From contig NZ_KQ031391.1 of assembly GCF_000966285.1 (NCBI RefSeq), positions 6,634,430 through 6,698,429 of the forward strand: a stretch of DNA of 64,000 nt. Reading direction: 5' to 3'. Below are positions 1 through 64,000 of the stretch, one piece after another. Numbering within the stretch: the first letter of the stretch is position 1; the number at the start of each line of letters is the position of its first letter. The notes below the pieces were generated by a model, which saw only the letters and a list, made by a program, of their open reading frames with translations, did not search any database and was not told where the DNA came from. Origin of the DNA: Pseudofrankia sp. DC12. Its GTDB lineage: Bacteria > Actinomycetota > Actinomycetes > Frankiales > Frankiaceae. A program made the translations under genes and the position numbers.

Positions 1-1551
1 CGCGGCGATCTCGCCGGCCTGCGTCCGCTCCACCCGGGACAGCTGGAACCCGCCGATCAGCCCCGACAGCGACGCCACGACCAGCACCCCGCTGCGCCAG
101 CGCCGCGACGTCAGCAACGACAGGCCGAGCGCGGCCAGCATCAGGCAGGCCGGCAGTGAGATGCCGGTGTAGCGCTCGGTGTAGGCGCTGCCGCCGAACA
201 TGTTCACGAACCAGGCCAGCGTCAGCGGCACCAGCCAGACGGCCGCGAGGTAACGGCCCGGCATCCGCCCGGAGATCTTGACCGCCAGCTCCCGGCCGTT
301 GGGCCGCGCGGTCAGGCCCAGCAGCGCCCCGCCGAGCAGGATCAGCCCGAGCAGCGCCCCCGTCGACTGCGGCCCGGCCCAGTCGAACACCGTGTCCAGC
401 AGCACCTGGGCCTGCACCCGCGGCGCCCACGGGGTGCCGGTGTGCAGCATCTGGAACAGGAACGACGGCATCCACGGCGCGAACAGCACCGCGGAGGCGG
501 CCATCGCGGCGAACGCCCGCAGCGTCGGGCGCCGGTAGACCGCGCGGCGCCTCGACTGCAGCAGCAGGAACGCGGCGACGGTGAAGACCAGCAGGAACGT
601 CCAGTAGTGGGTGTAGACGAGCGCCGTGGTCGCCAGCGCCACCAGGGCGAGCCGGCGCACGGACGACTGCTCCAGCGCCCGCACCACCGCCAGCCCGAAC
701 GCCAGCGCCAGCAGCACGACCATCGAGTACATCCGGGTCTCGCTGCCGTACCGGATCGCGTACGGGGAGCTGGCGAACAGCAGCAGCGTGGCCCGGGCGA
801 CCCGCCGCGGCGTCCCGGCGTCGCCGTTGCCGTGCGCGGTCGCCAGCGCGCCCGCGCGCACGCCCGCCGCCCAGGCGAGCGGCAGCGTCGCCAGCGACAG
901 CACCCCGGACAGCGCCCGCACCGCGACGTCGCCGTCACCGAAGATCTTGATCCAGACGTGCAGCAGCAGGTAATACAGCGGTGGTGACCCGTCGTGGCGC
1001 AACGCGGCGAGCAGGCCGCCGACGGGCCGCCGGGCGATCTCGACGGTCAGCGCCTCGTCGAGCCACAGGTGGCTCGGGGTCGCGAACCGCAGCACCCCGC
1101 CCACGACGACCACGGCGGCGACGAGCACGACCGGCGCGCGCCGCCAGGCCCGCGCGGCCAGCGGGCTGGCCGCGGCCCGCCGGACGAGCCGCTCCACCGG
1201 CGTCAGCGCGCGGGGGACCGCCGGCGGCCACCTGCGGCCGCCGTGAGCGGCCGCGCGTCCGGGCCCAGTCGCGTCACCCGTCTCGTGGTCCAGATCCCCG
1301 GTGGCCGGCCGGGCGGCGGCCGGGCCGGCGGTGGCTGGGCCGGCCCCCAGCGGCTCGAGGCGGGCGAGGCCGCCGGTGTCGAGGCCGCCGGGCGTCGTCG
1401 CGACCGGCGCCGGCGCGGTGGCCGGGTCCGGGTCGACGGGGGCCGCCTGGCGGGGCACGGTGGCCGTCGCCGCGCGCTTCGCGTCCGGGTCGGCGGCCGG
1501 CTCGTCACCCGACGGGAACAGGGCCGGGGTGGTGGAAGGGTCGATGGTCAC
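1..1551 (-). CDS. GT39-like membrane glycosyltransferase (partial)
   Basis: Integral membrane sugar transferase of the ArnT/protein mannosyltransferase type, which would move a sugar from a polyprenyl-phosphate donor to an acceptor on the outer face of the membrane. The reading frame is open from a GTG at 1551 to the window edge, giving 517 residues without a stop. The first ~140 residues are Pro/Ala-rich and probably cytoplasmic. After the first membrane helix comes the family hallmark WLDEALT, with the acidic pair expected in the active site, then a loop with DGSPPLYYLLLHVW. Many hydrophobic helices follow, separated by motifs such as YGSETRMYS and YTHYW. The C-terminus lies outside the window. 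The family call is good; the acceptor cannot be told. It is separated by about 90 bases from the end of the RecD-like gene on the same strand. Confidence 0.8.
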   Translation of the reverse strand, partial: MTIDPSTTPALFPSGDEPAADPDAKRAATATVPRQAAPVDPDPATAPAPVATTPGGLDTGGLARLEPLGAGPATAGPAAARPATGDLDHETGDATGPGRAAAHGGRRWPPAVPRALTPVERLVRRAAASPLAARAWRRAPVVLVAAVVVVGGVLRFATPSHLWLDEALTVEIARRPVGGLLAALRHDGSPPLYYLLLHVWIKIFGDGDVAVRALSGVLSLATLPLAWAAGVRAGALATAHGNGDAGTPRRVARATLLLFASSPYAIRYGSETRMYSMVVLLALAFGLAVVRALEQSSVRRLALVALATTALVYTHYWTFLLVFTVAAFLLLQSRRRAVYRRPTLRAFAAMAASAVLFAPWMPSFLFQMLHTGTPWAPRVQAQVLLDTVFDWAGPQSTGALLGLILLGGALLGLTARPNGRELAVKISGRMPGRYLAAVWLVPLTLAWFVNMFGGSAYTERYTGISLPACLMLAALGLSLLTSRRWRSGVLVVASLSGLIGGFQLSRVERTQAGEIAA

Positions 1552-1643
1552 CCCAGGCACGCTACCCAGGCCGCGCCGGCCCCAGCGTTCCCGCCATCCC
1601 TGCCCGCGTCCGGTTGGCCGGGACGCGGCCTCCGCGTCGCCGC

Positions 1644-3806
1644 TCACCCGACGGGCTCGGTCTCGCGCCGGGCGGCCGGCGGCGCGTCCAGCTCGTCGTC
1701 GACGTCGTCGGGCTCGCCGAGCTCGGCGCCGGCCAGCAGGGGCGCGAGCAACGTCACCCGCCGGCGGCCCCCGGCGGAGCGCACCGCCTGGCGCAGCGCG
1801 GGGCCGTTCACGCACACGACCGAAAGGTGGCCGCGGGCGCGGGTGATCGCGGTGTAGACCAGCGGCCGGTTGAGCATCCGGCCGGCCTCCGGTGGGAAAA
1901 CGGCGATGACCGCCGGCCACTCGCTGCCCTGCGCCCGGTGCACCGTGACGGCCCAGCCGTGGCGCAGGTCCCCGAGCGCGGTCACCGGCACCTCCAGCGT
2001 CCCTCCCGGGAACGTCACGAGCAAACCGCCGCGGTCCGCCAGCTTCGTGACGACCCCGATCTCCCCGTTGGCGAACCCGACGTCGAGATGGTTCGCGGTC
2101 GCCACGACCCGGTCGCCGACGTCGAACCCGCTGACCGCTCCCGGGCCCGGGTTGAGCCGGTCCTTCAGGGCGGCGTTGAGCGCCACCGTGCCCGCCGGGC
2201 CGGCGTGCACCGGGGTGACGACCTGCACGTCGGCGGGCACGATCCCCAGCACCCGGGGAATGGAGTCGGTGACCAGCTGCACGACCCGGTGCGCGGCCTC
2301 CCCGGCGGACCGGGCGGCGACGACCACCACCTCGCGGTCGGAGCCGCCGGCCGGCGGGGGCAGCTCACCGCCGCGGACCGCCGTCGCGAGCTGCGCGATC
2401 GCCCCGCCGGCCGACTGCCGGTAGAGCCGGCCGAGCTCGGTGACCGGCACGACGCCGGACTCGATCAGGTCGGCGAGCAGCTGGCCGGGCCCGATGCTCG
2501 GCAGCTGCGCCGGGTCCCCGACGACCAGCAGGTGGGTGCCGTCGGCGAGCGCCTCGATCAGCGCCGCGGCGAGCTCCGCGTCGACCATCGACGCCTCGTC
2601 GACGACGACCAGCTCGGCGTCGAGCCGGTGGTGCTCGCCGCGGGCGAACCCGCCGCCCCTGCCCTGGGCGCCCAGCAGCCGGTGCAGCGTGCTCGCCGGG
2701 GCGTCGCACAGCTCCTCCAGCCGCTTGGCCGCGCGGCCGGTGGGCGCGGCCAGCGCGACCTCGGCACCGGCCGCCTGGGCGAGCCGGACGACGGCCGCGA
2801 CGGTGCGGCTCTTCCCGGTCCCGGGCCCGCCGGTCAGCACGCTGACCCCGGACTCCAGCGCGAGCCGCGCCGCCGCCAGCTGCACCTCGTCGAGCCCCGC
2901 GAGGGCGGCGTCCACCCCGGCGTCGGTGCCCGCCGCGGGCGGTGGGTCGACCAGCGCCGCCGGGCCGTCGTCGACGCTCTCGTCGGCGTCGGGGAACTCG
3001 TCCCGCGGGTCGTCGCCGAGGCCGAAGTCGAGCTCGGCGGTCTGGTGGCCCTCGTCGTCGTCGGCCGCCGCGTCGTCGGGCGCCAGCGCGGCCACCCCGG
3101 CGGACCTGGCTCGGCGGCGCCGTGGCTCGCCGGGGCGCATCGGCTCGGCGGTGGCCAGCAGCCGCTCCACGCCGTCGGCGACCGCCTGCTCGGCCATCGC
3201 GTAGCGCTCCAGCCCGACCCGGTCGCCGACGGGCAGCAGCCGTCCGTCGTCGACCGCGCTCTCCAGCGCCGCCCCGGGGTCGGGCACCCCCTCGCGGGCG
3301 GCGCCGGTCAGCAGCGCCTCGACCGGACCAGCCGTGTCCCCGGCGCGCGACGCGGCCTGGGTCAGCAGGTGGACCAGCACCCCGGGCCCGCGCCGCGGGT
3401 CGTCGCGGCCCAGGCCCATCGAACGGGCCAGCCGGTCCGCGTGCGTGAGGTCCGCCTCGCCGCCGGCGAGCAGCGCCCACGGGTCGGCGCGCAGCTCGTC
3501 GGCCGCCGCGGTGCCGAGCTCGTCGCTGACCCCCCGGGCCAGCCGCACCGGCAGGCTGGCCGCGGCGAGCAGGCCGGCGACCTCGTAGCGGCCCGTCGAC
3601 GCGCGGAAGGAGTCCAGCAGCCGGCGCGCCCGCGGCCCCGTCATGCCCTCGACGGCGGACAGCCGGGCGAGGTCCACCTCGGCGGGGGAGTGAATCCCCG
3701 CCGCCGGCAGCCGCTCGGCGCTGGTCCGCCCGAGCCCCGGCCACAGCCCCGCCGCGCAGAACGCGGCGAACAGCGGGTCTGGGACAGGTGAGGACGCCTC
3801 CGGCAT
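1644..3806 (-). CDS. recD2: RecD2-like ATP-dependent DNA helicase
   Basis: Superfamily 1B 5'-3' DNA helicase, 720 residues from the ATG at 3806. The N-terminal third has helix-hairpin-helix-like segments, one containing VEGMTGPRARRLLDSF. An acidic Asp/Glu-rich insert of about 70 residues precedes the motor. The Walker A motif is GGPGTGKSRT near residue 322, the DEAS Walker B box (VVVDEASMVD) is near 399, and the C-terminal motif VTVHRAQGSEW near 620 is typical of the UvrD_C_2 domain in RecD. No RecB or RecC partner is adjacent, which fits the stand-alone RecD2 class. An upstream in-frame extension to 4127 exists but would overlap the next gene by over 200 bases and looks non-coding. The acidic insert is unusual and probably disordered. 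Confidence 0.88.
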   Translation of the reverse strand: MPEASSPVPDPLFAAFCAAGLWPGLGRTSAERLPAAGIHSPAEVDLARLSAVEGMTGPRARRLLDSFRASTGRYEVAGLLAAASLPVRLARGVSDELGTAAADELRADPWALLAGGEADLTHADRLARSMGLGRDDPRRGPGVLVHLLTQAASRAGDTAGPVEALLTGAAREGVPDPGAALESAVDDGRLLPVGDRVGLERYAMAEQAVADGVERLLATAEPMRPGEPRRRRARSAGVAALAPDDAAADDDEGHQTAELDFGLGDDPRDEFPDADESVDDGPAALVDPPPAAGTDAGVDAALAGLDEVQLAAARLALESGVSVLTGGPGTGKSRTVAAVVRLAQAAGAEVALAAPTGRAAKRLEELCDAPASTLHRLLGAQGRGGGFARGEHHRLDAELVVVDEASMVDAELAAALIEALADGTHLLVVGDPAQLPSIGPGQLLADLIESGVVPVTELGRLYRQSAGGAIAQLATAVRGGELPPPAGGSDREVVVVAARSAGEAAHRVVQLVTDSIPRVLGIVPADVQVVTPVHAGPAGTVALNAALKDRLNPGPGAVSGFDVGDRVVATANHLDVGFANGEIGVVTKLADRGGLLVTFPGGTLEVPVTALGDLRHGWAVTVHRAQGSEWPAVIAVFPPEAGRMLNRPLVYTAITRARGHLSVVCVNGPALRQAVRSAGGRRRVTLLAPLLAGAELGEPDDVDDELDAPPAARRETEPVG

Positions 3807-3910
3807 AGCCCGAAGCGTAACCAGCGGCACTGTGCGCCGATCCGCGCCACGACCGCGTCCGGGCCCGCCCGTGCGGACCAGCGGGGCCGGGTGACCGCGT
3901 GACGGGACGG

Positions 3911-4771
3911 CTAGAACGGGGGCCAGGGAATCGGCGGCCAGTCGTCGGACGGCTGCGGGAAACGGCCGTCGGCGCGCAGCCGGTCGATCCGGGCGGTCAG
4001 GGCAGCGACCTCGGCGCGGGTGAGCAGGTCGTCGAGCCGCTCGCCGAACGGGCCGGCCAGCGCGGCCGCCAGCTCGTCGAGCAGCGCCCGCTCGGCCCCG
4101 TCGAACCGCTTGCCCCGCCAGTTCCACAGCACGGTCCGCAGCTTGTCCTCGCCGTGGAAGCTCACCCCATGGTCGATCGCGTAGACCCGGCCGGATGGGG
4201 CTGGCAGCAGGTGGCAGCCCTTGCGGTCGGCGTTGTTGATGACCGCGTCGAACAGCGCGATCCGGCGCAGCCGCCGGTCACCGCTCTGCACCATCCGCAC
4301 GACGTCGACCGTCTCGTCGACGTCGATCCACAGCTGGGCCATGCCGGTGCCGAACGGCCCGTCGCGCAGCACCGTCGGGGGGACCAGGCCGGCGCGGAGC
4401 TGCTCGGACAGCGCGTAGGCGGCGACCTCCCGGGCGGCGAGCGTCCCGTCGGGGAAGTCCCACAGCGGCCGCTCGCCGCGCACCGGCTTGTACACGCAGC
4501 GGGCCTCGACGCCGCCGCCGCTGATCGCGCAGAACAGGGTGGCGTTGCTCGCCTCGACCAGGCGGCCCTCGACCGAGATCTCCCCGGTCGCCAGCAGGGC
4601 GAGAGCGCCGGCCGCGTCCAGGCCGCCGGCGTCGCTCGGCTCGAGGCAGGACCGGCCGGCCGATCCGCCTCGCGCTACCGGCAGGACCGGGTCCGAGGCG
4701 GTCTCGTCAGGAGCGCGGCCGGCGCCGCCACCGCGGGCCGCGGAGGCGGGGCCACTCACTGCTGGGTCCAC
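3911..4771 (-). CDS. SCO1664-family protein with PI3/PI4-kinase-like fold
   Basis: Conserved actinobacterial protein of unknown biochemical role, related in sequence to the catalytic core of phosphatidylinositol 3/4-kinases. Visible landmarks are RCVYKPVRGERPLWDFP (the nucleotide-binding lysine region), REVAAYALSEQL, the catalytic-loop-like stretch FDAVINNADRKG and the metal-binding-like YAIDHGVSFH. The GTG at 4771 gives 286 residues. An upstream in-frame start at 4870 would add about 33 poorly structured residues, so the start is uncertain. In mycobacteria and Streptomyces this gene lies beside a histidine phosphatase and mshC, and that neighbourhood is kept here, suggesting a shared but undefined function. 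Confidence 0.75.
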   Translation of the reverse strand: MDPAVSGPASAARGGGAGRAPDETASDPVLPVARGGSAGRSCLEPSDAGGLDAAGALALLATGEISVEGRLVEASNATLFCAISGGGVEARCVYKPVRGERPLWDFPDGTLAAREVAAYALSEQLRAGLVPPTVLRDGPFGTGMAQLWIDVDETVDVVRMVQSGDRRLRRIALFDAVINNADRKGCHLLPAPSGRVYAIDHGVSFHGEDKLRTVLWNWRGKRFDGAERALLDELAAALAGPFGERLDDLLTRAEVAALTARIDRLRADGRFPQPSDDWPPIPWPPF

Positions 4772-4938
4772 CGGCCTAGTTTCCCGCCCTTGCCTGGGGA
4801 TCTTCACAGCTGTGACGAGACGCACTCCGCGCGCCCGCCGGCCCGGCCGTCGGGACCGCCCCGGCGGCATCGGGCCGAACGGGAAGACCGTCCCCGCATC
4901 GGCTGCCCGGGGCGAGGGCGCCGCCGCGGGTCACGGCG

Positions 4939-5691
4939 TCAGGCCGGGCTGAAGACACCCGCGCCGCCACCGACGACCGAGTCGCTCGCCGCGCCGTCAG
5001 CCGCCCCGGTGCTCGCCTCGTCCGCGGCCTCCGGCGCGACCGCCTCCTTGGGCTTCGGGAGCAGGTCGTCGACGGTGCCACCGAGGTCGTTGACCCGCAG
5101 CACGAACGGCCGGGTCTCGGTGTAGCGGATCACCGTCAGCGAGCAGGGGTCGACGTTGACCCGGTGGTACATGTCCAGGTGCATGCCGAGCGCGTCGGTG
5201 ACGATCGCCCGGATGACGTCGCCGTGCGAGCACAGCAGCCAGGTGGCGTCCGGCCCGAGCCGGGCGTTCCAGTCGCGGACGGCGGCGACCCCGCGGGCCT
5301 GGGTGTCGCGCAGCGCCTCGCCCCGCGGGCCGGGGAACGTCACCGCGCTCGGATGGGCCTGGACGACCTTCCACAGCGGGTCCTTCGCCAGCACCGCCAG
5401 CTCCTGGCCGGTCCAGTCGCCGTAGTGGCACTCGCCGATCCGGTCGTCCAGCTCGACGGCGGGGCGCGCCGCCCCGCCCGGGCCCACGGCGGCGATCTCG
5501 GCGGCGGTCTGCGCGCAGCGGTCCAGCGGGCTGGACACGACGGCGTCCAGCGGCACCTTCGCCAGCCGGCCGGCGACCGCCCTGGCCTGTGCCAGGCCGC
5601 GCTCGTCCAGCCCGACCCCGGGGGTCCAGCCGAGCAGCAGCTTGCCCGTCAGCGCGGTGAGCCCATGCCGTACCAGCAGCACTGTCGTCAC
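4939..5691 (-). CDS. Histidine phosphatase family protein (MSMEG_4193-like)
   Basis: Phosphoglycerate mutase-like (histidine phosphatase superfamily) protein of 250 residues. The GTG at 5691 starts [16 protein letters not shown], with the RHG box that carries the phosphorylated histidine near residue 9. Further conserved features are [11 protein letters not shown], the acid/base region [11 protein letters not shown], and the second histidine in [12 protein letters not shown]. The C-terminal ~45 residues are Ala/Glu-rich and low in complexity. It lies upstream of the SCO1664-like gene on the same strand (167-base gap) and divergent from mshC. Substrate unknown; the recurring link with mshC is known from related genomes and suggests a metabolic role rather than signalling. 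Confidence 0.82.
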
Positions 5692-5901
5692 CGCGTGCCT
5701 CCCGAGTCCGCCCCCGGCCGCGGGCCGTCCGGGGACCTCACCGTACCGACCGGCCCCGCCGGCCGGGGCGGTCGCGCGGTGCCCCTCGGCCCGGCCAGGC
5801 ACACGGCCTCGGCCCGGGCCGAAATCCGCCGGCGCGCCGGCTTGATCGCGGCCTGCCCGGAGTGCCCCGGCCAGCTCCCGGCCCCGGTTACGCTGGCTGA
5901 C

Positions 5902-7182
5902 ATGCGGTCCTGGCCAGCCTGTCCCCTTCCGACCCTCCCCGGACGGGGTCAGCGGCCGCGCCTGTTCGACACCTCGGCGGGCCGGCTGGAGCCGGTCGGG
6001 CCGGAGCTGCCCGCCGCGGAGGGCCCCGCCGGGCCGTCGGTGTCGCTGTACGTGTGCGGCATCACCCCGTACGACGCGACCCACCTGGGCCACGCGTTCA
6101 CCTACGTCACCTACGACCTGCTGAACCGGGCGCTGCGCGACGCAGGCTACCGGGTCCGGTTCGTCGAGAACGTCACCGACGTCGACGACCCGCTGCTGGA
6201 GCGGGCCGCCCGCGACGGCCTCGACTGGACCGACGTCGCCGAGCGGGAGACCGACCTGTTCCGCGCCGACATGGCCGCGCTGCGGGTGCTGCCACCAGAC
6301 CACTACGTCGGCGTCGTCGAGGCCATCCCGCTGATCGTCGAGATGGCCGCCGAGCTCGTCTCGGCCGGCGCGACCTACGCCCTCGACGGCGACGTCTACT
6401 TCTCCGTGGCCGCCGCTCCCCGGTTCGGCTACGTCTCGGGCCTGGACGCGGCCGCGATGCGGGCGCTGTCCGCCGAGCGCGGCGGTGACCCGGACCGGCG
6501 CGGCAAGAAGGACCCGCTCGACCCGCTGCTGTGGCGGGCCGAGCGGCCCGGTGAGCCCAGCTGGCCGTCGCCGTTCGGCCCGGGCCGGCCCGGCTGGCAC
6601 ATCGAGTGCGCGGCGATCGCCCGGCGCTACCTGGGCGACGTCATCGACGTCCAGGGCGGCGGCGGGGACCTGGTGTTCCCGCACCACGAGTGCTCCTCGG
6701 CGCACGCCGAGGTCGCCACCGGCCACAACCCTTTCGCCCGCCGGTACGTCCATACCGGCATGGTCGGCCTCGACGGGCACAAGATGTCGAAGTCGCGCGG
6801 CAACCTGGAGTTCGTCTCCCGGCTGCGCGGCCGAGGCGTCGCGCCGGCGGCGATCCGGCTGGCGCTGCTGGCCCATTCCCACCGGGACGACTGGGAGTGG
6901 ACGCCGGCCGAGCTGGCCGCCGCCGAGTCCCGGCTGGGCCGCTGGCGCGCCGCCGTCGCCCGGCCAGCCGGCCCGGACGCGGGCAGGCTGCTCGCCGACG
7001 TGCGGGCCGCGGTGGCCACCGACCTGGACACGCCGACGGCGCTCGCCGCCGTCGACCGCTGGGCCACCACGGCACTTGACGGCGCCGACGACGCCGACAC
7101 GGCCGCGCCAGGAATGACCCGGCTGCTCGTCGACGCGCTGCTCGGTGTAGACCTTGGAAAAGTAGACACGAACGGGAGCTGA
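5902..7182 (+). CDS. mshC: Cysteine:glucosaminyl-inositol ligase MshC
   Basis: Third committed step of mycothiol synthesis: ATP-dependent ligation of L-cysteine to 1-D-myo-inosityl-2-amino-2-deoxy-alpha-D-glucopyranoside. 426 residues from the ATG at 5902, close to the usual ~412. It is a class I cysteinyl-tRNA synthetase-like protein: the first zinc ligand and HIGH-like element are in [25 protein letters not shown] and [12 protein letters not shown] supply further zinc ligands and the substrate pocket, and KMSKSRGN is the KMSKS loop. The anticodon-binding tail of true CysRS is missing, and the short C-terminal helical domain is as expected for MshC. The next gene starts two bases after its stop, so the two are probably co-transcribed. 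Confidence 0.95.
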
Positions 7183-7184
7183 CG

Positions 7185-8177
7185 ATGGCGCAGGGTCACC
7201 GCGACCCGCCCGGGGACGGGCCGGCCGCGCCGCGCGCCGAATTCGACCTGGTCGCGCGCGGCTACGACCCCGCGCAGGTCGACGGGTACGTCAAGGCGCT
7301 GTGGCGCTACTGCGCGGACCTGACCGCGCGGGTCGCCGCGGCGGAGGCGGCGCTGCGCCACGAGCGGGACCGGCGCTCCGCCGACGTGCTGACCGACCCG
7401 GCGCAGGCCGGAGTCCGGATCGGCCGGATGCTCGCGATCGCCCAGCAGATGGGCGACGAGATCGTCGGGGGCGCCCGGCTGGCCGCCGAGCAGACCCTCT
7501 ACGACGCGGTCCGCGACGCCGGCGCGACGCACCCGATCGTCCAGGAGGCCCGCAAGCAGGCCGACAAGCTGCTCGCCGAGGCCGCCGCCGAGGCCCGCCG
7601 GCTGGCCGAGGAGCGGCACGAGGACCTCGAGGCGAAGATCGCCGAGGCGACGGCGTCGCTGGAGGCGGTGCGCCGCCAGCAGGGTGAGCTGCTCGGCGCG
7701 CTGCTGCGGCTGCGCGGCATGGTCGGCTCCGGCGACTTCGAGCGCACAGTCGCCCAGCTGGCCAGCACCGGGGCCGACCCGCGAGCTGCGGATGCGCGAC
7801 CCGCGGACCCGCGCGTCGCGGACCCGCGCGTCGCGGACCCGCGGGCCGCCGGGTCGCGTGCCACCACCGGTTCGTACGCCCACCGGCAGGCGGCCGCCGG
7901 TCCCGAGCCCGCCGCCCCGCCGCCTCAAGACGCGCCCTCCCGTCCGGCCGCCGCCGGGGCCACACGAGCCGCCGCGGCGGGCGGCAGCCCTCAGCCCGGA
8001 GCCGGCGGCCGGCGGCGCGCGCCACACGGCGCGTTCCCGGCCGGCGCCGATGTCCTGGACGGTGAGCTGTACCCGGTCGAGGCGCCGCCGGTCAGCCCAC
8101 CGGCAGGCCCGTCGCGCGAGGCGGACCAGGAGATCATCGACGTCGAGATCGTCGCCGACGTCGAGCCCGCCCCTTAG
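7185..8177 (+). CDS. DivIVA-like coiled-coil protein
   Basis: 330-residue protein, likely a cytoskeletal or polarity protein. The N-terminal segment FDLVARGYDPAQVDGYVKAL is the membrane-binding DivIVA signature, followed by a long Ala/Glu/Arg-rich coiled coil (about residues 45-180). The C-terminal half is low-complexity and disordered, with a short tandem repeat of the type ADPRV/ADPRA encoded at about 7787-7850 and Pro/Ala-rich stretches after it. Its start follows the mshC stop by two bases. Similar actinobacterial proteins are often annotated as cellulose-binding or DivIVA-domain proteins; a role in apical growth or division is inferred from the domain only. Confidence 0.75.
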   Translation: MAQGHRDPPGDGPAAPRAEFDLVARGYDPAQVDGYVKALWRYCADLTARVAAAEAALRHERDRRSADVLTDPAQAGVRIGRMLAIAQQMGDEIVGGARLAAEQTLYDAVRDAGATHPIVQEARKQADKLLAEAAAEARRLAEERHEDLEAKIAEATASLEAVRRQQGELLGALLRLRGMVGSGDFERTVAQLASTGADPRAADARPADPRVADPRVADPRAAGSRATTGSYAHRQAAAGPEPAAPPPQDAPSRPAAAGATRAAAAGGSPQPGAGGRRRAPHGAFPAGADVLDGELYPVEAPPVSPPAGPSREADQEIIDVEIVADVEPAP

Positions 8178-8347
8178 CCGTCGCCACCGCCAGCTGGCGC
8201 CGGCCAGGTCGGCTCCCGTCCGACCGCCCCGGCTTCGCCGAGCCACCTCGCTGTTTCGGCGCTCCTGGGCCGTCTTCGCAGCCGTCTCGCAACCGCCGGA
8301 CGGTGTGAACGGGCCAAGGCGAAGAACAGGCCCTGGCTATGACGCCT

Positions 8348-9145
8348 CTAGCTCGCGGCGGCGGGCACCAGTGCGGCGAGGAAGTCCAGCGTCACGTCGT
8401 GCAGCGTCTCGGTGCGCAGCAGGCGCCCGGCGAGCTCGGCGGTGTCGGCGGACCCGGGCCCCAGCCGGGCCTCCGGCGCGGATCCGGCCGGGACCGTCCC
8501 CGTACCGAGCGCGGCCTCTGTGCTGGCGGCGACCTCGGCGAGGGTCGGCAGGTCCGGCATCGACGGCACCAGGACCGTCACGCAGCCGGCCCGCAGGCCG
8601 GCGAGCGCCCCCGTCGTGCTGTCCTCCAGCACCACGCAGCGGACCGGGTCGACGTCGAGCGCGGCGGTGGCGACCAGGTACGGGTCCGGGTACGGCTTGC
8701 GCCGGGCGACCTCGTCGCCGGCCACGGTGACGGTGAAGAACTCCCGGCCGAGGTTGTCGAGCACCGGGTCCATCAGCGACCGGAACGACGACGACACCAG
8801 CGCGGTCGCCAGGCCCGCCGCCGACAGCCGGGCCAGCAGCTCGGGCGCCCCGGGCCGGCGCTCGACCAGGCCGGGGGTGCGGAACAGCTCGACGGTGCGC
8901 TCCAGCAGGAACCGGGCCGCCTCGGCGGGGTCCGCGTCGACGCCCAGCATCGACAGCATCATCGGCACCGCGGTGTCGACGCCGTGGCCGACCATCGCCT
9001 GCTTCATCCGCGGCGTGAACTCCCGGCCATATTGCGCGGCCAGCTCCACCTCGGAGATCGTCCACAGGTGCTCGGTGTCGACCAGCAGGCCGTCCATGTC
9101 CAGCAGCACGGCGGCCGGGCGGGCCGCCGTCCCGGCAGCGGTCAC
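8348..9145 (-). CDS. HAD-superfamily phosphatase, beta-phosphoglucomutase-like
   Basis: Haloacid dehalogenase-type hydrolase, 265 residues from a GTG at 9145. Motif I is LLDMDGLLVDTEHLW, with the nucleophile Asp and general acid Asp. Motif II is the Ser in ALVSSSF, motif III is the Lys in RRKPYPDPYL, and motif IV is VLEDSTTGALAG. The helical cap between motifs I and II (about residues 25-90) is of the C1 type found in beta-phosphoglucomutase-like phosphatases. The ORF stays open upstream to 9301, but the N-terminal sequence before the GTG is not family-like. It converges with the DivIVA-like gene and diverges from the PAC2 gene. Substrate not predictable. Confidence 0.82.
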   Translation of the reverse strand: MTAAGTAARPAAVLLDMDGLLVDTEHLWTISEVELAAQYGREFTPRMKQAMVGHGVDTAVPMMLSMLGVDADPAEAARFLLERTVELFRTPGLVERRPGAPELLARLSAAGLATALVSSSFRSLMDPVLDNLGREFFTVTVAGDEVARRKPYPDPYLVATAALDVDPVRCVVLEDSTTGALAGLRAGCVTVLVPSMPDLPTLAEVAASTEAALGTGTVPAGSAPEARLGPGSADTAELAGRLLRTETLHDVTLDFLAALVPAAAS

Positions 9146-9511
9146 AGGGCGTCGACCAGGGTGAGGCGCACCCCGCGAGCCTATCGACGGCACCTGCCGC
9201 CGCCCTATGACCGGCCTCACCCCGGCGCGGGCCCGCGGACCGCGGCTTGAAGAGTGGACATATCGGGCCTTTCGGGCGCGTGTCCAGGACGAGCCAGCCA
9301 TACCGGTCTGTCAGCGCGGCGTGACCGGAGCCGGCGCGGCAGACTTGACCGGGGCGCCCGCTCGGCTGCGACGCGCCCGGGCCAGAAACGCCCGCCAGTG
9401 GGCGCATTCGTCCGATCCCGGGGGATACTGGCCTCTCCTCGGGCAGAACAGCCGGGAAGACGTACGGTGGCTCTGTCACGAGAGCCGCCGGCCGGCGGCG
9501 GGAGGTGGTAG
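9146..9511. promoter_or_regulatory. Divergent intergenic region, HAD gene / PAC2 gene
   Basis: 366 bases between two divergent starts, so it must hold both promoters. No convincing -35/-10 pair could be assigned by eye. GGGAGGTGG lies just before the GTG at 9512 and is a good ribosome binding site for the PAC2-family gene. No gene is evident. Confidence 0.45.
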
Positions 9512-10363
9512 GTGATCGAGTTCTCCGGGGTCGGGCAGCTCCGGTCGCCGGTCGTGGTCGCCGCCTTTGAGGGGTGGAACGACGCGGCCGACGCAAGCTC
9601 CGCGGCGGTGGAGCATCTGGAGACGATCTACGGCGCCCGGGTGATCGGCGCCATCGACCCGGACGACTACTACGACTTCCAGGTCAACCGCCCGACGGTG
9701 AGTGGCGTCGAGGGCGTGGCCCGGAAGATCTCGTGGCCGACGACGCGGCTGTCGGTCGCCCGCCCGCCGAAGTCGGACACCGACCTGGTGCTCATCCGCG
9801 GCCTGGAGCCGAACATGCGGTGGCGCGGCTTCACCGACGAGCTGATCGAGGCGGTGCACGCGCTCGGTGCCGACATGGTCGTCACCCTCGGGGCGCTGCT
9901 GGCGGACTCGCCGCACACCCGGCCGGTGCCGATCAGCGGCACCGCCGGCGACCCGGCGACCGCGGCCCGCCTCGGCCTGGAGGCGTCCCGGTACGAAGGC
10001 CCAACTGGCATCGTCGGCGTGTTCTCGGACGCCTGCGCCCGCGCGGAGCTCGCGAGCGTGTCCTTCTGGGCGGCCGTCCCGCACTACGTGGCGAACCCGC
10101 CGTGCCCGAAGGCGACGCTCGCGTTGCTGCGCCGGGTCGAGGACCTGCTCGACCTGGAGATCCCGCTCGGGGACCTGCCCGAGCGCGCCCGCCAGTGGGA
10201 GCGGCAGGTCGACGAGCTGGCCGCCGGCGACAGCGAGGTTGCCGAGTACGTCCGCTCGCTGGAGTCCCGCGAGCCGGAGACCGCGCTGCCCGAGGCCTCC
10301 GGCGACGCGATCGCCCGCGAGTTCGAGCGCTACCTGCGCCGCCGAGGCTCCGCCGGCAGCTAA
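9512..10363 (+). CDS. PAC2-family protein
   Basis: 283-residue protein of the PAC2 family (related to eukaryotic proteasome assembly chaperone 2 and archaeal PbaB), widespread in actinobacteria. It begins MIEFSGVGQLRSPVVVAAFEGWNDA, from which VAAFEGWNDA is a strong family marker. Also seen are the ITWPTTR-like SWPTTRLSVA, LIRGLEPNMRWRGF, and the central ALLADSPHTRPVPISGTA. A Shine-Dalgarno sequence (GGGAGGTGG) sits before the GTG start. It lies about 10 kb from the proteasome genes here, and a role in proteasome assembly has not been shown in bacteria, so the functional link is only suggestive. Confidence 0.85.
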   Translation: MIEFSGVGQLRSPVVVAAFEGWNDAADASSAAVEHLETIYGARVIGAIDPDDYYDFQVNRPTVSGVEGVARKISWPTTRLSVARPPKSDTDLVLIRGLEPNMRWRGFTDELIEAVHALGADMVVTLGALLADSPHTRPVPISGTAGDPATAARLGLEASRYEGPTGIVGVFSDACARAELASVSFWAAVPHYVANPPCPKATLALLRRVEDLLDLEIPLGDLPERARQWERQVDELAAGDSEVAEYVRSLESREPETALPEASGDAIAREFERYLRRRGSAGS

Positions 10364-10691
10364 GGCAGTCGGCCGGAACCGGGCGCTGAGCGCCCTGCGG
10401 CCGACTTGCCTGCTTCGGGCGCTGGGCGCCCTCGCTCACGCTGTAGCGGGGCCGGCGTGAAGGATTTGGGCCGGCCCGATCCAGGGCCGGTAGCTTGGTC
10501 GCGTCTCGCGTCTCGCGTCTCGCGTAGCCGGAACCGGTCGCCGATGCTCCGCCACCCGGCCAAGGTGCCGGCCCCCGGACAGCGCGGCCCCTCGGGTTTC
10601 CCGGCTGACGGGCATCAGGCGTTTGGCGGGCGCTCAGCGCCCGGCCGGCCGTCGGTCGGCGGGCGCTTCGCGCCCGTTCCGGCCGACGGCC
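10364..10691. repeat. Convergent intergenic region with four GGGCGC...GCGCCC palindromes
   Basis: 328 bases between converging genes. It contains four 15-bp palindromes: 10381-10395 (GGGCGCTGAGCGCCC), 10417-10431, 10628-10642 and 10661-10675, the last with a TTC centre. Between them, at about 10500-10524, the heptamer TCTCGCG occurs three times in tandem. The first palindrome follows the PAC2 stop closely and the last precedes the ABC permease stop, so they may act as bidirectional terminators or REP-like elements. No gene is seen. Confidence 0.7.
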
Positions 10692-13241
10692 TCAAGCGGT
10701 GGAGATGGCGCGTAGGACGTTCATCCGGGCGGCCCGCAGAGCGGGAGCGAGCGCGGCGATGACGCCCAGGACGCCGCCGAGGATCAGGACGCCGACGATT
10801 GTCGTCACCGGGTAGGCGAACGTCGTGATGCCCTGGCTCTTCAGCGCGGAGACGAGGGCCCAGCCGAGGAAGCTGCCGACGCCGACGCCGAGCGTCGCCC
10901 CGAACAGCGCGATCACCACCGACTCCAGCACGATGACCAGCCACATCTGGCCGCGGCGCAGCCCGACCGCGCGCAGCAGCCCGATCTCCCTGGTCCGCTC
11001 GATCACCGAGAGGGCCAGCGTGTTCACGATGCCGAACAGCGCGATCACCACGGCCAGGGCCAGCAGCACGTAGACCAGGCCGATGAGCTGGTCGACGGTC
11101 TTCTCCTGCTCGGCGACGAACCCGCTCTGGTCGGTCAGTGTCAGGTGGAACGGCTTGACCACCTTCTGCAGTGCCGCGAAGACCGCCGCCGGGTCGGCTC
11201 CGGGCATCCGTTTGACGAGCACCATCGAGTCCGCGGTGTTCGAGGTGTGCTTGGCCCACTCCGTGGTCGACACCAGGTACTTCACCAGCGTGCTGCCGGT
11301 GAAGGTGCCCGCGAGGGTCAGCGTCGTCGCTCCCGTCGTCCCGAACGTGACGTGCACTGGCTGGCCGACGCTCAGATGCAGGCTGCTCGCCTCGGTGGCG
11401 TCCATCGCGATCTGTCCCTCGCCGACGGTGACCTGCCCGGCGGTCGTCTTCAGCGCGAACACCGACGTGACGGCCACCGGGTCCGCGGCCAGTACGTCCG
11501 CCTGGCCTTTGAGCCCCTCGATCGAGACCTGGCCGCCGTGGATCGGCACGACCCCGCTCTTCGCGACCCCGTTCACGCCGGCGACCGTCTGGGCGACCGA
11601 GTCACTGAAACCGTTGGGGTCTGTGGAAGTGATGAAGTAGTCGGCCCGCAGGCTGCCCGAGACGGTGTCGTGCACCGATTCCTTGATCGACTGGCCGAAG
11701 ATCGCGAAGGCGCTGACCAGTGCCAGGCCGATCATCAGCGCGGACGCGGTCGCCGAGGTGCGGCGCGGGTTGCGCATCGCGTTCTGCAGGCCGATCCGGC
11801 CGGGCACCCCGAACAGCCCCGGCAGCGCCGCCCCGATCAGCCGGGTCGCCGGCCGGGCCAGCACCGGCGAGAGCGCCGCGACCCCCAGGAAGATCGCCGC
11901 CGCGCCGGCGCCGACCAGACCGGCCCCGCCCGACCTTGACAGGCCGTAGACGACCATGGCCGCGCCCAGCGCGGCGCCCGCCGTCCCCGCGGCGGCCCGG
12001 GTGCGCAGCGACCGGGCCGGGATCGTGTACGTGTCCCGCAGCGCCGCGATCGGCGGCACTGTCGCCGCCTTGTACGCCGGGACGACGGCCGCCGCCGACG
12101 TGACCAGCACCCCGACGGCGTAGGCGACGACCGCCGTGCGGGCCCGGAACACCGTCCCGCCCGGCGGCAGCAGGATGCCGAACGCCGCCATCGCCGCGTG
12201 CAGCAGGTGCGCGAGCGACACCCCGGCGACCAGGCCGATCGTCGAGCCGACGACCCCCACCAACGCGGCCTCGACCTGCACCGACACCCGCACCTGGCGG
12301 CGGCTCGCGCCGAGCGCCCGCAGCAGCGCCAGCTCCCGGACCCGCTGGGCGACCAGCATCGTGAAGGTGTTGAAGATGATGAACGCGCCGACGAACAGTG
12401 AGATCCCCGCGAAGATCAGCAACATGGTCGACAGGAACGACAGCCCCTGCTTCACCGTGTCGGCGTGCTCCGAAGCGAGCTGCGTGCCGGTGACCGCCTC
12501 GTAGCCCTTCGGCAGCGCCCCCGAAGCCGTGACCTGTGCGGCCAGCTCCTGCTCGGTCACCCCCGGCTTCGCCGCGAGGTAGATCGCGGTGAACGTGTTC
12601 GGCAGCGTCATCAGCCGCTGCGCGTCGGGCGTCCAGAACGCAGTGACCATCGCGCCGGCAGGGCTGTCCTGCCCACCGATGCGAAAGGTGCCGACCAGAG
12701 TGAACCGCTCGTTCGGGTTCAGCTTCCCCGCCGTCGCCAGCACCAGGAGGTGGTCGCCGATCCGCAGCCGCTCCCGGTCGGCGGTGCCCTTGTCGACGGC
12801 GATCTCGTCGGTCGCCTTCGGCGCCCGGCCGGTGGCGATCCGCTCCACCGAGGTCGGCCGGTCACCGGTCCAGTTGATCCCGTCCGCGGACGCCGTGCCG
12901 TTCTTGATCACGTCACCGCTCGGGCCGACCAGCCTGGCGGGCCCCCTGACCTGGCCGACGGCGTCGGCGACGCCAGCGACCTTCGTCTTCAGATCGGTCT
13001 CCAACGACGCCGGTAGCAGCGCCCGTTCCGCCGTGTCGCCGGTCGCGACGTGGTTGACCCCGCGGACGGCGACGGCGACGTTCTTGGTCTGGTCGGCGAA
13101 CGACGAGTTGAACGTGGCGTTGAGAGTGTCCGTGAGGACCAGCGTGCCGGCGACGAAGCTGACGCCCAGCACGACGGCCAGCGCGGACAGCAGCAGCCGC
13201 AGCTTGCGCGCGAACAGGCTGCGCAGCGTGGCGCGCAGCAT
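10692..13241 (-). CDS. ABC transporter permease, FtsX/MacB type
   Basis: 849-residue inner-membrane component of an ABC system of the MacB/LolCE mechanotransmission type. One N-terminal helix (LRLLLSALAVVLGVSFVAG) is followed by a large extracytoplasmic domain (about residues 40-250), then an FtsX-type block of three helices including FILF-like FIIFNTFTMLVAQR and the coupling motif RVRELALLRALGASRRQV. A second extracytoplasmic domain and a second FtsX block (NTLALSVIERTREIGLLRAVGLRRGQM) complete a duplicated layout. Its start lies four bases downstream of the ATPase stop, so the two form one operon. Such pairs export lipids, lipoproteins or peptides, or act on cell-wall hydrolases; the substrate here is unknown. 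Confidence 0.88.
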   Translation of the reverse strand: MLRATLRSLFARKLRLLLSALAVVLGVSFVAGTLVLTDTLNATFNSSFADQTKNVAVAVRGVNHVATGDTAERALLPASLETDLKTKVAGVADAVGQVRGPARLVGPSGDVIKNGTASADGINWTGDRPTSVERIATGRAPKATDEIAVDKGTADRERLRIGDHLLVLATAGKLNPNERFTLVGTFRIGGQDSPAGAMVTAFWTPDAQRLMTLPNTFTAIYLAAKPGVTEQELAAQVTASGALPKGYEAVTGTQLASEHADTVKQGLSFLSTMLLIFAGISLFVGAFIIFNTFTMLVAQRVRELALLRALGASRRQVRVSVQVEAALVGVVGSTIGLVAGVSLAHLLHAAMAAFGILLPPGGTVFRARTAVVAYAVGVLVTSAAAVVPAYKAATVPPIAALRDTYTIPARSLRTRAAAGTAGAALGAAMVVYGLSRSGGAGLVGAGAAAIFLGVAALSPVLARPATRLIGAALPGLFGVPGRIGLQNAMRNPRRTSATASALMIGLALVSAFAIFGQSIKESVHDTVSGSLRADYFITSTDPNGFSDSVAQTVAGVNGVAKSGVVPIHGGQVSIEGLKGQADVLAADPVAVTSVFALKTTAGQVTVGEGQIAMDATEASSLHLSVGQPVHVTFGTTGATTLTLAGTFTGSTLVKYLVSTTEWAKHTSNTADSMVLVKRMPGADPAAVFAALQKVVKPFHLTLTDQSGFVAEQEKTVDQLIGLVYVLLALAVVIALFGIVNTLALSVIERTREIGLLRAVGLRRGQMWLVIVLESVVIALFGATLGVGVGSFLGWALVSALKSQGITTFAYPVTTIVGVLILGGVLGVIAALAPALRAARMNVLRAISTA

Positions 13242-13244
13242 CGC

Positions 13245-14975
13245 CTACCTCCAGCGGCCGGTCGGGTAGCCGCCGGCCTCATAGTCGCCGTCGGGCTCGT
13301 CGTCGCGCCACCCGGCGTCCTCGCGGCCCCGCCGCGGGCCGCCCCGGCCGTTCGGGGTGTCGTAGCCGCCGGGCTGGTGGTAGCCGTTCGGGTGGTCGTA
13401 GCCACCGGTGACCTCGACCGCCGGGCCGTACCGGTCCGGCTCGCCGCCGTAGCCACCGGTCGGGTAGCCCCCAGCGGCGGGCTCGTCGGCGTAGCCGCCC
13501 TCGGCGTACCCGCCTTCGGGGCCGTAGCCGTCGTCGGCGTAGCGGCCGTCGCCGGCCGGGCCGTAGCCGTCGGCGCCGCGTGGGTAGCCGCCGCGCCGGC
13601 CGCCGGCGTCGTCGCGCGCGGGCGGGTAGCCGTCGGCGCCGGCCGGGTACTCACCGGTGTCCTGGGCCGAAGGGTAGGGAGCGACCGGCGTGGCCGTGGG
13701 CTGGGCGCGCCGCGCCGCCGTACCGCCCGTGGTACCGCGCCGGGCCGCCGCGCCGCCGGTGGCGCCCCGGCGCGGTTCCGCCCCGCCGGTTTCGCGCCGC
13801 GGCGGGTAGCCGCCGGTGTCGCGGCGGCCCGGCGGGAGCTCGCTGGTCTCGTCCGCCGGGAACCCGCGGCCCGGCGCCGGACGCTGGCCGCGCGTGCCGC
13901 CGGTGTCGCGCCGGGCCGGCGTGCCCCGGCCACCGGCGGCGAGGTCGCCGTCGGGTCGGTAGGCGCCCCGGCCACCGGCCGGCTCGCCGCCCGTGGGGCG
14001 CCGGCGCGCGGGCTGGCCGCCCGTCGGTACCCGAGCCGCGCCCGGGCCGGTCGCGCGCCGCCCGCCCGGCCCGGTCGGCACCCGGCGCCGGGCGCCGTCC
14101 TCGTCGTCCCAGCCGGCGCGGTCCCGGCCCTGGTCACGCTCGGAGCCCCGCGGCGGCGGTGAGGTGGGCCGCCTGGCGCCGCGGCCACCGGCCGGCCGGT
14201 CCAGGTTCTTCATCCGGTCGAGCACCGCGTCCGCCGTCGGGCGCAGCATCGTGTCGACGATCCGCCCGTCCGCCAGGAAGATCACCTCGTCGGCGTAGGA
14301 GGCGGCCTTCGCGTCGTGGGTGACCATGACAACCGTCTGGCCGAGCTCGCGGACCGAGTCCTGCAGGAACGACAGCACCTCGGCGCCCGACGTGCTGTCC
14401 AGGTTGCCGGTCGGCTCGTCGCCGAAGATGATGTCCGGCCGGGTGATCAGCGCCCGGGCGCAGGCGACCCGCTGCTGCTGGCCGCCCGACAGCTCCGTCG
14501 GCCGGTGGTTCAGCCGCGGCGCGAGGCCGACCGCGTCGACGACGACCTTCATCCACTTCTTGTCCGCCCGCCGCCCGGCGATGTCCAGCGGCAGCGTGAT
14601 GTTCTCCGCGGCGGTCAGCGTCGGCAGCAGGTTGTACTGCTGGAAGATGAAGCCGATCCGGTCGCGGCGCAGCTGGGTGAGCTGCCGGTCGGACAGCCGC
14701 GAGAGGTCCACGTCACCGATGAGCACCCGGCCGCCGGAGATGGTGTCCAGCCCGGCCAGGCAGTGCATCAGCGTCGACTTGCCCGACCCGGACGGGCCCA
14801 TGATCGCGGTGAACCGCCCCCGCGGGAAGTCCAGGTCGATGCCGCGCAGCGCCGCGACCTCGGTGTCCCCGGCGCCGTACACCTTGGTGACCCGCTCGGC
14901 CCGCGCGGCGAGGCCGGACATACCCGAGCGGGGGTCGCCCCGGTCGTCGGCGGCTTGTCCGCGCATGGGGCTCAT
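13245..14975 (-). CDS. ABC transporter ATPase, LolD/MacB type, with long disordered tail
   Basis: 576 residues from the ATG at 14975, chosen because GGAAGG lies five bases upstream. The ATPase occupies about residues 20-260: Walker A GPSGSGKST, Q-loop FIFQQYNLLPTL, signature LSGGQQQRVA, Walker B IIFGDEPTGNLD and the H-loop MVTHD. The remaining ~310 residues are unusual for this family. An Arg/Gly/Thr/Pro-rich segment with repeats like RRDTGG and RRPTGG gives way to a Gly/Tyr/Pro-rich end with repeated GGYP/GYxxPNG units. The tail is likely disordered and could bind membrane or partners. It probably arose by expansion, since the core is complete without it. Confidence 0.88.
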   Translation of the reverse strand: MSPMRGQAADDRGDPRSGMSGLAARAERVTKVYGAGDTEVAALRGIDLDFPRGRFTAIMGPSGSGKSTLMHCLAGLDTISGGRVLIGDVDLSRLSDRQLTQLRRDRIGFIFQQYNLLPTLTAAENITLPLDIAGRRADKKWMKVVVDAVGLAPRLNHRPTELSGGQQQRVACARALITRPDIIFGDEPTGNLDSTSGAEVLSFLQDSVRELGQTVVMVTHDAKAASYADEVIFLADGRIVDTMLRPTADAVLDRMKNLDRPAGGRGARRPTSPPPRGSERDQGRDRAGWDDEDGARRRVPTGPGGRRATGPGAARVPTGGQPARRRPTGGEPAGGRGAYRPDGDLAAGGRGTPARRDTGGTRGQRPAPGRGFPADETSELPPGRRDTGGYPPRRETGGAEPRRGATGGAAARRGTTGGTAARRAQPTATPVAPYPSAQDTGEYPAGADGYPPARDDAGGRRGGYPRGADGYGPAGDGRYADDGYGPEGGYAEGGYADEPAAGGYPTGGYGGEPDRYGPAVEVTGGYDHPNGYHQPGGYDTPNGRGGPRRGREDAGWRDDEPDGDYEAGGYPTGRWR

Positions 14976-15498
14976 GGGCCTTCCCTTCCCACCGACTCGA
15001 GAACCGCCAGGCTGTCGGACGCGCTGCTCTCCCATTTGGTTGGCATGCGGATGCCGCGGATGCCGCCCCCCGCCACCCGGACGGTCACCGTGGGCGGCCT
15101 GCGCCGGTGCGACGGGACGTTGCCATATCTACGCATCGTGCCCGATTCCGCCGAAAGCCCCGCACCCGCCTGGCCGGTCAGCGCCGCGGCGGCCGGCGCC
15201 CGCCGGTCCGCGGGCCGCCCTCCGGCCGGGACGCGGCCCCACGGCTCTGGCCGGGCCGCGGCATCCTCGTGCCCCGGGCGCGCGGACCCGGTACGCGGCA
15301 ATCCGCATGATCCAGCACGGACCGGCGCAACGCCAGTGACGGCTGCGAAACTGACAGCACCGTGGTAGCCGTGGGTCACTGCCGATCACCGGACAGTTCT
15401 GACCACCAGGTCAAGGGCGTGCGACACCTACGTATCGTGCCTGACCGAACCAAAGGAGCAACTCGCCAGGCGCTGTGCGAATCCTCGTCGCCCTGCCG
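14976..15498. promoter_or_regulatory. Intergenic region upstream of the ABC operon with a repeated 17-mer
   Basis: 523 bases between the end of the RecB-like gene and the start of the ABC operon, both on the minus strand. It should contain the ABC promoter. A near-identical motif, CTACGYATCGTGCCYGA, occurs twice in the same orientation, near 15129-15145 and 15429-15445, about 300 bases apart. No gene is evident; short frames here look incidental. Confidence 0.5.
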
Positions 15499-16611
15499 TC
15501 AGCCGGCGGCCTCGCAGACGGCCGGGTCGGCGTCGTCGATGAGCGGGCCGGCCGCCCCCGCCGGGGTCGGCAGCGGCGGCGGCGTGCCGCCGAACGCCGG
15601 GCAGCGCGACTGGTGGTCGCACCAGCCGCACAGCTTGCTCGGGGTCGCCCGCCAGTCTCCGGTGCGGTGCGCCCGGTCGATCGCGGCCCACAGCGCCTGG
15701 ACCCGCCGCTCGGTCGCCAGCAGGTCCGACTCGTCGGGAGTGACCCGCAGCCAGGTCCGGTCCCCGAGGTAGTACAGCCGCAGCTCGCGTGGTACGACGC
15801 CCCGGATCCGCCACAGCAGCAGCGCGTAGAAGCGCATCTGGAACAGCGCGGTCCCCTCGAACGCCGGACCGGGGGAGCGCCCCGTCTTGTAGTCGACGAC
15901 CCGCAGCGCCAGGCCGTCCGGCGTCGTCGCCTCGTCCAGCCGGTCGACATAGCCCCGCAGCCGCAGCCCCGAGGCGAGCACATGCTCGACGTAGAGCTCC
16001 CGGGCCGCCGGCGCCAGCCGGCGCGGGTCCTCCAACGCGAAGTAGCCGGCCAGCAGCTCCCGGGCTGAGGCCAGCCACTCCTGCAGCGCTTCGCCGTCGG
16101 CGAACATCCCGGCCAGCTCGGGCTCGCGGGCCAGCAGGCCCGCCCAGGCCGCCGGGAGCAGCTCCGCCGCGGCCGCCGGCGTCCGGCTGGCCGGCGGCAG
16201 GTCGAACAGCCGCTCCAGCACCGCGTGCACCATCGTCCCCCGGGCCGCGGCCGGGCTCGGCGGCTCCGGCAGCCGGTCCACCACCCGGAACCGGTACTTC
16301 AGCGGGCAGCTGACGAAGTCGGCCGCCCGGGACGGCGACAGCGACCCGACGTACCGCTGGCCCGCCGCCGCGTCACCCACGACGGCGGAGGCGCCACCGC
16401 CGGGAACCTCGCCCGCGGGCGAGGTTCCGTGGCCGGTTTCACCGGACCGCGGCCGGGCCTCGGCCGGCGACCCCGGGCCCGCGCTGGCCTCGACGGCGGT
16501 GCTGGCCCCGGACCCGGCGCCGGCCTCAGGCGCGGTGCTGGCCTCAACGGCCGTGCTGGCCTCAACGGCCGTGCTGGCCTCAACTGCGAGGCCAGTGGCT
16601 GTGGTCGTCAT
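15499..16611 (-). CDS. RecB-family PD-(D/E)XK exonuclease with Fe-S cluster motif
   Basis: 370-residue nuclease from the ATG at 16611. The N-terminal ~90 residues are low complexity, with VEAST repeated. The nuclease core shows SPSRAADFVSCPLKYRF (first cluster Cys), GTMVHAVLERL (motif with His), RGYVDRLDE (catalytic Asp) and VVDYKTGRS (catalytic DYK). The C-terminal CGWCDHQSRCPAF gives the other three Cys of a 4Fe-4S cluster like that in AddB and Cas4. Synteny with the TrmI gene is known in mycobacteria (the Rv2118c/Rv2119 pair) and is largely kept here, although a site-2 protease gene lies between. DNA repair is likely, but not tied to a named pathway. Confidence 0.85.
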   Translation of the reverse strand: MTTTATGLAVEASTAVEASTAVEASTAPEAGAGSGASTAVEASAGPGSPAEARPRSGETGHGTSPAGEVPGGGASAVVGDAAAGQRYVGSLSPSRAADFVSCPLKYRFRVVDRLPEPPSPAAARGTMVHAVLERLFDLPPASRTPAAAAELLPAAWAGLLAREPELAGMFADGEALQEWLASARELLAGYFALEDPRRLAPAARELYVEHVLASGLRLRGYVDRLDEATTPDGLALRVVDYKTGRSPGPAFEGTALFQMRFYALLLWRIRGVVPRELRLYYLGDRTWLRVTPDESDLLATERRVQALWAAIDRAHRTGDWRATPSKLCGWCDHQSRCPAFGGTPPPLPTPAGAAGPLIDDADPAVCEAAG

Positions 16612-16724
16612 GACACGGACCCTAGGGGCCGGGTACGACAATCGGTGCCCCGGGGCCTGAGCGGATGCTAAGGATCCGCCGGAGCGATGGGACCGCATTC
16701 GAAACTGTCCGTAGCATCGAGGTC

Positions 16725-17882
16725 ATGGTTGACCAGTCGGACCCATCGGGCCCGAACACACCGGCGGCTCGTCCGCCGGGGCTGCGCATCGGGCGGGTCC
16801 GCGGCGTCCCGATCTACCTCTCGCCGCTCGCCCTCGTCTTCGGCGTCCTGATTGCCTCGCTGGCCCAGAACTGGCAGCGAAGCCGGCTGCCCGAGGCCAG
16901 CGACTCCCACATCCTGCTGCTCGCGGTGATCACCGCGGTCGGGTACATCGGCTCGATCGTCCTGCACGAGATCGGGCACGCGGTGACGGCCGAGCGGTTC
17001 GGGCTGCGGGTCCGCGCGGTCACCGTGCACGGCTTCGCCGGTTTCACCGAGCACGAGAAGGAGCCGCAGACCGCGAGCCGGCAGTTCGTCGTCTCCTTCT
17101 CGGGGCCGCTCGTCAACGGGCTGCTCGGTGGGCTGTGCTTCGCCGTCCTGCAGGGCGTCTCGACGCACACCTCGCTCGGCGCCGTGCTGTGGGACCTCGG
17201 CTGGCTGAACCTCGCCCTGTTCGTGCTCAATCTCGCGCCCGGCCTGCCGCTGGACGGTGGCGGGGTGCTCGCCGCCGCCGTCTGGGGGCTGACCCGCAAC
17301 CGCCTGCGCGGGCTGCGGGCCGGCGCCTACGGTGGCTTCGTCGTCGCCGCCGCGATCGTCGCCTACACGGTCTTGCGGCCGGCCAACAGCTTCAGCAACC
17401 TCTACATGCTGGCGCTGGCCGGGTTCGTCGGCTTCGGCGCCTACCAGTCGCTGCGCGCGGCCGACCTGCGGGAGAAGCTGCCGGAGCTGCGGGCCGGCCG
17501 GCTGATCCGCAAGACGCTGCCGGCGGAGAGCTCGGTACCGCTCGCCGAGGCGCTGCGGGCCGCCCAGCAGGCCGGCGCGACCGCCATCGCGGTCGTCGAC
17601 GCCAGCGGCAGCCCACGGATGATCATGAATGGGGCATCCGTCGACGCGCTGCCCGAGCACCGCCGGCCCTGGGTCGGGATCGCCGACGTCAGCCGGACCA
17701 TCGAACCCACGATGATCCTCGACGCCGACCTGGCCGGCGAGGAGCTGCTCGACCACGTCCGGCGCCACCAGGCTCCCGAGTACCTCGTCGTCCAGGACGG
17801 CCGTCCCGTCGGGGTGCTCGTCCTGGTCGACCTCGTCGCGCGCCTCAACCGCAACGCCGCGGCGCGGATGGCCCGCAAGTAG
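16725..17882 (+). CDS. Site-2 protease family membrane metalloprotease with CBS domains
   Basis: 385 residues from the ATG at 16725. It is an intramembrane zinc metalloprotease: HEIGH is at about residues 80-84, and the second zinc/active-site motif NLAPGLPLDGGG is near 169. Six or so hydrophobic segments make up the first ~245 residues. The C-terminal region (about 255-385) has two weak CBS-like units, including AIAVVDASGSPRMIM and YLVVQDGRPVGVLVLVDL, a layout like mycobacterial Rip3. It would cleave membrane-bound regulators such as anti-sigma factors; no partner is encoded beside it. It is divergent from the RecB-like gene across a 113-base promoter gap. Confidence 0.87.
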   Translation: MVDQSDPSGPNTPAARPPGLRIGRVRGVPIYLSPLALVFGVLIASLAQNWQRSRLPEASDSHILLLAVITAVGYIGSIVLHEIGHAVTAERFGLRVRAVTVHGFAGFTEHEKEPQTASRQFVVSFSGPLVNGLLGGLCFAVLQGVSTHTSLGAVLWDLGWLNLALFVLNLAPGLPLDGGGVLAAAVWGLTRNRLRGLRAGAYGGFVVAAAIVAYTVLRPANSFSNLYMLALAGFVGFGAYQSLRAADLREKLPELRAGRLIRKTLPAESSVPLAEALRAAQQAGATAIAVVDASGSPRMIMNGASVDALPEHRRPWVGIADVSRTIEPTMILDADLAGEELLDHVRRHQAPEYLVVQDGRPVGVLVLVDLVARLNRNAAARMARK

Positions 17883-18105
17883 CAGCGCCGCCCGCCGGCC
17901 GCGGCGCCAGGCCGAGGACTGTCGGGCCCCGCCTCGACGTCCCGCCGCGGCTCGCCCGCGGGCCGGCCCGCGGCGACGCCGGGGCGTCGCGAGCCGGTAA
18001 CCTGCCGGGACGGCGGACGCCCGAACTGTCGCGACCGTTCGCCCTTGTCCCGCACCGGCCGGCGGCCACCGGGACTCCCACCTGCCTGGAAGGACCCCGG
18101 AAAGC

Positions 18106-19188
18106 GTGACCCCCGACGAGACCGACCGCGCCCTCGACGAGCACCCGGAGGCGGAGGCCGCGTTCGCCACCCCGCCCGCGACGGGGGAGGCGGCGCGGCG
18201 GCGGGGGCCGTTCGCCAAGGGGGACCGCGTGCAGCTCACCGACCCCAAGGGCCGCAAGCACACCGTCCTGCTGGAGCCTGGCAAGCAGTTCCACACCCAC
18301 CGCGGCGCGCTCGCCCACGACGAGCTCATCGGCCAGCCCGAGGGCATCGTCGTCACCTCCACCGGGAAGACGCCGTACCTCGCGCTGCGCCCGCTGCTCG
18401 CCGACTTCGTCCTGGCGATGCCGCGCGGCGCCGCCGTCGTCTACCCCAAGGACGCGGCGATGATCGTCGGCTACGCCGACGTCTTCCCCGGCGCCCGCGT
18501 ACTGGAGGCCGGTGTCGGCTCCGGGGCGCTCGCCTGCTCGCTGCTGCGCGCCGTCGGCGAGCGCGGCCTGCTGGTCTCCTACGAACGCCGGGCCGACTTC
18601 GCCGCTGTCGCCCAGCGCAACATCGAGGCGTTCTTCGGCGCCCCGCATCCCGCGCACAGGCTGCACGTCGGCGACCTCGCCGAGGCGGCCGAGACCGACA
18701 TGGACCGGGTCGTGCTCGACATGCTCGCCCCGTGGGAGGTGCTGCCCACGGCGGCGGCGGCGCTGGTCCCCGGCGGCGTGCTGTGCGCCTACGTCGCCAC
18801 CGCGACCCAGCTGTCGCGGACCTGTGAGGCGCTGCGCGAGCACGGCGCGTTCGCCGAGCCACACGCCTTCGAGACGATGCTGCGCGACTGGCACCTCGAC
18901 GGCCTGGCGGTCCGGCCCGAGCACCGGATGGTCGGCCACACCGGGTTCCTCGTCACCGCCCGCCGGCTCGCCGACGGCGTCACCGCGCCTCCCCGGCGCC
19001 GGCGCCCCGCCAAGGGCGCCCACGGCGAGGCCGGCGCCGACACGCCGACCGCCGACGTCTCCGCGGTTGATGGTCCCGCGCCTGACCCGGCGGCGGTCGC
19101 CGTCGCCGATGCCGCCCCGGCCCCCGCTGTCGACCAGCCGGGCCCCGGGCCGTCGGATGGCGGCGGAACACCTGCCACGGCAGAGTAG
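18106..19188 (+). CDS. trmI: tRNA (adenine-58-N1)-methyltransferase TrmI
   Basis: S-adenosylmethionine-dependent enzyme that makes m1A58 in the tRNA T-loop. 360 residues from a GTG at 18106. The N-terminal small domain contains GDRVQLTDPKGRKHTVLLEPGKQFHTHRG; its core PKGRKHTVLLEPGKQFHTHR is highly typical. The SAM-binding glycine loop is LEAGVGSGALACSLL (about 132-146), and the catalytic-side motif is VVLDMLAPWEVL. The last ~75 residues are an Ala/Pro/Asp-rich tail absent from the mycobacterial enzyme. In other actinobacteria this gene is just upstream of the proteasome ATPase, as here. Confidence 0.92.
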   Translation: MTPDETDRALDEHPEAEAAFATPPATGEAARRRGPFAKGDRVQLTDPKGRKHTVLLEPGKQFHTHRGALAHDELIGQPEGIVVTSTGKTPYLALRPLLADFVLAMPRGAAVVYPKDAAMIVGYADVFPGARVLEAGVGSGALACSLLRAVGERGLLVSYERRADFAAVAQRNIEAFFGAPHPAHRLHVGDLAEAAETDMDRVVLDMLAPWEVLPTAAAALVPGGVLCAYVATATQLSRTCEALREHGAFAEPHAFETMLRDWHLDGLAVRPEHRMVGHTGFLVTARRLADGVTAPPRRRRPAKGAHGEAGADTPTADVSAVDGPAPDPAAVAVADAAPAPAVDQPGPGPSDGGGTPATAE

Positions 19189-19284
19189 AGACTCATGCCG
19201 GCCACCCCGACAGGCGGACGCCCCCTGCCCCGGGCAACTGGCCCGGGACGGACGGCGCCGGGCTGGGGCCGGTCGGCTGGCGGG

Positions 19285-19605
19285 TCACGACCCGGGGCCG
19301 GCCTCCAGGGTGCCATCCGGGCGCTCCACGTAGATGCAGTCGCCCGGGCACTCGTCGGCGGCGTCGATCACCGCGTCGAGCAGCGGCAGCGGCACGACGA
19401 CCCGGGCGCCCGGCTGCGTCAGCAGCTCGCCGGAGTCCGTCTTCACGTAGGCCAGGCCGTCGATGTCGTGCTCGAACACAGATGGCGCCCGCGTCACACA
19501 CAGACCGTCGCCGGTGCAGGCCGCCTGGTCGACCCGGACCCGAAGTCCACTCGAAACACTGGAGTTCGCAGGAGTTGCCACGCCGCTCCGATCGTCTGTC
19601 ACCAT
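19285..19605 (-). CDS. Ferredoxin (3Fe-4S or 4Fe-4S single cluster)
   Basis: 106-residue ferredoxin. The first ligand group reads CTGDGLC, with Asp where a 4Fe-4S protein would have its second Cys, and the last ligand is in ADECPGDCIYVE. This pattern is typical of actinobacterial 3Fe-4S ferredoxins that serve cytochromes P450 and oxygenases, but none is encoded nearby. The ~20 N-terminal residues are polar and probably not structured. A ferredoxin at this place, between trmI and the proteasome ATPase, is common in Streptomyces and relatives and may be a general electron carrier. Confidence 0.85.
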   Translation of the reverse strand: MVTDDRSGVATPANSSVSSGLRVRVDQAACTGDGLCVTRAPSVFEHDIDGLAYVKTDSGELLTQPGARVVVPLPLLDAVIDAADECPGDCIYVERPDGTLEAGPGS

Positions 19606-19725
19606 GGCACCGTAACCCGCTGTTTACGGCCAAGCCCGGCCGTCCTTGCGGACCTTGCCTGAAAGCAGCGGTCACAACGGTAGTGTTGGGTGCGTCCCGG
19701 TCAGCACGGGGGAGGTGGAGGCGCG

Positions 19726-21531
19726 GTGTCCGGTCCCCGTTCGGGCTCTGGCTCCGATGGGAGCACGGGTCCTGGTGACGCCGAAACGGCGCGAACGTCG
19801 GCGTACCAGAAAGAAGTCCACGAACTCACGACGCAGGTCGCCTTCCTCGAGGAGGAAGTGGCCATGTTGCGACGGCGGCTGTCCGAGTCGCCCCGACAGG
19901 CTCGGGTGCTCGAGGAGCGGCTGGCTGAGCTCCAGTCCGACCTGGCGAGCGCCTCGGCGCACAACGAGAAGCTGGTAGCCACCCTCCGCGAGGCGCGTGA
20001 CCAGATCGTCACGCTCAAGGAGGAGGTCGACCGGCTGGCCCAGCCGCCGAGCGGGTACGGGATCTTCCTGCACCCGTACGACGACGGCACGGTCGACGTG
20101 TTCACCCAGGGCCGGAAGCTCCGGGTGACCGTGTCGCCGAACGTCGAGGTCGACGGGCTGCGGCCAGGCCAGGAGGTCATGCTCAACGAGGCCCTCAACG
20201 TCGTCGAGATACGCGCCTACGAGCGGCACGGCGAGATCGTGCTGCTCAAGGAGGTTCTCGAGAGCGGCGACCGGGCCCTCGTCATCGGGCACACCGACGA
20301 GGAGCGCGTGGTCATGCTGGCCCAGCCGCTGCTCGACGGTCCGGTGCGCGCAGGCGACTCGCTGCTCATCGAGCCGCGGTCCGGCTACGCGTTCGAGCGG
20401 ATCCCCAAGTCCGAGGTCGAGGAGCTCGTCCTCGAAGAGGTGCCCGACATCGGGTACGAGCAGATCGGCGGTCTCAAGGGCCAGATCGAAATGATCAGAG
20501 ACGCCGTCGAGCTGCCGTTCCTGCACAAGGACCTCTTCGTCGAGCACCAGCTCAAGCCCCCGAAGGGCGTGCTGCTCTACGGCCCGCCCGGCTGCGGCAA
20601 GACGCTCATCGCCAAGGCAGTCGCCAACTCGCTCGCCAAGAAGGTCGAGGCGTTGCAGGGCGGCGGCACCGGCCGGGCGTTCTTCCTCAACATCAAGGGC
20701 CCCGAGCTGCTCAACAAGTACGTCGGCGAGACCGAGCGGCAGATCCGGCTGGTCTTCCAGCGGGCGCGCGAGAAGGCGTCCGAGGGCATGCCAGTCATCG
20801 TGTTCTTCGACGAGATGGACTCGATCTTCCGCACCCGCGGCTCGGGCGTGTCCTCCGACGTCGAGAACACGATCGTCCCGCAGCTGCTCGCGGAGATCGA
20901 CGGCGTGGAGCTCCTGGAGAACGTCATCGTCATCGGCGCCTCGAACCGCGAGGACATGATCGACCCGGCGATCCTGCGACCCGGCAGGCTCGACGTGAAG
21001 ATCAAGGTCGAGCGGCCCGATGCCGAGGCGGCGAAGGACATCTTTGCCAAGTACGTCCTCGCCGAGCTCCCGCTGCACCCGGACGACCTCACCGAGAACG
21101 GCGGGAACCGCGAGGCCACCGTCCAGGCGATGATCCAGCGGACCGTCGAGCGGATGTACTCGGAGAGCGAGGACAACCGCTTCCTCGAGGTCACCTACGC
21201 CAACGGTGACAAGGAAGTCCTGTACTTCAAGGACTTCAACTCCGGCGCCATGATCGAGAACATCGTGGCGCGGGCCAAGAAGATGGCCGTCAAGGAGTTC
21301 ATCGAGGGCGGCGCCAAGGGCATCCGGATGCAACATCTCATGCAGGCCTGCATGGACGAGTTCAAGGAGAACGAGGACCTCCCGAACACGACCAACCCGG
21401 ACGACTGGGCCCGCATCTCCGGCAAGAAGGGCGAACGGATCGTCTACATCCGCACGCTCGTCACCGGCACCAAGGGCACCGAGGCCGGCCGCTCCATCGA
21501 CACCATTGCGAACACCGGCCAGTACCTGTAA
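19726..21531 (+). CDS. arc: Proteasome-associated AAA ATPase Arc/Mpa
   Basis: 601 residues from the GTG at 19726, chosen because GGGGGAGGTGG lies just upstream. It unfolds pupylated proteins and feeds them to the 20S core. The N-terminal coiled coil (about residues 35-100), which binds Pup, is followed by two OB domains ([22 protein letters not shown]), then the AAA module with Walker A GPPGCGKT, Walker [13 protein letters not shown], and the sensor region [22 protein letters not shown]. It ends GQYL, the C-terminal tyrosine motif that docks in the alpha-ring and opens the gate. It heads the locus; two strong hairpins separate it from dop. Confidence 0.96.
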
Positions 21532-21547
21532 CCGGTCAGCACACCAC

Positions 21548-21579
21548 GAAGCCGGTCTCCCTCCGAGGAGGCCGGCTTC
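21548..21579. terminator. Hairpin after arc
   Basis: Stem of 8 bp (GAAGCCGG at 21548-21555 with CCGGCTTC at 21572-21579), beginning 17 bases after the arc stop. The 16-base loop contains CTCC/GGAG, which can extend the pairing. It is followed at once by a larger hairpin. Confidence 0.6.
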
Positions 21580-21585
21580 GCTGTA

Positions 21586-21635
21586 TTTCTGGTTCGCTCC
21601 GTCCGGACGCGGCGCCGGACGGAGCGAACCAGAAA
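21586..21635. terminator. Perfect 21-bp hairpin between arc and dop
   Basis: Perfect inverted repeat, arms 21586-21606 and 21615-21635, with an 8-base GC-rich loop. The arms begin TTTCTGG and end CCAGAAA. This and the previous hairpin probably limit read-through from arc, implying that dop has its own promoter in the ~50 bases left, or is transcribed by partial read-through. Confidence 0.75.
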
Positions 21636-21687
21636 ATGAGCACCCGTCCGGCCGACCAACAGGGCGCCGACCGCCTACGCTGAGGGA

Positions 21688-23205
21688 GTGAGCGTTCGCC
21701 GGATCATGGGAGTCGAGACCGAGTACGGGGTCTCGGTGCCTGGCCAGCCCAACACCAACCAGATGCTGGCCTCGTCGCTGGTGGTGAACTCCTACGCCAA
21801 CCGCACGGCCAGCGGCGGCAGCCGGGCCAGATGGGACTTCGAGGAGGAGTCGCCGCTGCGCGACGCCCGTGGCTTCGAGACGCCCCGGGAACCCATCGTC
21901 GACCCCGGCGCCCCCGCGAACGAGGACGACCTGGGCCTCGCGAACGTCATCCTGACCAACGGCGCCCGGTTCTACGTCGACCACGCGCACCCCGAGTACT
22001 CGGCCCCCGAGGTCACCAACCCGCGCGACGTCGTGCTGTGGGACAAGTCCGGCGAGCGGGTCATGGCCGAGGCCGCGCGGCGCGCCCTGCAGGTCCCCGG
22101 CACCCATCCGGTGAACCTGTACAAGAACAACACCGACAACAAGGGCGTCTCGTACGGCTGCCACGAGAACTACCTGATGGCCCGCTCGACCCCCTTCGGG
22201 GAGATCGTCCGCCACCTCACCCCGTTCTTCGTGACCCGCCAGGTCTACTGCGGTGCCGGCCGCGTCGGCGTCGGCGTCGACGGGCGCACCGCCGGCTACC
22301 AGATCTCCCAGCGCGCCGACTTCTTCGAGGTCGAGGTCGGCCTGGAGACCACGCTCAAGCGGCCGATCATCAACACCCGCGACGAGCCGCACGCCGACCC
22401 CGAGAAGTACCGCCGGCTGCACGTCATCATCGGCGACGCCAACATGAGCGAGATCGCCACCTACCTGAAGGTCGGCACCACCGCGCTGGTCCTGTCGATG
22501 ATCGAGGACAGCTGGTTCACCGTCGACCTGTCGGTCGACATGCCCGTGGCCTCACTGCGCGCCGTCTCGCACGACCCGACGCTTCGCCACCAGGTCACCC
22601 TGCGTGACGGGCGCAAGATGACGGCCGTCCAGCTGCAGATGGAGTACCTGGAGCAGGCCCGCAAGTACGTCGAGGACAGGTTCGGCGCCGACGCCGACGC
22701 CCAGACCACCGATATCCTCGCCCGCTGGGAGTCCGTCCTCACCCGGCTCGAGCAGGACCCGATGAGCCTCGCCCGCGAGCTCGACTGGGTCGCCAAGCTC
22801 TCCATCGCCGAGGGCTACCGCACCCGGGACAACCTGCCCTGGAATGACCCGCGGCTGCAGCTCGTCGACCTGCAGTACCACGACGTCCGTCCCGACAAGG
22901 GGCTCTACAACCGGCTCGTCGCCCGCGGCCGGATGGAGCGGCTCGTCACCGAGGACGACGTCACCCGGGCGATGACCGAGCCACCCGAGGACACCCGGGC
23001 CTACTTCCGCGGCCGCTGCCTCGCCCAGTACCCGCAGCAGGTCGCCGCCGCGAGCTGGGACTCGGTCATCTTCGACATCGGCCGCGACTCCCTGCAGCGC
23101 GTCCCGACCCTCGAACCACTGCGCGGCACCAAGAGCCACGTCGGCACCCTGCTCGACCGGTGCCGCACCGCCGCCGAGCTCGTCGACGCCCTGTCTGGCA
23201 AATAG
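21688..23205 (+). CDS. dop: Depupylase/deamidase Dop
   Basis: 505-residue glutamine synthetase-like enzyme that removes Pup from substrates, and that converts Pup-Gln to Pup-Glu in species whose Pup ends in Gln. The GTG start gives [28 protein letters not shown] holds the ATP/Mg-binding glutamates. The insert after it (about residues 30-55, with [19 protein letters not shown] split as RARWDFEEE and SPLRDARGF) is the Dop loop that PafA lacks. Further conserved stretches are [31 protein letters not shown] and [18 protein letters not shown]. Because Pup here already ends in Glu, this Dop should be needed only for depupylation. Confidence 0.96.
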
Positions 23206-23785
23206 GGCTGGTGGCCAGAGACGGCGCTCCGCGCCTCTGGCCACCAGCCTCGGGCGCTGAGCGCCCTCCCTGCGCTGTATCGGGTGGGCGTGGATTTCCG
23301 GGGGTCGGTCGCGTTTGTGGCCGGGCTTCTGGTTGCGTTGGAAGGTTTGGGTGCGGCGGCCGGTCGCGATGCGAGGAGTGCTCGCGTGCTGCGGATCCAG
23401 GTGTCCGCCCGGACGGTGGACCGCGCCGCCGACCAGAGTGCGACCTAGGACGAAGAAGGTCCGAAACCGGCTCAGCCGGCCGGAGGCGCTCAGCCCGAGA
23501 CCCAAGCGGCTGTGTGCCGGACGTGGGGGCATAGGCCTGGTGATCCGCGTTCCGCTGAGGGCGGACGGGGCGACGTGGCCGGGCGTTCGTGATGGAGTCG
23601 TGGTGGAGTAATGCTCTCCCGAACTGCCGGAAGCCGTCGGTGGGCCGGGATAGTGTGATCAAAGGCAGCGTCCTGAGGCGCAGGCCAGAGGGGCCGTGTT
23701 CCACGGCTTCTCGGCCCGCACCCGGCGTGGCGGTTGCCTGGCCGGGCGGGGTCCAGCGACGCCGCCCGCGACGACAGGAGGGCAC
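23206..23785. promoter_or_regulatory. Intergenic region dop-pup with hairpin and palindrome
   Basis: 580 bases. A perfect 14-bp hairpin (23207-23220 with 23235-23248) starts two bases after the dop stop and is probably its terminator. A GGGCGCTGAGCGCCC palindrome follows at 23252-23266. The rest shows no convincing gene in either direction and should hold the pup promoter. CAGGAGGG at about 23775 is the pup ribosome binding site. Confidence 0.6.
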
Positions 23786-24001
23786 ATGCCAAGCAGGGAC
23801 AGCGGTGGCCAGACCCACGGCAGCCGCCGCGACAACGAGACCGACGAGGCCGAGGTCGAGGAGAGCAGCAGCTCCGACCTCAAGGAGCGCCACGAGAAGC
23901 TCTCCGAGGACGTCGACTCACTTCTCGACGAGATCGACGACGTTCTCGAGGAAAACGCCGAGGAGTTCGTCAAGGGCTATATACAAAAGGGCGGAGAGTA
24001 A
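23786..24001 (+). CDS. pup: Prokaryotic ubiquitin-like protein Pup
   Basis: 71-residue Pup from the ATG at 23786, with AGGAGGG just upstream. The first ~25 residues are polar and disordered (MPSRDSGGQTHG), followed by an acidic Ser run and the Arc-binding helix region SDLKERHEKLSEDVDSLLDE. The end, VKGYIQKGGE, carries the terminal Gly-Gly-Glu whose gamma-carboxylate PafA joins to substrate lysines. With Glu encoded, no deamidation by Dop is needed; mycobacteria encode Gln instead. An in-frame extension to 23696 is open but lacks family similarity. Confidence 0.96.
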   Translation: MPSRDSGGQTHGSRRDNETDEAEVEESSSSDLKERHEKLSEDVDSLLDEIDDVLEENAEEFVKGYIQKGGE

Positions 24002-24094
24002 CCTTTTATCGTGCTAGAGGTGAAGGCGTTTCGTCAAACGGCGAGGTAAGGCTGGTCGTCGCGAGTGCCAGGGGTGTCGGTGTAGACAGTCCCC

Positions 24095-25063
24095 ATGACC
24101 GAGAAGACCTGCCGGGACTGCGGCGTCGCGAAGCCGCTGGACCAGTTCCACCCGCACCCGCAGATGGTGGACGGGCGCCACAACTACTGCATCGAGTGCT
24201 ACCGCCGCCGCGGCCGCGAGCGCTACCGGAGACGGAGGGGAGGTGACCTGCGAGACAACCGGCGGACCCGTCCGTTGGAGTCCGACGGGCATCGGACGTG
24301 TCCTGACTGCGGCGAGCGCAAGCCGGTGGCAGAGTTCGCCGCGAAGAGCCGGGCTTCGGACGGTCTTCACACGTACTGCAGGCCGTGCAACAGCATCAGG
24401 ACAGTCGCGAGTGCCGAGCGGTTGTACGGCACAGTGCGGAACCTCCGATTCCTGACGCGCTACGGGCTGACTGCCGAGCAGGTCGACGCCATGCTCGAAG
24501 AGCAGGGCGGTCGCTGCGCGATCTGCAAAGAGAAGCCCGCTGCACACGTGGACCATGACCACGCGACCGGTGAGGTCCGCGGGGTCCTCTGCTTCACCTG
24601 CAACGTCGGCCTTGGCAACCTGAAGGACGACGTGGGCCGCATCCATGACGCGATGTGTTACCTGGTCGGCTGGCTCCGGGCGCCCGAGGTGATGGCGATC
24701 CGGATGACCGCGCCGCCGGATGGCGATCTGGGGCAGTCGGTCACGAGCCGAAGCCCTGCCGCCCTGCGTCACGTCGAGAACAAGTACGGCCTGACCGAGC
24801 AGGAGCTTGCCGCGATGGTGGCGGCGCAGCGCGGGCGGTGTGTGATCTGCCGGACCGATCCGGCCGAACACGTCGACCATGACCACTGGACTGGCGAGGT
24901 TCGTGGCATCTTGTGCTTCGGCTGCAACACCGGGCTCGGGAACTTCGGGGACGACCTGGGCCGGCTGTACAGCGCAATGACCTACCTGACGTTGAGGGAC
25001 CTGAAGGGGGATGCGTGCCAGATCCATCTAGCGTGGCCGGACGTCTACCGTCTGTGTTCATGA
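24095..25063 (+). CDS. Endonuclease VII-like protein with duplicated HNH/zinc domain
   Basis: 322 residues. Two N-terminal zinc-ribbon-like units ([17 protein letters not shown]...YCIECYRRR and [13 protein letters not shown]...YCRPCNS) precede two copies of a recombination endonuclease VII-type HNH domain: [20 protein letters not shown] with [11 protein letters not shown], and [20 protein letters not shown] with [11 protein letters not shown]. Each copy keeps the two CxxC pairs, the catalytic DHDH and the Asn of GLGN. It sits between pup and prcB and its end overlaps the start of prcB by 49 bases, so it is translated from the proteasome mRNA. A similar gene at this spot occurs, as I recall, in Streptomyces. 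DNA resolution or nicking activity is likely; the link to proteasomes is unexplained. Confidence 0.85.
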
Positions 25064-25839
25064 GGCCGGGAACGTCGTCGTTCACCGAGTTCCTGTCGGC
25101 CGCGGCGCCGGAGCTGCTGCCGGGTAACCGCGAGCAGCTGCCCGGCCCAGCGATCGAGGTGGCGCACGGGACCACGATCGTGGCGGTGACCTTCCCCGGC
25201 GGCGTGATCATGGCCGGTGACCGCCGGGCGACGCAGGGCAACCTGATCGCGACCAGGGACGTGGAGAAGGTCCACCACGCCGACGAGTACTCGGCGGTGG
25301 GCTATGCCGGCACCGCGGGCGTCGGTGCCGACCTGATCAAGCTGTTCCAGGTCGAGCTGGAGCACTACGAGAAGATCGAGGGTGACACCCTCTCGCTGGA
25401 CGCGAAGGCGAACCGGCTCGGCTTCATGGTCAAGGGCAACCTGCCGATGGCGCTGCAGGGCCTGGCGGTCGTCCCGTTGTTCGCCGGCTACGACACCGAC
25501 CGGGGCGTAGGGCGGATCTTCTCGTACGACATCGCGGCGGCCCGGTCGGAGGAGCACGGCTTCCACGCGATCGGCTCGGGCTCGCTTTTCGCCAACAGCG
25601 CGTTGAAGAAGACCTGGCGGGCGGACCAGTCCGAGGAACGCGCCGTCCGGATCAGCCTGGACGCGCTCTACGATGCGGCCGATGACGACTCGGCGACCGG
25701 TGGCCCGGACATGGCTCGCCGGATCTTCCCGGTCGTCGCGGCCGTCACCGCCGACGGGTTCCGGCGGTATTCGGACGACGAGGTGGGGGCCGTGGTGGAC
25801 GCCCTTGTCGCCGACCGTCTGACGAACCCAGGAGGCTGA
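25015..25839 (+). CDS. prcB: 20S proteasome beta subunit PrcB
   Basis: 274 residues from the GTG at 25015, preceded by GAAGGGGGA. The propeptide runs about 52 residues and is cleaved at HG|TT, leaving Thr53 as the N-terminal nucleophile ([20 protein letters not shown]). The catalytic Asp and Lys follow in AGDRRAT and [10 protein letters not shown]. The start lies inside the end of the endonuclease-like gene (overlap 49 bases), and prcA begins two bases after the stop. An ATG at 25060 would shorten the propeptide by 15 residues; the GTG is favoured by its binding site. Confidence 0.95.
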
Positions 25840-25840
25840 C

Positions 25841-26581
25841 GTGACCATGCCGTTCGGCGGCTACGCAAGTCCGGAGCAGTGGGTCCGGGACAAATCGGAG
25901 TACGCCCGCAAGGGCATCGCGCGGGGCCGCAGCGTCGTGATCGTGACCTATACGGACGGCATCCTGTTCGTGGCCGAGAACCCGTCCGCGACGCTGCACA
26001 AGATCAGCGAGGTGTACGACCGGATCGCGTTCGCCGCGGTCGGGAAGTACAACGAGTTCGAGAACCTGCGCACGGCGGGCATCCGGCTGACGGACATGAA
26101 GGGCTACACCTACGCCCGGCGGGACGTGACGGGGCGGGCGCTGGCGAACGCCTACGCGCAGACCCTCGGAGCGATCTTCACCGATTCGATCAAGCCGTAC
26201 GAGGTGGAGATCGTGGTCGCCGAGGTCGGGCAGACCCCGGAGTCGGACCAGATCTACCGGCTGACCTACGACGGCTCGATCGCGGACGAGCGGGGTTTCG
26301 TCGCGATCGGCGGCCAGTCCGAGCAGGTGAACACGTCGCTGCGGGAGCACCACACGGCGGGGGAGCCGCTGGCTCAGGCGTTGCGGGTGGCGGTGCGGGC
26401 GTTGGGTGCGGGTACGCCGCCCGGCGCTCCGGGTGCGGCGGCGGCGAACGGTGAGCGGGTGCTGTCGGCGGGGAACCTGGAGGTGGCGGTTCTGGACCGG
26501 ACCCGGCCGCGCCGGTTGTTCAAGCGTGTGACCGGCGCGCAGCTGGAAGGCCTGCTGTCCGAGACGGCGGCGAGCTCGTAG
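25841..26581 (+). CDS. prcA: 20S proteasome alpha subunit PrcA
   Basis: 246 residues. It forms the outer rings of the core and gates entry. The start is the GTG at 25841 behind CAGGAGGCTGAC, with an ATG two codons later as alternative. The N-terminal helix region [22 protein letters not shown] and the conserved core [17 protein letters not shown] are typical; the active-site Thr is absent, as expected for an alpha subunit. The C-terminal region has a Gly/Pro/Ala-rich insert before [17 protein letters not shown]. It is the last gene of the pup-prcA operon, followed by two strong hairpins. Confidence 0.95.
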
Positions 26582-26592
26582 CGTTCCCCGGT

Positions 26593-26625
26593 GATCACCG
26601 TGCCCACCCGGTGGGCACGGTGATC
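26593..26625. terminator. Perfect 15-bp hairpin after prcA
   Basis: Arms 26593-26607 and 26611-26625 with a 3-base loop, 11 bases beyond the prcA stop. There is no T-run. It lies between converging genes and could act in both directions. Confidence 0.75.
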
Positions 26626-26680
26626 GCCGCGTTCGGTCCTCCGGCGGTCGCAGGTCTACCGCCGGAGGACCGAACGCGGC
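26626..26680. terminator. Perfect 23-bp hairpin between prcA and the converging hydrolase gene
   Basis: Arms 26626-26648 and 26658-26680 pair without mismatch around a 9-base loop. The hairpin abuts the preceding one, so the two form a tandem structure ending the proteasome operon and, from the other side, the dienelactone hydrolase gene. Confidence 0.75.
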
Positions 26681-26749
26681 GTCAACCCACGGCCGGCCCG
26701 GCCTAGGGCTGTTGTCTACGGTGTTGACGATCCGGATCGGTCGAGTTGA

Positions 26750-27484
26750 TCAAGATTTGGCGGCGGCGTGCTCGCGGAGGAACGTGAGGGCGCGAGACCA
26801 GGCGTCGGCGGCGGCCTTGGGGCGGTAGACGGCCGGCCGGTCGTCACTGTGGAAGGCGTGGCCGGCGTCGGGGTAGGAGATCAGCTCGGTCGGGCCGGCG
26901 GAGGTGGCAGCCGCGGCGCGCAGGGCGCTGATCTCGGCTGGGGTGATCAGCGCGTCCCGCTCGCCGTAGAGCCCGAGCCACGGACCCCGCAGCCCGGGTG
27001 CCAGCTCGACGAGGGGCGCGATGCCCGTCCAGTACGGCGTGCTGACGGCGCCCCCGTAGAACGACACGGCCGCGGCGAGTGAGGCGCGCGCGGCGCTGGC
27101 GAGCGCGACCGTGCCGCCCATGCAGAAGCCGATGATCGCGGTGTTGGCCGCCTCGACGCCGCTGGTCGCGAGGTAGCCGCGCGCGGAGTCGACGTCGGCA
27201 CCGATCTCGATGCCGTCGAGGCTGAGCATGTCGGTCGCCGCGCTCGCCCAGCCGCCGTCCCGCGAGGTCTCGGCGAAGCCCTGCCGGTGGTAGAGCTGCG
27301 GCGCGACGGCGAGCCAGCCCTCGGCGGCCAGCCGCTCGCATACCGAGCGCAGGTACGGGGTGACCCCGCGGGCGTCCTGGATCACGATGACGCCGCCGTG
27401 GCGCTCGCCGGCGGGTGGGCAGACCATGAGCGGCGTGCCGTCCGCCGCGGTGATGTCGACGGCTGGGGTGGGGGCTCGGGACAT
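26750..27484 (-). CDS. Dienelactone hydrolase family protein
   Basis: 244-residue alpha/beta hydrolase from the ATG at 27484. The nucleophile elbow is GFCMGGTVALA with Cys in place of Ser, as in true dienelactone hydrolase. The catalytic Asp is in LYGERDALITPAE, and the His in YPDAGHAFHSDDR. An N-terminal GGVIVIQDARGVTPYLRSV supplies the oxyanion region. The family opens cyclic lactones such as dienelactone from chloroaromatic breakdown, but most actinobacterial members are uncharacterised. It is the only minus-strand gene inside the proteasome locus and appears functionally unrelated. The frame stays open upstream to 28129, but that part is not family-like. Confidence 0.85.
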   Translation of the reverse strand: MSRAPTPAVDITAADGTPLMVCPPAGERHGGVIVIQDARGVTPYLRSVCERLAAEGWLAVAPQLYHRQGFAETSRDGGWASAATDMLSLDGIEIGADVDSARGYLATSGVEAANTAIIGFCMGGTVALASAARASLAAAVSFYGGAVSTPYWTGIAPLVELAPGLRGPWLGLYGERDALITPAEISALRAAAATSAGPTELISYPDAGHAFHSDDRPAVYRPKAAADAWSRALTFLREHAAAKS

Positions 27485-27743
27485 GCCCCCCATCCTCGCC
27501 GTCCCGCCGTCGCGGTGTCGCCGGTCGTCCGGGCTGCCCGGCGAAGGCCCGCGTCGGCGTCCTACGCGCGGCTCGCTCGCTATCCGGGCCTCTGCCGGGA
27601 CTGCGCCGCGGGTTGTCGACGACACGCCGAGCGAGGCGTGCAGCCGCCGGCCGGCTGCCACAGGATCGGCCCGGACGGTCACGGATAGTGGTGGCGGCGG
27701 GCGCCTGGGTGCGGCGGTCGCGCACCGCGGAGCGGGAGCACCG

Positions 27744-29063
27744 GTGCTGACGAGCGAGCGGCGTGTCTCCGACGGCGGCGAGGACGGGGACGCGTCGGCG
27801 TCAGGGAGCGGCGGGGCGCGCCATCGTGCGGTCGGCCGGGGCACGGGCCCGCGGATCCGGATCACCGGTCCGCGGTCCGCGCCGGTGGCGGCCCGCGGAA
27901 AGGCGGAGAACGCGGACGTGATCACCGGCGGGTGGCGCGGGCCGTCGGGGGAGACCCGCCGGCTGCTGGTGGTCGTCGTGGGGGTGGCACTGCTGGTGGG
28001 GGTGCTGACCTGCCTGTACGGGTGGACCGTGACCAGCCTGCGGCCGTACGGCCTGCCGGTGCTGGCGGCGGGACCGGCCGGCCCGGCGCGGGCGCTGGCC
28101 GAGCAGCTGACGACGACAGAACCGGGCACCTTGCGGGTCCGGGTGGTCGCTGACGGTGACGCGGCCGACCGGGCGCTGCGGGCCCGTGAGGCCTACGCGG
28201 CGTTCGTGATCGGGCCGAGCGGGCTGTCGCTGCACGTGGCGTCGGCGGCGAGCCCGGCGGTGTCGGAGGCGATGCAGCGCGGCATCGCGCAGGTGATGCC
28301 GACGGCGGACATCCCGGTGGTCGACGTGGTGCCCAACGCGACCGCCGACCACGTGGGGGGCGGGCTGTCGGCGGGGTACCTGCCGCTGGTCCTGGTGGTG
28401 GCGGTGGGCGGCGTGCTGCTGTCCCGGACCACGGTGCGCCGGGGCACGCGGCTGGCGGGGCTCGCCGGGCTGGCGCTGACCGCCGGCGCGGCCGGCGCGG
28501 CGGCGCTGCGCTACGTCCTGGTCGTCTTGCCCGGGTCCTACTGGGCGGCGATGGGGGTGCTGACCCTGCTGGGGGTGGCGGTCGCGGGCACGGTGCTGGG
28601 TCTGGGGGCCCGGGCCGGAACGGCCGGCCTGACCGGCGGGTTCGTGTTCTTCGTGGTGGCGGCGGCGTTGTCGGCGTGGTCGTCGGCGCCCGAGCTGATG
28701 CCGCCGCCGTGGGGCACCCTCGGCCAGCTCGCCCCGCCGGGGGCCGGGGTGACGCTGCTGCGGGCGGCGGCCTACTTCCGCGGCTCCGGCGGCGGGGACG
28801 CGGCCGCGGTGCTGACCGTGTGGGCGGCGCTCGGCGTGGCGCTGATCATGGTCGGTGACACCCGGGGCTGGCAGGGGCGCCCGTGGTCGCGGGCCGGCCG
28901 CCGGGAGGTTGCCCCGAGCGACGCGCCGACCACCTCGGCCGGCTTCCCGGGTATCCCGCTCCCGGTCGAGCCCGCGTTCCCGCCAGCCCCCGGCTCCACC
29001 CCTGGACTGCCGACAGGGACGGAGGCTCCGGCCCGGTTCCAGCCGGATGGTCGCCGGGTGTAA
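27744..29063 (+). CDS. Multi-pass membrane protein, possibly ABC-2-like
   Basis: 439 residues from a GTG at 27744 with GGGAG upstream. A ~65-residue Arg/Gly-rich cytoplasmic start leads to the first helix (RRLLVVVVGVALLVGVLTCLYGW, seen as RRLLVVVVGVALLVG plus VLTCLYGW). Then comes a ~130-residue extracytoplasmic domain containing DRALRAREAYAAFVIGPSGL, followed by five or six more helices and a polar tail. The layout (one helix, external domain, helix cluster) recalls ABC-2/YhgE-type membrane proteins, where AAFVIP-like motifs are common. No ATPase is adjacent. It lies just upstream of pafA; function unknown. Confidence 0.6.
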   Translation: MLTSERRVSDGGEDGDASASGSGGARHRAVGRGTGPRIRITGPRSAPVAARGKAENADVITGGWRGPSGETRRLLVVVVGVALLVGVLTCLYGWTVTSLRPYGLPVLAAGPAGPARALAEQLTTTEPGTLRVRVVADGDAADRALRAREAYAAFVIGPSGLSLHVASAASPAVSEAMQRGIAQVMPTADIPVVDVVPNATADHVGGGLSAGYLPLVLVVAVGGVLLSRTTVRRGTRLAGLAGLALTAGAAGAAALRYVLVVLPGSYWAAMGVLTLLGVAVAGTVLGLGARAGTAGLTGGFVFFVVAAALSAWSSAPELMPPPWGTLGQLAPPGAGVTLLRAAAYFRGSGGGDAAAVLTVWAALGVALIMVGDTRGWQGRPWSRAGRREVAPSDAPTTSAGFPGIPLPVEPAFPPAPGSTPGLPTGTEAPARFQPDGRRV

Positions 29064-29179
29064 CCGGATTGGCCCTGCTTCTGGCCGTCGGTGACCCCGA
29101 TGGGCTGCCGGCGGCGAATTACCCGGGGCGGCGCGTGCGTCCGGCCGCGTGAGAGCGCCGACGCGCATAGGGTCAAGGA

Positions 29180-30538
29180 GTGGATCGCCGCATCTTCGGG
29201 CTCGAGAACGAGTACGGCGTCACCTGCGTGTTCCGCGGCCAGCGGCGGCTGAGCCCGGACGAGGTGGCGCGGTACCTGTTCCGCCGCGTCGTGTCGTGGG
29301 GCCGCAGCTCCAACGTGTTCCTGAAGAACGGGGCCCGTCTCTACCTCGACGTGGGCAGCCATCCCGAGTACGCCACCCCGGAATGCGACTCGGTGCCCGA
29401 CCTGGTCACCCACGACAAGGCCGGCGAGCGCATCCTCGAAGGCCTGCTGGTGGAGGCCGAGCGGCGGCTGCGCGAGGAGGGCATCGCCGGCGACATCCAC
29501 CTGTTCAAGAACAACACCGACTCGGCCGGGAACAGCTACGGCTGCCACGAGAACTACCTCGTCGGCCGGCACGGCGAGTTCTCCCGGCTGGCCGACGTGC
29601 TGGTGCCGTTCCTGGTCAGCCGCCAGATCCTGTGCGGCGCGGGAAAGGTCCTGCAGACCCCGCGCGGGGCGGTGTACTGCATCTCGCAGCGGGCCGAGCA
29701 CATCTGGGAGTCCGTGTCGAGCGCGACGACCAGGTCCCGGCCGATCATCAACACCCGCGACGAGCCGCACGCGGACGCCGAGCGGTTCCGCCGGCTGCAC
29801 GTCATCGTGGGCGACTCGAACATGTCCGAGACGACGATGCTGCTCAAGCTCGGCTCCACGGACCTGGTGCTGCGGATGATCGAGGCCGGGGTCGTGCTGC
29901 GGGACATGACGCTGGAGAACCCGATCCGGGCGATCCGCGAGGTCTCCCACGACATGACCTGCCAGCGCAAGATCCGCCTCGCGAACGGCCGGGAGGTCTC
30001 GGCGCTGGACATCCAGCGGGAGTACTACTCGAAGGCCGTCGAGTTCGTCGACCGCCGGGGCGGTGACGCGGTCACGAAGCGGGTGCTCGACCTGTGGGGC
30101 CGGACCCTGCTGGCGATCGAGACCGAGGACCTGGAGCTGGTCGCCCGCGAGATCGACTGGGTGACGAAGTACGTCCTCATCGAGCGGTTCCGGGCCCGGC
30201 ACAACGAGTCGCTCGCGTCGCCGCGGATCGCCGAGCTGGACCTGAAGTACCACGACATCCACCGCGACCGGGGCCTTTACTACCGGATGGAGAAGGCCGG
30301 CCTGGTCGAGCGGGTGACCCGTGACCTGGACATCTTCGAGGCGAAGTCGAAGCCGCCGCAGACGACGCGGGCCCGGCTGCGCGGCGAGTTCATCAAGCGG
30401 GCGCAGGAGAAGCGCCGCGACTTCACTGTCGACTGGGTGCATCTGAAGCTCAACGACCAGGCGCAGCGCACCGTGCTGTGCAAGGACCCGTTCCGCTCCG
30501 TCGACGACCGCGTCGACAAGCTGATCGCTTCCATGTGA
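29180..30538 (+). CDS. pafA: Pup-protein ligase PafA
   Basis: 452-residue glutamine synthetase-like ligase that phosphorylates the terminal Glu of Pup and joins it to substrate lysines. The GTG start, behind CAAGGAG, gives [20 protein letters not shown]. The ATP/Mg site is in GLENEYGVT, and the catalytic-base region is [16 protein letters not shown]. Shared PafA/Dop blocks are [18 protein letters not shown] and [18 protein letters not shown]. The Dop loop is absent. It is close to full length for the family (452 in mycobacteria). Unlike in mycobacteria, two extra genes lie between prcA and pafA. Confidence 0.96.
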
Positions 30539-31064
30539 CGAGGTCCGGGGAAAGGGCGTGGAGCGCCCTCCTCGGACAGCGTTGGACGGGCGCGGAGCGC
30601 CCGTCCAACGCTGGATCCGGACAGGTGCGGATGACGGTGGTTGACCGCGGTCGAGGGTAGGGATTGTAGCCGCGGCAGGTGTACGGGTCTCGGGTGCGCT
30701 CCGCGCCCACGTCTGACGGGCGCCGAGTGGCCGTCTTCCGGTGTGCTGGCGGCGGCCTGATCGTTGTTCCGGCCCTCCGATGGTCATCAACGGGATGGGA
30801 TCACGACCGCCAGCGGGCCACCACGGCGACCAGGTGGCGGCCGGCTGGCGCGGGGGCCCGGGTGGGCGGGTGCGGGCTTGTGGGGGAGGCGGGGAAGAGT
30901 TGTCCGAGGGTGGCCGAGGGCGGTGCCGCCGGTGGTCTCGGTGGCGGCTCGTTCTGCGAGGATGCGTGCTGATCGTCACAGCGCCCCGGACCTGCCGGAT
31001 CCATTCGCCGACCCGGTAGGGACCACAGCCGTTCCCCCCGCCGATCTCCCCGTGAAGGACGCCC
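30539..31064. promoter_or_regulatory. Intergenic region pafA-FKBP gene with nested hairpins
   Basis: 526 bases. Two hairpins follow pafA: one built on the palindrome at 30554-30568, then a perfect 17-bp stem at 30577-30593/30597-30613 with a 3-base GGA loop, likely the pafA terminator. The remaining ~450 bases are GC-rich without a convincing gene and should hold the promoter of the FKBP gene. Confidence 0.6.
30577..30613. terminator. Perfect 17-bp hairpin after pafA
   Basis: Arms 30577-30593 and 30597-30613; the centre is the GGGCGCGGAGCGCCC palindrome that recurs in the backbone. About 40 bases past the pafA stop. Confidence 0.72.
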
Positions 31065-31745
31065 GTGCCCAGGAGTCTTCGCCCCGTGTTCTCGCCCGCG
31101 TCCGTGCGCTCCGGCGGAGGTGGCGCGCGCACGCGGACGGCCGTCGCCGCGTCGGCGGCGACCGCGGTGCTGGCCGTCGCGGCGGTCGCGGGATGCAGTT
31201 CGACCACCGCTCCTGACGGCACGGCCGCAGCGCCGGTACCGGCCCCGACGGTGGCCGTCGTGCCGGCGACCGTGCTGCCAGTGGTGGGCAACCCGACGAT
31301 CCTGACCGTCAAGCCGGCCGTGGGCGCGGGCAAGGGCCTGCCGCCGACGAAGCTCGTCGTGAAGGACCTGGTGGCCGGCACGGGCGCCCCGGCGGCCTCG
31401 TCGGCCACCGTGACGGTCAACTACGTCGGGGTGCTCTGGAACGACGGCAAGCAGTTCGACGCGTCCTGGGACAGCGGCGAGCCGGCGACGTTCCCCCTCG
31501 ACCAGGTGATCCCCGGGTTCGCCCAGGGCATCGCGGGCAGCGTCAGCGACGCGGTCACGGGCATGCGGGTCGGCGGCCGCCGACTGATCGTCATCCCGCC
31601 GGCGCTGGGCTACGGCCCGCGGGGCGGCCAGGGCGCGATCAAGGCCGACGACACGATCGTCTTCGTCGTCGACCTGCTCGACGTCACCGCCGCGACGAAC
31701 GCCCCCACCACCGGCGCGACCGCCACCGGCGCGGCAAACGGCTAA
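31065..31745 (+). CDS. FKBP-type peptidyl-prolyl isomerase lipoprotein
   Basis: 226 residues from a GTG. A signal peptide ends in the lipobox VAAVAGC (lipid-anchored Cys near residue 44), followed by a Thr/Ala/Pro-rich linker. The FKBP domain spans about residues 95-210: VTVNYVGVLWNDGKQFDASWD, here recognised as VTVNYVGVLW plus FDASWD, then VIPGFAQGIAG, GMRVGGRRLIVIPPALGYG, and DTIVFVVDLLDV. It would speed prolyl isomerisation of exported proteins at the outer membrane face. Its place between pafA and pafBC is common in actinobacteria without a known functional tie. The usual order and motifs make the call secure. Confidence 0.9.
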   Translation: MPRSLRPVFSPASVRSGGGGARTRTAVAASAATAVLAVAAVAGCSSTTAPDGTAAAPVPAPTVAVVPATVLPVVGNPTILTVKPAVGAGKGLPPTKLVVKDLVAGTGAPAASSATVTVNYVGVLWNDGKQFDASWDSGEPATFPLDQVIPGFAQGIAGSVSDAVTGMRVGGRRLIVIPPALGYGPRGGQGAIKADDTIVFVVDLLDVTAATNAPTTGATATGAANG

Positions 31746-32239
31746 CCCGCCAGACCCCATTGCTGGTTGGGCCTCAGCTGGCGCGTAGGCGCCGTTTGTC
31801 GTCAGTCCACAGCCGGTGTGCGGCACCCTCCGCCAGGCTCCTGACCGTGGATCGGCACTTACCCCGGTTATCCGCGCCCCCCTCGATCCAGCGTCGGGCC
31901 GGCCCCCTGGGGCTGGCCCTTCTGGGTGGCGCCGAATGCGGACGTTGACCGCCCCACAGGGGCGTCAGCGGATCGCGGCCACGCCCCTGACCCTGGACCG
32001 GCGCTGATGCCCTGTCTCTCCCTGCGCCTCGGTCCAGCGTGCGGGCCGGGCCGCCAGGCCCGGGCCGGTTGGGCGGCGTACGGAACCCAGCCACGGTCCT
32101 GACCCTGGACCGGGGCTGGCCCCCGGTATCCGCGTCGACCTCGGTCCAGCGTGCGGGCCGGGCCGCCAGGCCCGGCCCAGTTAGGCGGCAGCGGGCGCGC
32201 CAGCGCCCTTCTGCCGCCTAACAGATACCCTCACTGGGT
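31746..32239. repeat. Intergenic region with degenerate repeats and a hairpin before pafBC
   Basis: 494 bases between the FKBP gene and pafBC. Three degenerate copies of a unit start near 31839, 31988 and 32099. Each begins CTGACCSTGGAYCGG and later has CTCGRTCCAGCG, so the unit can itself fold. The second and third copies share a further GC-rich block (GGGCCGGGCCGCCAGGCCCG). No gene is evident. Confidence 0.6.
32181..32221. promoter_or_regulatory. Nested hairpin in the pafBC leader
   Basis: Outer arms TTAGGCGGCA (32181-32190) and TGCCGCCTAA (32212-32221); inner stem GGGCGC/GCGCCC (32193-32198 and 32203-32208). It ends 18 bases before the GTG start of pafBC, so it lies either in its promoter or in its leader and could influence expression. 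Confidence 0.55.
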
Positions 32240-34423
32240 GTGTCCCGGCGACGGCTGGAGCGGCTGCTCAATCTGACGATGTGCCTGATGGCGACATCGC
32301 GCTTCCTCACCGTGTCCGAGATCGGGGACATGGTCGACGGCTACGAGCCGGGGCACGACGACGACGCCCACGAGGCATTCCGGCGGATGTTCGAACGCGA
32401 CAAGCAGTACCTGCGTGACCTGGGCATCCCGCTCGAGACCGGCCAGGACGGGTACGGCGACGAGGTCGGCTATCGCATCCGCCGCGACGACTACGCGCTG
32501 CCGGAGATCCGGCTGAGCCCGGACGAGGCGGCCGCGCTGGCGCTGGCGGCCCGGTTGTGGTCGGCGGCGTCGCTCGCGGCGCCGGCGGCGAGTGCGTTGC
32601 GCAAGCTCGCCGCGGGCGGCGTCGCCACCAGCCCGGGCCTGGGGACCCGTGCAGCGGGCGACGGGACGACCGCCGGGCCCGGGCCGGCCGAACTGTTCGG
32701 CCTGGACGGGCTGGAGCCCCGGGTCGACGCGGCCGAGCCCGCGTTCGAGCCGTGCCTGGCTGCGCTGCAGGAACGCCGCGCGATCCGTTTCCCGTACCGC
32801 AAGCCAGGTGAGCCGGAGGCGGCGGAGCGGTTCGTCGAGCCGTGGGGTGTGCTGTCGTGGCGGGGCCGCTGGTATCTCGCCGGGCATGACCGCCGCCGGG
32901 GCGCGCCGCGGGTGTTCCGGCTGTCGCGGGTCGCCGGGCCGGTGCGGCCCGTCGGCCCGGCGGGCGCCGTGACGGTGCCCGCCGGTGTGGATCTGCGCTC
33001 GATGGTCACGATGTCGACGTCGTCGAGCCCGGAGCGGGCGCGCACGGCGACGCTGGCGGTCCGGGTCGGCGCGGGCCACGCGCTGCGCCGCCGGGGCCGG
33101 CCTGTCCCGGCTGACGCCGGCGGCGGGACCTCGTCCGGCGGTTCGGCCGCGGGTGGCGGCGCGCCCGGGGCCGGCTCCGACATGGACGTGCTGCGGATCG
33201 GGTTCGTCGACGCGGAGCGGATGGCCCGCTGGGTCGCCGGCTACGGCGCCGACGTCGTCGTGCTCGACCCGCCCGACCTGCGCGCGGAGGTCGTCCGCCG
33301 GCTCGCCGCCGTCGCCAGAGACGGTCCCGCCGCGGGTGACGCGGCGGTAGGCGGCCTGCCCGCCGACGCCCCGCTGGAGCAGGCCGCTGCGGTCGCCGGC
33401 GCTGGGCGCCGCCGCGCGGACGGGACCGGGCCGGACCGGGCCCGCCAGGACTCGCCGTCCGACGACCGGCTGTCCCGGTTGCTGGCCCTGGTCCCCTGGC
33501 TGCGCACCCGGCCGGGGGTGTCCGTCGACGCGGCGGCCGCCGCGTTCGGGATCACCCCTCGGCAGCTGCGTGACGACCTGGAGCTGCTGTTCCTGTGTGG
33601 CCTGCCCGGCGGTGCTCCCGGCGACCTGATCGACATCAGCTACGAGGGCGGGCAGATCACCGTCGTCGACCCGCAGACCCTCGACCGGCCGCTGCGGCTG
33701 ACCGTGGACGAGGCGACGGCGCTGGTCGTCGCCGCGCGGGCGCTCGCCGACCTGCCGGGTCTCGCCGGCCGGGAGGCGCTGGAGCAGGCGGTGACCCGGA
33801 TCGAGCGGGCGATCGGCAGCCGCCCGGCGGACCGCGTGGGCGTGCAGCTCGACCCGCCGAACGAGGTCCTGACCGTGTTGCAGCGGGCCCTGCGGGAGCG
33901 GCGGCGGGTCCATCTGCGCTACCTGGTCTGGTCGCGCGACGAGCTCACCGAACGCGACGTCGACCCGATGCGGCTGCTGTCGCTGGACGGCCACTGGTAT
34001 TTGGAAGGCTGGTGCCACCGGGCCGAGGCGACGCGGATGTTCCGGCTCGACTCGATCGTCGGCGGCGCCGCGGGGGTCACCGTGCTCGCCGTGGCGGCGG
34101 CACCACCGCCGAGCGCGGCGGTCCGCGACGTCAGCTCCGGGGTGTTCACCCCCGGTCCCGGTGACCTGCTCGCGATCGTCGATCTCACCGCGTCCGCCCG
34201 CTGGGCCGCCGACCACTACCCGGTCGAGACCGCCGAGGAGCTGCCCGGCGGTGGGCTGCGGGTGACGCTGTACGCGGCGGGGACGGCGTGGCTGCGCCGG
34301 CTGCTGCTGGGCCTCGGCGGCGACGCCCGGGTGGTCGGCCCGGCGACGCTGGTCACCGACATCCACGCCGCGGCGGGCAAGGCACTGGCTGGCTACGACG
34401 CCGCGGTCCCGCCGGTAGGGTGA
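32240..34423 (+). CDS. pafBC: Fused PafB-PafC transcriptional regulator
   Basis: 727 residues, about the sum of PafB and PafC, which are separate genes in mycobacteria. First half: N-terminal winged helix (RRRLERLLNLTMCLM...TVSEIGDMV), then a WYL domain at about 173-233 with FVEPWGVLSWRGRWYLAGHD. Second half from about 407: a second helix-turn-helix (SRLLALVPWLRTRPGVSVDA, DAAAAAFGITPRQLRDDLEL) and a second WYL domain at about 541-607 (VDPMRLLSLDGHWYLEGWC). A Gly/Pro-rich linker joins them. PafBC activates the LexA-independent DNA damage response; ssDNA binding by the WYL domains is the accepted trigger. Natural fusions are known in other actinobacteria. Confidence 0.93.
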   Translation: MSRRRLERLLNLTMCLMATSRFLTVSEIGDMVDGYEPGHDDDAHEAFRRMFERDKQYLRDLGIPLETGQDGYGDEVGYRIRRDDYALPEIRLSPDEAAALALAARLWSAASLAAPAASALRKLAAGGVATSPGLGTRAAGDGTTAGPGPAELFGLDGLEPRVDAAEPAFEPCLAALQERRAIRFPYRKPGEPEAAERFVEPWGVLSWRGRWYLAGHDRRRGAPRVFRLSRVAGPVRPVGPAGAVTVPAGVDLRSMVTMSTSSSPERARTATLAVRVGAGHALRRRGRPVPADAGGGTSSGGSAAGGGAPGAGSDMDVLRIGFVDAERMARWVAGYGADVVVLDPPDLRAEVVRRLAAVARDGPAAGDAAVGGLPADAPLEQAAAVAGAGRRRADGTGPDRARQDSPSDDRLSRLLALVPWLRTRPGVSVDAAAAAFGITPRQLRDDLELLFLCGLPGGAPGDLIDISYEGGQITVVDPQTLDRPLRLTVDEATALVVAARALADLPGLAGREALEQAVTRIERAIGSRPADRVGVQLDPPNEVLTVLQRALRERRRVHLRYLVWSRDELTERDVDPMRLLSLDGHWYLEGWCHRAEATRMFRLDSIVGGAAGVTVLAVAAAPPPSAAVRDVSSGVFTPGPGDLLAIVDLTASARWAADHYPVETAEELPGGGLRVTLYAAGTAWLRRLLLGLGGDARVVGPATLVTDIHAAAGKALAGYDAAVPPVG

Positions 34424-34429
34424 GCTGCC

Positions 34430-34645
34430 ATGCACTGGGGACTGGTCGACGCGGCCGTGATCATCGTGACGCTGGTGCTGTTCGCGGCGCTGGCGGCCGG
34501 GCTGTGGCGCAAGGCCCGCACCGTGCGGGCGACCGCGAAGGAGCTTTCCGAGCGGGTCTCCGGCCTGTCCGCCCAGACGGCCGCGCTGTCGGCACGCCTC
34601 GACTCCGCCGAGGTCATGGCGCGCCTCTCCGACCGCGCGGACTGA
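34430..34645 (+). CDS. Small single-pass membrane protein
   Basis: 71 residues, starting six bases after the pafBC stop and so probably translationally linked. One N-terminal transmembrane helix (VIIVTLVLFAALAAGLW) is followed by a basic stretch (RKARTVRATAK) and a short amphipathic coiled coil ending in DRAD. The layout suits an inner-membrane protein with a cytoplasmic helix. I do not recognise a named family. It sits directly before tatA, so a role at the membrane near the Tat system is possible but unsupported. Confidence 0.65.
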   Translation: MHWGLVDAAVIIVTLVLFAALAAGLWRKARTVRATAKELSERVSGLSAQTAALSARLDSAEVMARLSDRAD

Positions 34646-34825
34646 GCTGATCGCCCGGCTGGGTGCCGGTGCCCGGCGGTGAATTCGCCTGGTGGGATCC
34701 GATGGCGCGTGCTTACGTCATCTGCGGGATACATGGCGGACGTCTGTTCCGACCTATGCTCGCGACGTAGCATCAGGCTCGTACCGGTCGTGGTACCGGT
34801 CATCGACCACCGGAGGACGTCTTCC

Positions 34826-35077
34826 ATGCCGAACCTGGGTACGCCAGAGCTGATCATCATCGCGGTCGTCGTGCTGGTGCTGTTCGGGTCGAAGAAGCTG
34901 CCGGAGGCGGCCCGTTCCGTCGGACGCTCGCTGCGGATCCTCAAGTCCGAGACCAAGGGCCTGCGCGACGACGAGGCGTCCCTGGCTCCCGCCGCGGCCC
35001 CCCCGGCGATCGCCCCCGCGCCCCCGGCCCAGACCGCCAACGGCGTCGCCTCCGCGACCACCGAGAAGACCCTCTAG
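34826..35077 (+). CDS. tatA: Sec-independent translocase subunit TatA
   Basis: 83 residues from the ATG at 34826, behind CGGAGGACG. It has a short N-terminal transmembrane helix ([14 protein letters not shown]), the conserved [17 protein letters not shown] hinge and amphipathic helix, and an Ala/Pro-rich tail. TatA oligomers form the passage used by folded proteins with twin-arginine signals, with TatC as receptor. An upstream in-frame extension to 34679 lacks a binding site. No TatB is seen here. Confidence 0.94.
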
Positions 35078-35083
35078 CCCCGC

Positions 35084-35134
35084 ACGCACCCCAGCCAGGT
35101 CGAGCGACCGAACGCACCCCAGCCAGGTCGAGCG
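35084..35134. repeat. Two direct 23-bp repeats after tatA
   Basis: Identical copies at 35084-35106 and 35112-35134 (ACGCACCCCAGCCAGG...), period 28. They start seven bases after the tatA stop. Function unknown. Confidence 0.75.
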
Positions 35135-35242
35135 CCGGATTCGTGAACGTAACCGAGCCGGGTGACGCGACCCAGCCGAGCTCCCGACTCTGGACGGGGC
35201 CAGCCCAGTCCTTCTGCGCCGTGTCCGATACATCGCCGGGCA

Positions 35243-35310
35243 GGGCGCTCAGCGCCCGACCCGGCTGATCGTCCGGAGGCGCGCAAGCGCCTTTCCCGCA
35301 CGATCAGCCG
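35243..35310. promoter_or_regulatory. Palindrome and hairpin in the tatA-tatC gap
   Basis: GGGCGCTCAGCGCCC at 35243-35257 is followed by a hairpin with outer arms CGGCTGATCGT (35262-35272) and ACGATCAGCCG (35300-35310) and an inner AGGCGC/GCGCCT stem closed by GCAA. The hairpin ends 28 bases before tatC and could attenuate or stabilise its message. Confidence 0.6.
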
Positions 35311-35338
35311 TAACGACTTGAGCAGGAGCCTTAGCCCC

Positions 35339-36361
35339 GTGCCACGCATTCCCACGCCGCGGCGGGTCGCCGACAACGTCAACCACCGGCGCACCCGCAC
35401 GGTGGAAGACAGCAGGATGCCGCTCACCGAGCATCTGCGGGAGCTGCGTAACCGGGTCGCGAAGGCACTCATCGCGTTTGTCCTCGCGACGGTCGTGTGC
35501 TTCTTCTTCGAGCAGCACATCCTGAACTTCCTGATGCACCCGTACTGCTCGCTGCCGGCGCACAAACGCGCGAGCTTCCAGGGCCAGACCTGCCAGCTGT
35601 ACGTGTTCGGCATTCTGGACCCGTTCATGATCCGGCTGAAGATCTCCGCGATCGCCGGCGCGATCGCGTCGTCGCCGGTCTGGCTCTACCAGCTGTGGTC
35701 GTTCATCACGCCGGGCCTGCACCGGCACGAGCGCCGCTGGTCGCTGACGTTCGTCGCGCTGTCGCTGGGGCTCTTCGCGGTCGGCGCCTGCTTCGCCTAC
35801 ATCACCCTGCGGACCGGGCTGAACCTGCTGCTCGGCTTCAGCGGTGACGGGATCGTCTCCGTTCTGGACGCGAACAAGTACCTCAGCTACGTCATCGCGA
35901 TGGTGCTGATCTTCGGCGCGTCGTTCGAGATACCGCTGCTGGTCTGTCTGCTCAACCTCGCCGGGGTCGTCCCGACGGCGAAGCTGCGGGCGTGGCGGCG
36001 CTCGGAGATCTTCCTGACGTTCCTGTTCGCGGCGATCGTAACGCCCAGCCAGGACCCGTTCACGATGCTCGCCCTCGGCCTGCCGATGATCGTCCTGTAC
36101 GAGGTGGCGCTTTTCGTCGGCTGGCTGAACGACCGGCGCAAGAAGAACCGCGGTGACGGGTCCGCCTACGCGGAGCTCGCCGACGACGAGGCCTCACCGC
36201 TGGACTTCGACGACTCCGGCGAGACGGCCCGCCGGGCGGCGCTCGCGGCCCGCGCCCAGCAGGATGACCGGGCCGGCCGCAAGGCCCGCGCCAAGCTCGC
36301 CGCGATGGCCCAGGCACAGCCCGGCGACGATGCGGGCGGGTCGTCCGCGGACATCACCTGA
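35339..36361 (+). CDS. tatC: Sec-independent translocase subunit TatC
   Basis: 340 residues from a GTG at 35339 with AGCAGGAG upstream. TatC is the six-helix membrane receptor for twin-arginine signals. The hallmark MPLTEHLRELRNRVAKAL includes the signal-binding Glu/Arg face. FMIRLKISAIAGAIASSPVWLYQLWSFITPGL, seen here as FMIRLKISAIAG and YQLWSFITPGL, and FGASFEIPLLVCLLNLAGVV carry the other conserved elements, including the FE pair. About 80 polar residues, rich in Ala, Asp and Arg, extend beyond the last helix. It is followed 256 bases later by helY, as in mycobacteria. Confidence 0.95.
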   Translation: MPRIPTPRRVADNVNHRRTRTVEDSRMPLTEHLRELRNRVAKALIAFVLATVVCFFFEQHILNFLMHPYCSLPAHKRASFQGQTCQLYVFGILDPFMIRLKISAIAGAIASSPVWLYQLWSFITPGLHRHERRWSLTFVALSLGLFAVGACFAYITLRTGLNLLLGFSGDGIVSVLDANKYLSYVIAMVLIFGASFEIPLLVCLLNLAGVVPTAKLRAWRRSEIFLTFLFAAIVTPSQDPFTMLALGLPMIVLYEVALFVGWLNDRRKKNRGDGSAYAELADDEASPLDFDDSGETARRAALAARAQQDDRAGRKARAKLAAMAQAQPGDDAGGSSADIT

Positions 36362-36617
36362 GCGGGTGGCCGCCCGGCGCCGCGGGCTCGGTGGGGGCGG
36401 CGCGGTGAGCCCGGCGGCCTGTCGGACCAGCGCCGTAACCTGAACGTGTGACTGTCCGGGCAAGCCAGCCCCGGCGGGACCCCTGACGGCGGCCGCCGGC
36501 GCGGCGGGCCGCCGGTGGCCTGGCGACGGACGGCGAGCCGGCCCGGCTCGGCTCGGCTCGCAGCATCCCCTGACGCCGGGCTCCGTCCGGCCCGCGGCCT
36601 ACGAACGAGGTTGACAG

Positions 36618-39509
36618 ATGACGGCGCCCGACCGTGACCCGGCCGCGGACGAGCTGAGCGATCCCGACGAGTTCGCCTTCTCGAACACGCTCGCAGCGGC
36701 GGGCGGGGCCGGCGACGGCGCCGACGGCCTCGCCGGGCTCGCCGAGGCCGAGGAGGACGAGGGCCCGGCCGGCCTGGTCGTCGAGGGCTTGGCCGAGGCA
36801 CTCGGTGCGTTCGCCGGCCGGTACGGCTTCGGGATGGACCCGTTCCAGGTCGGGGCGTGCGAGGCGCTCGCGGGCGGCGCGAGCGTGCTGGTCGCGGCGC
36901 CGACCGGGGCCGGCAAGACGATCGTCGGGGAGTTCGCCGCGTTCCTCGCGCTGCGGGCCGGGCGGCGCTGCTTCTACACGACGCCGATCAAGGCGCTTTC
37001 GAACCAGAAGTACGCCGACCTGGTCGCCGCCCACGGCGCGGCGAACGTCGGCCTGCTGACCGGCGACACGTCCCGCAACGGTGACGCCCCGGTGGTTGTG
37101 ATGACCACCGAGGTGCTGCGCAACATGCTCTACGCCACCCCGGAGCACAGCCGTCGCCTCGACGGCCTCGCCTACGTCGTCATGGACGAGGTGCACTACC
37201 TGGCCGACCGGCAGCGCGGCGCCGTCTGGGAAGAAGTGATCATCCACCTGCCGGCCCACGTGCAGGTGGTGTCGCTCTCGGCGACGGTGAGCAACGCCGA
37301 GGAGTTCGCCCAGTGGCTGGTCACGGTCCGCGGCCACACCCGGGTGATCGTCTCCGAGGACCGTCCGGTGCCGCTGTGGCAGCACGTCCTGGCCGACCGG
37401 ACGCTCTACGACCTGTTCGTCGAGGACGGCGTGGCGCAGCCGGCCGGCCCGGCGTCCGCCGGCGGCCGCCCGGTCAACCCGGAGCTGGTCCGCCTCGCCC
37501 GGCTGGAGAGCTCCGGCGGTGACTGGTCGGGCCCGCGCCGGCCGGGCGGGCGGCCCGGTGGCCGGCCCCGGCGGATGTGGGTGCCGAGCCGGCCGCAGGT
37601 CATCGAACGCCTCGACCGTGAGGGCCTGCTCCCCGCGATCACCTTCGTGTTCAGCCGGGCCGGCTGCGACGCGGCGGTCGCGGCCTGCGTCGCCGCTGGG
37701 CTGCGGCTGACGACGTCGCAGCAGGCCCTGGAGATCCGCGCGCACGTGCGGGCCAGGACCGCCGAGCTGCCCGACGCCGACCTGCGGGTGCTGGGCTACT
37801 GGGAGTGGCTCGACGGGCTTGAGCGGGGCATCGCCGCGCACCACGCCGGGATGCTGCCCGCGTTCAAGGAGGTCGTCGAGGAGCTGTTCGTCCGCGGCCT
37901 GGTCCGGGCCGTGTTCGCCACGGAGACGCTCGCGCTCGGGATCAACATGCCGGCCCGCACCGTCGTGCTGGAGCGGCTGTCGAAGTTCAACGGCGTCGAG
38001 CGGGCCGACATCACCCCAGGCGAGTACACCCAGCTGACCGGGCGCGCGGGCCGGCGCGGCATCGACATCGAGGGCCACGCGGTCGTCATCTGGCAGCCGG
38101 GCCTGGACCCGCTGGCCGTCGCCGGCCTCGCGTCGGCCCGGACCTACCCGCTGCGGTCGTCGTTCCGGCCGTCCTACAACATGGCCGTCAACCTGGTCGG
38201 CCGGCTCGGCGGCGAGCGGGCCCGCACGGTCCTGGAGTCGTCGTTCGCCCAGTTCCAGGCGGACCGCAACGTCGTGGGGCTCGCCCGGCAGGTGCGGCGC
38301 AACCAGACGGCGCTCGACGAGCTGACCGCCGAGGCCGAGTGTGACCGCGGCTCGGCGCTCGAGTACGACCAGCTGCGCCGCCAGATCCGGGACCGGGAGA
38401 AGCGGCTGTCCCGCGAGGGCGCGGCCCAGACCCGCTCCGAGGCGGCGGCGTCGCTGGCCCGGCTGCGCACCGGCGACGTCGTGCGGGTCCCGGCCGGGCG
38501 GCGGATGGGCCTGGCCGTGGTGCTCGACGTGGACCTCGACCCGCGGGGCCGCGACGAGCCGCGCCCCGTGGTGCTGACCGCGGACCATCAGGTCAAGCGG
38601 CTGTCGCTGATCGACTTCCCGGTCGCGGTGGAGCCGCTCGGCCGGGTCCGGGTGCCGCGGACGTTCAACCCCCGCGACGCCCGCTCCCGGCGTGACCTGG
38701 CGTCGGCCCTGCACGCGGCGGAGCTGCGCGCCGAGCCAGGCAGACGCGACCGGGCCCGGTCGGCCGCGGCCGACGACGTGGAGCTCGCCCGGCTGCGCCG
38801 CTCGTTGCGTGCCCACCCGGTGCACGACTGCCCGCGCCGCGAGGAGCATCTGCGCAAGGCTGAGCGGGTGGCCCGGCTGCGCCGGGAGACCGAGCAGCTG
38901 ACCCGCAAGGTCGAGAGCCGGACGAACACCGTGGCCCGCACGTTCGACCGGGTCCGCGGGGTGCTCACCGAGCTGGACTACCTCGACGGCGACGCGGTCA
39001 CCGCGAAGGGCCGCCGGCTGGCCCGCATCTACACCGAGCAGGACCTCCTCGTCGCGGTGTGCGTCGACGAGGAGGTCTGGGAGCCGCTCGGCCCGCCGGC
39101 GCTGGCCGCGGCCGTCTCCGCGCTGGTGTTCGAGCCGCGCGGCGACGACTCGGCGCCGCCGGCGCTGCCCGGCGACGAGGCGCTGCGCACGGCGCTGACG
39201 GCGGCCCAGCGCGCCTACCTGACCCTGTCGGCCCTGGAGGACCGCCACGGGCTCGGCTTCGTGCGGCCACCGGAGCTCGGCTTCGTCACCGCCGCGTACG
39301 GATGGGCGAACGGTCGGTCGCTGGAGCGGATCCTCGGCGAGGACGCCACCGAGCTCACCGCCGGTGACTTCGTCCGGTGGATGCGCCAGCTGCTGGACCT
39401 GCTCGACCAGCTCGCCGAGGTCGCCGCCCCGGGCTCGCGGCTGCGCGGCACCGCCCGCGAGGCGATGGACGCGGTCCGCCGCGGCGTCGTCGCCTACTCG
39501 ATGGACTGA
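36618..39509 (+). CDS. helY: HelY-like DEAD/DEVH-box helicase (Ski2/Mtr4 type)
   Basis: 963 residues from the ATG at 36618. Superfamily 2 helicase of the Ski2/Mtr4 class: Walker A is in VLVAAPTGAGKTIVGEF (about 92-108), motif II is MDEVHYLAD, motif III SLSATVSN, motif VI QLTGRAGRRGID. An acidic N-terminal ~60 residues, an insertion of Gly/Arg/Pro around 305-315, and a C-terminal helical bundle with the DSHCT domain complete it. The order tatC-helY matches Mycobacterium (Rv2093c-Rv2092c). RNA or DNA unwinding is expected; its exact role is unsettled. Its stop at 39507-39509 lies only nine bases before the target duplication of the Tn3-family element. Confidence 0.92.
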   Translation: MTAPDRDPAADELSDPDEFAFSNTLAAAGGAGDGADGLAGLAEAEEDEGPAGLVVEGLAEALGAFAGRYGFGMDPFQVGACEALAGGASVLVAAPTGAGKTIVGEFAAFLALRAGRRCFYTTPIKALSNQKYADLVAAHGAANVGLLTGDTSRNGDAPVVVMTTEVLRNMLYATPEHSRRLDGLAYVVMDEVHYLADRQRGAVWEEVIIHLPAHVQVVSLSATVSNAEEFAQWLVTVRGHTRVIVSEDRPVPLWQHVLADRTLYDLFVEDGVAQPAGPASAGGRPVNPELVRLARLESSGGDWSGPRRPGGRPGGRPRRMWVPSRPQVIERLDREGLLPAITFVFSRAGCDAAVAACVAAGLRLTTSQQALEIRAHVRARTAELPDADLRVLGYWEWLDGLERGIAAHHAGMLPAFKEVVEELFVRGLVRAVFATETLALGINMPARTVVLERLSKFNGVERADITPGEYTQLTGRAGRRGIDIEGHAVVIWQPGLDPLAVAGLASARTYPLRSSFRPSYNMAVNLVGRLGGERARTVLESSFAQFQADRNVVGLARQVRRNQTALDELTAEAECDRGSALEYDQLRRQIRDREKRLSREGAAQTRSEAAASLARLRTGDVVRVPAGRRMGLAVVLDVDLDPRGRDEPRPVVLTADHQVKRLSLIDFPVAVEPLGRVRVPRTFNPRDARSRRDLASALHAAELRAEPGRRDRARSAAADDVELARLRRSLRAHPVHDCPRREEHLRKAERVARLRRETEQLTRKVESRTNTVARTFDRVRGVLTELDYLDGDAVTAKGRRLARIYTEQDLLVAVCVDEEVWEPLGPPALAAAVSALVFEPRGDDSAPPALPGDEALRTALTAAQRAYLTLSALEDRHGLGFVRPPELGFVTAAYGWANGRSLERILGEDATELTAGDFVRWMRQLLDLLDQLAEVAAPGSRLRGTAREAMDAVRRGVVAYSMD

Positions 39510-39518
39510 GCGCGGGCC

Positions 39519-39523
39519 TAGCG
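39519..39523. repeat. Left target-site duplication TAGCG
   Basis: TAGCG immediately outside the left inverted repeat; the same five bases follow the right inverted repeat at 61857-61861. Five-base duplication is the Tn3-family rule. Confidence 0.92.
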
Positions 39524-39560
39524 GGGGGGCCGCCGAGATACGGCAGAAAGGGGCAACGGG
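39524..39560 (+). repeat. Left terminal inverted repeat of the Tn3-family element
   Basis: 37 bp, starting GGGGGGCCGCC and ending AAAGGGGCAACGGG. It pairs without mismatch with 61820-61856. The 7th G of the run at 39523 belongs to the target duplication. Confidence 0.95.
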
Positions 39561-39641
39561 CGGCTGTAGCCGGTAGCGGGGCGGCAGCGGGTTGCTCGGT
39601 AGCCTGCCGATCACTGTCGGGGTGCGGTACGGGGTGGGCCG

Positions 39642-42600
39642 GTGGCATCGATCGAGCGGACGGCGTATCCGCGGTTCAAGCGGACGATCTCGTCGCGGGA
39701 GTTGCACGACGCGTTCACGGTGACCTCGGCCGAGGTCGGGTGGGCGGTCGAGCGGACCGCGACCGACCGGCATCGCCTCGCGTTGCTGGTGTTGTTGAAG
39801 TGCTACCAGCGGCTGGGCTACTTCCCGAGCCTGGCCGCCGTCCCGGCGGATGTCGTCGGGTATGTGCGCGGCCAGCTGGAGCTGGACGAGTCGGTGGCCG
39901 CCGAGCATGATGCGCCGCGCACCGCGAAGCGGCACCGCGGCCTGGTCCGGGACCGGCTGGGAGTGGTCTACGAGCCGGCAAAGGTCCGCGAGATCGCCGA
40001 GGCGGCGTTGCGGGAGGCGGCCCAGGGCAAGGACAACCCGGCCGATCTGATCAACGCGGCGTTGGAACAGCTGGTGAAGGCGCGCTGCGAACTGCCTGGC
40101 TACACGACGTTGGACCAGATGGCCGGGACGATCCGCGCCGAGGTGAACAACGCACTGTTCGCGATGGTGGTCGCCCGGCTCGACGCGGCTGCCCGAGGGC
40201 GGTTGCTGGGTTTGCTGGTGGTGGATCCGGTTGCGCGGCGCAGCGCCTTCGACCGGATCAAACAGCCACCGGGCCGGGCGACGATCAGCAAGCTGCGGAA
40301 GTGGCTGGAGCATCTGGGCTGGCTGGACAGCCTCGGTCCGACGCAGGAGTGGCTGACCGGGGTGACCCCGGCGAAGATCAGCCACTTCGCCGGGGAGGCG
40401 GATGTGCTGGACGCGGCGGAGATGCGTGATGCCGGAGAGGACAAGCGGCTGGCGTTGCTGATCTGCCTGCTGCACACCGCGCGGATCTGCGCCCGGGATG
40501 ACGCGGTGGAGATGTTCTGCAAGCGGATCTCCGCGCTGCACAAGAAGGCCCGGGACCATCTGGAGGCGCTACGCGAGCAGGGCCGGGCGGACTCCGAGCG
40601 GCTGCTGGGGGTGTTCGGGGACGTCCTGGCGGTCGTCCGTGACGCGCTGGGCGCCTCCGAGAACGAGCAGGCGGCGGAGGCGGCCGATCCGATCGGAGAC
40701 GTGTCCGAACGCGCCGGCCGGCTGGTGCTCAAAACGTTGGCGGAGGCCGGTGGGGTGGCCGCGCTGTCCGGGGCGCATGAGGCGGTCTCGGCGCATCACG
40801 GCAACAACTACGCCCCGCTGGTCGAGCGGTTCTACCGCTCGCACCGGCCGGCGCTGTTTACCCTGCTCGACGCCGTGGTGCTCGAGCCGACGAGCACCGA
40901 CCGGACGGTCGCCGACGCGGTCGCCTTCCTCAAGGCCCATCGGCATGCCCGGGGCGAGTTCATTCCCGATCATGCCGACGGGGTGGTGGTGGATCTGTCG
41001 TTCGCCGGGGAGATGTGGCAGAAGGTCCTGCGCGACCGGCGGTATCCCGGTCGGCTGGCCCGGCGGCACTTCGAGGTGTGCGTGTTCACCTACCTCGCCG
41101 CGGAGCTGCGGTCGGGGGACATCGCGGTGGCCGGGTCGGACTCGTACGCGAACCTGCACGTCCAGCTGCTGTCCTGGGCGGACTGCGAGCCGCTGGTCGC
41201 CGGCTACTGCGCCCAGGCCGGGATCCCCGCCACCGCCGGCGAGTTCGTCGCCTGGATGCGCGGGGAGCTCGCCCGGGTAGCCGGGGCGGTGGACGCGGGC
41301 TATCCGGCGAATGCCGACCTGGTCATTGACGCGGCCAGCGGCGTGCCGATGCTCAAGGCCCGGCGCGGCCGCGATCGCCGCCCCTCGGCCCGTGCGCTGG
41401 AGGAGGAGATCCACGCGCGGCTGCCGCAGCGGGCGTTGCTGGACATCCTGACCCGCACCGCGCACCTGCTCGGCTGGCACCGCCACTTCGGCCCGGCGTC
41501 CGGCTCGGACCCGAAGCTCACCGACCCGCTGGCCCGGTACGCGCTGATGACGTTCACTTACGGGGCGAACCTGGGGCCGGCGCAGGTCGCCCGGCACATG
41601 CGCGGACAGGTCTCCGCGCACGAGCTGTCGACTGCGGCGAACAAGCACGTCACCGCGGGCAAGCTCGACCTGTCCTCGGCGGATGTGACCAACGCCTACA
41701 TCCAGCTGGACCTGTCCCGCGCCTACGGCGACGGGCGCACCGCCGGCACGGACGGCTCCCAGATCGACACCTGGGAGAACAACCTGCTCGCCGAGACCTC
41801 AGTCCGCTACGGCGGATACGGCGGGATCGCGTTCCGGCACATCTCCGACACCTACATCGCGCTGTTCAGCCGGTTCATCCCGTGCGGGGTGTGGGAGGCC
41901 GTCTACATCATCGACGGGCTGCTCACGAACCCCTCCGAGGTCGCGCCGGATGTGGTGCACGCGGACACGCAAGGCCAGTCGTTGCCGGTGTTCGGCCTGG
42001 CCACCTTGCTGGGCATCGAGCTGCTGCCGCGGATCCGCAACTGGAAGGACCTGATCTTCTACCGGCCCGAACCGGCGGCGCGCTACTCCCACATCGACGC
42101 GCTGTTCGCCGAGCAGAGCATCGACTGGACGCTCATCGAGGCCCACTGGCCGGACCTGATCCGCACCGCGATCTCCATCCGGGAAGGCGCGCTGTCCTCG
42201 GTCACCCTGCTGCGCCGCCTGGGCCACGACTCCCGTAAGAACCGGCTCTACCGGGCGTTCCGCGAACTCGGCCGCGCCGTACGCACCCTGGTCCTGCTGC
42301 GCTACCTGTCCGAGCCCGCGCTGCGAGAGAGCATCACCGCGATGACGAACAAGGTCGAGGCCTTCCACGGCTTCGCCGACTGGCTGATGTTCGGCGGGGA
42401 CCTCCTCGGCCACAACGACCCCGACCACCACGAAAAGATCATCAAGTTCAACGAGCTCGTCGCGAACTGCGTGATCTACCACAACGCCCTCGACATCACC
42501 GAGGCCGTCAACCAGCTCGTCGCCGACGGCCAGGTGGTCGACCCCGACGACCTGGCCACCATCAGCCCCTACATCCGCGAGAACGTCCGCCGCTTCGGCG

Positions 42601-42668
42601 AATGGGTGCTCGACACCACCCCACCCGAGCAGACCGTCACCCGGCTCGACATCACCCTGGCCGGCTGA
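39642..42668 (+). CDS. tnpA: Tn3-family transposase (left copy)
   Basis: 1008 residues from a GTG 81 bases inside the left inverted repeat. Typical Tn3 length. The N-terminal DUF4158-like domain begins ASIERTAYPRFKRT. The catalytic domain in the last third has the first Asp in GSQIDTWENNLLAE, the second Asp in HADTQGQSLPVFGL, and the Glu in TNKVEAFHGF. The C-terminal part shares long identical blocks with the right copy (for example IRNW.DLIFYRPE/D and RKNRLYRAFRELGR), while the N-terminal parts differ more, so the two are related but not duplicates. It reads toward the centre of the element. Confidence 0.93.
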   Translation: MASIERTAYPRFKRTISSRELHDAFTVTSAEVGWAVERTATDRHRLALLVLLKCYQRLGYFPSLAAVPADVVGYVRGQLELDESVAAEHDAPRTAKRHRGLVRDRLGVVYEPAKVREIAEAALREAAQGKDNPADLINAALEQLVKARCELPGYTTLDQMAGTIRAEVNNALFAMVVARLDAAARGRLLGLLVVDPVARRSAFDRIKQPPGRATISKLRKWLEHLGWLDSLGPTQEWLTGVTPAKISHFAGEADVLDAAEMRDAGEDKRLALLICLLHTARICARDDAVEMFCKRISALHKKARDHLEALREQGRADSERLLGVFGDVLAVVRDALGASENEQAAEAADPIGDVSERAGRLVLKTLAEAGGVAALSGAHEAVSAHHGNNYAPLVERFYRSHRPALFTLLDAVVLEPTSTDRTVADAVAFLKAHRHARGEFIPDHADGVVVDLSFAGEMWQKVLRDRRYPGRLARRHFEVCVFTYLAAELRSGDIAVAGSDSYANLHVQLLSWADCEPLVAGYCAQAGIPATAGEFVAWMRGELARVAGAVDAGYPANADLVIDAASGVPMLKARRGRDRRPSARALEEEIHARLPQRALLDILTRTAHLLGWHRHFGPASGSDPKLTDPLARYALMTFTYGANLGPAQVARHMRGQVSAHELSTAANKHVTAGKLDLSSADVTNAYIQLDLSRAYGDGRTAGTDGSQIDTWENNLLAETSVRYGGYGGIAFRHISDTYIALFSRFIPCGVWEAVYIIDGLLTNPSEVAPDVVHADTQGQSLPVFGLATLLGIELLPRIRNWKDLIFYRPEPAARYSHIDALFAEQSIDWTLIEAHWPDLIRTAISIREGALSSVTLLRRLGHDSRKNRLYRAFRELGRAVRTLVLLRYLSEPALRESITAMTNKVEAFHGFADWLMFGGDLLGHNDPDHHEKIIKFNELVANCVIYHNALDITEAVNQLVADGQVVDPDDLATISPYIRENVRRFGEWVLDTTPPEQTVTRLDITLAG

Positions 42669-42869
42669 ACGACGGCGTGAACGGAACACCGGATTAGCCA
42701 TCCTGACGATGACCCGCCGAGGCGCGGGCGCTGGGAACGGAGGGCCCGGTCGGTCACGCCGGCCGCTGCGATGCGCGAGGCCGCGGTGTCGCGGATGTGG
42801 ACAGGGCGGAGGAATCGCGCTATCCAGACATGACGCGGATGCTTTCCGCCGCGTGGCCACGGGGGGTAC

Positions 42870-43871
42870 ATGAGCGTGCCAGACGAGAGTCCGGAACCCG
42901 AGCCTGACCCCCCCGGAGCTCCGCACGGCCCCGCTGACGCCAACCCGGACGACGGCGTTTCAGAGGGCGCTCCCTCGGACGGGGCTGGCCCGGACGGCGA
43001 CGGAGGCGCGGATGCGGCCGGGTCGGGTCGCGATCCGGCCCGGGAGCCACGCTCGATTTCCGAGGCTGTTGAGACAGCCGCGACCTTGGCCGCCCTCAGC
43101 ACGGTGTTCGGCGCGATCCTCTTCTACTTCGGCTGGTCCCGATCGTCGACTACCTTCGGCTACTTCGGGATCGGCCAGGACCTGCTCGACCTGTCGTTCC
43201 GTGATTACGTCCTTCGCAGTGCCAATGCGACGTTTCGACCGCTGCTGACGGCGCTCGCGGTCGCGTTCGCCGCCATCTCCCTGCATCGGTGGCAGATCCG
43301 GGACCGGCAGTCTCACCCCGCGGTCTGGATTGGCGTGGTCGTGGCTGGCGGGCTGGCGCTCGCCGCCGCCGCGCTCGGATTCTTCGACTGGTACCACTAC
43401 CGAACCAACTGGCCGATGGTTCCGCTGCTCGCACTGTGCGGGTCGATACTGCTTGCCTACGGGATCTGGCTCCGGGAACGGCGGTCGCCTGCGGCCGACG
43501 ACGGGAAGCCACGTGGCGCATTGCGCCTCCTGGTGGTCGCCGTTCTCACGCTGACATCGTTCTGGACAATCGCGGGATACTCCCAGATGGTCGGGTTGGA
43601 AGCCGGCCGCGATCTGGCCCGGAATCTGCAGCACCTTCCTGCTGTCACGGTCGGAAGCGCGACCCGGCTGGACCTCGACGGGCCTGGCGTCACGGTCCAG
43701 GAGGATCCGAGGCAAGAGGCGGCCTACCACTACTCGTACTCTGGCCTGCGCCTTCTCATACGCTCCGGGGGACGCTACTTCCTCGTTCCGGATGGTTGGC
43801 GCCGTGGCGAGGACCAGGTGTTCATAGTCACCGACACAGGCGACATCGGTATCAAGATCGGCCTGGGATGA
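42870..43871 (+). CDS. Hypothetical four-helix membrane protein
   Basis: 333 residues. The first ~70 are Pro/Glu/Asp/Gly-rich and disordered. Four transmembrane helices follow: AATLAALSTVFGAILFYFGW, LLTALAVAFAAIS, the stretch WIGVVVAGGLALAAAALGFF, and LLALCGSILLAYGIWL, with a fifth near LLVVAVLTLTSFWTIAGY. A soluble C-terminal domain of ~90 residues ends in DQVFIVTDTGDIGIKIGLG. The motif FGYFGIGQDLLDLSFRDYVL after helix 1 recurs in actinobacterial membrane proteins of unknown function. It ends four bases from the converging lipoprotein gene. Confidence 0.7.
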   Translation: MSVPDESPEPEPDPPGAPHGPADANPDDGVSEGAPSDGAGPDGDGGADAAGSGRDPAREPRSISEAVETAATLAALSTVFGAILFYFGWSRSSTTFGYFGIGQDLLDLSFRDYVLRSANATFRPLLTALAVAFAAISLHRWQIRDRQSHPAVWIGVVVAGGLALAAAALGFFDWYHYRTNWPMVPLLALCGSILLAYGIWLRERRSPAADDGKPRGALRLLVVAVLTLTSFWTIAGYSQMVGLEAGRDLARNLQHLPAVTVGSATRLDLDGPGVTVQEDPRQEAAYHYSYSGLRLLIRSGGRYFLVPDGWRRGEDQVFIVTDTGDIGIKIGLG

Positions 43872-43875
43872 CCGG

Positions 43876-44460
43876 CTACGCTACAGGACCGGCGTCCTGC
43901 CAGAAATCCCAGAGCTCGCCATACTCGCCGTTGCTCTCAGCGCTAGCGAGGATAAGTAGGTTCTCATCGGTCCAGTAAATGATCGTCCGCCCCGGCTCCT
44001 TGGTGCAGCCGGCCTCGCCAACGTACTCACCGTTGACGGTGTAGGCCTGTTCGGTGTTTGTCTGCGTCTCGTCTGGCCAGCACGGCTCATCGCCCGCTAT
44101 GACATGGAAGGACCAACTGAGGTCATCCAGGAATTTGTACAGCGTGTACGTGACCGTGATATTCGGGTTCGTTGACGCGCGACATGATATCGACGCATGC
44201 TCGCCGTCCAGGTGCGCCTTATCCGAGCATTGGACGCTGTCCGGAAGGTGCGCACGCAGGTAGCCAGCGGCCTGGGCGTCCGGTGATGGGGATATCGTCG
44301 GGAAGGACTCGGGAAGGTCAGCCCCGCCGCCCAGGTCCTCTCTGGCTCCCAGATCGGCGCCACTGTCCGAGTCGGCGCCGCACGCCCCGAGCCCCACCCC
44401 TGCGAGCATCATTATCATCGCCGACAGCAACAGTACCCATCGGTAGCGCCCGCCTCGCAT
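43876..44460 (-). CDS. Hypothetical lipoprotein
   Basis: 194 residues. The signal peptide VLLLSAMIMMLAGVGLGAC ends in a lipobox (GLGAC), with the lipidated Cys near residue 27, then an Asp/Gly-rich linker. The exported domain contains four further Cys (VQCSD, ISCRA, DEPCW, EAGCTK), which could form two disulfides, and ends near ELWDFWQDAGP. No family is recognised. It converges with the membrane protein gene, and the four-base gap makes a functional pair possible. Base composition is lower in GC than the backbone. Confidence 0.7.
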   Translation of the reverse strand: MRGGRYRWVLLLSAMIMMLAGVGLGACGADSDSGADLGAREDLGGGADLPESFPTISPSPDAQAAGYLRAHLPDSVQCSDKAHLDGEHASISCRASTNPNITVTYTLYKFLDDLSWSFHVIAGDEPCWPDETQTNTEQAYTVNGEYVGEAGCTKEPGRTIIYWTDENLLILASAESNGEYGELWDFWQDAGPVA

Positions 44461-45077
44461 TCGACGCCCCCCACGCAGTTGCGAACCCGTCGCGACCTAG
44501 TGTGGCGTTCGCGGTGGCTCTGCGTAGGAGATTGCGAAACGGGGGGGGTCGTTCTCGCGCGGACAGGTCGGAGGACCCGTCCGCGCTCACGGTGCCTCGT
44601 CGTCGGGCAGCCTCACCGCGACGTGCCGGACCGCCCGCCAGCTGACCCGCACCTAAGATCTTCGACCGCGGGGCTACCGCCTCGGAGCGGGCCAGCCAAT
44701 TCCTGCGCCACCTGGCGGAATGCGGCGCTCCTGCTCGGGAACTTCAGTGTTCACCCACGCGGAACGTCGACCCGGTAGGAGGCCGGGGTGGTCAGGGCGC
44801 TCGGCCCGACGCTGGACCGGGCCGACTTTACACATCGACTTCACCTCGTCGACGCATCTGGCCGTCGGGTGCGCTGGCACCGGGAGGACCCGTGGGGGTC
44901 GCCCGGGTGCGCGCCGCCGTGCCGCGTACTCCACGGTCGATGATTGACAGACTTCGTCGCCCGCGAAAAGATCACCGAAAGTCTCTATGTGTGCGCCTTC
45001 GTGGCAGATGGCGAAGACACCCGCCCCGCACGTGCGTGCGGGTGGCGTCCCGCCGTCGCTGTCGGAAATGGGGGGCG
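44461..45077. other. Intergenic region before the three-gene cargo operon
   Basis: 617 bases in the element. It must hold the promoter of the lipoprotein gene (minus) and that of the 1043-residue protein (plus). Short frames here have no recognisable features. GACGCTGGACCGGGCC near 44806 resembles the repeat units at 31.8-32.2 kb. A poly-G tract lies near 44539. Confidence 0.4.
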
Positions 45078-48000
45078 ATGGGCGCCAACGAGTCGGTCGA
45101 GCCTGTGCTGGAGTCGCCGGACTGCCAGCAGAAACTGCCCGCGTGGGGCGTGATCCGCGACTTCCGGTTCGGCCAGTTCATCCGTCTCTATGACGAGCGG
45201 GTCATCGACGGGAGACGGCGGACGACGCCGATCGTGCTCACGTCCGACGGAGACATCGTCGAAAGACCCGCCGACGGCAATGCCGGGACGGTCGCGACCG
45301 AGCACGCTCTGCCCGTCAGAGGTGACGGCGGCGTCGCTGCCCTCGGCCTGCATCTCATCGACGCCGACGTCGACCTCGACCAGGCGATCGGCGGGAAGCC
45401 TGCGGTGTCGGTCCAGGTGACTGACCTCGACGGTCTGTTCGCCTCCAAGACGGTGACGGCCGACGGGCGGGTGTGGGACGTGGAGCTCGGCCTCACCGCG
45501 GCCAACCGGCTTCGCGAGGGCGGCTCCGTCTTGGCCGTCGGGCGGGGGCGTGACGGCAACGCGAGCGTGCTGCGTCTCAAGCCGAAGGTCACCACGGTCG
45601 TGATGAGCGACGGCGACCTGGACAGCTGGCTCAGCGGCCGGGCCATCTCCACAGGGGAGGGCCTGGTCGAGTTGGACGAGCGCGGGGTGCGGTCGTTACT
45701 GACCACCGGCCGGCTGACCGCCGCGGCGACAGTCGAGGGGCGTCCCGCCGGCCTGCTCCGCGTCGAGGCGCCTGGGCAGTCCCTGGAGGGAGGGCCCGCG
45801 GCGGACCGGCTCGTCATCGACGACCTGGCTGAGTTCCTCGCCTACCCGGTCATCCCGGCCCGGACAGGCGGCTCCGTCGTGGTCAGCCTGGACGCCGGCC
45901 AGGTCCGCGAGCTGCGGCTGGGCAACGAGATCACCGCGTTCGCCGGCGGGCGCGAGATCAGCCTCGTTCACCCCAACCGTGGCGCCGAGCTGCCGTCGGG
46001 CTATCTGATGCTGGGCAAGGCGACTCCTCGGCCGGGACCGCTGGGTCCACCGCCCTTCGACGTCACGTACACGCTCCGGGACCTGTGGCGTGAGCTGCAC
46101 GACTACCCGTTCGGCCAAAGCGGCGGTTCGTCTGGCGGCGGCTCGGCCGGGCCCGGGACCCGGGAGAAGAACGAGGATGGCGCGATCCACCTGGCGGACG
46201 AGGGGCTCCCGGTCGCGGTACTGCTGCCCTGGCAGCAGACGTGGACGCTCAAGGGCTTCAGCCGGGGCAACCTGCTGTCCACCCTCGCCCTCGCGCCGGG
46301 CGAGGAGACCACGATCACCGTGTCCAGCTGGGAGCGGCGCTCGAAGGCGCTGCAGCAGTCGGCGGAGACCGAGGTGGAGCAGACCTTCGACTTCACCTCG
46401 ACGACGCGGGACACGGAGGACGTGTTCCATGAGGTTACGAGCAGCAACGAGTTCAACGCGCAGGCCCACGGCTCACTGGACGCGTCGTACTCGCCGGGAA
46501 TCGCCTCGATCCACGTGGAGGCCGGCGGCCAGGTGTCGAACACGCAGAGCCTCGCGAACGTCTGCCGCACGTCCACCCAGCACGTCCGGGAGTCGACGAC
46601 CCGCGCCTCCACCCGCGTCCGGTCCCGCCGGATCACGACCATCACCGAGAGTGTCGAGACGGAGTCGCGGACGCAGGTCGTGCGGCACCTGCGCAACCCG
46701 AACGAGTGCCACACGCTGACGATGAACTTCCACGAGGTGCTGGCGCACTACGACGTGGACGTCCGGTTCCTCAAGGCCGGCGTCCGGATCGTCGTGCTGG
46801 TCGCGAACCCGGTGACGATCCGCGACTTCGACAGCCTCACGGTGCGGGTGAACGAGGCGACCCTGCGTGCCTACCTGCTCGACCCCGCGCTCGCCGATGG
46901 CTTCGAGGCGTGCCGGTTCCTGGAGGCCTACGCCCGGGCGGAGCAGGAGCTGCGCCGCCTGAGCGTGCTGTCCAAGCAGGAGAAGGACCTGGACCGGGAG
47001 CGGACCGTTCCGCCCGCGAATGAGCCGCAGAAGCAGGCCAACCCGCAGCTCGCGCCGCTGATCGCCATCGTCGGCGAGCTCAGGCGCCGCGCGGCGTTGT
47101 TCGTCGGCGCGGATGTGGGCCCGGCGCTCACCTCGATCGCCGCCCATCGGACGCCGCTCGCGTCCGAGGTCGCGGGGGCGCAGCGGTGGCTGTGGCGCCG
47201 GTTGGTGGCGACGAAGTTCGGCAACGGGCTCATCGCCGAGCTGGACCGGATCTCGACACAGGCCCCGAGCCCCGACCTCGCGAGGGCGTTGCTGGCCGCC
47301 GTCCCGCCGGCGGGCAGCGTCCCGGCGCTCGACGCGCTGGGCACCCTGGGCGACCAGGAGAAGGAGGACGCCGGCCTGTCCGGCCGCATCAAGAGCATGC
47401 CGAGGTATGCCCCCGCGGACTGGGGCCTGTTCTGGTATCCGAAGGCCAAGGGCGCCGGCCTGTACGACCCGGACGACGGAGGCATCCCGGGTGGGCTGGC
47501 GCAGCTGCGCACCGCGTTCCAGGCGTGGGAGAGCAAGGAGTTTGAGGGCGCCGGCGTGCAGGCCGCCGCGGCCGTCGCGGCCCAGGCGAACCAGGAACAG
47601 GCCGCTACGACGCTCGCCGACCGCCTGGAGATGAAGTTCGGCGCGGAGATGGTCGGCGCCGCGATGGAACGCTCCGAGGCGCTGCGCGCGCACTTGAACC
47701 AGCACCGTGACTACTACCGGTATGTGCTCTTCCAGGCGCTGCCGCCGAGCGAGCAGCTGCAGCGGCTGATGGACGCCGCGCCGCAACTGCGCGTCGGCAT
47801 GTTCGAGCCGCATGTGGTCGCCTCCGACGGCCCGAACCTCGCGATCCCGCTGTCACCGCTGGCCGAGACGACACTGATGAAGGTCATCACAAACCTCGCC
47901 AACGAGCTTGAGAAGGCCGCCACCGACGCGTCGGCGGCCGGCGAGAAAATAGCCACCGACCAAGTGATCCTGCCAACCCCCGGGGTCAGCGTGGAGTCCT

Positions 48001-48209
48001 GGCTCGGCGAGTGCTCCGGCTGCGAGGAGCACGTCGAGGCCCTGCGCGAGGCGGCGAGCCGCGAGGCGGTAGCCAGGGCACGCATCGCCGAGCTGGAGGC
48101 CGACCGCCGGGCGAGGCTGCTGCAGAACAACGACACGTCCGACCCAGACCCGGACACGGTGCCGCATCTGCACGTTACCGTCGGCCAGGCCGGCGCACCC
48201 GAGTCCTGA
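45078..48209 (+). CDS. Unrecognised large protein, cargo operon gene 1
   Basis: 1043 residues from the ATG at 45078 (weak GGGGGG site upstream; the frame is open back to 44892). Three regions are visible. Residues 1-345 look beta-rich, with many Val/Gly/Asp turns. A Gly/Ser linker (about 349-358) follows. Residues 380-600 contain WQQTWTLKGFSRGNLLSTL, then APGEETTITVSSWERRSKAL, a Thr/Ser/Glu-rich stretch, and RNPNECHTLTMNFHEVL. From about 610 it is Ala/Glu-rich and largely helical, with a late CSGCEEHVEAL coiled coil. No signal peptide or membrane helix is apparent. I do not recognise a family. It is followed 12 bases later by gene 2. Confidence 0.75.
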   Translation: MGANESVEPVLESPDCQQKLPAWGVIRDFRFGQFIRLYDERVIDGRRRTTPIVLTSDGDIVERPADGNAGTVATEHALPVRGDGGVAALGLHLIDADVDLDQAIGGKPAVSVQVTDLDGLFASKTVTADGRVWDVELGLTAANRLREGGSVLAVGRGRDGNASVLRLKPKVTTVVMSDGDLDSWLSGRAISTGEGLVELDERGVRSLLTTGRLTAAATVEGRPAGLLRVEAPGQSLEGGPAADRLVIDDLAEFLAYPVIPARTGGSVVVSLDAGQVRELRLGNEITAFAGGREISLVHPNRGAELPSGYLMLGKATPRPGPLGPPPFDVTYTLRDLWRELHDYPFGQSGGSSGGGSAGPGTREKNEDGAIHLADEGLPVAVLLPWQQTWTLKGFSRGNLLSTLALAPGEETTITVSSWERRSKALQQSAETEVEQTFDFTSTTRDTEDVFHEVTSSNEFNAQAHGSLDASYSPGIASIHVEAGGQVSNTQSLANVCRTSTQHVRESTTRASTRVRSRRITTITESVETESRTQVVRHLRNPNECHTLTMNFHEVLAHYDVDVRFLKAGVRIVVLVANPVTIRDFDSLTVRVNEATLRAYLLDPALADGFEACRFLEAYARAEQELRRLSVLSKQEKDLDRERTVPPANEPQKQANPQLAPLIAIVGELRRRAALFVGADVGPALTSIAAHRTPLASEVAGAQRWLWRRLVATKFGNGLIAELDRISTQAPSPDLARALLAAVPPAGSVPALDALGTLGDQEKEDAGLSGRIKSMPRYAPADWGLFWYPKAKGAGLYDPDDGGIPGGLAQLRTAFQAWESKEFEGAGVQAAAAVAAQANQEQAATTLADRLEMKFGAEMVGAAMERSEALRAHLNQHRDYYRYVLFQALPPSEQLQRLMDAAPQLRVGMFEPHVVASDGPNLAIPLSPLAETTLMKVITNLANELEKAATDASAAGEKIATDQVILPTPGVSVESWLGECSGCEEHVEALREAASREAVARARIAELEADRRARLLQNNDTSDPDPDTVPHLHVTVGQAGAPES

Positions 48210-48221
48210 CGGGACCGCGGC

Positions 48222-49658
48222 ATGGCGAAGGCAGTCACGATCACCCTGCCCGGCGACCAGCTGCTGACGCTCCCGGTGGACGACCCGGCGGCAATGGACA
48301 TGGTCCTGCGCGCCACGCACCTGCTCGGCGGCTGGCCCTTGGTCGCGGAGAAGGAGGAGACGCTGCGGGGGGACATCGACGACCGCTACGGGCCGGCGCT
48401 GACCAGGATCAATAAACTCCGGGCGCGCATGGACGAGCCACCGGACGCGGCTGCGCTCGCGCGGGCCGCGGTGTCGACGACGGCAGCGCTGGAACAGTCG
48501 CGGTCGGCGCTCGAGGCGTGGCGGGCGGCGGCAGGCCGTCTGTCCCCGCTGGTGGCGGACCAGCTCGCGCAGGCCGAGCAGGTGGGCCGCCACCTCGCGA
48601 AGCAGCGCCTTGATCGGTCCGCCGAGCAGATCCGGCGGGAGGCCGGCCGGTACCTGACCGGCTTCGACGACGCTGTGTTTGCCGGTGACACGCTGGAGTT
48701 CCCGAGCACCACGCGGCTGCGGCCCGGCACTGGTAAGGCGAACCCGGACACCGACCCGGTGGCCGACCTCCGCGCCAAGGCACACGAACTCACCACCGCG
48801 GAGCGGACAGCGGCCGGCGAGGACGCGGAGGCGGCGCTGGCGACGGCGCTCGCGGCGACCGCCAGCCTGGCGATCCTGGCCATCAGCGGGCTGGCCAGCG
48901 CGCGCGCTGCGGCCGCAAAGGCCGTCAAGCTCGCCGCGCTGCGGGGACAGCTGGCGGCGCGGCATCCGGTGCTGTTCCGCCTCGAGCTGCCGGAGAGCCT
49001 GAAACCGGGCCGCAAGGACCCGCCGACAGACGACGAACTGCTGGCCGCGCTCACGGCCGCGTTCGCGACGACGTGGAACGCGCAGCGCGCCATGCGGCCG
49101 GGGGTCGACGCCCTGGTCATCGCGAGCTGGGACGTCCGCCATCCGGACGGGCCGTCCGCGGGGGCGGCCGAGCGGCTGCGGCAACGTGGCCTGAAGGGTG
49201 GCCTGGCGAGCCTGTTCGATCCGGCGTTCGGGCCCTGGGGCTTCCCCCAGATCATGGCCGACGCCGCCGCCGACCTGGCCGGCCCGGGACCGAGCCTGGT
49301 CTCTCAGGCGGTGCAGGACGTCTACGCGGCCGTCGACCCGAGCCTGGCATCGACGTTTGGCGAGTGCGTCGGGACCATGGGCGCGATGCTGGCGCTGCAC
49401 CTGGTCGCCCCGCCGCTCGCCGTGGTCGCCGACGTGCTCCTGGCGGTCAAGGGCATCGCCGAGGCGGTCGTGCAGTTCCTGCGCGACCGGGCGGCCTACC
49501 TCTGCGCGCTGAACCCGGCGGACTCGCTGGGTGTGGCGCCGTCGGTGCTGCGGCTCGCCCTGCAGTGCGCGGGCGAGGTCGCCGGCGCCCTGCCAGCGGG
49601 GAAGATCGCGACGTCGGTGAGTGTCCTCGCCCCGCTTGCCGCGGGGCTGGTGCCCTGA
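48222..49658 (+). CDS. Unrecognised helical protein, cargo operon gene 2
   Basis: 478 residues. An N-terminal TITLPGDQLLTLPVDDPAAM is followed by a long Ala/Arg/Glu-rich helical region with coiled-coil character (about 50-140). Three hydrophobic stretches stand out: about 205-230 (LATALAATASLAILAISGLA), 381-419 (GAMLALHLVAPPLAVVADVL onward) and the very C-terminus from about 450. Helix bundles with buried hydrophobic hairpins are found in alpha pore-forming proteins, but this is only a resemblance. It starts 12 bases after gene 1 and its stop overlaps the start of gene 3 by one base (TGATG), so the three genes are translationally coupled. Confidence 0.7.
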   Translation: MAKAVTITLPGDQLLTLPVDDPAAMDMVLRATHLLGGWPLVAEKEETLRGDIDDRYGPALTRINKLRARMDEPPDAAALARAAVSTTAALEQSRSALEAWRAAAGRLSPLVADQLAQAEQVGRHLAKQRLDRSAEQIRREAGRYLTGFDDAVFAGDTLEFPSTTRLRPGTGKANPDTDPVADLRAKAHELTTAERTAAGEDAEAALATALAATASLAILAISGLASARAAAAKAVKLAALRGQLAARHPVLFRLELPESLKPGRKDPPTDDELLAALTAAFATTWNAQRAMRPGVDALVIASWDVRHPDGPSAGAAERLRQRGLKGGLASLFDPAFGPWGFPQIMADAAADLAGPGPSLVSQAVQDVYAAVDPSLASTFGECVGTMGAMLALHLVAPPLAVVADVLLAVKGIAEAVVQFLRDRAAYLCALNPADSLGVAPSVLRLALQCAGEVAGALPAGKIATSVSVLAPLAAGLVP

Positions 49659-51307
49659 TGGGGTTCAAGCCGGCGGGCGGGTCCGCCAAGCGGAGCACAT
49701 CGACGTTCAAGGCCGTCGCGGCAAAAGGCGCGACGGCCGAGGGCGAGGCCGGCCTGACGAAGCGGTTCGTCGAGGGGGTCCTCGGGCGGATCGGGCCCAC
49801 GAGCAGCCGCGCCGTCGTGCTCATCGGCGTGCAGCCGGCGTCCGCGCTGACCCACGCCTATCCGGAGTTCAACGCCGCGCTGGTGTTCCTCGACCTGCGC
49901 GCCCGGATCGCGCACGCCCTGCCGTCCGTCGACCCGAAGCGCGCGGCCGTGCGGGCCGCGCGTCGTGATGTCGAGACGGCGCTCGCCGCGATGACGGACG
50001 AGCAGTACGCCCGCGCCGCGCGGCTGCTGCGTGACACGGTCGGGGACGTGCCGGCGGCGACGTCGAAGAAGAACCTGCTGGCCGCCGTGCGTGAGCAGCT
50101 CGACGAGGACTACCCGATATCCCGCGTGGCGGCCAGACGGGGCAAGACGGCGCCGAAGTTCGGAACAAAGACGGTGAAGCCCGCGAAGGCGGTGAAGCCG
50201 GCGGTGGTGGCGCGGGCGGCTGCTGGCGGCGCGGGGCGCAAGACCGCGTTCGACCTGCTGGACGACCTGGCGGCCTCCTCCGGCGAGGTAGCGCACGCGC
50301 TCCGCACGTTCCAGCAGGCCTGCCTGCATGAGGAGACGTCCGTCATCCAGCAGACGGCCCTGGCCCTGCGGGACGCGATCAGCAAGCACCGCGGGGCCGC
50401 GGACCTCGACTGGAAGGCCGCCGACCGGTGCCGGAGAGCGGTCGCCACAGTCGCCCGCTCGTTCGAGCGGCAGGCAACGTCGGCCGAGGGCAAGGCCGCC
50501 GCGCACGCGTTCTGGACCGCGTTGGACGACCTCCCGGCGGGCCACCCACTGCTGCCGGTGTACGCCCGGCTGCACTCCTGGCTGACGCCGGAGGATCTCG
50601 AGAAGCTCGGCACAGCGGCCGCCCGCCTGCGGCCGATGACCGGCGTCGGCCTGACCGAGGAGGCGCTGGCGGACGCGGCCGGCGGACGCATCAACTCGGT
50701 CGTCGGCAGGCTCGGGGAGATCGTCGGCGTTAAGGGCGCGTACCGGCGGACCTTCGAGGCCGAGCTGCGGCGCGCCGCAGAGTTCGCGGACAGCGCGGCT
50801 GGCAGGGGGTGGCGGGTCTTCGTCGCCCGCACACCCGTCCGCGCGCTGCGCGCGGACGGCAAGGGGTTCCACCAGTTCTACGACGACGCGATCATGCTGG
50901 TCGACGAGGCCCGCGGCAAGGTCGCCCTGTCGTTCACAGGCCAGTTCAAGGCGGGCGACGCCGCCTCCCTGGACGTGCTCGCGCAGCTGGACTCCGACGA
51001 GCTGCGTGTACAGCTGGGGAAGCTGCTCGTGGACGGCAAGGTCTACGACATCGAGAAGGGCATTATCCCGCGCCGTTCGACGATCGTGACGACGACGCTT
51101 GGGGTCGCGGACGAGCAGACGTTCCTCAAGGGTGGGGCCAAGGCCGCCGGCTCCGCGAGGGCTGCCGCGACGACGGATCCGGCAAGGCTCGCGGAGGCGA
51201 TCTCCGACCGGGAGATCCAGTTCCTGCCGATGGGCGTCGACCCGGCGGACCTGCGCGCCTTCGTGCGCTTCTTCCTTGAGGCCGCAGGCAAGATCCCGCC
51301 GGGCTGA
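49658..51307 (+). CDS. Unrecognised protein with possible nuclease-like C-terminal domain, cargo gene 3
   Basis: 549 residues from the ATG that overlaps the stop of gene 2. The first ~180 residues are basic and Ala-rich, with Lys-rich segments (KFGTKTVKPAKAVKP). The middle (190-340) is helical. From about residue 353 the sequence GEIVGVKGAYRRTF, then FYDDAIMLVDEARGKVALSF and TGQFKAGD (about 407-432) follow the spacing Glu...Asp...Gln-x-Lys seen in some PD-(D/E)XK-fold nucleases and toxin domains. This is my inference from pattern, not a match to a known family. No signal peptide. It is the last gene of the operon; the recombinase end lies ~200 bases downstream. Confidence 0.7.
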   Translation: MGFKPAGGSAKRSTSTFKAVAAKGATAEGEAGLTKRFVEGVLGRIGPTSSRAVVLIGVQPASALTHAYPEFNAALVFLDLRARIAHALPSVDPKRAAVRAARRDVETALAAMTDEQYARAARLLRDTVGDVPAATSKKNLLAAVREQLDEDYPISRVAARRGKTAPKFGTKTVKPAKAVKPAVVARAAAGGAGRKTAFDLLDDLAASSGEVAHALRTFQQACLHEETSVIQQTALALRDAISKHRGAADLDWKAADRCRRAVATVARSFERQATSAEGKAAAHAFWTALDDLPAGHPLLPVYARLHSWLTPEDLEKLGTAAARLRPMTGVGLTEEALADAAGGRINSVVGRLGEIVGVKGAYRRTFEAELRRAAEFADSAAGRGWRVFVARTPVRALRADGKGFHQFYDDAIMLVDEARGKVALSFTGQFKAGDAASLDVLAQLDSDELRVQLGKLLVDGKVYDIEKGIIPRRSTIVTTTLGVADEQTFLKGGAKAAGSARAAATTDPARLAEAISDREIQFLPMGVDPADLRAFVRFFLEAAGKIPPG

Positions 51308-51368
51308 CGTCTCAGGGCGACTCCGCGATCAACGAAAGCGCCAAAGTTTAACCGCAGCAAGCAGCGGG

Positions 51369-51421
51369 TTTTCCGCGGTAACGGCCTCGGCGACCTGCGC
51401 GGACGCGAGGGCTGGATGGGG
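51369..51421 (+). repeat. 53-bp repeat, left arm (inverted copy at 52501-52553)
   Basis: Pairs with 52501-52553 in opposite orientation with three visible mismatches; the core GCCTCGGCGACCTGCG is identical. The two copies flank the intact recombinase gene, as expected for its recombination or resolution sites. Confidence 0.8.
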
Positions 51422-51427
51422 GTGGGA

Positions 51428-51452
51428 CCGGAATACGCCAGAAACCTGCCGC
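51428..51452 (+). repeat. 25-bp repeat (inverted copy at 60816-60840)
   Basis: Perfect 25-bp match to the complement of 60816-60840, which lies between the right transposase and the frameshifted recombinase. Its core AATACGCCAGAAA resembles GATACGGCAGAAA in the terminal inverted repeats. Confidence 0.8.
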
Positions 51453-51503
51453 GGTGCCGTTGAGATGCTGGCCAGCCGCCGTCCTTGGGGGACTGCACTG
51501 GTA

Positions 51504-51522
51504 GGCAGAAAGGGGCAACGGG
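51504..51522 (+). repeat. Truncated internal copy of the Tn3 terminal repeat
   Basis: The inner 19 bp of the 37-bp terminus (GGCAGAAAGGGGCAACGGG) directly after the recombinase stop. The same arrangement (recombinase stop then terminus) is found at the right end of the element. The outer 18 bp are missing or changed. Confidence 0.85.
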
Positions 51523-51523
51523 C

Positions 51524-52456
51524 TCAGCGGCGTCGGGCCGCAGGATCCCGGCCGGCCTGCCAACGGGCCAGCGCCTCCGGGGACACCCGGGCGTAGCGCG
51601 CCAGAGAGGCGACCGAGGTGTGCCCGGAGTAGGAAAGCAAGGTCGAGGTGTTCGCGCCGTCCTCGGCGGCGTGGGTGAGCGCCGAGTGGCGCAGCTGGTG
51701 CAGCGTCGCTCCGCCCGTCGCCGCGGTGAACAGCTCGGCCGCCCGGCGGTAAGACAGCCGGGCACGGCCGCTGCCCGGGTCGAGGTCGGCCGGCGGGAGC
51801 GCGAGGCGAGCGCGCCGGTCGGTGACGAACACCGGCCCCGCCGTCCGCCCCTTCAACAGCCGCGGCAGCAGCCGTGCAGAGCCGGTCCGCCAGACGATGA
51901 CGTCGACGGCGTTGCCCTTGCGGCGGACCTTGGCGCACCGGTTACGCAGGTCGAGCTCGTCGACGTCGAGGGCCAGGACCTCGGAGGCGCGGGCGGCGGT
52001 CTCGTACAACATCCGCCACAGCACCCGCTCCCGCAGCCCGATGTCGCCCCGGCCGAGCAGCTCCTCGACGACCGCCCGCGACAGCGCCCGGGTCCGATCG
52101 GGCGCGCGGCCGCGGCGGCGGATCGCCCGGGTCGGGTCGCCGACGATCCAGCCCTGGTCGCGCCAGTAGCCCGCCGCCGAGCGCAGCGCGTCCAGGTTGC
52201 GGTTGAACGTCGCCGGCGCCGCCGGCCCCCACCGCCCGGCAAACCAGCCGGCCAGCGTGCTCGCCGCGGCCGGCTCGTCGAGCACCGCGACAAGCACCTC
52301 CGATCCGAGGTGCTCGCGAAGCTGGCGCAACGTCGATGCGTAGACCCGCCGAGTCCCCGCCGTCTCCGGATGGTCCAACGTGGACAGGAAGGCGGCGACC
52401 GCCTCGGTCACAGTCGGCGCCTCCGAACGCCGCGCCAACGCCCGCACCGCACCCAT
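51524..52456 (-). CDS. Tyrosine recombinase (intact; Tn3-associated resolvase)
   Basis: 310 residues from the ATG at 52456. The N-terminal SAM-like DNA-binding domain spans about 15-110 (VAAFLSTLDHPETAGTRRVY). The catalytic domain keeps the full set: Arg in TAARASEVLALD, Lys in RRKGNAVD, HQLRH, the His of YSGHTS, and the nucleophile Tyr in LARYARVS. Some Tn3 relatives (Tn4430, Tn5401) use such a recombinase (TnpI) to resolve cointegrates, the best guess here. Inverted 53-bp sites flank it. It is nearly identical in much of its length to the frameshifted copy at 60902-61818, which lies in the opposite orientation. Confidence 0.9.
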   Translation of the reverse strand: MGAVRALARRSEAPTVTEAVAAFLSTLDHPETAGTRRVYASTLRQLREHLGSEVLVAVLDEPAAASTLAGWFAGRWGPAAPATFNRNLDALRSAAGYWRDQGWIVGDPTRAIRRRGRAPDRTRALSRAVVEELLGRGDIGLRERVLWRMLYETAARASEVLALDVDELDLRNRCAKVRRKGNAVDVIVWRTGSARLLPRLLKGRTAGPVFVTDRRARLALPPADLDPGSGRARLSYRRAAELFTAATGGATLHQLRHSALTHAAEDGANTSTLLSYSGHTSVASLARYARVSPEALARWQAGRDPAARRR

Positions 52457-52848
52457 GGCAGCCCCCTCCGCCTCTATCGCAGAAAAGCACCAGGAGTCGG
52501 CCCCGTCCAGCCCTCGCGTCCGCGCAGGTCGCCGAGGCTGTTACCGCAGAAAATCTGTTCCTCTCCGCGATAGCTCCCTAGTGAAGGCTTAAGAAGTACC
52601 GGCATGACGACGCCGGATGCCAGATGATCCTGTGACGAGGGGGAACGGATAGGCGTCTCGAGTGGGGCGCGAGCTCAGCGAACTGTGTCCTCACATCAGT
52701 GTGAGTCCCGTCCGGCGGGGCGGACCTGACCGCCCGCCCTGGAAGCAGGACATCCCCTGGTGGCGCTCGCCCTGACGCCACCAGGGGCGCGAGAATCAGT
52801 GCCCCAAGTCGACATGAGCACCCGCATGACACCCAAAGGATACGAAAT
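52457..52848. other. Intergenic region, recombinase / His-Cys repeat gene
   Basis: 392 bases. It contains the right arm of the 53-bp inverted repeat (52501-52553) and a perfect 12-bp hairpin (52754-52765 with 52776-52787, ten-base loop) about 60 bases before the His-Cys gene. AAAGGA near 52837 is that gene's likely ribosome binding site. No gene is evident. Confidence 0.55.
52501..52553 (-). repeat. 53-bp repeat, right arm (inverted copy of 51369-51421)
   Basis: Lies upstream of the intact recombinase gene. It matches the complement of 51369-51421 with three visible mismatches. Confidence 0.8.
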
Positions 52849-53640
52849 ATGCCAGTCGTAGAGGGTGTCGCCTCGGCGGCGCCCTATGACCCAAATGTGT
52901 TTGACCGGCTAAATGAATTCTATGTAGCAAAGCGCGGACTAAATCGAAGTCGAGAAAAGCTATGCCCTCTCGGTGACATCTTCGTCCGGCACGAGCTATT
53001 TGGGGTGCTAGGCGCCAATCTCTTGCATAAACATTTCAACATTGATGACGGAGAGGTGCTGGTTCGGCGCGTCTCCGACAACAGCGCCGTAACTCGTCCC
53101 GAGCGCTACCGTCCGGATCTCGCCCCGTACCTTTGGCGCCCGGTCGCCATCGGAGAGGGATCTTGGAATTTTTACCCGTTGGAGTTCCTTCCTGCGGAGC
53201 AGTGGAGCGACGATTTCAGCATCGACGAAAGCGGGGAATTTCTCTTCGAGTTCGCCGAACAATCCGCGCGACTGGGTGTCGGCGATCTCTTCGGTGTGGG
53301 ACTAAAGGTCCATCGTCAGCTTACCCTGAGGGATAACGAGATCCTTGTCGAGACGACCGATCTCGAACGGCGCGAACTCGTGGTACGTCCAGTAGACGCC
53401 GACAGCATTGCCGAAGAACTTACGGAAACGTTCTGGGAATTCACTCCTCCCGAGCTGTGCGGCAAGCCGGGTGTACACGCAAAAGGGAAATGTATAAGTC
53501 ACTGCTCAATGCACTGTAAGGGTCATTGCAAGAGCCACTGCAATAATCACTGTTCGGGCTCTCATTGCACTAACCACTGCCGCGGCCACGGCTCATCGAA
53601 TTGTGTGGGACACTGCGTTAACCACTGCGCTTCACACTGA
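52849..53640 (+). CDS. Protein with (x-x-His-Cys)n C-terminal tail
   Basis: 263 residues from an ATG behind AAAGGA. Residues 1-210 look like a folded soluble domain (KLCPLGDIFVRHELFGVLGA, then KHFNIDDGEVLVRRVS and WRPVAIGEGSWNFYPLEF); no family is recognised. Residues 215-263 are a tetrapeptide repeat of the form xxHC (ISHC, SMHC, KGHC, KSHC, NNHC, TNHC, VGHC, VNHC), holding 11 Cys and 11 His in 49 residues. This could bind several metal ions, or be a substrate for Cys modification as in RiPP precursors, but no modifying enzyme is encoded nearby. Codon use and clearly lower GC than neighbours mark recent transfer. Confidence 0.8.
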   Translation: MPVVEGVASAAPYDPNVFDRLNEFYVAKRGLNRSREKLCPLGDIFVRHELFGVLGANLLHKHFNIDDGEVLVRRVSDNSAVTRPERYRPDLAPYLWRPVAIGEGSWNFYPLEFLPAEQWSDDFSIDESGEFLFEFAEQSARLGVGDLFGVGLKVHRQLTLRDNEILVETTDLERRELVVRPVDADSIAEELTETFWEFTPPELCGKPGVHAKGKCISHCSMHCKGHCKSHCNNHCSGSHCTNHCRGHGSSNCVGHCVNHCASH

Positions 53641-53991
53641 TTCTTCCGGTATGTGCTGTGGCCTAGCCTCCGCCGAGTCGCCGCGCTGCGAGCGCCGAAC
53701 CACCTCTCCCCACGCCCAATTAGCGGCCACTTCCACGACTCTGACCCCCCAGTTCTGGACCAACGCCGGGCGCGCTGGCGCGCCCGGCGGCTACCACCAA
53801 AGACGACGTCTGCCGACACCTCACCGCAGTCTGCTGACGCCATCGCGGCGTCCCTCCGGACCGATGAAGCGCGCATCTGGCCGCGAGTTGTTGGGAGTTC
53901 CCTCACGGACCCCCCTCGCCTGGCAGGGCACACCTTGACCTGGGCGACAAAGCCTACCGCCGCACGCGGCACCACGCCGCCATCGATGCCA
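53641..53991. other. Intergenic region after the His-Cys gene
   Basis: 351 bases between converging genes. A palindrome with 11-bp arms (53765-53775 with 53778-53788, GCCGGGCGCGC) may terminate one or both. The rest shows no convincing gene. Confidence 0.45.
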
Positions 53992-54567
53992 CTACGGGCG
54001 TTCCGTAGTGTTCTTTGACCTCAGTTCGGCGCGCACCTCATCCGCCTCATGCCGATTCATCGCGTTGAGTATGCCCTCTGCGACACTGGCTGGCATCTTA
54101 GCGAGTCGAGCAGCTGCCCATCCCGAGCCGGACATGGCCAAGACAGCACCTGCCATGTGAGGAGACATGACGGTCAGCCACTGGCTGCCTAGGTCGCTAT
54201 CCACGCTGTGTAGCCGGTCCAAAGCCGAGTCGGGGTCGAGTTCTCTCAACCAAGCCTTGGTCTGCTGGTTGATCATCGATGGGTCTGCCTGGTGTTCTTC
54301 GCGCTGCTGAGCAGAGTGGGAGGGATCATCCGCGGTGTCCCAGCCCAAACGGTTTGTCATCTGTGAATCCGTGCTTCCGATGCTACGGCGGGCATCGCGT
54401 AACCTCTGTATCAATTGCCGTACCTTGCGATCAGATATCACTGCATCGAACATGCCCTCGCTTCGGCGCTCATCGTTGTCAAGTTCGCCGCTGATCGCAT
54501 CGATCAGCGCCCTGGCCTGCGAGTCCGCGATGCCGTGGTCGTCAAGGAATACTTCGCAGGCCACCAC
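53992..54567 (-). CDS. Hypothetical protein, likely 3' part of an IS-split gene
   Basis: 191 residues from a GTG at 54567. Helical throughout: FLDDHGIADSQARALIDAI, then an Arg-rich helix (KVRQLIQRLRDARRS), and a C-terminal part (AWLRELDPDSALDRLHSVDS, then MAGAVLAMSGSGWAAARLAKM) resembling the superhelical MgtE-N/FliG-like repeats. The frame stays open upstream as NIPDQEERESRVVACEVF with no good start, up to where the IS begins. The helix-turn-helix gene at 56220-56804 on the same strand loses its end at the other side of the IS. The two are best read as halves of one gene of about 400 codons. GC is low for the window. Confidence 0.6.
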   Translation of the reverse strand: MVACEVFLDDHGIADSQARALIDAISGELDNDERRSEGMFDAVISDRKVRQLIQRLRDARRSIGSTDSQMTNRLGWDTADDPSHSAQQREEHQADPSMINQQTKAWLRELDPDSALDRLHSVDSDLGSQWLTVMSPHMAGAVLAMSGSGWAAARLAKMPASVAEGILNAMNRHEADEVRAELRSKNTTERP

Positions 54568-54761
54568 TCGACTTTCGCGTTCTTCTTGATCGGGAATGTT
54601 GGTTTGTCTTCGCGTGATGAGGTTTCTATTCGATCGTGGTGAGCTGTTTGTGTGGTGCGGGTGTTTGGGGTGGTTTGTCGCCTCGGGTCGGTGCCTGTTT
54701 TGGGCTGTTCCGGGGGCTGTGGGCCGGTCAGGGGCCGGTCTGGGTGGCTGGTGGGGCGGGT

Positions 54762-56078
54762 TCAGGCCGCGAGGCCGTGCTCGGTGGTGTCCCAGGCCAG
54801 GTGGAGGGTGTGGATTTCCGCGGCGGTGGGCGTGACGGGGTCAGCTGGGCGAAAACGCGCGGTGATCAGGACGCGGCGTAGCTTGCCGAGGGCGTCGGCG
54901 GTCGAGACGGTCGTCTTGGTCGTGTACCAGGGTGCGCGGGCGGTGGCGTCGGCGACGTCGGAGTCGTGGTGGCCGGCGGTGAGGTACCAGGTCAGGGTGA
55001 GGGTCTGGGCGAGCAGGGCGAACGGGACCGCGTGCCGCACGGCCTGCGCGGTGCGGGTGTGGGTCTGTCCGACGCCGAAGAGCTGCTTGGCGTCGGCGAT
55101 CGCGACCTCGACCGCCCAGCGGGCGGCGTACCGCTCGGCGATCGTGGCGGGGCGGCTGAACAGGTCCGTGCTGATCAGGGCGAGCAGCGGGCGGCCGGGT
55201 TCGCGGACGAGCACGAGCTGGACGAGGCGGGGGCCGAACACCGAGTACCACAGGCAGACGGTCACCGCGACGTCGACGGTGTGGACGCGGCCGTAGCGGG
55301 TGACGGTGGTCGGGCGGAAGTCGGCGGTGGCGGCGAGCTGGGTGATCGTGGCGAGCCGGTCGCCCTTGACGCGGGGGCGGCCTCGGCGGCCGGTGCGCGG
55401 CGGGGCCGGCGCGAACAGGGCGGCGTCGGCACGCGGTCGAGTCGTCCAGGTCACGTTGCGTGGCAGGGACTTCAGCTCGCCGCCGGCGTAGGCGGAGTCC
55501 GCCACGACGTGGACCTGGCGGTCCGGGAACAGGCGGGCGAGCCGGGCCGCGGCGCGGGCGGCGAGCCACAGCCGGGAGCCGGACATGGTGCCCTTGACAA
55601 CCAGGCACGCGTAGACCGGCAGGCAGATCGGCCGCGCGAAGACCGTGCCGCGCAGGACGACACCGACGATGACCCAGTTGTTGCCGAAGCCGACCGGCGT
55701 CTCGCCCTTCGCGGCGCCGTCGTGGAACCAGCCCGCGGCGAAGACCTTCCGCCCGGCGCGGTGGAAAAGGGTGTCATCGACGACGACGGTTATCGGCCCG
55801 GGGCCGGTGAGCAGACCGACGACGAGACGGGCCAGCGTGTCGCCGACCTCGTCGAGCGTCCAGGCGGCCTTCGCGAAGAAGTAGTGGGCCCGGTGGTGCG
55901 GGGTGTCCCGATGGCGGCCGGCGCCGACGAGCATCCCGACGACGGTGCGCCGCCCGGGCGCGGCGACCAGCCCGGTCGCCAGCATCCGGAACGTGGCGAA
56001 GCTCGGCGCGGTGAAACACGGCCGGAAGTACTCCAGCAGGACGGCGAACGACGGCGGTATCGTGACGTGCGGGAGCAT
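54762..56078 (-). CDS. DDE transposase of a nested insertion sequence
   Basis: 438 residues from the ATG at 56078. The DDE set is visible: VVVDDTLFHRAGRKV (first Asp), HVVADSAYAGGEL (second Asp) and RWAVEVAIADAKQLFG (Glu in the last helix). FHDGAAKGETPVGFGNNWV is also typical of this actinobacterial transposase type. Family is IS4-superfamily-like, perhaps IS701; I am not sure. The frame is open to 56180, but that part is Arg-rich and non-conserved. A 13-bp inverted repeat brackets the start codon. I could not define the ends of the IS: flanks near 54600-54660 and 56225-56275 show only weak inverted similarity. Confidence 0.85.
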   Translation of the reverse strand: MLPHVTIPPSFAVLLEYFRPCFTAPSFATFRMLATGLVAAPGRRTVVGMLVGAGRHRDTPHHRAHYFFAKAAWTLDEVGDTLARLVVGLLTGPGPITVVVDDTLFHRAGRKVFAAGWFHDGAAKGETPVGFGNNWVIVGVVLRGTVFARPICLPVYACLVVKGTMSGSRLWLAARAAARLARLFPDRQVHVVADSAYAGGELKSLPRNVTWTTRPRADAALFAPAPPRTGRRGRPRVKGDRLATITQLAATADFRPTTVTRYGRVHTVDVAVTVCLWYSVFGPRLVQLVLVREPGRPLLALISTDLFSRPATIAERYAARWAVEVAIADAKQLFGVGQTHTRTAQAVRHAVPFALLAQTLTLTWYLTAGHHDSDVADATARAPWYTTKTTVSTADALGKLRRVLITARFRPADPVTPTAAEIHTLHLAWDTTEHGLAA

Positions 56079-56125
56079 CGGCGACCCACTCTTCGGAGTG
56101 TTGGTGTGGAAACGCCGATGCTCCC
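56071..56125. promoter_or_regulatory. Inverted repeat over the IS transposase start codon
   Basis: GGGAGCATCGGCG (56071-56083) and CGCCGATGCTCCC (56113-56125) pair perfectly; the first arm contains the ATG (complement). A message folding this way would hide the start codon, a known way to restrain transposase synthesis. Confidence 0.6.
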
Positions 56126-56219
56126 GCCACCAGCCCCGTGAGCTGGACCTTCCCCTCATCAACACTCCGCGTGAAGCCACGCGCGGAAACAGCCGGCGAA
56201 CATGCCCACACTGAACCAG

Positions 56220-56804
56220 TCAAATCATCAACCTCCTTGACGACCCACAAAACCGATCATGAAAAGTGCGAAACTCGAGCAGAGTCTGGCCGATGTAATA
56301 GACCCCTTCCGGGTTCGAGTGGAAATTGGCAAGTGCATGGATCAGGTGGCCTGCCTGCCTGGCTGCCTCATCGTCCGCAGGGACTGGCTGGGGTGCCGCC
56401 TCTGGCTCGCGGCTGGTACCGCCATCTGCGGAAAGCGCGGCGGCGGCCCGGGCGGCGCCGTAAAGCTGCCGCCGCGGGGTCTGGCGTGCCTTCTGCATCT
56501 CAGCCCATGCCCTCAACCACTCCTCCTCGTTCGTGTCCTCAGTTGAGAGGGCGATTTCCTCTTCGACCGCGTAGGCGACGCATGCCCTGACCAGCGCTAG
56601 GACCTGCCTATTTGTCGGAGCGGTCGTGCCCGCGAGCTTGTCCTGGATGGTCGATCGCGGCATCCCCCACTTCGGGCCCTGCTTGCCGGTCAATACCACC
56701 AGTCGGGCTACCGATGGCTTGCCTGCATGGACTTGGAGTTCGCGAAGTCGCGAGGCCAGCTTGGCCACCGGGTCCTCGCCTGCTTCCTGGCTGGAGTTGC
56801 TCAC
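56220..56804 (-). CDS. Helix-turn-helix protein, probably truncated by the IS
   Basis: 194 residues from the ATG at 56804. The N-terminal ~85 residues match the helix-turn-helix unit common in actinobacterial regulators: LASRLRELQVHAGKPSVARL, then MPRSTIQDKLAGTTAPTNRQ and VLALVRACVAYA. A linker and a helical part ending YYIGQTLLEFRTFHDRF follow. The last eight codons (CGSSRRLMI and stop) probably belong to the IS. Its continuation is likely the gene at 53992-54567. The N-terminal part suggests DNA binding; the regulated target is unknown. Confidence 0.65.
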   Translation of the reverse strand: MSNSSQEAGEDPVAKLASRLRELQVHAGKPSVARLVVLTGKQGPKWGMPRSTIQDKLAGTTAPTNRQVLALVRACVAYAVEEEIALSTEDTNEEEWLRAWAEMQKARQTPRRQLYGAARAAAALSADGGTSREPEAAPQPVPADDEAARQAGHLIHALANFHSNPEGVYYIGQTLLEFRTFHDRFCGSSRRLMI

Positions 56805-56929
56805 GGTGCACCTCGTCGTCGTCCGGAATCGTCCGGAAACATCCGGCCGACTGGAGGGCAGTCTAGGCCCCGGGGTCCCCGGTTACCGGCGCGGACCGGG
56901 AGTCGCCGAGAAGATCGCCGGATGCCCGA

Positions 56930-57343
56930 GTGGTGTGGCTCGATAGAGCAGGCCTGAACGATTGGCCCGGCAAGTTGCGCGAGCGGATCGCGGCGTCAGT
57001 ATCGGGACACACAGAGAGTAACGAGGATGTCGATCTCCCCCCTTGGATGTGGCCGCCGTATGCCGTCGGCGCCCCCTTGTCTCCGGAGAAGATCCGGCCG
57101 TTCGGCACGAAGACGATCGTGATCGTGATCGTGCATTGGGCGATGCGGGTCGAGCAGCTCCAGCCCTGGCACGTAACGCTGGAGGCCGCGCTCACCTCGG
57201 CGATCATGGCTGCGAGCGCCCTAGTGGTGATGGAGGTGGCCGCGTTCGCGCGGCGGGCATGGGGCCGGTTCATCCAATGGTTCGTGAAGCGGGTGAAGGT
57301 GAAAGCTCGCGCCGAGTGGTCCGTGACTCTGGGGCAGGACTGA
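56930..57343 (+). CDS. Small hypothetical membrane protein
   Basis: 137 residues from a GTG at 56930. The first half is soluble (VWLDRAGLNDWPGKLRERI). Hydrophobic stretches are IVIVIVHWAM and ALTSAIMAASALVVMEVAAF, the second long enough to cross the membrane, and a basic C-terminal helix follows (FVKRVKVKARAEW). I recognise no family. It is transcribed away from the helix-turn-helix gene and ends at a strong hairpin, which supports a real transcription unit. Confidence 0.5.
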   Translation: MVWLDRAGLNDWPGKLRERIAASVSGHTESNEDVDLPPWMWPPYAVGAPLSPEKIRPFGTKTIVIVIVHWAMRVEQLQPWHVTLEAALTSAIMAASALVVMEVAAFARRAWGRFIQWFVKRVKVKARAEWSVTLGQD

Positions 57344-57651
57344 CCTCGCCAGCCCTCCTAGATCGCGTCGTCCCGGGAACGGGTGCCGCGGCGACGTCCA
57401 CAGACGTCGCCGCGGCACCCGCGGAACCGGGACGAGTCCGGTCGCCCCACACCTACACCACCCGACGGCCGATTGACCTGCTTATCAGGCAGGGCTGAGC
57501 TCAGAACTCACCCGGCCAGCCCGACCAGCCGACACCAGGGCTGTCAACGAATGTGACACCAACCTCGGTTCACTGTTTCCGCTCCTACTGGAAGCCCGTC
57601 GACCGGCGGTCGCAGAACCCTGGTTTCCGAGACGGCTGGTCAGAGTCCCCG
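57344..57651. other. Intergenic region between small membrane protein and right transposase
   Basis: 308 bases between converging genes. It contains the 18-bp hairpin at 57381-57420. No inverted-repeat terminus of a Tn3 element was found here, so the right transposase does not have its own intact left end nearby. Confidence 0.5.
57381..57420. terminator. Perfect 18-bp hairpin
   Basis: Arms 57381-57398 and 57403-57420 with a CACA loop, 38 bases beyond the stop of the small membrane protein gene. No T-run. Confidence 0.75.
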
Positions 57652-60600
57652 TCAGGCGGCCGGTCCGCTCGGGAACAGGGCGCGAGGTTCGAGGTCCAGC
57701 CGGGTGGTCGGCACCGTGTCGGGCGGGTCGAGGTCGAGCACCAGGTCTCCGAGGCGGCGGATGGTGTGGGTGATGTAGGGGGTGATGGTGGCCAGGTCGT
57801 CGTGGTCGACCGGGTGGCCCTCGGCGGCCAGGGCGTTCGCGGCGTCGGTGATGTCGAGCGCTGTGGAGTAGATCGCGCAGTTGGCCATCAGCTCGTTGAA
57901 CTTGACCACCAGTTCCTGGTGTTCGGGGTCGTTGTGGCCGATCAGTTTCCCGCCGACCATCAGCCAGTCCGAGTAGCCGTGGAACGCCTCGGCCTTGTTG
58001 GTGATCGCGGTGATCTGCTCCCGTAACTCCGGCTCGGACAGGTAGCGCAGCAAGGTGATCGTGCGGATCACCCGGCCCAGCTCCCGGAACGCCCGGTACA
58101 GGCGGTTCTTGCGCGAGTGGTTCCCGAGCCGGCGCAGCAGGGTCACCGAGGACACCCGGCCCTCGCGGATGGAGATCGCGGTGCGCAGCAGGTCGGTCCA
58201 GTGCTTGGCGATCAGGTCCCAGTCGATGGCGTTGTCGCCGAACAGCGTGTCGATGTGCTGGTAGCGGGTCCGACCGTCGGGCCGGTAGAAGATCAGGTCG
58301 TGCCAGTTGCGGATGCGTGGCAGCAGCTCGAACCCCAACAAAGCGGACAGGCCGAACACCGGCAGCGACTGGCCCTGGGTGTCGGCGTGGACGGTGTCCG
58401 GTTGAACGTCGGACTCGTTGCGCAGCAGGCCCTCGATGATGTAGATCGCCTCCCACACCCCGCACGGGATGAAGTGGGAGAACAGCGCGATGTAGGAGTC
58501 GGCCACGTGCCGCATCGCGATCCCGCCGTAGCCGCCGTAGCGGATGTGCGACTCGGCCAGCAGGTTGTTCTCCCAGGTGTCCACCTGCGACCCGTCGACC
58601 GCGACCACCTGGCCGTCGCCCCAGATCCCGGCCACGTCCAGCTTGGCGAACTCGTTGATCACATCTGTGGAGCCCCGGTACACCTTGCCGGGGTCGGAGT
58701 GCTTGTTGCCGGCGGTGTAGATCTCGTGCGCGGACACCTTCCCGCGCGTGTGCCGGGCGACCTCGGCGGCGCCGAGGTTGGTGCCGTACGCATAGGTCGT
58801 GGTGACGTAACGGCCCAGGGTGTCGCGGATCTTCGGGTCCGACCCCGACGCCGGCCCGAAGTGCCGGTGCCAGCCGGTCAGATAGGCCGTACGGGTGAGG
58901 ATGTCCAGCAGGCTGCGTTCCGGGAGTCGCTGGTGAATCGCCGTCTCCAAGACGATCGCCGAGGGCCGCCGGTCGGCCCCCTTGCGGCGCTTGAGCACCG
59001 GCCTGTCACCGTCCAGCACCAGATCGGTGTTCGCCGGATACCCGGCGTCGACCTGCGACGCGGTGCGCACCAGCTCGTCCCGGTAGTACGCCACCAGCTC
59101 GGCCGCCTCAGCCGGGATACCGGCCTGGGCGCAGAAGTCCGCGGCCAGCGGCCGGCACTCGTCCCAGGTCATGAGCTGGGCGTGCAGGTTGGCGTAGGAG
59201 TCCGAGCCCACCACCGCGACGTCCCCGGACCGCAGCTCAGCGGCCAGGTAGGAGAACACGCAGACCTCCAGGTGCCGACGAGCCAGCATCCCCGGCCGCT
59301 GCCGCTCCCGAAGCACCTTCTTCCACGCATCGCTGGCGAAAGCGTCCACCTTCACGCTGACCGTGGTGGACTGGCCGTCCTCCTCGACTGTGGTCGTCTC
59401 CGGTATCCAGTCGCTGCGCCGGTCCCGGTTGGCGCGGATGAACTCCACCGCGTCCAACACCGATCCGTCCGCGCTGGTCGCCTCCAGCTCGATTGCGTCG
59501 ACCAGGGTGAACAGCACCGGCCGGTGCGAGCGGTAGAACCGCTCCAACAGCGGCAGGTAGTTGTTGCCGTGATACGCCGACACCGCCTCGGCCGCGGTGG
59601 CCAGCTCGTCGATCCCGCCGGCGTCCTCCAGCGCCTTGAGCACCAGCCGGCCCGCCCGTTCCTCGACCCCAGCGCCGGGCACCTCCCCGGTGGCGGGGTC
59701 GGCGGGCGTGGTGGCCTCGCGGGCCGCGGCCAACACCTCGCCGATCACGCCGATCAGCCGCTCGGCCTCCGCGCGGTTGGCCGCCTGGATCTCCTCCAGC
59801 CGCTCCCGGCCCTTTTTGTGCAGGGCGGCCATGCGCTTGCAGAACATGGTCACCACCTCGTCCCGCGCCGCCGTGCGGCACTCGTGCACGAGGCTGATCA
59901 GCAGCGTCAGTCGCTTGTCCTCGTTGAGCACCTTGCGCATGTCCGCGGCGTCGGTCACCCGCGCCTCGCCGGCGAAGTGTGCGATCTTGCCCGGCGGGAT
60001 GCCCTCCAGCCACTCTCCAGTCGGCCCCAGCGCGTCCAACCTGGCCAGATACACCAGGCGGTCCTTGAGCTTGCCCAGCGTTGCCGCCTGCGCCGAGTCC
60101 TTCAACCGGTCCAACTCGCTGCGCCGGGTCGCCGGGTCGACCCACAGCAGCCGCTCCAACCGTGCCCGCTGCATCCGGTCCGGCCGGGCCGCCACCGCGG
60201 TGAACGTGCCGCCGTTGACCTCGGTGCGGATCAAGGCGGACATCGCGTCCAGCGTCGTGTAGCCGGGCAGCTCGCAGCTCTGCCGCACCAGCTCGTCCAA
60301 CGCCACGTTGATCAGATCTGCCGGGTTGTCCTTGGACTGCACCGCCTTGCGGATCGCTGCCTCGGCCACCGCCCGCACCTTGGCCGGCGTGTACTTCACG
60401 CCCATCCGCGTGCGCACGAAGTCCCGGTGCCGCCACAGCGTCCGGTCCGACTCGTGCACGGCCTCCACGGCCTCGGCCAGCTCCAGCTTGCTGCGCACGT
60501 AGTCGACCACCGCCGCCGGCACGTCGGCCAGCTTCGGGAAGTACCCCAGCCGCTGGTAGCACTTCAGCAGCACCACCAGCGCCAGGAAGTGCTGCTCGGT

Positions 60601-60720
60601 AGCGGTCTTCGACCGAGCCCACCCGACCTCGTCCGCGGCGGGCGTGAACGCCTCCGCTAGCTCCCGCGCCGACACCACCCGCTTGAACCGCGGATACGCG
60701 GTCCGATCAATCGACGCCAA
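57652..60720 (-). CDS. tnpA: Tn3-family transposase (right copy)
   Basis: 1022 residues; the start is a TTG at 60720 giving MASIDRTAYPRFKRVV, which aligns with the GTG start of the left copy. The DDE residues are in GSQVDTWENNLLAE, HADTQGQSLPVFGL and TNKAEAFHGY. It is full length and apparently functional. It is divergent from the frameshifted recombinase, a usual Tn3 arrangement in which the resolution site lies in the ~180-base gap. The end of this gene is more than 4 kb from either outer terminus in its reading direction, so it may act on the outer repeats of the whole element. Confidence 0.93.
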   Translation of the reverse strand: MASIDRTAYPRFKRVVSARELAEAFTPAADEVGWARSKTATEQHFLALVVLLKCYQRLGYFPKLADVPAAVVDYVRSKLELAEAVEAVHESDRTLWRHRDFVRTRMGVKYTPAKVRAVAEAAIRKAVQSKDNPADLINVALDELVRQSCELPGYTTLDAMSALIRTEVNGGTFTAVAARPDRMQRARLERLLWVDPATRRSELDRLKDSAQAATLGKLKDRLVYLARLDALGPTGEWLEGIPPGKIAHFAGEARVTDAADMRKVLNEDKRLTLLISLVHECRTAARDEVVTMFCKRMAALHKKGRERLEEIQAANRAEAERLIGVIGEVLAAAREATTPADPATGEVPGAGVEERAGRLVLKALEDAGGIDELATAAEAVSAYHGNNYLPLLERFYRSHRPVLFTLVDAIELEATSADGSVLDAVEFIRANRDRRSDWIPETTTVEEDGQSTTVSVKVDAFASDAWKKVLRERQRPGMLARRHLEVCVFSYLAAELRSGDVAVVGSDSYANLHAQLMTWDECRPLAADFCAQAGIPAEAAELVAYYRDELVRTASQVDAGYPANTDLVLDGDRPVLKRRKGADRRPSAIVLETAIHQRLPERSLLDILTRTAYLTGWHRHFGPASGSDPKIRDTLGRYVTTTYAYGTNLGAAEVARHTRGKVSAHEIYTAGNKHSDPGKVYRGSTDVINEFAKLDVAGIWGDGQVVAVDGSQVDTWENNLLAESHIRYGGYGGIAMRHVADSYIALFSHFIPCGVWEAIYIIEGLLRNESDVQPDTVHADTQGQSLPVFGLSALLGFELLPRIRNWHDLIFYRPDGRTRYQHIDTLFGDNAIDWDLIAKHWTDLLRTAISIREGRVSSVTLLRRLGNHSRKNRLYRAFRELGRVIRTITLLRYLSEPELREQITAITNKAEAFHGYSDWLMVGGKLIGHNDPEHQELVVKFNELMANCAIYSTALDITDAANALAAEGHPVDHDDLATITPYITHTIRRLGDLVLDLDPPDTVPTTRLDLEPRALFPSGPAA

Positions 60721-60815
60721 CCCGACACCCCAGCACGATCAGGACCGAGACGTCGGCACCTTAGCCACCGGCAACGATCACCCGGCGCGCGGCCTCTGAC
60801 CGGCGGTCACTGGCG

Positions 60816-60840
60816 GCGGCAGGTTTCTGGCGTATTCCGG
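60816..60840 (-). repeat. 25-bp repeat in the transposase-recombinase gap
   Basis: Perfect inverted match to 51428-51452, in the gap where a Tn3 resolution site is expected. Core TTTCTGGCGTATT. Confidence 0.8.
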
Positions 60841-60901
60841 CCGTCCCCCGGATCGGGGCGACTCTTGGTGCTTTTCTGCGATAGAGGCGGAGGGGGCTGC
60901 C

Positions 60902-61818
60902 ATGGGCGTGGTGCGGGCGGAGGCGCGGAGTTCGGCGGCGCCGACCGTCGCCGAGGCGGTCGCGGCGTTCCTGGCCACGTTGGATCATCCGGAGACGGCG
61001 GGGACCCGGCGGGTCTACGCGTCGACATTGCGCCAGCTTCGCGAGCACCTCGGATCGGAGGTGCTTGTCGCGGTGCTCGACGAGCCGGCCACGGCGAGCG
61101 CGGTGGCGGGGTGGTTGTCGAGCGGTGGGGGCCGGCGGCGCCAGCGACGTTCAACCGCAACCTGGACGCGCTGCGCTCGGCGGCGGGCTACTGGCGCGAC
61201 CAGGGCTGGATCGTCGGCGACCCGACCCGGGCGATCCGCCGCCGCGGTCGCGCACCCGACCGGACCCGGGCGCTGTCGCGCGCGACCGTCGAGGAACTGC
61301 TCGGCCGGGAGGACATCGGTCTGCGGGAGCGAGTGCTGTGGCGGATGTTGTACGAGACCGCCCGCGCCTCCGAGGTCCTGGCCCTCGATGTCGACGAGCT
61401 CGACCTGCGCAACCGGTGCGCCAAGGTCCGCCGCAAGGGCAACGCCGTCGACATCATCGTCTGGCGGACCGGCACCGTCTGCCTGCTGCCACGGCTGCTC
61501 AAGGGACGGCCGGCCGGGCCGGTCCGGCGCGCCCGCCTCGCGCTCCCGCCGGCCGACCTCGACCCGATCAGCGGCCGGGCCCGGCTGTCCTACCGCCGCG
61601 CGGCGGAGCTGTTCACCGCGGCGGCCGGCGGGGCGACGCTGCACCAGCTGCGCCACTCGGCGCTCACGCACGCCGCCGAGGACGGCGCGAACACCTCGAC
61701 GCTGCTGTCCTACTCCGGGCACACCTCGGTCGCCTCGCTGGCCCGCTACGCCCGGGTGTCACCGGAGGCCCTGGCCCGCTGGCAGGCCGGCCGCGATCCA
61801 GCAGCCCGCCGCCGCTGA
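60902..61818 (+). pseudogene. Tyrosine recombinase, frameshifted copy
   Basis: Begins MGVVRAEARSSAAPTVAEAV and follows the intact copy (51524-52456) through SAVAGW, then loses one base at about 61110-61120; the rest (WGPAAPATFNRNLDALR onward) continues in another frame to the stop at 61818. Two in-frame losses follow: one Ala in TARASEV, and four residues (FVTD in the other copy) after KGRPAGPV. The catalytic motifs HQLRH, YSGHTS and ARYARVS remain. It ends directly at the right terminal repeat. Without the frameshift it would be active-looking; a sequencing error cannot be excluded. Confidence 0.85.
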
Positions 61819-61819
61819 G

Positions 61820-61856
61820 CCCGTTGCCCCTTTCTGCCGTATCTCGGCGGCCCCCC
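61820..61856 (-). repeat. Right terminal inverted repeat of the Tn3-family element
   Basis: Exact complement of 39524-39560, starting one base after the recombinase stop. Confidence 0.95.
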
Positions 61857-62226
61857 TAGCGGGCCGTGCGGCGGCGGAACAGCGCCGTGGCGGCGGCGTA
61901 GCTGGCCACCAGGATGCCGGTGCACCAGACGAGCGCGACGGCCGCCGTGCCGTGGGCGGCGTGGCCGCGCACGAGCAGGCCGCGGACGGTGTTGATGACC
62001 GGGGTGAGCGGCTGGTGGTCGGCGAACGCCCGCAACGGGCCGGGCATCGTGCTCGTCGGCACGAACCCGCTGCTCACGTACGGCAGGAACAGGATAAGGA
62101 ACGTCATGCCGTTCGCCGCCTCGGGCCCGCCGGCGAGCAGGCCGTGCGTGACCGACAGCCAGGTCATCGCCACCACGTAGAACGCCAGGACGCCGATGGC
62201 GGCGGGGAGGGGGCCGCGGTCGTCAT
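61856..62226 (-). pseudogene. ABC-2 type permease remnant (DrrB-like)
   Basis: Only the C-terminal half of an ABC-2 exporter permease remains: GVLAFYVVAMTWLSVTHGLL, ANGMTFLILFLPYVSSGFVP, the conserved FADHQPLTPVINTVRGLL, and a last helix ending ALFRRRTAR. The start codon at 62226 overlaps the ATPase stop (ATGA), but its frame (MTTAAPSPPP) stops within 20 codons, and the C-terminal part is in another frame. An internal deletion of the N-terminal ~100-150 codons explains this. The stop codon is intact although the Tn3-family element inserted exactly there, so the decay is independent of the insertion. Confidence 0.8.
61857..61861. repeat. Right target-site duplication TAGCG
   Basis: Matches 39519-39523. 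Together with one base of the terminus it forms the stop codon of the ABC permease remnant on the minus strand. Confidence 0.92.
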
Positions 62227-63265
62227 GACAGGTCCTTTCCGCTGGTGAGGGTGAGGAAGACGTCGTCGAGGGCCGGGGTGCGCAGCTCGACGCGGGCGGC
62301 CTCGACTCCGGCGTCGGCGAGGCCGGTGAGCAGCCGGCGCAGCGCGTTGGCGCTGCCGTCGGTCGGGACACCGACGCGGCGGGCGGGCCGGTCCACGTCG
62401 AGCCCGGCGACCGCCGTGGGTCCGTGGGCAGGGCCGGCGGGCAGCAGACTGTGCAGGCAAGCGAGGGCCCGGGCGTAGGTGTCGTCGTCGGGGAAGGTCG
62501 GCTCGGCGCGTTCGGTACCGAGGCTGGACTTCAGGTCGGCGGCGCTGCCCTCGGCGACGATCCGGCCGCCGTCCAGCACCGAGATCCGGTCCGCGAGCTC
62601 GTCGGCCTCGTCGAGGTACTGGGTGGTCAGCACCGTCGCCCCGCCGTCGGCGAGCTGGGTGACGACGTCCCAGACGCCCTGGCGGCTGCGCGGGTCGAGC
62701 CCGGTCGTCGGCTCGTCGAGGAAGATGACCGCGGGTCGGCGACCAGGCCCACGGCCAGGTCCAGGCGGCGGCGCTGCCCGCCGGAGCAGGTCCGCACCAG
62801 CCGCCCGCCGAAGCCGGCGAGGCCGAACGCCTCGACCAGCGCGTCGACCCGGCGGCGGGCGTCGGCCCGAGGCAGGCGGAACAGCCGCGCGGCCAGCCGC
62901 GCGGCCAGCCGCAGGTTCTCCACCCCGGTGAGCAGCTCGTCGACGGCGGCGTGCTGGCCCGTCAGCGAGATGACCTCGCGGACCCGGCGGGCCTCGCGAC
63001 GCACGTCGCGGCCCGCGACCGTGACCTCGCCGCCGTCGGCGGGCAGCAGCGTCGCGAGGATCCGGACGAGCGTCGTCTTGCCGGCGCCGTTGGCGCCGAG
63101 CAGTGCGTGCACACTGCCGGCGGTGACGTCGAGGTCGACCCCGTCGAGGACGGTGATGTCGCCGAACCGCTTGCGCAGGCCGCGTGCCCGGATCGCGACG
63201 GCACCGGCCGTGGCGGGTGGTGCCGGTGGCCGGCTGGGCGCCGGGTGGGCGGTGGTGGTGGGCAT
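62223..63265 (-). pseudogene. ABC exporter ATPase (DrrA-like), frameshifted
   Basis: The start at 63265 gives MPTTTAHPAP and an ATPase with Walker A LLGANGAGKTT, Q-loop ISLTGQHAAVDELLTG, and signature TCSGGQRRRLDLAVGLVADP. Just before Walker B one base is missing near 62730-62736; in the other frame it continues as VIFLDEPTTGLDP, then LLTTQYLDEADELADRI and a ~110-residue C-terminal domain to the stop at 62223. DrrA-type ATPases drive export of drugs or lipids. As the partner permease is also broken, the exporter is probably dead, though a sequencing error could explain the single-base loss. Confidence 0.85.
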
Positions 63266-63602
63266 GGCGGTGACCTCCAGGGGGCGTGGAGCTGGCGTCG
63301 GGATCGATCGTCGCGGCCTGTCGTCAGCTGGACACGGGCGCTGGACCCCGAACCGGGGGTGGGGCTATGCCCTCTTCCGCCGGCGGGATTCGCCGACGGA
63401 CGTGGGAAATCGGCGTGCCGGCCCGGTACGGAGACCCCCGGACTGGTCCCGGGTGGGAACCGGGAAAGGCATGTTCGCGACAGCCAGTGGTCTTCTCACG
63501 GCGCAGAATGGGCAGGTGGCGGGGGAGATGGCCCGGAATGCTCCGGGGTCAACGGGTTCACGCCGGCTCGTGGTGGCCGGCGATCTGGCGGAGACGAGGC
63601 CG
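63266..63602. promoter_or_regulatory. Divergent intergenic region, ABC ATPase / GrpB gene
   Basis: 337 bases between divergent starts; it should hold both promoters. No operator or gene could be identified by eye. Confidence 0.4.
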
Positions 63603-64000
63603 ATGGCTGGCGGCGAGGTTCTGACCGAGGAGAAAGTGTTCGTCGGCGGCCCGGAGAAACGGCCGATCGTGATCGCCGCGTATCGGCCGGAGTGGGTCGC
63701 ACGGTTCGCGTTCGAACGTGACCGGATCGTCGCCGCCCTCGGGCCCCGGGCGGTGCGGGTCGAACATGTGGGTTCGACATCGGTGCCGGGCCTGGGCGCG
63801 AAGCCGATCGTGGACATCCTGGTTGCCGTCGCGGACATTGCCGACGACGGAGGCTTCGTGCCGGCGCTGGTCGTCGCGGGTTATGTCGTGCGGGTGCGCG
63901 AGCGTGGTGAGCACTGGATGTTGCGCACGCCGGAGCAGGACGTGCATGTGCACCTGTGCAGCGCCGGCGGCGACTGGGAGCACCGCCATCTGCTGTTCCG
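63603..64000 (+). CDS. GrpB-family nucleotidyltransferase-like protein (partial)
   Basis: Open from the ATG at 63603 to the window edge (132 residues seen). The family marker VRVEHVGSTSVPGLGAKPIVDILVAV, recognised in parts as EHVGSTSVPGLGAKP and IVDILV, contains the GS and D.. D-like nucleotidyltransferase motif. Upstream are YRPEWVARFAFERDRI, and later HVHLCSAGGDWEHRHLLF, both typical of GrpB/CoaE C-terminal domain proteins. The family function is not established. The C-terminal ~50 residues lie outside the window. Confidence 0.85.
   Translation, partial: MAGGEVLTEEKVFVGGPEKRPIVIAAYRPEWVARFAFERDRIVAALGPRAVRVEHVGSTSVPGLGAKPIVDILVAVADIADDGGFVPALVVAGYVVRVRERGEHWMLRTPEQDVHVHLCSAGGDWEHRHLLF

What the first reader, a model, noticed from the sequence alone, without database searches (positions are those of the whole stretch)
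52849..53640. Low-GC gene with an xxHC tetrapeptide-repeat tail
Seen: 11 Cys and 11 His in the last 49 residues in a four-residue rhythm, attached to a ~210-residue domain of unknown family, in DNA of clearly lower GC than its surroundings. Such a tail could hold several metal ions or serve as a modified peptide. No radical-SAM, cyclase or maturation gene is nearby, which argues for metal binding.
Basis: partly seen in the sequence, partly recalled or inferred. Interest (0 to 1): 0.7.

Follow-up and report, generated by a model that had tools for sequence, protein, structure and literature searches.

The report
Two-domain protein with His-Cys repeat tail
A bacterial gene encodes a protein made of two copies of an undescribed small domain followed by a tail that repeats histidine-cysteine about eleven times; the tail looks like an expanded form of the short cysteine/histidine ends found on scattered relatives in other bacteria, and it probably binds several metal ions, which nobody has tested.

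Summary
In detail: ORF 52849-53640 (+, 263 aa) ends in 49 residues with 11 Cys and 11 His, mostly as xxHC. I found about 47 distinct relatives, scattered across several phyla. Nearly all are shorter and end in a small Cys/His tail. In 18 of 47 the tail fits C-x(0-3)-C-x(3-14)-H-x(2-4)-H (1.5 expected from shuffling). The window tail repeats the same i,i+4 Cys and His spacing about elevenfold with differing spacers, so it appears to be kept at protein level and is not a DNA minisatellite. Best explanation: a flexible metal-binding tail (Zn or Cu) expanded from a one-site ancestor (about 0.55). Main rival: the domain is a folded leader and the tail a modified peptide. For it: Pseudomonas relatives carry independently expanded, number-variable Cys repeats, and four divergent loci share an uncharacterised ~400-aa neighbour. 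Against it: neither that gene nor an MNIO gene was found in the window's genome. Metal binding, modification and expression are untested. The family appears undescribed, judged only by the libraries and papers searched here.

The parts
52849..53640 (+). Whole ORF, 263 aa: domain copy 1, domain copy 2, Cys/His tail
   Evidence: homology to relatives across phyla supports that the frame is translated
52835..52840 (+). AAAGGA, probable ribosome-binding site, 8 nt before the ATG
   Evidence: sequence
52876..53151 (+). Domain copy 1 (residues ~10-101); keeps LLHKHF at residues 58-63
   Evidence: independent HMM i-E 4e-6; projection
53026..53037 (+). H-x-H-F motif of copy 1 (residues 60-63), nearly invariant in the family
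   Evidence: alignments A5 and A7; motif table
53158..53439 (+). Domain copy 2 (residues ~104-197); FGVGLKVHRQL in place of FGVxLLHxHF (motif lost)
   Evidence: independent HMM i-E 1e-8; AF2 pLDDT 75-88 in its beta part
53491..53637 (+). xxHC tail, residues 215-263: 11 Cys, 11 His, no acidic or aromatic residue
51524..52456 (-). Tyrosine recombinase beside the gene (mobile context)
   Evidence: Pfam Phage_integrase 1.9e-16
54762..56180 (-). DDE transposase downstream (mobile context)
   Evidence: Pfam DDE_5 6e-24

Best explanation
The gene encodes a probably cytosolic, horizontally acquired metal-binding protein (no secretion signal was assessed). Shown: two copies of an undescribed domain; copy 1 keeps the family's H-x-H-F motif, copy 2 has lost it; relatives end in short Cys/His tails; here the i,i+4 Cys and His spacing is repeated about eleven times with differing spacers. 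Inferred: relatives bind one metal ion with the C..C...H..H tail, perhaps helped by H-x-H-F, while here the flexible tail holds several soft metal ions (Zn(II), or Cu(I)/Cd(II) under stress). With 22 ligands and four per ion it would hold up to about 5 Zn(II), buffering or storing metal as metallothioneins do.
For: 11 Cys and 11 His in 49 residues, unmatched in the window. Tail motif C-x(0-3)-C-x(3-14)-H-x(2-4)-H in 18 of 47 relatives (window included) against a shuffled mean of 1.5 (max 5 in 1000); His-His spacing of 4 seen 13 times against 2.4 expected, Cys-Cys spacing of 4 seen 14 times against 3.9, window excluded from these spacing counts. All six spacers between adjacent HC pairs differ, while nearly all other DNA matches to (HC..)x4 are tandem copies of one to three 12-nt units, so His and Cys seem kept at protein level. 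No MNIO and no 'dn' homologue found in the genome; no modification gene by Pfam among the neighbours scanned.
Against: No metal-transport or metal-sensing gene is adjacent (a weak MgtE_N match at 53995-54567 is below its cut-off). Streptomyces and Pseudomonas relatives have Cys tails without the His pair, so Cys rather than His is the constant. In Pseudomonas and Lentzea the gene sits in a row with enzyme-like genes. The tail lacks the CxC and CxxC motifs usual in metallothioneins. Nothing here measures metal binding.
Confidence: 0.55

Rival explanations
1. The ~100-aa domain is a folded leader and the variable Cys-rich tail a core peptide that is modified after translation, as in NHLP- or Nif11-type natural-product precursors; long repeat tails would be multi-core precursors.
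For: Conserved N-terminal domain with highly variable Cys-rich ends. Nearly perfect 13-aa repeats (VEALTACAMDKCK), about 5 to 9 copies, in Pseudomonas. An unknown ~400-aa 'dn' gene recurs downstream in Pseudomonas, Lentzea and Rhizobium phaseoli, the most widely shared neighbour in 22 loci. Folded long leaders are known (PMC2887384, PMC12455567).
Against: No 'dn' or MNIO gene found in the window's own genome. 18 of the 22 loci compared have no 'dn' nearby. No Gly-Gly cleavage site in the protein. No homology to NHase or Nif11 leaders.
Confidence: 0.25
2. The tail works in redox chemistry or assembly: its thiols form disulfides or cross-links, or dock to a partner, and metal is incidental.
For: Cys is the most constant tail residue; Streptomyces (QC-x5-GC) and Pseudomonas (C-x4-C-K) tails lack the His pair.
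Against: Does not explain the equal, interleaved His in the window tail or the H-x3-H spacing in many relatives.
Confidence: 0.12
3. The tail is a by-product of a DNA repeat read in frame, with no function.
For: 12-nt repeats giving (HC..)n frames occur by chance: 20 of 394 actinomycete genomes match the pattern, and the reversed control pattern also matches in many. The gene lies in mobile, low-GC DNA.
Against: Only a weak 2.5-copy array is found at DNA level. The spacers differ and His/Cys use both codons. The tail starts at the C-x3-C position shared with relatives.
Confidence: 0.05

Closest known systems
Bacterial metallothioneins (SmtA, MymT, Pseudomonas MTs; PMC7387436 abstract)
   Same: Dense thiol and imidazole ligands in a flexible stretch without aromatic residues, likely to bind several soft metal ions.
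   Different: 263 aa with two folded-looking domains; ligands only in the last 60 residues; C-x3-C with alternating His instead of CxC/CxxC; no Pfam metallothionein match.
Frankia 'possible metallothionein' with 3-4 CXXC motifs and several His (PMC4531530)
   Same: An actinomycete Cys/His-rich protein proposed to bind metal.
   Different: That one is described by CXXC motifs; this one has no CXXC in its tail and carries two unknown domains. Sequences not compared (supplement not available).
C2H2 zinc motifs
   Same: Relatives' tails: C-x(0-3)-C ... H-x3-H.
   Different: The gap between the Cys and His pairs is usually 5-10 residues; no zinc-finger family matches above threshold; metal not shown.
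NHLP and Nif11 RiPP precursors (PMC2887384)
   Same: Conserved folded N-terminal part plus hypervariable Cys-rich C-terminal part.
   Different: No homology, no Gly-Gly site, no maturation cluster in the window.
Bufferin/MNIO Cys-rich copper peptides (PMC12538549, PMC13097082 abstracts)
   Same: Cys-containing peptides tied to copper.
   Different: No MNIO gene found in this genome and no such precursor match.

Membership tests
Bacterial metallothionein | Small protein (below about 100 aa), Cys-rich throughout | tested here: not met
   263 aa; Cys concentrated in residues 204-263
Bacterial metallothionein | CxC / CxxC clusters | tested here: not met
   Cys steps in the tail are 4, 5 and 8 only
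Bacterial metallothionein | Match to a metallothionein profile | tested here: not met
   Only C_tripleX at E 0.38, below its cut-off; none in NCBIfam
Bacterial metallothionein | Binds several metal ions via thiolates | not testable with these tools
   needs purified protein
C2H2-type metal site (relatives' tails) | C-x(n)-C ... H-x3-5-H spacing conserved beyond composition | tested here: met
   18 of 47 representatives against a shuffled mean of 1.5; H-x3-H 13 against 2.4
C2H2-type metal site (relatives' tails) | Bound metal | not testable with these tools
   tail has low confidence in the AF2 models
NHLP/Nif11 RiPP precursor | Leader homologous to NHase alpha or Nif11 | tested here: not met
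   no Pfam or NCBIfam match
NHLP/Nif11 RiPP precursor | Gly-Gly cleavage site before the core | tested here: not met
   no GG in the protein
NHLP/Nif11 RiPP precursor | Maturation or export genes in the cluster | tested here: not met
   neighbours scanned by Pfam are a recombinase, a transposase, a weak MgtE_N match and unknowns
MNIO-modified (bufferin-type) peptide | MNIO enzyme in the genome | tested here: not met
   PF05114 not found in G000 with the control positive
Copper storage protein (Csp) | Four-helix bundle with Cys pointing inwards | tested here: inconclusive
   no fold match and low confidence for the tail

The most novel reading that the evidence does not exclude
The ~100-aa LLHxHF domain defines an undescribed, phylum-spanning family of carrier or leader proteins whose Cys-rich tails have expanded independently by different repeat designs (xxHC here, VEALTACAMDKCK in Pseudomonas). 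In some hosts the tail would be processed by a new enzyme family ('dn', no Pfam match), giving a new class of modified, metal-binding peptides.
Probability: 0.2. Interest if true: 0.8.

Novelty: new variant of a known kind. Interest (0 to 1): 0.55.

Why it matters
It opens an apparently unnamed protein family that crosses phyla, travels on mobile DNA, and keeps one small domain while its Cys-rich tail changes freely. Two lineages seem to have lengthened the tail independently. That gives a natural series for testing whether tail length sets metal capacity and, through the Pseudomonas/Lentzea/Rhizobium gene neighbourhoods, a concrete candidate for an undescribed peptide-modifying enzyme.

Tried and rejected
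L003, L004, L005 and L007 were low-complexity tail hits without the domain. Phage records and viral contigs gave no relatives. AF2 of the window protein was poor overall (pLDDT 52.7) and moderate for a single-domain relative (68.7); Foldseek and VIA found no fold match, which at this model quality is not proof of a new fold. 'dn' looked SelO/kinase-like by eye (FDIKGxGV...LIDGVNVQ...MDFG), but a SelO profile comparison gave only P 0.02, probability 2%, so that label is not used. A raw DNA search for (HC..)x4 gave mainly simple 12-nt repeats. PMC searches found no description of the family.

Full report
Observation. The ORF is present as described: 52849-53640 (+), ATG, 263 residues, preceded by AAAGGA 8 nt upstream. 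The last 49 residues, CISHCSMHCKGHCKSHCNNHCSGSHCTNHCRGHGSSNCVGHCVNHCASH, hold 11 Cys and 11 His; the Cys steps are 4 apart from a 5 and an 8. No other 49-residue open stretch in six frames of the 64 kb has more than 4 of each. The gene has GC 0.553 in a window of 0.723, in a low-GC stretch between a tyrosine recombinase and a DDE transposase. The 6.9 Mb single-contig genome has one copy.

What the first ~210 residues are. They are not one domain. A profile built only from relatives, without the window rows, finds two copies, residues 39-76 and 129-196 (i-E 4e-6 and 1e-8), which project to about residues 10-101 and 104-197. The domain core reads DRFGVxLLHxHFxLxxDEVLVExxDxxxRTL...TxWxF. The first copy keeps LLHKHF; the second has lost the pair (KVHRQL). 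By motif table or by reading the sequence, the same holds in the other two-domain relatives L002, L013, L014, L024 and L090: H-x-H-F is intact in copy 1, and one or both His are lost in copy 2 (in L014 the second copy is seen only by eye, the profile finds one). In single-domain relatives the two His are nearly invariant, so H-x-H-F is probably functional and needed once per protein. No member reached a Pfam, NCBIfam or PADLOC family above chance, and no PDB sequence or fold match is meaningful. The model used for the fold search had mean pLDDT 68.7, so the fold is unknown rather than shown to be new.

The family. Searches of genomes, plasmids and GTDB contigs gave 90 open frames with the domain among the loci fetched, 47 after removing near-duplicates. 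They come from Pseudomonadota, Actinomycetota, Bacteroidota, Verrucomicrobiota, Nitrospirota, Bacillota, a Parcubacteria MAG and an Acetothermia MAG. Presence is sparse: 6 of 394 sampled Actinomycetes, 11 of 399 Pseudomonas, 3 of 339 genomes of the phylum of the Bradyrhizobium locus. Several copies sit on plasmids or beside transposases and integrases. This fits a horizontally moving accessory gene.

The tails. Of the 47 representatives, 46 have at least one Cys after the last domain. 18 fit C-x(0-3)-C-x(3-14)-H-x(2-4)-H; shuffling each tail gives 1.5 on average and never more than 5 in 1000 rounds. In the short tails, window excluded, His-His spacing of 4 occurs 13 times against 2.4 expected, and Cys-Cys spacing of 4 occurs 14 times against 3.9. 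A supported clade (100/99) has tails without the His pair: Streptomyces (...LQC-x5-GCPG), Lentzea (CEILQGCKEDKCK) and Pseudomonas, where VEALTACAMDKCK is repeated about 5 to 9 times in different genomes. The window domains fall outside that clade; their exact position is uncertain because the branches are long. The window tail begins with the C-x3-C that relatives share and continues the i,i+4 spacing of both Cys and His. It therefore looks like an expansion of the family's tail, separate from the Pseudomonas expansion. No other member found has a long xxHC tail.

Is it only a DNA repeat? Tandem Repeats Finder sees only a weak 2.5-copy array of period near 12. The six spacers between adjacent HC pairs all differ, and both codons of His and Cys are used. 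A DNA pattern search for (HC..)x4 in 394 actinomycete genomes and in viral contigs gave some 140 loci; nearly all others are copies of one to three 12-nt units, mostly in short or implausible frames. So the window's His and Cys appear to be kept at protein level. This is inferred from one sequence; no close relative of this tail was found to measure selection.

Neighbourhood. Pfam places no metal or modification gene beside the window gene; one neighbour has a sub-threshold MgtE_N match. Among 22 loci with other members, the most widely shared neighbour is a ~400-aa protein 'dn' in P. chlororaphis, P. protegens, Lentzea and R. phaseoli. In the first three it follows the tail gene in a row with a 1900-2000-aa LysM protein upstream (only its C-terminal part is in the P. 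chlororaphis locus) and, in Pseudomonas, a DegT-type gene. 'dn' has no Pfam match above cut-off; a suspected SelO likeness was not confirmed. The window's genome has no 'dn' match (the tool warns that an empty answer has no positive control there) and no MNIO gene.

How it probably works. Shown: architecture, tail composition, and conservation of the family motif. Inferred: one metal site in typical relatives and several in this tail. With 22 ligands and four per ion, about five Zn(II) could be held; Cu(I) clusters could take more. The tail has no acidic or aromatic residue, a trait it shares with metallothionein metal domains (general knowledge). The domain may help bind metal through H-x-H-F or may locate the protein; neither was tested. 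The main rival is that the domain is a folded leader and the tail a modified core, for which NHLP/Nif11 precursors give a precedent of logic but not of homology (PMC2887384, PMC12455567).

Verdict. Observation confirmed; architecture corrected; interpretation partly supported. The gene appears to belong to an unnamed family, with a tail variant not seen elsewhere in these searches. Metal binding at about 0.55 is the best bet; the modified-peptide rival is about 0.25. 'Undescribed' rests on the libraries and open papers searched here and not on a full literature search.

Noticed in passing
window 51353-51421 and 52501-52569: 69-nt inverted repeats, 86% complementary, flank the tyrosine recombinase ORF 51524-52456; looks like a recombinase-bearing mobile unit next to the gene.
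   Followed up: no
L033, L035, L073, L085, L086, L087, L089: Pseudomonas relatives carry 13-aa tail repeats VEALTACAMDKCK (one strain with AEDKCKIE variants) whose number differs between genomes, about 5 to 9 copies.
   Followed up: partly
L035 219-8710, L041 15-7525, L033 143-3679, L014 3884-7143: Unknown ~400-aa 'dn' protein recurs downstream of family members; a LysM protein of ~1900 aa lies upstream in L035 and L041 (its C-terminal part in L033), and a DegT-type gene in the two Pseudomonas loci.
   Followed up: partly
window 53995-54567 (-): ORF with a sub-threshold MgtE_N match (E 3e-5, below the curated cut-off), close to the gene.
   Followed up: no
L026, L036, L075-L080 (genome G400, Microscilla): One Bacteroidota genome holds five family members with different tails, one of them with no Cys.
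   Followed up: no
L008, L027: Identical member proteins in Thiodictyon (plasmid, near an integron integrase and IS91) and Lamprocystis, suggesting recent transfer.
   Followed up: no
L009, L031, L032, L034: Same gene at 99-100% identity on Pseudomonas plasmids and in several Pseudomonas species, beside a DM13-domain gene and IS elements.
   Followed up: no
L006 9173-11059 and L025 2767-4998: Both loci have a homologous protein, CHASE2-like by eye, within a few kb of the family gene.
   Followed up: no
L010, L040, L054: In some Streptomyces loci the family gene neighbours a DUF6185-like large membrane protein (L010 annotated; others by eye).
   Followed up: no
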